From: Clostridiales bacterium
Lineage (GTDB): Bacteria; Bacillota; Clostridia; Christensenellales; Borkfalkiaceae
Assembly: GCA_015069615.1 (NCBI GenBank)
Contig: SVIF01000016.1
Coordinates: 1 to 32,426, forward strand
Direction: 5' to 3'
Length of the DNA stretch: 32,426 nt
Shown: positions 1 to 32,426 of the stretch, in pieces
Numbering within the stretch: position 1 is the first letter of the stretch
Layout: the number at the start of each line of letters is the position of its first letter
Program-made: the position numbers and the translations under genes
Notes under the pieces: model-generated
The model's input: the letters and a program-made list of their open reading frames with translations, nothing else
Database searches by the model: none
What the model was told of the DNA's origin: nothing

Positions 1-361
1 TATAATAGGGCAGGTTTGCCACCACCACGTAAGAAGAAAGCCCCTTTTCAATTTCGGAAAGGTCCTTTTTCATGATATCCGCAAAACGCAGTTCCACGTT
101 ATGAAATTCCGCCAAGCGGTGCGAAAGAACGGGTTGCAAATCGCGGTCAATTTCGTAGCCGATGACCTTGCCTGCGCTTTCGGCAAGCGCTGCGGTAAGC
201 GTTCCACCCCCGCAACCGATTTCAATTACCGTATCTTCCTTGGTTACCCCTGCATCCGCAACAATGGCAGAAAGCAAGTTGGTATCCGAAATAAAGTTTT
301 GCCCAAACTTTTTTTTGAAATAGAATTTTTCCCTTTGCAGGGTTTCCTTTAACGTTTCCAT
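1..361 (-). CDS. rsmA: 16S rRNA dimethyladenosine transferase RsmA (KsgA), N-terminal part
   Basis: The N-terminal 120 residues of a minus-strand gene run off the left edge. The family dimethylates the two adjacent adenines of the 3'-terminal 16S rRNA hairpin, using S-adenosylmethionine, late in 30S assembly. Visible are the family start (FKKKFGQNF, about residues 15-23), the SAM-binding motif I (IEIGCGGGTLT), an acidic motif II (GYEIDRDL), and at the edge the catalytic NLPYY motif. The start is the ATG at 361. It is the third gene after metG and tatD, 114 bp beyond tatD. The usual neighbour rnmV (ribonuclease M5) is absent. The gap holds a TATAAT on the minus strand (431-426) but no good -35, so read-through from metG is more likely than a separate promoter. 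The identity is firm despite the truncation. Confidence 0.93.
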   Translation of the reverse strand, partial: METLKETLQREKFYFKKKFGQNFISDTNLLSAIVADAGVTKEDTVIEIGCGGGTLTAALAESAGKVIGYEIDRDLQPVLSHRLAEFHNVELRFADIMKKDLSEIEKGLSSYVVVANLPYY

Positions 362-475
362 ATTACCCCAAAACAACGGACGAAACCGCCCGTTGTGTTT
401 TACGCGGTATTCCGCGCCGTTTATCATTATAGTATGCACGTTCGCATACGTATACGCACGTGTGAAGCCTTTCCG

Positions 476-1249
476 TTATAGAGAAAACTTAGGGAAAAGC
501 CGTTTTAAGTTTTGGTAGGTTTGTTCGGCGGCAGCTTCCACGCTTTCCCCGCGGATTTCCGCAAGGCGGGAAAGCACGTGTTTTACGAACAAGGGCTTGT
601 TTTCTTGACCGCGGAAAGGTTCGGGCGCTAGGTAGGGGCTATCCGTTTCCACCAAAATGCGGTCTGCGGGCAAAAACGCCGCCACTTCGCGAAGATTTTT
701 CGCGTTTTTAAAGGTGAGCGTTCCCGAAAAGGAGAAATACGCGCCCATATCCAATAAAATTTTCGCCGTTTCCACGCTACCCGAATAACAATGCATTAAA
801 AAGGTATCGTAATCCGCGTGGCGTTCCTTTAACACCGCAAGGGTATCTTCGGTTGCCTCGCGCATATGCACGGCAAAAGGTAAGCGAGCGGTTTTCGCCA
901 ACTGAATTTGCTTGTGGAAGGCGGTTTTTTGCGCCCCTTCGTCGTACGGAAGGTAATGGTAATCCAAGCCGATTTCCCCTATCGCAACGCATTTAGGATG
1001 CGCGGAAAGGGTAAGCAAGCTTTCCAAATTTTCATCCGTAGCCGAAAGGGGGTTATCCGGGTGAATCCCCGCGGTGAAAAACACCGAAGGATACCTTTCC
1101 GCAAGTTCTTTGCCGTAAAAGGAGGAAGCAACGCTGTACGCCGCATTAATTGCGGCAAGCACGCCCCCTTCTTCGTAACGGGCAACTTCCGCGCCTACGT
1201 CCGTATAGCGTTCGTCGCACAAATGACAGTGAGAATCAACGATTTTCAT
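476..1249 (-). CDS. tatD: TatD family metal-dependent hydrolase (DNase)
   Basis: A complete 257-residue TIM-barrel hydrolase of the TatD/YcfH family, cytoplasmic, with reported 3'-5' exonuclease activity on single-stranded DNA and RNA. The metal ligands are all visible: HCH at residues 7-9, Glu92 in GEIGLDYH, His128 in HMRE, His153 in MHCYSG and Asp203 in ETDSPYLAP. Its length is normal for the family. The start ATG (1249) shares one base with the metG stop codon (TAATG), which implies translational coupling and co-transcription from the metG promoter. The metG-tatD-rsmA order is common in Bacillota. The physiological substrate cannot be read from sequence; repair or RNA quality control is the usual proposal. 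Confidence 0.93.
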   Translation of the reverse strand: MKIVDSHCHLCDERYTDVGAEVARYEEGGVLAAINAAYSVASSFYGKELAERYPSVFFTAGIHPDNPLSATDENLESLLTLSAHPKCVAIGEIGLDYHYLPYDEGAQKTAFHKQIQLAKTARLPFAVHMREATEDTLAVLKERHADYDTFLMHCYSGSVETAKILLDMGAYFSFSGTLTFKNAKNLREVAAFLPADRILVETDSPYLAPEPFRGQENKPLFVKHVLSRLAEIRGESVEAAAEQTYQNLKRLFPKFSL

Positions 1250-3225
1250 TAGAAGATTTCGCTACCGTCCTCAATGGCTACTTCGGGGGTTAAGAAGGCA
1301 AGTTTCCCTTCTGCGTTTTCCGCGCAGATAATCATACCTTGGCTTTCAATCCCGCGCAGTTTTACGGGCTTTAAGTTGGTTACCATAACCACTTGCTTGC
1401 CGATAAGGTATTCGGGGGCGTACGCCTTTTTGATACCGCTTACCACTTGACGTTCTTCGTTTCCGATTTTCACGCGAAGCTTTAACAGCTTATCCGACTT
1501 AGGAACTTCTTCCGCTTCTAACACGGTGGCAACTTTTAATTGCACTTTTGCAAAATCGTCAATGCTGATTTCGGGTTTTTGGGTTTGTTCTTCCACTTTG
1601 ATTTCCACCTTTTTTTCTTTTTCCTTTTTTTCGGCAAGAACCAGTGCTTCTACTTCGGCAAGTTCCTTTTGTATATCAATACGGGGGAACAAGGGGGGCG
1701 TTTTCGTTACGGTTACGTTTAAGGGAAGCACCCCGAACGTTTTTACCGAATCAAAATTCATTACCGCGCTTGCATCCACCCCAAGGCTACCCAAAATGAT
1801 ATCGGGCGACTTGGTAAGGTAAGGCTTTAACATTACCGCAACGATACGCAAGGTTTCCGCCAAATTGTACATAACGGTGGCAAGACGGGCGCGTTTAGAT
1901 TCATCCTTGACCAAAGCCCAAGGTGCGGTATCGTCCACGTACTTATTGGCGCGTTGTACCACGCGGAAAATTTCGGTAAGCGCTTCGGGAACGTTTAACG
2001 CATCCATTGCGGAACATACTTTTCCGTACAATCCGCTTGCCATACCGATGAGTTCTTCGTCTACGGGAGCGGACTCGCGTTCGGTGGGCAAAGTGCCGCC
2101 GAAGTATTTTTCAATCATCGCCTGCGTGCGGTTTACCAAGTTGCCAAGGTCGTTAGCTAAGTCGGTATTGATGCGCTTAAGCAAGGATTCGTTCGTATAA
2201 ATTCCATCACTGCCAAAGGGAATTTCGCGAAGAAGGAAATAACGAACGGCATCCGAACCGTATCTGTCGCAAAGGGCAACGGGATGCACTAATTCGGTTT
2301 TGATTTTATCCGTTTTGCTCTTGCTCATTTTATCCCCGCCGATCAGTAGCCAGCCGTGGCCGTACACTTGTTTGGGCAAGGGTAAATCCAACGCCATTAA
2401 GATGGCGGGCCAAATAATAGCGTGGAAACGGATAATTTCCTTTGCCGTCATGTGCAAATCCGCGGGCCAGTATTTTTGGAAGTTTTCATCCTTTTCGGAT
2501 AAATAGCCAAGTGCGGAGATGTAGTTAGAAAGCGCGTCAATCCAAACGTAAACCACGTGCTTTTTATCAAAGGAAACGGGAATCCCCCAGTTAAAGGAGG
2601 TACGGGATACGCACAAATCGGTAAGCCCGGGCTTTAAGAAGTTATTCACCATTTCGTTTACGCGGGATTTGGGTTGTAAGAATTCGGGGTTATCTTCGTA
2701 CAGTTTTAAGATTTTATCCGTGTACTTGGAAAGGCGGAAGAAGTAGCTTTCTTCCTTTTCACGGCTTACTTCCCTACCGCAGTCGGGGCATTTGCCTTCC
2801 ACAAGTTGGGATTCCGTCCAAAAACTTTCGCAAGGGGTGCAATACCAGCCTTCGTATTCGGCCTTGTAAATTTCCCCCTTTTCGTACAGTTTTTCAAAAA
2901 TCTTCTGCACGCAAGAAATATGTTCTTCATCCGTGGTGCGGATAAACTTATCGTACGTGATGTCCATTAAGGACCAAATATCTTTTAACTTAGCAACCAA
3001 CCCGTCAATGAACGGCTTGGGTTGCATGCCCGCTTCTTCGGCCTTTTTGGCAATTTTTTGGCCGTGTTCGTCCGTACCCGTTAAAAAGAATACGTCGTAC
3101 CCGTTCATACGCTTAAAGCGCGCAAAGGCATCACATACCGTGGTGGTATAGCAGTGCCCAAGGTGCCAATCCCCGCTGGGATAGTAAATAGGTGTGGTGA
3201 TATAAAACTTTTCTTTTTCTTGCAT
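1249..3225 (-). CDS. metG: Methionyl-tRNA synthetase with C-terminal tRNA-binding domain
   Basis: A 658-residue class I synthetase that charges tRNA-Met. The sequence shows the HIGH-type signature HLGH (residues 21-24), the zinc knuckle CTPC...CPDC (Cys129, 132, 146, 149), and KMSKS at 299-303. After an anticodon-binding helical region and a Lys/Glu-rich linker, an EMAPII/Trbp111-like OB-fold occupies about residues 555-658 (DFAKVQLKVATV, SDKLLKLRV, VVSGI). This is the usual Bacillota full-length form, which dimerises through the OB-fold. A GGAGG lies 6 bases before the ATG. A promoter lies at 3319-3291. The short leader has no T-box features, so regulation by uncharged tRNA is not supported. 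It is the first gene of metG-tatD-rsmA. Confidence 0.97.
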   Translation of the reverse strand: MQEKEKFYITTPIYYPSGDWHLGHCYTTTVCDAFARFKRMNGYDVFFLTGTDEHGQKIAKKAEEAGMQPKPFIDGLVAKLKDIWSLMDITYDKFIRTTDEEHISCVQKIFEKLYEKGEIYKAEYEGWYCTPCESFWTESQLVEGKCPDCGREVSREKEESYFFRLSKYTDKILKLYEDNPEFLQPKSRVNEMVNNFLKPGLTDLCVSRTSFNWGIPVSFDKKHVVYVWIDALSNYISALGYLSEKDENFQKYWPADLHMTAKEIIRFHAIIWPAILMALDLPLPKQVYGHGWLLIGGDKMSKSKTDKIKTELVHPVALCDRYGSDAVRYFLLREIPFGSDGIYTNESLLKRINTDLANDLGNLVNRTQAMIEKYFGGTLPTERESAPVDEELIGMASGLYGKVCSAMDALNVPEALTEIFRVVQRANKYVDDTAPWALVKDESKRARLATVMYNLAETLRIVAVMLKPYLTKSPDIILGSLGVDASAVMNFDSVKTFGVLPLNVTVTKTPPLFPRIDIQKELAEVEALVLAEKKEKEKKVEIKVEEQTQKPEISIDDFAKVQLKVATVLEAEEVPKSDKLLKLRVKIGNEERQVVSGIKKAYAPEYLIGKQVVMVTNLKPVKLRGIESQGMIICAENAEGKLAFLTPEVAIEDGSEIF

Positions 3226-3290
3226 AATGCCCTCCGAAGCGCGCGCGAATGGGCGTGCGCCACCCTTAGGTTTTTATTGATTTCCAAACA

Positions 3291-3319
3291 AGTATACCGC
3301 AAAAAGAAAAAAAAGTAAA
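3291..3319 (-). promoter_or_regulatory. Sigma-A-type promoter of metG
   Basis: On the minus strand, TTTACT (3319-3314) and TATACT (3296-3291) are separated by 17 bases. They match the consensus hexamers in 4 and 5 of 6 positions. The predicted start is near 3284, giving a leader of about 58 nt before metG. Confidence 0.6.
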
Positions 3320-3328
3320 GGTTTTTAC

Positions 3329-3357
3329 CCCATTTTTCCTTTCCATTAGCATACTTT
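3329..3357 (+). promoter_or_regulatory. Possible sporulation (sigma-E-like) promoter of spmA
   Basis: CATACTTT at 3350-3357 resembles the sigma-E -10 (CATAnnnT). An AT-containing stretch (CCCATTT, 3329-3335) lies 14 bases upstream, where a -35 would sit. The predicted start is about 20 bases before the spmA ATG. B. subtilis spmAB is known to be mother-cell controlled, which makes this plausible, but the -35 match is poor. Confidence 0.3.
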
Positions 3358-3383
3358 CTAACAAAAAACAATAGGCTTACGGT

Positions 3384-4022
3384 ATGAATACCGTATTTTT
3401 TCTTTGTGTTTTTATTTCTATGCTTTGTTTGCTGTTTACTTCGCCCTTGGAAATTTTGCCTGCAATTTCAGTGGGAACGCAAGGGGCGGTAAGTTTGTGT
3501 TTAAGCCTTACCGCTTCGTTTGCACTTTGGGGTGGATTTACCGAGATTGCAAAACACACGGGGGCGCAACGTGGCCTAGCCAACCTTTTACGCAAACCCC
3601 TTTCCTTTTTGTTTGGGAAAACCGAAAAGGGCGCAACCGAAGATATTGCCACAAACCTTTCCGCAAACTTTTTGGGGTTGGGCGCAATTGCCACCCCCGC
3701 GGGGATTTCCGCCGTAAAGGAATTAAAGCGCGGGGCGGAAACTGTGCAAACGTTTGAACGGCAAACGGGGATATTGCTAATACTGAACAGTTGCTGTTTA
3801 CAACTGCTACCCACAAGCGTAATTTCCCTGCGCCTTGCCTTGGGTAGTAGCGCGCCCACGGATATTTGGTTACCCACCTTGCTTACGGGGACGTTTTCCA
3901 CTTTGCTTGCCCTTTCCGTGGCGGTATTTTGGCAAAAAATAGCGCGCAAGCGGGAACGAAAAATTATTGTTCCACGCCCTATTTTCCGCAAACGACCAAA
4001 GGAAGGTACCGCCCGTGTTTAA
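3384..4022 (+). CDS. spmA: Spore maturation protein A
   Basis: A 212-residue multi-pass membrane protein of the nucleoside-recognition/Gate domain family. The diagnostic stretch is ANFLGLGAIATPAGI (about residues 94-108), matching the SpmA core N-x-x-G-L-G-x-A-A-T-P-x-G-I. A second match is NSCCLQLLPTSVISLR followed by APTDIW, which corresponds to the TDI motif of B. subtilis SpmA. The N-terminus is hydrophobic and the C-terminus ends in a basic tail. In B. subtilis, SpmA and SpmB are needed for full core dehydration and heat resistance of spores. The start aligns with B. subtilis SpmA, although the ribosome site is weak. It lies divergent from metG and overlaps spmB. Its presence argues that the organism forms endospores. 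Confidence 0.9.
   Translation: MNTVFFLCVFISMLCLLFTSPLEILPAISVGTQGAVSLCLSLTASFALWGGFTEIAKHTGAQRGLANLLRKPLSFLFGKTEKGATEDIATNLSANFLGLGAIATPAGISAVKELKRGAETVQTFERQTGILLILNSCCLQLLPTSVISLRLALGSSAPTDIWLPTLLTGTFSTLLALSVAVFWQKIARKRERKIIVPRPIFRKRPKEGTARV
4001..4006 (+). promoter_or_regulatory. Ribosome binding site that selects the spmB GTG start
   Basis: GGAAGG lies inside the 3' end of spmA, 8 bases before the GTG at 4015. The upstream in-frame ATG at 3967 has no such site. Confidence 0.55.
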
Positions 4023-4527
4023 TTCGTATCTATTGCCCGTACTTTTGCTAATTTTACTGCTTGCCGCCGCCCTTAAAAAAGTTCCCGTATACCGCGCGTT
4101 TTGTAAGGGGGCCGGGGATGCGATTCCGCTTGCAACAAGCCTATTCCCCTTTTTGTGCGCGGTAATGATTATGAGTGAGCTGATGCGCCTTTCGGGGGTA
4201 AGTCGTTATCTAAGCGAACTCCTATCCCCCGCGCTATCCCTTTTAGGGATACCCGGGGAACTTTCCCCCCTTCTTCTTATGAAACCCTTTTCGGGAAGCG
4301 CTAGCCTTGCCATGCTTTCAGATATCCTAAAAGCGAACGGAACGGATAGCGTGATTTCGCGGTGCGCAGCAGTGGTTTACGGCAGTAGCGAAACGGTGTT
4401 TTACGTAACCGCCGTGTATTTTTCGGGAACGGGAAAGCGCAAGTTCTTTTTCCCCGTTGCCGTTAGTTTGCTAATCGGGATCTTTTCCGCCGCCCTTGGA
4501 TGCGCCCTGATACGCCTAGGGCTATAA
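4015..4527 (+). CDS. spmB: Spore maturation protein B
   Basis: The partner of SpmA: 170 residues and strongly hydrophobic, with about four to five membrane segments. Recognisable family features are the LKKVPVYRAF segment after the first helix, ATSLFPFLCAVMI, the motif LLMKPFSGSASL (SpmB/Gate R-P-[IF]-S-G-[ST]-A), and YGSSETVFYVTAVYF, which matches the QGSTDTTLYVLTVYFG region of B. subtilis SpmB. The GTG at 4015 is preferred because GGAAGG sits 8 bases upstream and the resulting N-terminus matches the family; the ATG at 3967 would add 16 non-homologous residues. The gene overlaps the spmA end by 8 bases, so the two are translationally coupled. It converges on fbp across a shared terminator. 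Confidence 0.9.
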   Translation: MFNSYLLPVLLLILLLAAALKKVPVYRAFCKGAGDAIPLATSLFPFLCAVMIMSELMRLSGVSRYLSELLSPALSLLGIPGELSPLLLMKPFSGSASLAMLSDILKANGTDSVISRCAAVVYGSSETVFYVTAVYFSGTGKRKFFFPVAVSLLIGIFSAALGCALIRLGL

Positions 4528-4532
4528 GGCAA

Positions 4533-4579
4533 TAAAAACCCCCGTGAAAAAGATGAAAAACCTCTTTACAAACGGGGGG
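4533..4579 (-). terminator. Terminator between convergent spmB and fbp
   Basis: CCCCCGT (4539-4545) pairs with ACGGGGG (4572-4578). On the minus strand the stem is followed directly by TTTTTATT, so it ends fbp transcription well. On the plus strand the following sequence is only weakly T-rich. Confidence 0.65.
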
Positions 4580-4638
4580 AAATAATGATATAATATTTTA
4601 AGAAAAATTTACGCGATGGGCTGGGATTTCCTACCCCT

Positions 4639-6447
4639 TTACGCTTTATAGTATTCGGTAAGCATCCCTTTTAGCACGTTGATTTGCTTTTGGATTGCCC
4701 TGCCGATATCCGTTTCCTTTACCAAAATGCGCTTATCGTATACTTTTAAGGTGCGGATTTCACTTTGTAAACCAAAAGAGGAAACGTCCTCCTCGGGCAA
4801 ATGAGAAACTAGGTACAAGCCTTGGGAATTATTGATAAGCGTATATCCTCCGATTCCCGTTTTCTTGTGATAAGCGCGCGAAAGCCCGCCGTCTATCGTA
4901 ACGTGGCGAACGTTGCCGCTTTCGGGGCGTTCCCCGTCCTTTACTTTTACGGGTACGTGGCCGTTCACTATGGTAGAATATTTGCCGTTTAGCCCAAAAT
5001 CTTTTAATACGTTTAAGCAGAACGCCTCCTGCTTTATAAAATCGTAATACGGGTCTTTATTTTCGGTTTCGGCGCGGTGTTCAAAATAGCGGGTGTATAC
5101 GCACATTTTATCCCTACCGTATAAGGGGGATTTTTTACCGCACCACAGATACCAAACGTAATCCACTGCGTAGGCGTCCCCTTCGGCGGCAGAACGCACT
5201 AATTTTTCCAAACGGTCGTACAATTCCTTGCCCGCGTAAGTTTTATTACCCACGGCAACTTTGGAAAACTCCCCGCTTGTTTCAGTGGGAACGCAACCGT
5301 GTAACAATAAATTGCCGTTTGCCACTTGATACATTCCGCCCTTGGAAAGCAAAAAGCGCACGTGTTCGGCAAGCCGCTTATTGTGTACGAATTCTTCGGT
5401 AAGAAGGTTTATCAGCGCTTCTTCCTTTTCGGTTAGCGTATCCGAAGGATATAAGATGCGGTCCTGCATATCAAATTCGGGGTGCGATTTTACGAGTTGG
5501 TTTTCCAGTTTTAATTGAATTACCGTAATTGCCTTTGCCATTTTGGAAAGCAAATCGTTTTTTTCAAATTCACTTTCGGTACCGAATACGTCCGAAATGG
5601 GGAAATCCTCCCCCGCGTCCTCCCCGTATTCTTCTAACGCGAAGGTTACTAAGGGGCGAAGGTTGATGGCGTATCCACTTTCTAGCGCAACTAAGTTACG
5701 GTACGCACAGTTAATTCTTAGCACGTTACAAACGCAAGCGCGATTTCCAAAGTGCGCACCCATCCATAAAATATCGTGATTCCCCCACGCAATATCCAAA
5801 GAATGATACCTTTGTAAGGTATCCATAATTTCCGCAGAACCGTTTCCGCGGTCGTAAATATCCCCAAGGATATGCAAGTGGTCAATGGCTAAGCGGGAAA
5901 TCACTTCGCAAAGTGCTTGAATAAAGCGTTCGGCATTCCCCAGCTCTACGATACCGTCAATAATGTTATTATAGTAGTCGCTTTTATCAATGCTATGGTC
6001 GGGCATATTGATTAGCTCGTCAATAATATAGCGGTAATCAAAAGGAAGGGCTTTTCTTACCTTAGAACGGGTATACTTGGCAGAAACTTGCTTGCATACT
6101 TCAATTAAGCGAAGAAGTAGCAATCGGTATTGCTTTTTTACCTGCCCCTTTTTCTGCTTTCTTAACTTTTGCAGTTCTTCCTTCGGCTCGTAAATCATAG
6201 CGGCAAGCGCGTTTTTATCCACCGCCGCCAAGCGATCCCCAAAGGTTAAGTCAATTTTAGTGCGAATAACCCCCGAAGCCGTTTTTAGCAGGCGGGAAAA
6301 CACCTTGCTTTCCCCGTGCAAATCACTTAAAAAATGTTCGGTTCCTTTGGGAAGGTTTAAAATGGCTTGCAAGTTGATAATTTCGGTCATCACTTCTTGC
6401 GCGTTTTTATACTGCTTGGAAAGCAGCTCGTAAATTTCTCGTTTCAC
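4639..6447 (-). CDS. fbp: Fructose-1,6-bisphosphatase, class III
   Basis: A 602-residue enzyme of the Bacillota-type class III FBPase family, which hydrolyses fructose-1,6-bisphosphate to fructose-6-phosphate in gluconeogenesis. It carries calcineurin-like metallophosphatase signatures: FLSDLHGE (Asp42, His44), LGDIYDRG (Asp196, Asp199), WGNHD (Asn223, His224) and NGHVPVK near residue 450. A long helical insert lies between the first two motifs, as in the family. The length is a little shorter than the roughly 670 aa B. subtilis protein. The start codon is GTG (6447), with a G-rich Shine-Dalgarno (GGGGG) about 6 bases upstream. It is monocistronic: its own promoter lies at 6507-6480 and a terminator follows. 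It is divergent from galK, so the 156-bp spacer carries control for both. Confidence 0.95.
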   Translation of the reverse strand: MKREIYELLSKQYKNAQEVMTEIINLQAILNLPKGTEHFLSDLHGESKVFSRLLKTASGVIRTKIDLTFGDRLAAVDKNALAAMIYEPKEELQKLRKQKKGQVKKQYRLLLLRLIEVCKQVSAKYTRSKVRKALPFDYRYIIDELINMPDHSIDKSDYYNNIIDGIVELGNAERFIQALCEVISRLAIDHLHILGDIYDRGNGSAEIMDTLQRYHSLDIAWGNHDILWMGAHFGNRACVCNVLRINCAYRNLVALESGYAINLRPLVTFALEEYGEDAGEDFPISDVFGTESEFEKNDLLSKMAKAITVIQLKLENQLVKSHPEFDMQDRILYPSDTLTEKEEALINLLTEEFVHNKRLAEHVRFLLSKGGMYQVANGNLLLHGCVPTETSGEFSKVAVGNKTYAGKELYDRLEKLVRSAAEGDAYAVDYVWYLWCGKKSPLYGRDKMCVYTRYFEHRAETENKDPYYDFIKQEAFCLNVLKDFGLNGKYSTIVNGHVPVKVKDGERPESGNVRHVTIDGGLSRAYHKKTGIGGYTLINNSQGLYLVSHLPEEDVSSFGLQSEIRTLKVYDKRILVKETDIGRAIQKQINVLKGMLTEYYKA

Positions 6448-6479
6448 GGCGAACCCCCAAAACTTTTTTACTTATATTA

Positions 6480-6507
6480 ATTATACCACAAACGGTTAAT
6501 TTTGCAA
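6480..6507 (-). promoter_or_regulatory. Promoter of fbp
   Basis: On the minus strand a TTGCAA (6507-6502), a 16-base spacer and a perfect TATAAT (6485-6480) are present. The TATAAT is preceded by TGG, giving an extended -10. It lies about 35 bases before the GTG start. Confidence 0.6.
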
Positions 6508-6603
6508 TACGAATCTGCGAAAAAACCCAAGAAAACGCATAAACGAAACATAGACCAATTTGAAAATTTTACCCACGCGTAAATAAACGAAAAGGAGAGT
6601 TTT

Positions 6604-7824
6604 ATGAACTACGAACTGTTATACGGAAAAAACTACGACGAAAAGTTTCAAACTGCACGCCGTAGCGCCCTGATTGAAAAGTTTACGAAGGCGGAAGGCG
6701 CGCCCCCCGCCTATCTATACTCTTCTTCGGGACGGGCAGAAATTTTAGGGAATCATACCGACCATCAACACGGCAAGGTGGTGGTTTCGGCAATTTCTTG
6801 CGATATTTTGGCGGCGGTATCCCCCACTGCTAAACGTCAAGTAAAAATTTGTTCGGAAGGCTACCGCGATATCGTGGTGAATTTAAGCGACCTAACCGTA
6901 AAGGAACAGGAGTACGGCACTTCCACCGCGCTTACCCGTGGGGTGTTAGCGGATATCACCAAACGCTACGGGGAAATTAAGGGCGGATTTACCGCGCATA
7001 TTACTTCCAACGTGTTTAAGGGCGCGGGGGTTTCTTCTTCTGCTGCGTTTGAACTTTTGGTTGCGGAAATTACCAACGATTTATATTTTAACGGCAGTAT
7101 TTCCGCGGTGGAAAAAGCGGCGATTTCGCAGTTCAGCGAAAACGTATATTTCAATAAGCCTTGCGGGATTTTGGATCAAATGGGTATTTCGCTTGGGGGG
7201 CTTACGAATTTGGATTTTGCTATTCCCGAACAGCCCGTAATTAAAAGTTTGAAAGCGCCCGAAGGCTATGCCTTCGTTATCACCAACACAGGGGGCGACC
7301 ACGCACATTTAACTAGCCACTATGCGGATATCAAAGCCGAAATGAAGCAAATTTGCAAATATTTTAATAAATCCGTGTTGCGCGAAGTGGAAGAACGCGC
7401 GTTTTACGCGGAAATGCCCAAGCTGATTCAACAGTTCCCCGCGCGCGCCATTTTACGCGCAAAGCATATCTTTGACGAAAACGCGGTGGTAGACCGCGCG
7501 GTTACCGCGTTAAACAGCGGTAACGTACAAGCCTTTTTACAATGCGTTGCGGATAGTGGGGAAAGTAGTTTAACCCAACTGCAAAACAACTTCGTCCCCG
7601 GGGAAAAGGTACAACCCATCCCCCTTGCCTTAAAACTTTCCCAAAAATATTTGGGTAGCCACGGCGCGGTGCGCGTGCATGGCGGCGGTTTTGCAGGCAC
7701 GGTGCTTGCCGTGGTAGAAACGGACAAAGCGGAAGGATATATGGCGTATATGAAAACCCTGTTTGGGGAAGAAAACTGTTTCCTTGCCAAAGTGCGCGAA
7801 AAGGGCGCATGCCGTATCGTATGA
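6604..7824 (+). CDS. galK: Galactokinase (GHMP kinase family)
   Basis: A 406-residue cytoplasmic GHMP kinase that should phosphorylate galactose with ATP at the start of the Leloir pathway. The galactokinase signature is present as GRAEILGNHTDHQHG (residues 43-57; the usual form is GR-x-N-[LI]-x-GEH-x-D-x-x-x-G), with GNH in place of GEH. The ATP loop is GAGVSSSAA (140-148). The C-terminal GHMP motif is RVHGGGFAGT (about 358-367). AAAGGAGAG sits 4 bases before the ATG. No other Leloir genes (galT, galE) are nearby, so the substrate is inferred from the signature alone. It overlaps the next gene by 4 or 16 bases depending on that gene's start. No convincing promoter is visible in 6508-6603. 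Confidence 0.88.
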   Translation: MNYELLYGKNYDEKFQTARRSALIEKFTKAEGAPPAYLYSSSGRAEILGNHTDHQHGKVVVSAISCDILAAVSPTAKRQVKICSEGYRDIVVNLSDLTVKEQEYGTSTALTRGVLADITKRYGEIKGGFTAHITSNVFKGAGVSSSAAFELLVAEITNDLYFNGSISAVEKAAISQFSENVYFNKPCGILDQMGISLGGLTNLDFAIPEQPVIKSLKAPEGYAFVITNTGGDHAHLTSHYADIKAEMKQICKYFNKSVLREVEERAFYAEMPKLIQQFPARAILRAKHIFDENAVVDRAVTALNSGNVQAFLQCVADSGESSLTQLQNNFVPGEKVQPIPLALKLSQKYLGSHGAVRVHGGGFAGTVLAVVETDKAEGYMAYMKTLFGEENCFLAKVREKGACRIV

Positions 7825-9098
7825 CGCAGTTTCCCAAACGCTTTGCGGATAAACTTCCCGTAAACGTGTATACTTGCGCGGACTGTGGCAGGGATTTGTT
7901 TGACGATGGGGATTTTTGCGCACACTGTGCTTCCATTCTTCCCTACCTTAGGGGTAGTATTTGCCCCGCTTGCGGAAGGCGGACGGTAGCAAACGGCTTG
8001 TGTTTGGATTGCAAAAAGGAAGCCCCAGCGTTTACCCTTTGCCGCGCGCCCTTTGATTACTACGGGCAAGTACGCAGGCTAATTTATAAAATGAAGTTTA
8101 GAAACCGCCCCTATTTAGCGCAAATTTTTGCGCCCTTTATGGTGGAAACGTACAAGGAACACGGATTTTCCGCAGACGCGGTTGCCTTTATTCCCATGAC
8201 GGAAAAGGCGGTAAAGAAACGCGGTTACAACCAAGCCGCCCTTCTTGCAAAGTGCGTGGCGGAAGAATTAAACCTTCCCCTTTTGGAAAGCGCGCTATCT
8301 AAGGTGAAAACCACCCGTAAGCAACGGCGCTTAAACAAAGAACAGCGCAAGGAAAACCTAAAAGGGTGCTTTAAGCCCGCGCCCAAAGCCGAACTAAACG
8401 GCAAAAATATTTTACTCATTGACGATATCGTAACCACGGGCGCAACCCTTTCGGAAGGGGCGGCGGCGCTAAAACGAAAAGGGGTAAACAAGGTGTTTTG
8501 TATGGCGGTGGCATCCACCCCCGCACCTTCGCTTATTCCGGGGCTAAAAAAAGCCAAAGTGGGCTACAAACCCGCGCCCGTTCTTACCCCCGCGCTAACC
8601 AAATGCACAATGCGTGATTTTTCCACCGTAAAAAAACTAATTCGCGGTGCAAAAAAACACTTAAAACAGCAAGGCATTAACCAGTGGCAGGACGGTTTCC
8701 CTAATTCCGCCGCGCTCAAGGAAGATATTTTGCTTGGTAGGGCGCGCATCTTATCCTACGGCGGTTACTCCATGGGATACTGTTGCTTGGAATTTAACGG
8801 GGAAAAGGACTACGAAACCTTGCTATCGGGGGCGTGGCAATTTCCCACCCCGTACGCGGCAATGCACCGCGTTGCACTATCCAAAAAAACGCGGGGAACG
8901 GGCGCTTCCCTTACCCTATTTACCTTGGCAAGCGAAGAATGTAAAAAAGCGGGCTTTCAATCCCTAAGGATTGACACCCACCCCGATAACAAAAAAATGC
9001 AACGCGCGCTATCTAGCGCAGGCTTTACGAATATCGGCAAAGTGGTAATTCGCGATACCGAAATGCTTGCTTTTGAAAAAGACCTAACGCAATCATAA
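7809..9098 (+). CDS. ComF-type phosphoribosyltransferase fused to a GNAT N-acetyltransferase
   Basis: One uninterrupted 429-residue frame carries two domains. Residues 1-240 are ComF-like: two zinc knuckles (Cys23/26/37/40 and Cys52/55/65/68), the helix IYKMKFRNR, IPMTEKAVKKRGYNQ, and the PRPP-binding loop ILLIDDIVTTGATL (201-214). ComF proteins act in DNA uptake during transformation. Residues about 265-425 are a GNAT acetyltransferase: QWQDGFPN (292-299), the acetyl-CoA loop RGTGAS (362-367) and DTHPDNKKMQRALSSAGF near 389-406. The typical ComF is 220-240 aa, so the C-terminal half is additional. There is no internal stop or frameshift. Two starts are possible: ATG 7809, or ATG 7821, which forms an ATGA overlap with the galK stop. 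No other competence gene is nearby. The joint function is unknown. Confidence 0.85.
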   Translation: MPYRMTQFPKRFADKLPVNVYTCADCGRDLFDDGDFCAHCASILPYLRGSICPACGRRTVANGLCLDCKKEAPAFTLCRAPFDYYGQVRRLIYKMKFRNRPYLAQIFAPFMVETYKEHGFSADAVAFIPMTEKAVKKRGYNQAALLAKCVAEELNLPLLESALSKVKTTRKQRRLNKEQRKENLKGCFKPAPKAELNGKNILLIDDIVTTGATLSEGAAALKRKGVNKVFCMAVASTPAPSLIPGLKKAKVGYKPAPVLTPALTKCTMRDFSTVKKLIRGAKKHLKQQGINQWQDGFPNSAALKEDILLGRARILSYGGYSMGYCCLEFNGEKDYETLLSGAWQFPTPYAAMHRVALSKKTRGTGASLTLFTLASEECKKAGFQSLRIDTHPDNKKMQRALSSAGFTNIGKVVIRDTEMLAFEKDLTQS

Positions 9099-9172
9099 AC
9101 GGGAAACAAACCCCTAGTTCCATCTAACCAAGTAGCGAACGCTTAAAAACAAGCAAACCCAAACAAAATAAC

Positions 9173-9214
9173 ACCCCCGTTGCGGTTTATACCGCAACGG
9201 GGGTATTTATTATT
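9173..9214. terminator. Bidirectional terminator between comF-GNAT and glyQS
   Basis: A perfect 14-bp stem (9173-9186 with 9191-9204) has a TTAT loop. T-rich sequence follows on the plus strand (ATTTATTATTTTT) and also on the minus strand (GTTATTTTGTTT), so it serves both convergent genes. Confidence 0.9.
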
Positions 9215-9231
9215 TTTGCGTTTTCGTTTTC

Positions 9232-10635
9232 TTAAAAACGGATGCGTTCTTCAATGAAGGATACTAAATCCGCAATTTTTACGCGTTCTTGTTGCATACT
9301 GTCTCGGAAGCGAACGGTAACGCTTTGGGTTTCTTCGGTTTCAAAGTCCACGGTGATGCAGAAGGGGGTACCGATTTCGTCCTGACGGCGGTAACGCTTG
9401 CCGATGGAAGCCGCGTCGTCGTAGTCTACGGAGAAACGCTTGGAAAGGTCTTGATACAACTTTTCCGCCACGGGGCCAAGCTTTTTCGATAAGGGAAGCA
9501 CGGCCGCTTTGAAGGGCGCAAGCACGGGGGCAAGACGCATAACAACGCGGGTATCCCCACCATCTAACGCTTCTTCGTCGTACGCATCACAAAGCACTGC
9601 AAGTACGCAGCGTTCTACGCCCAAGCTGGGTTCTACAACGTAAGGAATATAACGGCGGTTTTCTTCTTGGTCAAAGTAGGTTAAATCTTTACCCGAGGTG
9701 TTTTTGTGTTGGGTTAAATCGTAATCCGTACGGTCTGCAACCCCCCAAAGTTCGCCCCAGCCGAAGGGGAACAAGTATTCAAAGTCCGTAGTGGCTTTAG
9801 AGTAGAAGCACAGTTCTTCGGGATCGTGGTCGCGCAAACGAAGGTGTTCTTCGGTAATACCGATATCAAGTAGCCATTGTTTGCAGAAACTGCGCCAGTA
9901 ATTAAACCATTCTAAATCCGTACCCGGTTTGCAGAAGAATTCCAGTTCCATTTGTTCAAATTCGCGCACGCGGAAAATAAAGTTGCCGGGTGTAATTTCG
10001 TTACGGAAGGATTTACCGATTTGCGCGATACCGAAAGGCATCTTTTTACGGGTAGTACGTTGTACGTTTACGAAGTTGGTGAAAATCCCTTGCGCGGTTT
10101 CGGGGCGAAGATATACGGTGTTTTTCGCATCTTCGGTTACCCCTTGGAAGGTTTTGAACATCAGGTTGAACTGACGAATATCCGTAAAGTTGTGCTTGCC
10201 GCAGGTGGGACAAGGCAAATTGTGTTCTTCAATAAACGCCTTCATTTCGGGTTGGGAGAACGCGTCAATGGGCTTTTCTAAGGTATAGCCCGTTTCCGCA
10301 CACCAATCTTCAATCATCTTATCCGCGCGGAAGCGTTCGTGGCATTCCTTACAGTCAAGTAAGGGGTCCGAAAAACCTGCCAAGTGCCCGCTTGCCACCC
10401 AGGTTTGGGGGTTCATTAAAATGGCTGCGTCTAAACCTACGTTGTAGGGGTTTTCTTGTACGAATTTTTGCCACCAAGCCTTTTTTACGTTGTTTTTCAG
10501 TTCAACGCCAAGGGGGCCGTAATCCCACGTGTTTGCAAGACCGCCGTAAATTTCACTGCCGGGGAAAATAAATCCGCGCCCCTTACAAAGGGCTACGATT
10601 TTTTCCATAGTTGCTGCTCTTTCTTTGTTTTCCAT
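9232..10635 (-). CDS. glyQS: Glycyl-tRNA synthetase, single-chain dimeric type
   Basis: A 467-residue class II synthetase of the alpha2 type that charges tRNA-Gly. It is distinct from the alpha2beta2 GlyQ/GlyS form. Evidence is the N-terminal [14 protein letters not shown] and TWDYGPLG, the zinc-type pairs CKEC and CPTC, class II motif 2 (GKSFRNE...[14 protein letters not shown], about residues 205-235), and motif 3 [12 protein letters not shown] near residue 335. The C-terminal anticodon-binding domain (about 370-467) includes [14 protein letters not shown]. The length is normal. AAGGCGG lies about 9 bases before the ATG. It follows mscL by 14 bases and probably shares its promoter, so no T-box leader is expected and none is seen. 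The transcript ends at the hairpin at 9173-9204. Confidence 0.96.
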
Positions 10636-10649
10636 TTTATTTTTCCGCC

Positions 10650-11345
10650 TTATTGTTCTTGTTCAACCGTTTCGCTAGCTTCTTGCTCGGATACTGCTTC
10701 ACCTTCTTGGTTGTCCTGTTCACTAACTTCTTCGTCAACCGTTTCGCTAGCTTCTTGTTTTAACATTTGGTTATGTTCTTCCATCAACGCGCATAGCTTG
10801 GCAAGTAATTCCGTTTCGGTAGGCGCGGGGGGTGCTGCAGGCGCGGGTTCGGTTTTCTTAGGCGCGGTTTCAGGACTGCGCTTTTGCCATTTTTTCAAAA
10901 TTTTCTTTTCTAAATCGCTTAGTTCTTCGTCATTATCTAATTTGGTTTGCAAATTCGCTTTGATATTTAAGCGCTTTCTTACGTGGGTAAAGGTTCTTAA
11001 AACAATAAACAGCGTCATTGCAACCATAAAGAAGTTGATAATCGTATTGATAAACGCGCCCCAGTCAATGTAAATAGACTGCGCTAAATCCAACGTTTTA
11101 CCAACTACGGCGCCACTTTCGTCTACCACGTCCACGTAAACGCCTTTCAAAACGGTAAACACTTCGGAAAGGGAGTCCGCCCCAAGGATTTCCGCAAGAA
11201 GCCAATTAATTAGCGGCTTTAATACAAAGTTACTAAGCCCGTTTACGATTGCGGTGAACGCACTTGCCACGATAACACCAATGGCCATATCCACAACGTT
11301 ACCGCGCGTGATGAATTTTTTAAAGTCCTTCCATAATTCCTTCAT
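10650..11345 (-). CDS. mscL: Large-conductance mechanosensitive channel with long acidic C-terminal tail
   Basis: A membrane channel that opens under extreme tension to release solutes during hypo-osmotic shock. The N-terminus shows the family signature [20 protein letters not shown] (TM1, residues about 11-30), followed by the pore helix. TM2 lies near residues 95-118 ([20 protein letters not shown]). The family is usually 120-150 aa; this protein has 231. After TM2 comes a charged helical part ([19 protein letters not shown]), an Ala/Pro linker, a [17 protein letters not shown] helix like the usual pentameric C-terminal bundle, and then an acidic tail of about 35 residues in which QEASETV occurs twice. 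GGAGG sits 6 bases before the ATG and a promoter lies upstream. It heads the mscL-glyQS operon. Confidence 0.92.
10663..10757 (-). repeat. 23-bp direct repeat inside the mscL acidic tail
   Basis: 10663-10685 and 10735-10757 are identical (23 bp, 72 bp apart, a multiple of three). They encode the two QEASETV copies and suggest that the tail grew by in-frame duplication. Confidence 0.85.
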
Positions 11346-11399
11346 AATTTTCCTCCTTTGAACCGTACGCCTAATTAGTAAGCGTAACTTTCGCGTACT

Positions 11400-11428
11400 A
11401 TTATATCAAATTAACCAAAGAAAAACAA
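11400..11428 (-). promoter_or_regulatory. Promoter of mscL-glyQS
   Basis: On the minus strand TTGTTT (11428-11423), a 17-base spacer and a perfect TATAAT (11405-11400) lie about 55 bases before the mscL start. Confidence 0.55.
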
Positions 11429-11572
11429 CGCTTTTCAAGGTGAAAAAACGCTGTTTTTATATAAAATATAAAATTTTGTGAAAAATATCACAAAACGCCA
11501 CAAAGAAGGCGGTTACAAAAAACAAAAGGCGGCAAAGATGCAAGCAAAAAACTAGAAAAATGCCACAAAAAA

Positions 11573-11691
11573 GGCGGGTTAGAACCAAGCAAGACAAGGC
11601 AAACGCGGATTTCACGAAGGGCGCATACTTTGCGTATGTAACCGAGTGAAAACGCAAGTTTAACACAGTATTGCGAAGGTTATAAACTGCC
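11573..11691. repeat. 119-bp imperfect palindromic repeat, copy 1
   Basis: The element begins GGCGGGTTAGAACC and ends AAGGTTATAAACTGCC. The two halves pair across their whole length: AAACGCGGATTTCAC on the left is complementary, with few mismatches, to the right-hand stretch around GTGAAAACGCAAGTTT. The centre is CATAC-TTTGC-GTATG. It is nearly identical to copy 2 (11747-11865) and shares its ends with copies 3 and 4. Any open frame through it is a by-product of the repeat. Confidence 0.8.
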
Positions 11692-11746
11692 GCAAATCTC
11701 ACCCCAAACTCGCTTTGGAACGACAGTTGCAAGAAAAAAATACTAA

Positions 11747-11865
11747 GGCGGGTTAGAACCAAGCAAGACAAGGCAAACGCGGATTTCACGAAGGGCGCAT
11801 ACTTAGCGTATGTAACCGAGCGGAAACGTAAGTTTAACAAAGTATTGCGCAGGTTATAACCCGCC
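11747..11865. repeat. 119-bp imperfect palindromic repeat, copy 2
   Basis: Same length as copy 1 with only scattered differences. The ends are the best inverted repeats of the family (GGCGGGTTA...TAACCCGCC). It lies directly downstream of the tuf terminator and 55 bp from copy 1. The rest of the 11429-11935 gap holds no gene: only an A-rich stretch with a TTTTGTG/CACAAAA hairpin near 11475 and the spacer between the copies. Confidence 0.8.
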
Positions 11866-11871
11866 GAAACG

Positions 11872-11900
11872 GAAAATAGGCGTACCCAAAAGGCACGCCT
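11872..11900 (-). terminator. Terminator of the rpsL-rpsG-fusA-tuf operon
   Basis: On the minus strand AGGCGTGCC pairs with GGTACGCCT (11900-11878) around a TTTTG loop and is followed by ATTTT. It lies 36 bases after the tuf stop. Confidence 0.75.
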
Positions 11901-11935
11901 TATTCTCTTTTTTAAGGTTAATAATTTACCAAAAC

Positions 11936-13153
11936 TTATTTAATAATTTTGGAAACTACGCCAGAACCTACCGTTCTGCCACCTTCACGGATAGCGAAAC
12001 GAAGACCTTCTTCGATTGCGATGGGGTTGATTAAGGTAACCTTCATGGTGATGTTGTCACCAGGCATAATCATTTCAACGCCGTCGGGAAGTTTGATGGA
12101 ACCGGTGATGTCCGTAGTTCTGAAGTAGAATTGGGGACGGTAACCATCGAAGAAAGGAGTATGACGACCACCTTCTTCCTTGGTCAAAACGTATACTTGC
12201 GCTTCGAATTCGGTGTGGGGGTGAATGGTGCCGGGTTTAGCGATAACTTGGCCGCGTTCGATGTCCTTACGGTCAATACCACGAAGAAGTGCACCTACGT
12301 TGTCACCAGCCATAGCTTCGTCCAACATTTTGCGGAACATTTCCAAACCGGTAATAACGGTGGTGGTGGGCTTTTCGTTGAAACCAACGATTTCAGCGGG
12401 ATCGCCAACTTTAGCAACACCACGTTCTACTCTACCAGTAGCAACGGTACCACGACCAGAGATGGTGAATACGTCTTCTACAGGAAGAACGAAGGGCTTA
12501 TCGTCTTCACGAACGGGGTCGGGAATATAGCTATCAATAGCATCCATAAGTTCGAATACGGGAGCGCAATCAGCGGATGCTACAACGGTTGCAGGATCAG
12601 CAGAGGACGCAACTTCCAAAGCCTTCAAAGCGGAACCCTTGATGATGGGGGTATCTGCGCCGGGGAACTTGTATTCGTTCAAAAGATCGCGAACTTCTTC
12701 TTCAACGAGCATCAAAAGTTCTTCGTCGTCTACTTGGTCGCACTTGTTAAGGAATACTACAATGTAGGGAACACCTACTTGGCGAGCAAGAAGGATGTGT
12801 TCACGGGTTTGGGGCATGGGACCATCAGTTGCAGCACAAACAAGGATTGCACCGTCCATTTGTGCAGCACCGGTAATCATGTTCTTAACGTAGTCAGCGT
12901 GGCCGGGGCAGTCAACGTGAGCGTAGTGACGCTTTTCGGTTTGGTATTCGATGTGAGCAGTGTTAATCGTAATACCTCTTGCCTTTTCTTCGGGCGCTTT
13001 GTCAATTTGGTCGTATCTCATTTTTTCTGCGCCGCCCTTAGCAGCTAAGCACATAGAGATAGCAGCGGTTAACGTGGTTTTACCATGGTCTACGTGGCCG
13101 ATGGTACCAATGTTAAGGTGGGGTTTGCTTCTGTCAAATTTTGCCTTTGCCAT
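11936..13153 (-). CDS. tuf: Elongation factor Tu
   Basis: A 405-residue GTPase that delivers aminoacyl-tRNA to the ribosome. GTP-binding motifs are GHVDHGKT (19-26), DCPGH (81-85) and NKCD (136-139), with the switch I threonine in GITINTAH. Domains 2 and 3 follow, with [22 protein letters not shown] and the C-terminal SGVVSKI. The length is slightly above the common 394-400. GGAGG precedes the ATG by about 9 bases. It is the last gene of the str operon, 79 bases after fusA. That gap is AT-rich with only a short GGCG/CGCC hairpin and no clear promoter. A strong terminator follows. Confidence 0.98.
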
Positions 13154-13232
13154 TTTAATTTTCCTCCAATTAAAATCTTTGTTTTTTATTTTTTTGTTTT
13201 TATGTTTTTGGCGTTCCCGCCTTAAAACTTAA

Positions 13233-15326
13233 TTAGTCGTTCTTCTTACCGCGTTCGCCAATGATCTTTTCGCTGATGCTCTTGGGAACTTCGAAGTAAT
13301 GGTCGAACTGCATGGTGTAGTTACCACGGCCTTGCGTACGAGAACGAAGGTCGGTAGCGTAACCAAACATTTCAGAAAGGGGAATAAAGGAATCAATTAC
13401 CTTTACGCCGTTTCTATCTTCCGTACCGCAAATAGTACCGCGGCGGGAAGAAACGTTACCCATCAAATCGCCGAAGTAATCTTCGGGAGTGATGATTTCA
13501 ACCTTCATGATGGGTTCGAGAAGTACGGGGTTAGCCTTCTTAACGCCGTCCTTAAACGCCATAGAACCTGCGATTTTGAACGCCATTTCGGAAGAGTCGA
13601 CGTCGTGGAACGAACCGTCGTAAACAACCGCTTTGAAGTCAACCACTTCGTAGCCAGCAAGGAAACCGTTCTTTGCTGCTTCTTCAATACCCTTGCATAC
13701 GGGTTGGATATATTCCTTGGGAATGGAGCCACCAACGGTTTCGTCTTCAAACACAAAACCTTGGCCGGGTTCCAGGGGTTCCAAGCGAATCTTACAGTGG
13801 CCGTATTGACCTTTACCACCCGACTGACGGATGTACTTGCCTTCTGCTTCCACTGCTTTTCTGAAAGTTTCGCGGTAAGCAACTTGGGGTTTACCAACGT
13901 TTGCTTCTACCTTGAATTCACGAAGAAGACGGTCTACGATGATTTCCAAGTGTAATTCGCCCATACCTGCGATAATGGTTTGGCCCGTTTCTTGATCGGT
14001 GTAGGTCTTGAAGGTGGGGTCTTCTTCCGCAAGTTTAATCAGCGCTAAGGTCATTTTTTCTTGACCGGCCTTGGTTTTGGGTTCGATAGCAACTTGGATA
14101 ACGGGATCGGGGAATTCCATCTTTTCAAGAACGATGGGATGCGATTCCGCGCAAAGGGTATCACCGGTGGTGGTATCCTTTAAACCAACGATAGCACAGA
14201 TATCACCCGCGTTAACTTCGGGAATTTCTTCTCTGTGGTTAGCATGCATTAAAAGCAAACGACCAACGCGTTCTTTTTTACCCTTGGTAGAGTTGTAAAC
14301 GTAAGAACCTGCGGGAAGAGTACCAGAGTATGCACGGAAGAACGCTAATTTACCAACGAAGGGGTCTGCCATAATCTTAAATGCAAGACCTGCGAAGGGA
14401 GCGTTGTCATCCGATTCTCTGGATTCTTCTACGCCGTCGGGCGTAACACCCTTAATTGCTTCTACGTCCAAAGGACTGGGAAGGTAATCGATGATTGCAT
14501 CCAAAAGCATTTGAACGCCCTTGTTCTTATACGAAGAACCGCAAAGAACGGGGGTGCATTTCATAGCGATGGTTGCCTTTCTTAAAGCGCGTTTGATGTC
14601 TTCTACGGGAAGGTCGCCTTCTTCGAAGAATTTTTCCATCAGTTCGTCTTCTTGTTCAGCAGCAAGTTCAACGATAGCAAGGTGCAGTTCTTCTGCTTTA
14701 TCCTTGTATTCAGCAGGAATATCCGCAACGTGGTACTTTAAGCCCATTTCGTCGTCGTAAATTTCCGCTTTCATGCCGATAAGATCGATAATACCGCAGA
14801 AGGTTTCTTCCTTACCGATGGGATATTCAATCATTAAGGGATTAGTTTTTAAACGTTCGCGCATCATATCAACGGCGTGGTCGAAGTTAGCACCGTTAAT
14901 ATCCATTTTGTTTACGTACGCGATACGGGGAACGCCGTATTTATCTGCTTGACGCCATACGGTTTCGGATTGGGGTTCTACGCCACCTTTCGCACAGAAA
15001 GTAGCAACCGCACCGTCCAGTACACGCAAGGAACGTTCTACTTCTACGGTAAAGTCTACGTGGCCGGGGGTGTCAATGATGTTGATTCTATAATCTTCAC
15101 CACTGTTCTTCCAGATACAGGTAGTTGCTGCGGAAGTAATGGTAATACCGCGTTCTTGTTCTTGAACCATCCAGTCCATGGTAGCAGCGCCTTCGTGCGT
15201 TTCACCGAGTTTATGCGTTTTGCCCGTGTAGAACAAAATACGTTCGGTGGTGGTAGTTTTACCTGCGTCAATATGCGCCATAATACCGATGTTTCTGGTA
15301 TGTTTTAAGTCGTATTGTCTAGCCAT
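13233..15326 (-). CDS. fusA: Elongation factor G
   Basis: A 697-residue translational GTPase that drives ribosomal translocation and, with RRF, recycling. Visible are G1 [19 protein letters not shown] (about 17-35), G2 [10 protein letters not shown]3 DTPGHVDFT and G4 NKMD, then domain II. The domain IV segment begins near [15 protein letters not shown]. The C-terminus contains [11 protein letters not shown] and the domain V loop. The length is exactly typical. AGGTGA lies 5 bases before the ATG. It starts 11 bases after rpsG, so co-transcription is certain. Confidence 0.98.
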
Positions 15327-15337
15327 AAATTCACCTA

Positions 15338-15808
15338 TTACCAGCGGTAATGTGCGAACGCCTTGTTCGCTTCCGCCATTCTGTGCATATCTTCCTTCTT
15401 CTTAACTGCGCCGCCTGCATTGTTAAAGGCATCCATCAGTTCGGAAGCAAGTTTATCACACATTTCTCTGTCGCTTCTCTTTCTTGCACAATCCACAATC
15501 CAGCGAATAGCAAGAGTTTGTCTTCTTTCGGGACGGATTTCAATGGGAACTTGGTAGTTAGAACCACCTACACGGCGTGCTTTAACTTCCAAAACAGGCA
15601 TAACGTTTTGAATTGCTTGGCCGAAAATTTCCATTGCGTCTTTGCCAAGTTTATCGCTCATTTTAGCAAATGCGTCGTAAACGATACCTTGTGCAATACC
15701 TTTTTTACCGTCGTACATAACCTGATTTACAAGCTTGGTAACAACCTTGCTTTTGTAAATAGGATCGGGTAATACGTCTCTCTTGGGGACGCTTCCTCTT
15801 CTAGGCAT
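15338..15808 (-). CDS. rpsG: 30S ribosomal protein S7
   Basis: A 156-residue primary 16S rRNA-binding protein that nucleates assembly of the 30S head. It matches S7 along its whole length: [16 protein letters not shown], the core [34 protein letters not shown] and the C-terminal [26 protein letters not shown] precedes the ATG. In E. coli, S7 represses its own operon by binding the rpsL-rpsG intergenic RNA. The 200-nt gap upstream of this gene looks structured and could serve the same purpose. Confidence 0.97.
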
Positions 15809-16008
15809 AATTGTTTCCTCCTTAATTATTTTTGGCGGGGGACTTCCACCCCCAAGCGTACAGCTATCGCCTTTCCCTTACGGGCTGCGAACCTTCTGCA
15901 AAGTCTGACCTTGCATACTGCCTACCTTGTCGATATATTCGGAAAATTCATCAACTCGGAGTAACGGTACGATTTTGTTGTTTTCGTGTTAGTTAGTTAC
16001 CGAAATGC
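15809..16008 (-). other. Structured-looking rpsL-rpsG intergenic RNA region
   Basis: This 200-nt gap within the str operon is long for adjacent ribosomal genes and holds no open frame. On the minus strand it can form at least three hairpins in its second half: TGCAAG/CTTTGCA, a CAGC/GCTG stem enclosing CCC/GGG, and GGGGG/CCCCC just before the rpsG ribosome site. The G/C content and the spacing suggest a regulatory leader, for example an S7 target. I do not recognise it as a named RNA family. Confidence 0.35.
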
Positions 16009-16380
16009 TTATTTGGGACGTTTTGCGCCGTATCTAGAACGAGCCTGTCTGCGTTTAGCAACACCGGCCGTATCCAACGCGCCGCGAATGATGTGGTAAC
16101 GAACACCGGGTAAGTCCTTTACACGACCGCCACGGATTAAAACCGAACTGTGCTCTTGCAAGTTGTGGCCTTCACCGGGGATGTAAACGGTACCTTCTTG
16201 TTTGTTCGTCAATCTAACTCTCGCGATTTTACGCATTGCAGAGTTGGGCTTCTTGGGAGAAGTCGTGGTTACGGACAAGCACACGCCGCGTTTTTGGGGA
16301 CATTTATCCAAAATGGGGCTCTTGCTCTTGTAGGTAATCTTTTCTCTGCCTTGTCTGATAAGCTGATTGATAGTAGGCAT
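16009..16380 (-). CDS. rpsL: 30S ribosomal protein S12
   Basis: A 123-residue decoding-centre protein. It matches S12 throughout: [65 protein letters not shown] and the basic tail [12 protein letters not shown]. The lysines whose substitution gives streptomycin resistance (in PKKPNS and GRVKDLPG) are wild type. GGAGG is followed by AAAGGT and the ATG. It opens the rpsL-rpsG-fusA-tuf operon from the promoter at 16607-16578, after a leader of about 190 nt. The L7Ae-like gene often found between rpoC and rpsL in Bacillota is absent. Confidence 0.98.
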
Positions 16381-16571
16381 ACCTTTCCTCCTTTTTTAGT
16401 GATGTTTTCCTGAATATAGCGACGGATGCCGCAAATATAAAGAAGTCTATTTTACGTACGCGCGACTATAAAATAAAAATAGAAAAGCGCGCGAAAACCG
16501 CCCTTCCCTTCCCGTTTGGGAAGAGAATTGACGGAATTTTTGCTATTAGGGACACACTTTTAGTAATATCC
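16381..16571 (-). other. Long 5' leader of the rpsL operon
   Basis: About 190 nt lie between the predicted start of transcription and rpsL. The leader contains CTTCCC/GGGAAG and ATTTTA/TAAAAT inverted repeats (around 16506-16525 and 16448-16475). No open frame and no named leader family is recognised. It may carry operon control, but sequence alone does not show which. Confidence 0.3.
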
Positions 16572-16577
16572 TTATCC

Positions 16578-16607
16578 ATTTTACCAAAAACGCAAACGGC
16601 TTGTCAA
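16578..16607 (-). promoter_or_regulatory. Promoter of rpsL-rpsG-fusA-tuf
   Basis: On the minus strand a perfect TTGACA (16607-16602), an 18-base spacer and TAAAAT (16583-16578) preceded by TGG (extended -10) are present. It lies just downstream of the rpoC stop, so the str genes need not depend on read-through from rpoBC. Confidence 0.8.
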
Positions 16608-16658
16608 CCTTTTTTACGGGATTTTTTATTTTCCCTGCGTTTTTCGCAAATTACGGGA

Positions 16659-19600
16659 TTATAACAAGTCCTGGGGGTTGTTTAATTGGGGGCTTAAGTT
16701 TTTATATTCTCTTACGCCCGTACCTGCGGGGATTAACTTACCGATAATTACGTTTTCTTTCAAACCGATCAGCGGGTCAATCTTATTCTTGATAGCCGCA
16801 TCCGTAAGTACCCTTGCAGTTTCCTGGAAGGAAGCAGCGGAAAGGAAGCTTTCGGTTGCAAGCGCTGCCTTGGTGATACCAAGAAGCATACGTTTTGCGG
16901 TTGCGGGGCGGCCACCCATTTGCAGAGTTCTTAAGTTTTCTTCTTCAAAGCGGAATACGCTTACCAGTTCACCAGGCAGAAGTTCGGTATCCCCGCTGTT
17001 TTCCACTTTAACCTTTTTCAGCATTTGACGAACGATAATTTCAACGTGTTTATCGTTGATATCTACGCCTTGGCCGCGGTATACGGATTGCACTTCGGAA
17101 AGCAAGTACTTTTGTACGCCGCTTACGCCGCGGGTGGTGAGTACGTCTTGGGGATACAACGAACCTTCGGTAAATACGGTGCCGGGTTCCACTTGGTCCC
17201 CCGTTTTAACGAAGAGTTTGCTACCGAAAGGTAGGGTGTAGTCCTTGGTTTCACCTTCGGGCGTTTTAACAACGACTTTCTTCACCTTATCCTTTTCTTC
17301 AACGGTTACCGTACCCCAAACTTCACAAAGTTGTGCAACGCCCTTGGGTTTTCTTGCTTCGAAAAGTTCTTCTACGCGGGGAAGACCTCGGGTAATATCC
17401 CCCGTAGATGCGATACCACCCGTGTGGAAGGTACGCATGGTAAGCTGGGTACCGGGTTCACCGATAGACTGTGCCGCGATAATACCAACCGCTTCGCCAA
17501 CGCGTACGGGATCACCCGTGGACATATCTTTACCATAGCACTTCGCGCATACGCCGTTTTTCACGCGGCAGGTAAATACGCTGCGGATAACCACCGATTC
17601 AATGCCTGCGTTTACGATTGCTTGCGCGGTATCTTCGGTAATCATCTCCCCTTCGGGAACGATTACTTCGCCCGTTGCGGGGTCTACTACGTCTTGCGCG
17701 GGATATCTGCCCGCCAAGCGGTCTTCTAATTTTTCAATTACTTCCCCACGGCCACCATCCGAAGCGATACCGTAGATAGCCGAAACTTCGATACCCTTGG
17801 TACGTTCACCAGCCGAGGCGAAGCAGTCTTCTTCTCTAACGATTACGTCTTGCGCTACGTCTACCAAACGGCGGGTTAAGTAACCCGAGTCTGCCGTTTT
17901 TAACGCGGTATCCGTTAAGCCCTTACGACCACCGTGCGAAGAAATAAAGTATTCTAATACCGTAAGCCCTTCACGGAAGCAGGATTTTACGGGGATTTCA
18001 ATAACTTTACCGTTGGGGTTGGTCATAAGACCACGCATACCCGAAAGCTGTTTAATCTGCGCCATAGAACCACGCGCGCCCGAGTCCGCCATCATCCAGA
18101 TGGGGTTAAACTTATCCATTGCGCCTTTCAGTTCGCCTTCTACCTGTTTGGTTGCCGCCGTCCATACGTCTACAACCGCGCGATAGCGTTCGTCATCCGT
18201 AATAATACCGCGCTTGAACATCTTTTCAATATCCAACACTTCTTTTTCTGCGCCCGAAATAATTTCTTGTTTGTGCGCAGGCATTTTCATATCGAAAACG
18301 CTGGTGGAAAGCGCGCCTACCGTGGAATAACGGAAGCCAAGCGCCTTGATATCGTCTAGAACGTCTGCCGCTGCCTTCGCTCCGCGCTTTTTAAAGCAAC
18401 GGTCAACGATTTGCGAAAGGTTCTTTTTCTTAACGGTGAAGTTTACTTCGTATTGCAAGTAGTCTTCGGGGGTTTCACGTTTAACAAAGCCCAAATCTTG
18501 GGGAACGATATGGTTAAAGATAATTCTACCTGCGGTAGTTTTTACCGTGCCCGTAACCGTTTCGCCATTAGGAGTAGTTACCGTTCTGCGAACGAAAATT
18601 TCATCTTGCAAGGTGATTTGTTGGGTATTGTACGCCATCATTACTTCGTTTTCGGAAATAAATAGGGGCGCGTGATAACCTTCGGGATCCACTGCGGGAT
18701 CTACGTGCTTTTTGTTATCAATGGTTAGATAGTACGAACCCAAAACCATGTCCTGCGAGGGGGACATAACGGGTTTACCATCCGAAAGTTTTAAGATGTT
18801 GTTGCTGGAAAGCATCAAGAAACGTGCTTCCGCTTGCGCTTCAATGGAAAGGGGTACGTGAATTGCCATTTGGTCCCCGTCGAAGTCCGCGTTGAACGCG
18901 CCGCATACCAAGGGGTGCAATTTCAGCGCTCTACCTTCAATCAAAACGGGTTCAAACGCTTGAATAGACAAGCGGTGCAAGGTAGGTGCACGGTTTAATA
19001 ACACGGGGTGATCCTTAATTACTTCGTCAAGCACGTCCCAAACAATGGGCTTGCAACGGTCTACCGTACGTTTTGCGCGTTTAATGTTGGTGGATGCGTT
19101 CATTTCCACAAGTTTCTTCATTACGAAGGGCTTGAACAGTTCAATTGCCATTTCCTTGGGAACGCCGCATTGACAAATTTTCAGTTCGGGGCCTACAACG
19201 ATAACCGAACGGCCCGAATAGTCTACGCGCTTACCAAGTAAGTTTTGACGGAAACGACCTTGCTTGCCGCGAAGTAAGCCCGAAAGGGATTTGAGTTCAC
19301 GGTTGCCTGCGCCCGAAACCGCTTTACCGCGACGGCCGTTATCAATCAGCGCGTCTACCGCTTCTTGCAGCATACGTTTTTCGTTACGCACGATAATATC
19401 GGGCGCTTTGAGTTCCATATACTTTTTCAAACGGTTGTTACGGTTGATAACGCGGCGATACAAGTCGTTTAAGTCGCTAGTGGCAAATCTGCCGCCGTCC
19501 AACTGCACCATGGGGCGAAGTTCGGGGGGGATAACGGGAAGAACGTCCAAAATCATCCATTCGGGGCGGTTACCGCTCTTTCTGAACGCTTCTACGATTT

Positions 19601-20237
19601 CAATACGTTTTACCGCACGGATACGCTTTAAACCTGCGGCGTTATTGTTGATAATTTCGCGCAGTTCCTCGCTTTCCTTATCTAGGTCAATCGCCATTAA
19701 AAGTTCTTTAATCGCTTCCGCGCCCATACCTACTTTGAAGGAACCTTCGCCGTATTTTTCAATGGCTTCGCGGTATTCTACGTCGTTAATCACTTGCTTG
19801 TAGTAAAAATCGGTATCTTTGGGATCTAACACTACGAAGCAAGCGAAGTAAAGCACTTGTTCTAAGGCCTTGGGGCTCATATCTAAGATTAAGCCCATAC
19901 GGCTGGGAACACCCTTGAAATACCAAATGTGCGAAACGGGGGCTGCAAGTTCAATATGGCCCATACGTTCGCGGCGAACCTTAGCGCGGGTTACTTCTAC
20001 CCCGCACTTATCGCAGACGGTGCCCTTATAACGGATACGTTTATACTTACCGCAATGGCATTCCCAGTCCTTGGTCGGTCCAAAAATCTTTTCGCAGAAG
20101 AGCCCGTCGCGTTCGGGCTTCTGCGTTCTGTAGTTAATCGTTTCGGGTTTGGTTACTTCCCCGTAAGACCATTCACGGATCTTTTCGGGGGAGGCAACGC
20201 CGATTTGAATGGAGTCAAAGTTATTTAATTCAAACAT
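16659..20237 (-). CDS. rpoC: DNA-directed RNA polymerase subunit beta'
   Basis: A 1192-residue catalytic subunit. It shows the N-terminal zinc ribbon [20 protein letters not shown] (about 59-78), the rudder/lid region, the Mg-binding [14 protein letters not shown] with its three aspartates (about 446-459), the bridge-helix region ending in [20 protein letters not shown], and the second zinc site with [13 protein letters not shown]. The length fits Bacillota, with no large SI3-type insert. GGAGG lies 11 bases before the ATG, slightly long. It begins 21 bases after rpoB and shares its transcript. No convincing terminator follows; only a weak TGCG/CGCA hairpin is seen before the rpsL promoter. 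Confidence 0.98.
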
Positions 20238-20258
20238 GGTACTCTCTTCCTCCTTTCA

Positions 20259-23200
20259 TTATTCTTCGTCAAAGTCAAGGTCAAGGTCGTCTGCGTCTTC
20301 ATAATCGTCCAAATCAGACAAATCTTCGTCCGCAAAAGATTCGTTAAAATCAAAGTCTTGATCAAAATCTTCGTCCGCAAAGATAGAAACTTCGGTATTT
20401 TCCGTAGCTTCTTCCACGGCGTCTTTTTCGTCAAAGCCAACGATTTCCACTTCCTTGGTCTTTTCTTCACGATGCATGCTGCCGTAATCGGGTTCGTCAT
20501 CCATCAAATCGCGCAAGTTGATTTCTTCGCGGTTTTCGGTAAGAACCTTCATATCTAAAGCAAGGGATTGCAATTCTTTTAACAGCACCTTGAACGATTC
20601 GGGAATACCCGGTTCGCTAATGTTAGTGCCTTTTACGATGGATTCGTACGTTTTTACACGACCAACCACGTCGTCCGACTTAACGGTAAGAATTTCTTGC
20701 AAGATGTGTGCCGCGCCGTATGCTTCCAGTGCCCAAACTTCCATTTCACCGAATCTTTGGCCACCGAATTGTGCCTTACCACCCAAGGGTTGTTGGGTAA
20801 CTAAGGAGTACGGACCAGTACTTCTTGCGTGCATCTTATCGTCTACCAAGTGGTGCAACTTAATCATGTACATCTGCCCAACGGTTACGCGGTTTTCAAA
20901 GGGCATACCCGTTCTGCCGTCGTATACCTGAATTTTACCGTCTACTTCCCCGTTCGGGTTCAAGATGTTGTTTTCGGCCATAAGACCGCGAATATCCGCT
21001 TCGGTTGCACTGTCAAATACGGGGGTGGCAATCTTCCAACCCAGTTGTTTACATACCAAACCTAAGTGAACTTCAAGCACCTGCCCGATATTCATACGCG
21101 AAGGTACGCCCAAGGGGTTCAGTACGATTTGTAAGGGGGTGCCGTCCGCAAGGAAAGGCATATCCGCTTTGGGAAGAATCCGCGAGATAACACCCTTGTT
21201 ACCGTGGCGGCCCGCCATTTTATCCCCTACGGAAATCTTACGTTTTTGCGCGATATATACGCGCACTAATTTTCTTACGCCGGGCGCAAGTTCTTCGCTG
21301 TTAGCGCGGGTAAAGATTTTTACGTCTACAACCACACCGCCTTCCCCGTGAGGAACGCGCAAGGAAGTATCTCTTACTTCCCTAGCCTTTTCACCGAAGA
21401 TAGCGCGAAGCAAGCGTTCTTCGGGGGTGAGTTCGGTTTCGCCCTTGGGGGTAACTTTACCAACAAGGATATCGCCCGAACCAACTTCCGCACCGATACG
21501 AACGATACCTTCTTCGTCCAAATCTTTTAGCGCGTCTTCCCCAACGTTGGGAATATCGCGGGTAATTTCTTCGTTACCAAGTTTGGTATCGCGGGCTTCG
21601 GTTTCGTGTTCTTCAATGTGGATGGAAGTAAACACGTCGTCGCGCACCAGTTCTTCGGAAAGCAGGATTGCGTCTTCGTAGTTGTAACCTTCCCAGGTCA
21701 TAAAGCCGATTAAGATGTTTTTACCAAGCGCAAGTTCGCCGTCCTTAGTGGAAGGACCATCTGCAAGGATCATCCCCTTGGTAACCTTATCCCCCGTGCA
21801 AACGATGGGGCGTTGGTTTACGCAAGTGCCTTGGTTACTGCGTTGGAATTTCTTTAAGTAATATACGTGATCCAAACCGCCTTCCGCGGGCGTTACGCGA
21901 ATTTCCGAACCGTCTACGTACGAAACGATGCCGTCTTCTTTCGCAATTACCATAACACCGCTATCGTAAGCGATTTTCGCTTCAATACCCGTTGCTACGT
22001 CCGCCGTTTGGGTGGTTAAAAGGGGTACTGCCTGACGTTGCATGTTAGAGCCCATAAGCGCACGGTTGGTATCGTCGTTTTCCAAGAAAGGAATCAACGC
22101 GGTTGCAACCGAGATAAGCTGCTTGGGCGATACGTCCATAAAGTCAATTTCTTGCTTAGGAACTTCGGTAATTACGTCCCTACGGCGGCAGGGTACGCGG
22201 TCGTTGATAAAGCAACCGTTTTCATCCAAAGGTTCGTTTGCTTCGCCGATGGTGTACTTATCTTCTTCGTCCGCAGTCATATAAATTACTTCGTCCGTCA
22301 CTGCACCGCGTTCTTTATCTACTTTGCGGTAAGCCGCTTCAATAAAGCCGTATTCGTTAACCTTTGCAAACGCGGAAAGCGAAGTGATAAGACCAATGTT
22401 TTGACCTTCGGGCGTTTCAATAGGACAGATTCTGCCGTAGTGGGTGTGGTGAATATCGCGCACGTCAAAAGTTGCGCGGTCGCGGTTCAAACCGCCCGGG
22501 CCAAGTGCGGAAAGTTTACGCTTGTGGGTAAGTTCCGCAATGGGGTTGGTTTGATCCATAAATTGAGAAAGCTGAGAAGAACCGAAGAATTCCTTAATTG
22601 CGGAAGAAACGGGTCTTACGTTAATCAAGCTTTGGGGGGTGATGTTTTCGCTATCTTGCGTCATCATTCTTTCCTTGATAACGCGTTCCAAGCGGGACAT
22701 ACCGATACGGAATTGATTTTGCAAAAGTTCCCCAACGCTTCTTACGCGGCGGTTGCCAAGGTGGTCAATGTTGTCCACACTGCCGATTTCCACGTTCAAA
22801 TCCAAGTTGTTGGAAACGGTTGCAACGATATCGTCCAAAGTAATGCACTTGGGGCAAAGGCGCATAATGCGCTGTTTTACTTGGTCTAATTCTTCGTCGT
22901 CCGCTAAAACGGCACCGTCTACCTTCTTCACGCGAAGTAAGGAATCAATTTCTTCAGCAGTTTTGCCTTGCAATAATTCCACGTAAGCGGGATAGTATAC
23001 GTATTCGGTCAAACCGTCGTAATCTTTGTAGTCAAGCCCGGTTACGTCCTTAAAGTTTACGGTGTTGTTACCGATCATTTTATGGCTAGCGTAAAGACCG
23101 GGGATTTCGTTTACGGGAGTGATGCGCGCGTAATGATAACCGCTTTCCATCATCGCGGTAGCCGAAGCAAGGGAGAATTCATCCCCTTCCGCAACTACCA

Positions 23201-24752
23201 ATCTACCGCCTGCATCTTTATCCACGCCACACGCTTCCGCAAAGGTGAACGCTTCGCTTTCCAAAGCGGAAAGCAAACGCAAGTTCATTTCGTAAACGGT
23301 GGGTTTTTCTTCCGCGTCGCGAACGCGAACTACGATATTTTCAATATCTTCCACGCGCTTTAACTTGCCGTTTTCGCCCTTGGTGTAAACTTCTAAGGAA
23401 ATATCCGAAGTTAAAGCTTTTACAAAATCCGAAGTCAGCATTCTGCCTACTTCAAATTCGGTTTCCTTGCCATCCTTAACCACAACCAAGGTTTCGGCAA
23501 GAACGCGAACGGCGTTATCCGCCAAACTTTCTACTTCTTTGCCCGATTCTAAGAACAAGGATTTAGCACACTTGCTTAAGTTCAAGGGATAGGAAGTATC
23601 CGCAAGCTGTACTTTAATCGTACGGTCTGCGCCCGCTTTTACCAAAGCCTTTAACAGTTTGGGGGTTACCACTTCCCCGTCTTCGGTAACCAGCGTGCCG
23701 TTTTTGAACGCGGAATAAACGCGAAGATCTAAACCGAAGGTCGCTTTCCCGGGAACGCGAACAACAACCGCGTTCACGCCTGCGTTTTGCAGTTCCTTAG
23801 CGCGCGCTTCGGAAAGCTTTTCGCCCGCTTCGGCAAGTAGGGCGCCATCGTTACCGTAAACGTGTTCGGCAAGGGTTTTACCCGCAATACGGGTGGAAAG
23901 GCAAAGCTTTAAATCGTACTTATGTCTACCAACTCTAGAAAGGTCGTATCTCTTCCCGTCGTAGAACATTTGGTCTACTTGCTTTTTCTGCGTTTCTTCG
24001 TTGGGCATTTCGCCGGGGCGAATACGCTTATACAGTTCTCTTCTACCGTAAGCAACCGAAGCACCTGCATCCTTAAGGGCGGTACGCCAAATCATTTCGT
24101 CCCCGTTAAACAAATTCAACAGTTCTTCGTCGCTACCAAAGCCCAAAGAACGAAGAAGTACGGAAGCGGTGATTTTTCTGGTACGGTCTACGTGTACCCA
24201 AAGTACGCCTTGGGAATCTTGTTCAAATTCCAGCCATGCGCCGCGGTTGGGAATAACGGTGGTGGAATATAACATTCTGCCCGCCTTATCCATTTGCGAA
24301 CCGTTGTAAACGCCAGGCGAACGAACGAGCTGCGATACGATAACGCGTTCCGCACCGTTGATGATGAAAGAACCGTTATCCGTCATCAAGGGGAAATCCC
24401 CCATGAAAACTTCTTGTTCGATTGCTTCGTTTCCGCGGTCTTTGTTTACAAGACGCACTTTCACTTTTAAAGGAACGGCGTAGGTTGCGTCCCTTTCCCT
24501 GCATTCTTTTTCGTCATACTTGGGGGTATCGCCCAAGGAATGGCTTAAAAAACGCAGTTCAAAATGCTGTTCGGAAAAATCGCAGATAGGCGAAAAATCA
24601 CGCAGCACTTCGTTAATCCCTTTTTTGATAAAGGTTTCGTAGGAATCCTTTTGCACCTCAATAAGGTAAGGAATTTCCTGTACTTCCTTAATCTTTCCAA
24701 AGGATTTTCTTTCCGTGTTGCCGTATTTGATGGTCGGTAAAATACGAGTCAT
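20259..24752 (-). CDS. rpoB: DNA-directed RNA polymerase subunit beta with large internal expansion and acidic tail
   Basis: About 1497 residues from the ATG at 24752. An in-frame GTG 9 bases upstream is rejected because it overlaps the AGGAG site. Core motifs are RSPGVY (about 144-149), the rifampicin pocket [14 protein letters not shown]...[13 protein letters not shown] (725-755; Asp734, His744 and Ser749 are all wild type), [14 protein letters not shown] and [13 protein letters not shown]. Two features are odd. Between [10 protein letters not shown] (269-278) and NIDHLGNRR (661-669) lie nearly 400 residues, where B. subtilis has roughly 130. The extra part appears to be degenerate repeats of a module like [17 protein letters not shown]. 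The last 60 or so residues form a very acidic Asp/Glu/Phe tail. The rplJ-rplL genes that normally precede rpoB are not here. Confidence 0.97.
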
Positions 24753-24760
24753 TGAACACA

Positions 24761-24765
24761 CTCCT
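24761..24765 (-). promoter_or_regulatory. Ribosome binding site that selects the rpoB ATG
   Basis: AGGAG on the minus strand lies 8 bases before the ATG at 24752. The alternative GTG (24761-24759) shares a base with this site and cannot use it. Confidence 0.75.
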
Positions 24766-24796
24766 CTAAAAATTTAAAAAATATTTGCCGAAATTG

Positions 24797-24825
24797 TTGT
24801 TTTTTCCGCTTGCGTGGTGTATAAT
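24797..24825 (+). promoter_or_regulatory. Candidate promoter of rqcP-ispDF
   Basis: TTGTTT (24797-24802), a 17-base spacer and TATAAT (24820-24825) lie on the plus strand, about 190 bases before rqcP. If used, its transcript would overlap the rpoB leader in antisense over about 115 bases. Confidence 0.4.
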
Positions 24826-24955
24826 ACCCGCAGACGAAACCCGCATACTATTTGGTTTTTCTACGAAAAGCGCAGATTTTTGGCGCATTTTCGTGCGTTT
24901 TTTCCGTAAAAAGAGCGCAAAACCGCATAATATCCGATAATAATAGCATTTTATG

Positions 24956-24984
24956 ATTATATCACGGGCTTGTCAAGATGTCAA
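24956..24984 (-). promoter_or_regulatory. Perfect consensus promoter of rpoBC
   Basis: On the minus strand TTGACA (24984-24979), a 17-base spacer and TATAAT (24961-24956) match the sigma-A consensus in all 12 positions. A second TTGACA lies inside the spacer. It leaves a leader of about 195 nt before rpoB. Confidence 0.88.
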
Positions 24985-25011
24985 CTGTTTTGAAAAAGTT
25001 TTTTCTTTTTT

Positions 25012-25016
25012 CGGAG
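25012..25016 (+). promoter_or_regulatory. Ribosome binding site that selects the rqcP start
   Basis: CGGAG lies 6 bases before the ATG at 25023. The in-frame ATG at 24978 lies within the rpoB -35 region and would add 15 non-homologous residues. Confidence 0.55.
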
Positions 25017-25022
25017 TTTTTT

Positions 25023-25283
25023 ATGAGATTAGACAAATTTTTGAAGATTAGCCGTATTTTAAAACGCCGTACGGTAGCCAACGAGGCCGTGAAAGGCGGC
25101 AGAGTTACGGTGAACGGAAGGGAGGTAAAACCCGCCTATTCTTTAAAGGTAGGGGACGTGGTTTCCATCCGTTTCGGGGCGGAACACGTTCGCTTTAAGG
25201 TGAACGAATTAAAAGAATTTGTAAAGAAGGAAGAAGTTTCTTCCCTTTACGAAATTTTACCTGCGGAGGAAGAAAAAGCATGA
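25023..25283 (+). CDS. rqcP: RqcP (YabO), S4-domain ribosome quality-control factor
   Basis: An 86-residue S4 RNA-binding protein. The sequence MRLDKFLKISRILKRRTVANE is almost the B. subtilis YabO start, followed by GGRVTVNGREVKPAYSLKVGD (S4 fold), a VNELKEF segment and a short acidic tail. In Bacillota RqcP works with RqcH on stalled 50S subunits to add alanine tails to nascent chains; the related Hsp15 of Proteobacteria binds similar 50S complexes. The stop overlaps the ispDF start (ATGA), so the two are coupled. In Bacillus, yabO sits in a different context (near mazG/divIC), so pairing with ispDF is local. Confidence 0.87.
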   Translation: MRLDKFLKISRILKRRTVANEAVKGGRVTVNGREVKPAYSLKVGDVVSIRFGAEHVRFKVNELKEFVKKEEVSSLYEILPAEEEKA

Positions 25284-26413
25284 AAGTTTCGGTGCTGATA
25301 GCCGCGGCGGGCAAGGGCGAACGCGCCTGCCAAGGGCAAAATAAACTGTTTACCAAAATGGGCGCGTACACGGTATTACATCAAACGGTTGGGGCGTTTT
25401 ATTCGCACGAACGAATTGATGAAATTGCCGTTGCGGTAAACCCCGCGGAAAAAGAAAAAGTGAACGAAATTTTGCAAGGGATTAGGGAAAGTTTTCACCG
25501 CAGTATTCCCCTATTTATCGTAGAAGGTGGGGAAACGCGCACACAAACGGTGAAAAACGGGCTTGCCGCACTACACGGGGATATCGTGATGATTCACGAT
25601 GGGGCGCGTCCCTTCGTTAGCGAAAATTTGATTTCCCGTTGCATACTGCAAACTGAAAGGGTGGGTAGCGCACTACCAGCAATCCCCCCCACGGATACCA
25701 TATGGGGTTCTTCCCCCACGGGGATTTCCCCCTTAAACCGCAATTCCCTTTTGGCGGTACAAACCCCCCAGTGCTTTTTGCTTAACGATATTAGGAACGC
25801 GTACGCGTGCGTGGGCGCGGAAAGCTACACGGACGACGCGGCGGTATACTGCAAGTTTTTCAACACTCCCCACCTAATCAAAGGGGAGGAAGATAACAAA
25901 AAACTGACCTACCCCCAAGATTTTTGCTTTGCACAAAACGGCAGGGTGGGCGTGGGGTACGATACCCACCGTTTGGTGGAAAACCGCAAACTGATTTTGG
26001 GGGGTGTGGAAATTCCGCACACGAAAGGTCTTTTAGGGCATAGCGATGCGGACGTGCTTTGCCACGCCATTATGGACGCACTACTTTCTGCCGCCGCCCT
26101 ACCCGATATCGGCCACTTATTCCCCGATACCGACCCTAAGTACGAAGGGGCGGACAGCGCGAAACTACTTAGCGAAGTGGTGCGCTTGGTGGAAGAACAA
26201 GGATACCGCGCGGTAAACGTTTCCGCAGTGATTTGCGCGCAAAAACCCAAACTTGCCCCCTATTTAGACAAAATTATCCACAATTTGGCAAATCTTATCC
26301 ACATTTCCACCAATCAAGTGGGGATAACCTGCACCACCACCGAAGGGTTAGGCTTTATCGGAAGGGAGGAAGGCATTGCCTGCCACGCTTCCGTGTTGCT
26401 TGCCCGCACGTGA
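25280..26413 (+). CDS. ispDF: Bifunctional IspD/IspF enzyme of the MEP isoprenoid pathway
   Basis: A 377-residue fusion. Residues 1-215 are IspD (MEP cytidylyltransferase): LIAAAGKGER (6-15), the lysine in NKLF, VEGGETRTQTV, HDGARPF (106-112) and AVQTPQCF. Residues about 222-377 are IspF (MEcPP synthase): GYDTHRL with metal ligands Asp228 and His230, GHSDADVLCHAI (253-264), IGHLFPDTDPKYEGADS, and TTTEGLGFIGREEGIA (352-367). The intermediate step (IspE) must be encoded elsewhere. Fused IspDF proteins are known in several bacterial groups. The ATGA overlap with rqcP shows coupling. A strong terminator follows 57 bases later. Confidence 0.95.
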   Translation: MKVSVLIAAAGKGERACQGQNKLFTKMGAYTVLHQTVGAFYSHERIDEIAVAVNPAEKEKVNEILQGIRESFHRSIPLFIVEGGETRTQTVKNGLAALHGDIVMIHDGARPFVSENLISRCILQTERVGSALPAIPPTDTIWGSSPTGISPLNRNSLLAVQTPQCFLLNDIRNAYACVGAESYTDDAAVYCKFFNTPHLIKGEEDNKKLTYPQDFCFAQNGRVGVGYDTHRLVENRKLILGGVEIPHTKGLLGHSDADVLCHAIMDALLSAAALPDIGHLFPDTDPKYEGADSAKLLSEVVRLVEEQGYRAVNVSAVICAQKPKLAPYLDKIIHNLANLIHISTNQVGITCTTTEGLGFIGREEGIACHASVLLART

Positions 26414-26470
26414 TAGAAAAACGGGGCTTTTGCAAAAAAAGTACGAAAAAACAAAGTGTTAAGAACAAGA

Positions 26471-26516
26471 AACACGCCGTGGATTGCGAAATGCAATCCA
26501 CGGCGTGTTGTTTTTA
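26471..26516. terminator. Bidirectional terminator between ispDF and the glycosidase lipoprotein
   Basis: A perfect 17-bp stem (26471-26487 with 26493-26509) has a GAAAT loop. It is followed by GTTTTT on the plus strand and TTCTTGTTCTT on the minus strand. Confidence 0.92.
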
Positions 26517-26531
26517 ATCGTTTTGTTTTAA

Positions 26532-26568
26532 AGCCCGTCAAAGTAGGTTGGCGAAGAATGACAAGTTG
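26532..26568. repeat. 37-bp module, copy A
   Basis: AGCCCGTCAAAGTAGG...GACAAGTTG occurs here and at 29608-29644 with one mismatch. Here it is followed by GGCT, so AGCCC/GGGCT and GTCA/TGAC can pair. In both places it lies about 15-60 bp from other repeat material and downstream of a glycosidase paralog. Confidence 0.8.
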
Positions 26569-26579
26569 GGCTGAAAATG

Positions 26580-26602
26580 TGTTGCGCCGCTTATAACGTG
26601 CC
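26580..26602. repeat. Solo right end of the palindromic repeat at the 3' end of a CDS
   Basis: TGTTGCGCCGCTTATAACG matches the right end of copies 3 and 4 (ATTGCGCCGCTTATAAAGC). It overlaps the stop codon and final codons (Gly-Thr-Leu-stop) of the upstream glycosidase gene. No left end or palindrome body is present. Confidence 0.65.
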
Positions 26603-29518
26603 GTTATCCCACGCGTCGTTTTGTTCTTTCATCAAAGTAAGCGCTATGCGTGCGCGCCCCCAATGGTTTTCGGAGAAGCTGAATTCGGTACCCGTAGTTC
26701 TATCCCCCCAAATACTCCAATCGGGACAATGCGGAAGGGCAAAACTACCCACACCGTTTTGGTTACTTAAATTCACGTTATATTCAAAGTTCCAATGCAA
26801 AATTAGGGGCATACCCGTTGCGCGTTGGGCTTTGGATACCGCCATGTACCATTCTAACATATCTTGATAGGTCATATCGGGGTAAACGCCGTTTTCTTCC
26901 GCGCAGGTTTCGGATAATCCCGCGTTGAACTCATCCCCCACCATCACCATACCGTTGGAAAGGGTTGCGTTGCGGTATTTACTGTGCTGAATTGCCGTTT
27001 CACCGTAGGTATAACTCATACCCGATTCCCCAACGTAGCAGGTGGCTTTGATATCCTTACTCATACGGATAATAAACGCGTAGTATTCTTCAATGGTATC
27101 CATATCAATGCGGTCGCTATACGCTCCGCCCGTGGTTTCCGCCGTTACGCCGTAACTATCCATCATGGCTTGCACGGAAGCGGGGTCTTCGTAATACTGT
27201 TTTCTAAGGTCGCTGGCAATTTTATCTTTTTGTTCGTCCGAAATATTTCCGGCCGCCTTTTGCACCTTGTCGATCAGTTGAACGAGTTCGGCAGAGAAAT
27301 ACAAGTGTACGGAAACGGCGTTCATCCCGTCAGGATTCAGCAAATCCAACATTTCACGGTGTTGCACTTCGGTATCGTGCCCCCAACTATTTTCGTTGCG
27401 TTGGTGCCATTGGGAATTACGCAAAATGCTATCCCCACTACCGATTACGCGGTTGTAACCCACGTTGTAGCTTTCAATCAAGGCTACCCAATCTTTACGG
27501 AAGGAAGCCGCGTGGTTGGAGGTAATTTCGCTACCGCCGTGGTCAAGCGAAAGGTTCATTTCGTTGCCCATTTCCCACATAAACAGCGCGGGGTGATCGT
27601 TTAATTCTTCCAAGAAACGGGTTTGGTATGCCATAGACCAGTTATACGCTTCGGTGCCTTTAATAAACACGTCCTTCGGGGTGGCGCTACCCTTGCTTTC
27701 ATCGTAGAAAATACCCGTAATGATTTCTTCCTTGGGGCATTCCTTACCCGCGTGTACGTGGTATTCGTTTTTCGCCCACAGTTGGTATGCGCTTGCGGAG
27801 AAGAATACCGAAGGAATAATCCCGATATTCAGTTCGGCCGCTTTGTTGAATAAGCGCTTCCAAAGGTACCACGCTTCATCCGCTTTTTTGCCAATGGAAC
27901 CGTCCTCCTCTAAATAGCACGCTTCCCACCACCAACCGTAGAAGAATCCACCCGCAACGCGGATTGCTTTACAGTTATATTTGGCAAGTTCTTCAAGTCC
28001 GCGCAGGCTATCTTGCACCTTTTCTTCCACGATATCGCCTACTTCGTAGTTCGCAGCGTAATCCCCCATCAGGTCTTCACCGCCTACGTAGAAGCAGTTT
28101 TGCCATAGGTCGAAGTAGTTTACACCCTGCCACTCAATCACTTTGCCGTTGTAGGTCATATCGTAGTTGCCGTTCAGTTTTAAGCCGCCGCTAGTACCCG
28201 TTAACAGGTTGGTGGTTAGGGGCTTTAAGCTTAAAAATCCATCTTGCGCGCTGATATTATAGCAATCGGATTCGGGGTATTCGGTTACGGTAATCGCGCC
28301 GCCTTCTTCCGCGTAGCGATCTACTTCGGTGGAAAGAATTAAATCCCCCGTAAACACCGCAAGCCCCTCGCTTTCAGTAGGCGCTTCCCCAAAGTAGAAA
28401 ATATCGTCCCCCTTTAAGCCCGTTACCGTGTAGCTGAATTCGGGATGGGGCGCGTATAATTCCTTTTGGATATTATCCGCTTTAATGATTAAACGCGCCT
28501 TTCTCACGGTTAATACCGCGGAAAGAGAACGCGATGCGTCCCCAAGGGTTACGGTTGCCGTTACCCCGTATTTGCCGGGCTTTTTTACACCCGTTTCTAC
28601 GTCGTACACGCCCGCGTTATCTTCTAAGGTGGTTTCGGGGTTTACCGCATAAACCACTTGCGCGCCCTCGGGTAAATTTTTGACTTCTAACTTAATATTT
28701 TCACCGTTATACGTTTTGGTGGAGTTGTTAAAGGTTACTTCGCTAAGTAATTCTTCATCCGTGGGGCCAACGGGTTCGTCGGGCTCGGTGGGAACGCTGG
28801 GCGTTACCGAAGGAATTACCGAAGGAATTGCGCTGGGAATTACGGAAGGCGCAATGCTAGGCGCTACCGAAGGAATTGCGCTAGGAATTACGGAAGGCGC
28901 AATGCTAGGAGCAACACTAGGAACTACCGAAGGCGCAATGCTAGGAATTACGCTAGGTACTACCGAAGGCACAACCGAAGGAATTACGCTGGGCGCAACA
29001 CTAGGAACTACCGAGGGTACAACGCTAGGAATTACGCTAGGTTCTACCGAAGGAATTACGCTAGGCGTTACCGAAGGTGCTACACTAGGCACAACCGAAG
29101 GAATAACGCTGGGAATTACGCTAGGTACTACCGAAGGAATTACGCTAGGCTCAACGCTAGGAGCAACCGTAGGAATAACGCTAGGAGCAACCGTAGGAAT
29201 AACGCTAGGCGCTACCGAAGGTGCTACACTAGGCACAACCGAAGGAATAACGCTGGGAATTACGCTAGGTTCTACCGAAGGTACAACGCTAGGTGCTACC
29301 GAAGGCACTACGCTAGGTACTACCGAAGGAAGTACGGAAGGCACAACCGAAGGCGCCACCGAAGGCGCAACCGTGGGTTGCGTGCTAACGCTTACCGAAA
29401 CCGAAGGGGTTACGGTAAGGGTTGGGATTACCGAAGGGGTAGGATCTTTCCTCATAGAACAAGCCGTAAACGTAAAAGCAAGCGCTACGAAAGAAATAAG
29501 GGCAACCAGTTTTTTCAT
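26591..29518 (-). CDS. Surface lipoprotein: Pro-Ser-Val stalk, MBG-like domains and GH-A-type glycoside hydrolase
   Basis: 975 residues, ATG with AAGGAG 7 bases upstream. Residues 1-20 are a lipoprotein signal ending FTAC (Cys20). Residues 48-243 are 49 tandem four-residue units, mostly PSV-x (x = Ile, Val, Ala, Glu, Thr), a likely wall-spanning stalk. Residues about 261-433 are two MBG/YDG-type beta domains (TKTYNGENIKL; ADNIQKELYAPHPEFSYTVTGLKGDD). Residues about 435-960 resemble a clan GH-A TIM barrel: WQGVNYFDLWQ, SLRGLEELAKYNCKAIRV, ALFMWEMGNEMN (probable acid/base Glu653) and CYVGESG (probable nucleophile Glu831). The closest family is probably GH5-like, but the substrate is unknown. 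It is paralogous to the next gene upstream. Its last codons coincide with a repeat end. Confidence 0.8.
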   Translation of the reverse strand: MKKLVALISFVALAFTFTACSMRKDPTPSVIPTLTVTPSVSVSVSTQPTVAPSVAPSVVPSVLPSVVPSVVPSVAPSVVPSVEPSVIPSVIPSVVPSVAPSVAPSVIPTVAPSVIPTVAPSVEPSVIPSVVPSVIPSVIPSVVPSVAPSVTPSVIPSVEPSVIPSVVPSVVPSVAPSVIPSVVPSVVPSVIPSIAPSVVPSVAPSIAPSVIPSAIPSVAPSIAPSVIPSAIPSVIPSVTPSVPTEPDEPVGPTDEELLSEVTFNNSTKTYNGENIKLEVKNLPEGAQVVYAVNPETTLEDNAGVYDVETGVKKPGKYGVTATVTLGDASRSLSAVLTVRKARLIIKADNIQKELYAPHPEFSYTVTGLKGDDIFYFGEAPTESEGLAVFTGDLILSTEVDRYAEEGGAITVTEYPESDCYNISAQDGFLSLKPLTTNLLTGTSGGLKLNGNYDMTYNGKVIEWQGVNYFDLWQNCFYVGGEDLMGDYAANYEVGDIVEEKVQDSLRGLEELAKYNCKAIRVAGGFFYGWWWEACYLEEDGSIGKKADEAWYLWKRLFNKAAELNIGIIPSVFFSASAYQLWAKNEYHVHAGKECPKEEIITGIFYDESKGSATPKDVFIKGTEAYNWSMAYQTRFLEELNDHPALFMWEMGNEMNLSLDHGGSEITSNHAASFRKDWVALIESYNVGYNRVIGSGDSILRNSQWHQRNENSWGHDTEVQHREMLDLLNPDGMNAVSVHLYFSAELVQLIDKVQKAAGNISDEQKDKIASDLRKQYYEDPASVQAMMDSYGVTAETTGGAYSDRIDMDTIEEYYAFIIRMSKDIKATCYVGESGMSYTYGETAIQHSKYRNATLSNGMVMVGDEFNAGLSETCAEENGVYPDMTYQDMLEWYMAVSKAQRATGMPLILHWNFEYNVNLSNQNGVGSFALPHCPDWSIWGDRTTGTEFSFSENHWGRARIALTLMKEQNDAWDNGTL
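28790..29377 (-). repeat. 12-bp tandem array encoding the PSV-x stalk
   Basis: 49 in-frame 12-bp units encode PSV-x. Serine codons alternate between AGC/AGT and TCG/TCC types. Longer exact blocks are nested within: 29069-29126 and 29213-29270 are identical over 58 bp and offset by 144 bp, exactly 12 units, indicating recent block duplication. Confidence 0.9.
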
Positions 29519-29552
29519 TGTTTTTCTCCTTAAAAATTATATTTTTAGGGAT

Positions 29553-29579
29553 ACGGCGCACGCGATATGCGTGCGCCGT
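29553..29579. other. Strong hairpin in the 5' untranslated region of the glycosidase lipoprotein
   Basis: A perfect 11-bp stem (ACGGCGCACGC with GCGTGCGCCGT, loop GATAT) lies 35 bases before the ATG. The T-rich tract follows on the plus strand, where no gene ends. It may be an antisense-blocking terminator or an mRNA-protecting structure. Confidence 0.6.
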
Positions 29580-29607
29580 TAGTTTTTATCTTTTGGATTC
29601 TCCACTA

Positions 29608-29644
29608 AGCCCGTCAAAGTAGGTAGGCGAAGAATGACAAGTTG
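29608..29644. repeat. 37-bp module, copy B
   Basis: It differs by one base from 26532-26568. It marks the left border of the repeat block downstream of the partial glycosidase paralog. Confidence 0.8.
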
Positions 29645-29670
29645 ATAAGCGAGCAAGTATGATTACTCGC

Positions 29671-29756
29671 TATTATGCTAAAAAAGCGTAGGAACGAGTT
29701 ATGCAAGGCTCGCTATTATGCTAAGAAAGCGTAGAAACAAGTTATGCAAGGCTCGC
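29671..29756. repeat. Two tandem 43-bp hairpin modules
   Basis: Units 29671-29713 and 29714-29756 start TATTATGCTAA and end ATGCAAGGCTCGC with a few differences. Each contains CGAG (or CAAG) and CTCG arms around TTATGCAAGG. A third copy precedes palindromic copy 4 (29899-29933). Confidence 0.8.
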
Positions 29757-29767
29757 ACTTTCTCAAA

Positions 29768-29887
29768 GGCGGTTTAGAAGCAAGCAAGACAAGGAAGTCC
29801 GAGCGGTTTGGGGCGGAAGTATACTTATCGTATTCAACGGTCCAAACCGCGACGGCTGACACAGTATTGCGCCGCTTATAAAGCGCC
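29768..29887. repeat. 120-bp imperfect palindromic repeat, copy 3
   Basis: It has the same ends as copies 1 and 2 (GGCGGTTTAGAAGCAAGCAAG at the left, AGTATTGCGCCGCTTATAA at the right) but a different middle. The middle is again self-complementary: GCGGTTTGG on the left faces CCAAACCGC on the right in the same register from both ends. Confidence 0.8.
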
Positions 29888-29898
29888 GTAAAAGATGG

Positions 29899-29941
29899 TA
29901 AGAAAGCGTAGAAACGAGTTATGCAAGGCTCGCACTTTCTC
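29899..29941. repeat. 43-bp hairpin module, third copy
   Basis: TAAGAAAGCGTAGAAACGAG...CTCGCACTTTCTC repeats the unit at 29722-29764. Together with the palindrome that follows, it forms a tandem unit of about 175 bp present twice (29722-29887 and 29899-30063). Confidence 0.8.
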
Positions 29942-29944
29942 AAA

Positions 29945-30063
29945 GGCGGATTAGAAGCAAGCAAGACAAGGCTCGCTTAGGAATTCAGACGAGATAAACC
30001 TTGTTGGTTATCGAGGTTGAATTCCGTAGCAGTAACGAAGTATTGCGCCGCTTATAAAGCGCC
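29945..30063. repeat. 119-bp imperfect palindromic repeat, copy 4
   Basis: Conserved ends again, with a third middle sequence: GGAATTCA on the left faces TGAATTCC on the right. A central GATAAACC/GGTTATC region surrounds TTGTT. It ends two bases before the stop codon of the paralogous glycosidase gene. Confidence 0.8.
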
Positions 30064-30065
30064 GC

Positions 30066-32426
30066 TTAATTGTAAGCGTTGGGGTGCGCCTCATCCCACG
30101 CATCATTCGCCGCCTTCACTTCGGTAAGCATACAAAGCGCCTTGCCAAAGTGGCTTAAAGATACGCTGAATTCGGTGGCGGTGCTTCTATCACCCCAATA
30201 ATTCAGTTGGTTAATTTTTTTATCGTCGTTCAAGCGGTTAATGTTAGCGGAATATTCGTAGTTCCAGTACAATACTAAGGGTAAGCCCGTTGCTTGTTGC
30301 GCTTTGCTTACCGCCATATAGTAATCCAGCATATCTTGGTAGGTGGCATCCGGATAATATCCGTTTTCTTCTGCGTAGGTTTCGGAAAGCCCGGGGTTTA
30401 ACTTATCCCCTTCAATCACCAACCCGTTGGAAAGCACGCTGTTGCGGTACTTACTGTGCTGTAAAACGGTTTCGCCGTAGGTAAACCCGGGGCCGCATTC
30501 CCCAACGTAGCAAGTGGACTTAAAGTTTTTAGAAGCGGTAATTAAGGTGTCAAACAACTCCTCTAGCGTATCGATGTCCGTCATTACGTCGTTAAACTTA
30601 TCCGTAAAGCCTTGGAATACGCCGTTTTCATCTACGTAGCCCCTTTCCTTCATAATTGCTACAACGGAATCGGGGTCTTCGTAATACTTTTTACGCCATT
30701 CGCTGGCAATTGCGTCTAATTCCGCGTTGGTGGGATTGTTGTGCGTTAGCTTATACTCCGCTTGTTCTGCGGAAATCAACACGTTTAAGGAAGTATTGGT
30801 GTAAATGTGCGAAGAAACCGCGGTGATGCCGGGGTTTAATTCTTCCAAAATTTGCGTGTGCTGTCTGTAGGTATCGTGCGTCCATCCGCCGCCGTGTCTT
30901 AAATTGTATTGCGAGCCACGAAGGACTGCATCCCCACTACCAATCACACGGTTATAGCCAATGTTTGCCGCAGCAATTTGTTCTACCCAAATTCTTCTAC
31001 CGCGAATCAGCACGTCCGAAGTCAACCCGTCTTCGCTATGGTCAACCGCCAAGTTCCATTCGTTGCCTTGTTCCCACATAAACAACGCGGGGTGATCGTT
31101 AAAGTTTTCAATCAATAAATTTTGATACCACTGCGTAAATTTGAAGGATTCGGAATCGGTGTTGATTAAACAATCCTCCAAAGTTTCCCCTGGGAACAGT
31201 TTATATTGGTTATGCGTCCAGAACACCGAAGGAATTAAGCCGATTCCCACCGATGCCGCCTTATTGAAGAGACGATGCATCACATATATTGCTTCTTCTG
31301 CCTTTTTACCAACTTGGAAGGAGTCGGTTGCTTCATCGTAATCCATAAAGCAAGATTGCCACCAGTTGTGATAGAAGAAGGACGCGCTGAAACGAATTGC
31401 TTTTACGTTGTAGGAAGCAAGTTCTTCCAAACCGCGCAAACTTTCTTGTACCCAATCTTCTACAATCTTACCCGTGTTATAGTTAAAGCAGTTTTGCCAC
31501 AAGTCAAAGTAGTTTACACCCTGCCAAGTAACCACTTGACCGTTGTAGGTCATTTCGTAGTTCCCGTTCATCTTTAGCCCGCCACTGGTACCGCGAATCA
31601 GTTTAGTAACTAAGGGCGCAATGGTTAAAGACCCTTCGGTAAATCTAATGTTATAGCAGTCGGATTCGGGAACGGAGATTGCGGTAATACTGCCACCGAT
31701 TTCCGAATAACGGTCTACACTGGCTTCTAATATTAAATCCCCCGTAAATACGGCGTAAGCAAAGGTTTTGGGATTGAAAGGTTCTTCTTCGGGAACTTCT
31801 TCTGGATTTTCGCCTTCAGGAATTTCGCCTTCGGGGGTTTCACCGCCTTCTTCCACATTTTCTTCGGGTGCAGGTTCGGGCGTGGGTAACAGTTCTTCGG
31901 GAATTTCCCCCAAATAGAACACGTCGTCCCCCTTTAATCCCGTGATTGTATAAGTAAATTCGGGATGAGGCGCGTATAATTCCTTTTGCACGTTATCAAT
32001 TGCAATAACTAAAGTTGTCTTTCTAATGGTTAATTTTGCGGAAAGTTCACGGGTAAGTCCGTTCATATGAACGGTGGCTTTTACAGCGTATATGCCTGGC
32101 TTTTTTACGCCTAATTCTAAATCGTATACGCCCGCGTTATCTAAACCGGAGTTCGCTTCGTCTATTTCATAAACAACTTCTGCACCTACGGGCAAATTAG
32201 ACACCGTAAGTTTTTGGTATTCCCCGTTATAGTTTTTGCTAACGTTATTAAACGTTACCAACGCCATTTTTTCTTCATCCGTAAGGGGAACGCTAGGCAC
32301 AACACTGGGGATAACACTGGGTTCTACGCTGGGTTGAACGGAAGGTATTACGCTGGGAATTACCGAAGGGGTAACACTAGGTGCAATACTGGGTGCAACG
32401 CTGGGTTCTACGCTGGGCTGAACGGA
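30066..32426 (-). CDS. Paralogous Pro-Ser-Val-stalk glycoside hydrolase, N-terminus beyond the window
   Basis: 786 residues are visible; the frame is open to the right edge, so the signal peptide lies outside. The visible part starts inside a PSV-x stalk (with Gln and Glu as well as Ile, Val, Ala), which continues to about 32289. MBG-like beta domains follow (NYNGEYQKL; DNVQKELYAPHPEFTYTITGLKGDD). They contain an extra Pro/Glu-rich acidic insert (EELLPTPEPAPEE ... EEVPEEEP) absent from the neighbour. The GH-A-like barrel has GVNYFDLWQNCF, ALFMWEQGNEWN (acid/base Glu) and CYVGECGPG (nucleophile Glu). It is clearly homologous to the 26591-29518 gene along its length, implying tandem duplication, but well diverged. 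An apparent GTG start at 32300 lies inside the repeat and is not real. Confidence 0.8.
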   Translation of the reverse strand, partial: SVQPSVEPSVAPSIAPSVTPSVIPSVIPSVQPSVEPSVIPSVVPSVPLTDEEKMALVTFNNVSKNYNGEYQKLTVSNLPVGAEVVYEIDEANSGLDNAGVYDLELGVKKPGIYAVKATVHMNGLTRELSAKLTIRKTTLVIAIDNVQKELYAPHPEFTYTITGLKGDDVFYLGEIPEELLPTPEPAPEENVEEGGETPEGEIPEGENPEEVPEEEPFNPKTFAYAVFTGDLILEASVDRYSEIGGSITAISVPESDCYNIRFTEGSLTIAPLVTKLIRGTSGGLKMNGNYEMTYNGQVVTWQGVNYFDLWQNCFNYNTGKIVEDWVQESLRGLEELASYNVKAIRFSASFFYHNWWQSCFMDYDEATDSFQVGKKAEEAIYVMHRLFNKAASVGIGLIPSVFWTHNQYKLFPGETLEDCLINTDSESFKFTQWYQNLLIENFNDHPALFMWEQGNEWNLAVDHSEDGLTSDVLIRGRRIWVEQIAAANIGYNRVIGSGDAVLRGSQYNLRHGGGWTHDTYRQHTQILEELNPGITAVSSHIYTNTSLNVLISAEQAEYKLTHNNPTNAELDAIASEWRKKYYEDPDSVVAIMKERGYVDENGVFQGFTDKFNDVMTDIDTLEELFDTLITASKNFKSTCYVGECGPGFTYGETVLQHSKYRNSVLSNGLVIEGDKLNPGLSETYAEENGYYPDATYQDMLDYYMAVSKAQQATGLPLVLYWNYEYSANINRLNDDKKINQLNYWGDRSTATEFSVSLSHFGKALCMLTEVKAANDAWDEAHPNAYN
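32289..32426 (-). repeat. 12-bp tandem array encoding the second PSV-x stalk (partial)
   Basis: About 11 PSV-x units are visible before the frame leaves the window. TCCGTTCAGCCCAGCGTAGA and a near copy (TCCGTTCAACCC...) show block repetition like that in the neighbouring gene. Confidence 0.85.

Follow-up and report, generated by a model that had tools for sequence, protein, structure and literature searches.

A family of roughly 120-nt hairpins, possibly mobile, that adjoins stop codons in Clostridia and carries outer arms matching the host gene end

Results

A tandem hairpin cluster next to a stop codon

The window, by which we mean the whole stretch of DNA analyzed (32,426 nt, all of contig C12), belongs to a rumen or gut Clostridia genome of 1.43 Mb in 41 contigs that is 86% complete and, like every genome used here, is a metagenome-assembled genome. 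Near its right end lies a cluster of palindromic units (Table 1), the last of which, H2, ends 2 nt from the stop codon of an oppositely oriented gene. The original prediction described a compound unit, a 43-bp hairpin module joined to a 119-bp palindrome, that occurs twice with nearly identical modules and unrelated palindrome middles, and as a description of the sequence this was borne out. The left flanks (29718-29794 and 29895-29971) are 96% identical, the right flanks (29863-29888 and 30039-30064) are 100% identical, and the small modules agree at 98%, while the middles (29795-29862, 68 nt; 29972-30038, 67 nt) are 51% identical, which is the chance level (54 ± 4% for shuffled middles). These middles form the apical parts of H1 and H2; the basal left strand runs to 29794 in H1 and to 29971 in H2, and the basal right strand and arm begin at 29863 and 30039, respectively. 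Both large palindromes also fold better than shuffled sequences (z = -6.9 and -2.8).

The small module, in contrast, is not a separate part, but a truncated left half of the same hairpin, and on their own the two modules fold no better than shuffles (z = 0.1 and -1.0). We rejected the 43-bp module as an independent hairpin on the basis of this poor fold and of weak arm pairing among the truncated pieces, only some of which keep short matching arms (pairing of 4.0, compared to 3.65 when permuted, with 23 of 2000 permutations as high).

Table 1. Hairpins, hairpin fragments and the adjoining host gene in the window
Feature	Position	Strand	Evidence and remarks
Full hairpin, class B, downstream of the EF-Tu gene	11572..11691	+	R1 match 48.0 bits; in alignment A2
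Second class B hairpin, in tandem with 11572..11691	11746..11865	+	R1 match 48.5 bits
Right-half-only fragment	26573..26604	+	Overlaps 3' end of gene 26591-29518 (-)
Degenerate leading copy, truncated left half	29679..29713	+	91% to the left half at 29722; right half absent after it
Small module copy 1, truncated left half	29722..29766	+	Left arm TAAGAAAG, short matching right piece CTTTCTC
Full hairpin H1, apical class C	29767..29889	+	R1 match 62.5 bits; fold z -6.9
Small module copy 2, truncated left half	29899..29943	+	98% identity to copy 1
Full hairpin H2, apical class A	29944..30066	+	R1 match 126.9 bits; fold z -2.8
Host gene whose stop codon adjoins the cluster; large protein	30066..32300	-	Weak MBG_3 match

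Some other features of the window were noted. A terminator lies between the EF-Tu stop codon (70 nt off) and the hairpin at 11746..11865. The neighboring genes 26591-29518 (-) and 30066-32426 (-) each encode a large protein that contains long low-complexity (PSVxPSV)n repeats (with a PT repeat, PF04886, in the first), and the two look like paralogs. A second dispersed repeat, CCCGTCAAAGTAGGTAGGCGAAGAATGACA, occurs near several hairpin clusters, in the window at 29611-29642 and 26533-26566, and also at loci L036, L047, L053 and L055. The rpoB frame at 20259-24761 (-) encodes 1500 amino acids, long for a beta subunit, perhaps owing to an insertion; its Pfam Rpb2_1 match is stretched over residues 33-719.

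One hairpin design with exchangeable apical classes

The tandem pair is not isolated. Blast searches recovered 89 pieces of the unit genome-wide, and a covariance model built on class A (R1) gave 56 matches over many contigs, with many truncated copies besides; the family is non-coding, multi-copy and dispersed, as classical MITEs are. R1 also finds classes B and C, through the basal stem that they share with class A. We aligned the genome copies by class (A1, 31 of class A; A2, 12 of class B; A3, 8 of class C) and found a single design of ~120 nt. Its outermost 12-13 bp form a terminal stem whose sequence is free; inside this lies a basal stem in which mismatches are conserved, topped by an apical stem that comes in at least three exchangeable classes. 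Some of the mismatches are invariant, and one of these, a G.A, marks the border between the basal stem and the terminal arms. Each unit is a single hairpin, and all units within a cluster have one orientation. In A1, 25 of 37 base pairs have changed on both sides with pairing kept, 95.9% of the cells are paired (compared to 75.2% in shuffled alignments and 32-41% with partners slid by one to three columns), and the covariation score is 0.57 compared to 0.19. Judged from these compensated changes, the hairpin structure is under constraint.

The family extends well beyond the source genome. Model matches were found in 191 of 301 sampled genomes of the bacterial family and in 15 of 18 genera, as well as in further families of the order. 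The left half has an exact match in two named records, both of them metagenome-assembled Clostridia genomes, one from roe deer caecum. Rfam yielded no match at the gathering score in the window, and none that was convincing when four loci were searched with E values up to 1.

The genome-wide alignments bear on a further claim of the original prediction, that the middle may have been replaced or diversified while the flanks were kept. That the flanks are kept and the middles differ is clear, and with all units aligned, unrelated apical classes prove to be interchangeable on one shared basal stem (the nearest relative of H1, at 94%, is a blast match in the same genome at C19:14267). Moreover, terminal arms are more alike between neighboring units than between distant ones (0.67 vs. 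0.55, P = 0.003), a result independent of the automatic labels of classes B and C, which were partly mixed in this comparison of flanks, middles and arms. In our view the best reading of H1 and H2 is a local expansion in tandem, with duplication of the truncated half and the arms and with apical parts that belong to different classes. Perhaps a local duplication came first and one middle was then exchanged, or perhaps a hairpin of a different class arrived and acquired the local arms; since the latter would look identical, a replaced middle is reasonable but unproven.

Truncation among the copies is one-sided. In the loci read from the source genome, basal pieces outside full hairpins are left halves in 44 cases and right halves in 8 (P = 4e-7), and most of the left-only pieces end at the foot of the apical stem (at ..GGCTCGC). 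This asymmetry suggests that hairpins are copied from the left end and that copying may stall at the apical stem.

Hairpins adjoin stop codons in a fixed orientation

In the source genome, with cluster ends set by eye, the right end of ~31 of 40 clusters falls within -21 to +12 nt of the stop codon of an oppositely oriented gene (29 when two short frames are not counted). Among relatives, in which the ends of 50 loci were defined by the model, 34 lie within -25 to +15 nt of a stop codon that ends a frame of 90 amino acids or more, compared to 1 of 50 in the mirrored test (P = 5e-13), and the position agrees at some loci of other families as well. Thus, hairpins adjoin stop codons in a fixed orientation. 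The host genes are ordinary housekeeping genes with no common function. EF-Tu was confirmed by Pfam; from their translations, read by eye, we take others to encode RecR, a 23S rRNA methyltransferase, formate-THF ligase, AlaRS, QueA, PyrE, RidA and GAPDH, among others.

We considered that the core might have inserted into the loop of a pre-existing terminator hairpin, the old terminator stem becoming the arms, given that the arms are self-complementary, gene-specific and located 3' of genes. In a 400-kb sample of the genome that served as our gene-end background, however, ordinary terminators start at a median of 24 nt past the stop codon, while hairpin arms start at or inside it, and at queA the arm is coding sequence (see below). 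Since ordinary terminators start so far downstream, the hairpins do not simply sit in terminator loops; we regard this origin as very improbable and reject it.

The outer arm matches the end of the host gene

Although the terminal stem is free in sequence, its left and right arms pair much better within a locus than between loci: pairing is 0.79 with the arm's own partner compared to 0.42 with permuted partners in the source genome, and 0.81 compared to 0.50 in relatives, in which the loci are the best matches to a model that includes 8-9 bp of the arm, a choice that somewhat favors arm pairing.

The test case for this match is a single gene, queA, which was found in 118 of 121 genomes and whose 3' ends we read in 40 of these and at further loci. 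A hairpin occupies the queA end in 24 genomes from seven genera. The queA stop codon is nearly always placed at the core start (TTA followed directly by TAAAC), although in one genome (G064) it lies 9 nt further on. Far arms are complementary to the last 12 bases before the core of their own genome, which at queA are coding: 10.3 Watson-Crick pairs of 12 are formed, compared to 7.1 when arms are exchanged among queA loci (the maximum of 5000 permutations was 8.4). From position 13 on, pairing is at background, a sharp edge at 12-13 nt that recurs, at 12-14 nt, at other loci in the source genome and its relatives. This edge, which lies beyond the model, and the permutation tests are out of reach of the locus-choice bias.

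Occupancy of the site is patchy. Many queA ends are empty, including that of a genome of the same genus (G001), some carry decayed remnants, and the hairpins that are present differ in apical class. The dinucleotide TA precedes the stop codon in 22 of 24 cases where the queA site is filled and in 3 of 12 where it is empty, which may reflect target choice or may be borne by the element. At the queA ends of G070, G087 and G073 (L178, L179 and L186), a first hairpin is followed by a second copy of the queA end and then by another hairpin, an arrangement that looks like tandem growth taking in a piece of the gene end.

One explanation of the arm is guided insertion, in which the 12-13 nt arm base pairs with the template strand of the target's last codons before insertion. 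Here, single-stranded DNA or RNA of the antisense strand would pair with the site, wobble allowed, and an enzyme acting in trans would insert it; if true, the hairpin would be mobile and sequence-guided while encoding no protein itself. The fixed arm length with its sharp edge, the tolerance of wobble pairs and the fact that the arm follows its target at queA across seven genera all speak for such a guide. Against it, a similar arm recurs at many loci in some genomes (GGCGG in the source genome, AAAGGC in G302), so that arms can also travel with the element; neighboring units of different class have arms in common, which fits local templating better than independent guides; and we know of no guide-using enzyme in the source genome. 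We consider guided insertion quite unlikely, and the model of an antisense-strand guide used by a trans-acting enzyme deserves equally little confidence. At L031, L037 and L044, several proteins end in ..GG or ..GGL, residues encoded by the GGCGG arm, as if their last codons had been replaced by the element.

Strand of the folded form

Among the non-Watson-Crick pairs at arm positions 3-7, read on the element's plus strand, which is antisense to the gene, G.T outnumbers A.C by 50 to 13 (P = 3e-6), and queA arms have 19 and 6, counts that represent sequences rather than independent events. The consensus fold energy is ~9-11 kcal/mol lower on the antisense strand in all four alignments; in the core, the G.T excess is evident in A1 but faint or lacking in A3 and A4. 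From the wobble bias and the fold energies, folding is probably not maintained on the mRNA strand. The folded molecule is more likely to be single-stranded DNA, or else an antisense RNA, of which we saw no other sign.

Integron attC sites lie at gene 3' ends, fold from the antisense strand, and have a variable apical part and R boxes. The hairpins share the first three properties, in that they occupy the same place relative to the gene, appear to fold on the same strand and vary apically, but their neighbors are housekeeping genes rather than cassettes and their clusters are far apart. Furthermore, in A1 and at queA the base of the hairpin is free sequence, with no conserved R boxes (AAC...GTT). 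We treat membership among attC sites as refuted, and even attC-like recombination sites seem to us extremely improbable.

We also considered a cis-acting element of the 3'-UTR, kept for an mRNA function (stability, attenuation or processing) and spread by descent and local duplication instead of by movement. The fixed orientation and position at gene 3' ends and the occurrence at the same nucleotide of queA in seven genera are what such an element would show, and ERIC sequences in transcripts alter mRNA stability in an orientation-dependent manner (PMC2229807). However, the wobble pairs and the lower fold energy are on the antisense strand, not the mRNA, queA is occupied patchily even within a genus, with remnants and differing apical classes, and the host genes have no common function. 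This explanation is unlikely, in our estimation.

Discussion

On balance, we lean toward the view that these are non-autonomous mobile, or formerly mobile, DNA hairpins of ~120 nt that settle directly at stop codons with a fixed orientation. Dispersal is shown by cores as much as 94% alike at genes unrelated to one another, and turnover by patchy occupancy with remnants. The relevant form would be a single strand, antisense to the gene, mobilized by an enzyme acting in trans; copies would arise by polar copying from the left end, often stopping at the foot of the apical stem and leaving the small modules. Hairpin template-switch synthesis, selection for the folded form, or both might create or maintain the complementarity between the arms and the local sequence. 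Counted against mobility, we saw neither a target duplication nor a pair of close strains offering an exact empty site, and old inheritance could also account for a hairpin at one and the same queA nucleotide in seven genera.

Three origins of the matched arm can be put forward: it could act as a guide in choosing the site, it could be copied from the site in inverted form by snap-back or template-switch synthesis, or it could result from selection on pairing. Given the G.T bias, pairing seems to be maintained once the hairpin is in place, in keeping with selection, with or without template-switch copying. All three options leave the arm length of 12-13 bp without account, a point against the reading that we favor.

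The searches for a mobilizing enzyme also count against mobility. In the source genome (86% complete), we found no match to PF01797 (Y1/RAYT), no reverse transcriptase and no DDE_3/IS630 transposase. PF01797 has a match in 45 of 121 relatives, many high-copy relatives being without one, and neither Y1 transposases nor reverse transcriptases follow hairpin copy number among relatives.

Several known families resemble these hairpins in part. BOX elements of Streptococcus pneumoniae (boxA-boxB-boxC) are likewise multi-copy interspersed stem-loops assembled from exchangeable parts, frequently close to the 3' side of a gene, and are thought to be non-autonomous mobile elements (PMC3049150), but the family described here is one hairpin with three apical classes and an arm matching the host gene end, and no distinct module is repeated inside one element, the repeated small piece being a truncated half. 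ERIC, RUP and Correia (NEMIS) elements are MITE-like, of ~100-130 nt, with a full-length palindromic fold and many copies beside genes (PMC2229807); their terminal inverted repeats are fixed and target duplications accompany most of them, whereas the outer 12-13 bp of the hairpins are complementary but free and follow the site, only the inner basal stem being conserved. REPINs, which go with a RAYT (TnpA-REP, a Y1/HUH tyrosine transposase) in the genome, are also palindromic repeats that spread in genomes and fold single-stranded with mismatches (PMC3116915, PMC8266576). REPINs, however, are inverted pairs of 20-40 bp palindromes with a GTAG or CGTC tag, whereas the hairpins, at ~120 nt, are far longer, have NNAG at that position, and lie at stop codons in one orientation in a source genome without Y1/RAYT. 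Finally, template-switch mutation at quasi-palindromes is a known replication error by which reverse-complement arms are created or mended in a single step, and could explain the matched arms (PMC8794818), but it is a mutation process rather than an element, and leaves the conserved core, the fixed arm length and the stop-codon position without account.

In the literature that we searched, no target-matched arm appears to be described for BOX, ERIC, RUP, Correia or REPIN elements. Our limited search, which is weak evidence, also found no such family in Clostridia. The hairpins are small interspersed palindromic repeats that apparently fall outside all of these families and are undescribed. To our knowledge, there is no counterpart to an outer arm that is a fixed-length inverted match to the host gene end, always in one orientation. 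Small palindromic repeats are common in bacteria, and it is the matched arm that sets this family apart. Because the queA site is filled in some species and empty in others, guided insertion, template-switch copying and selection can be tested directly against one another.
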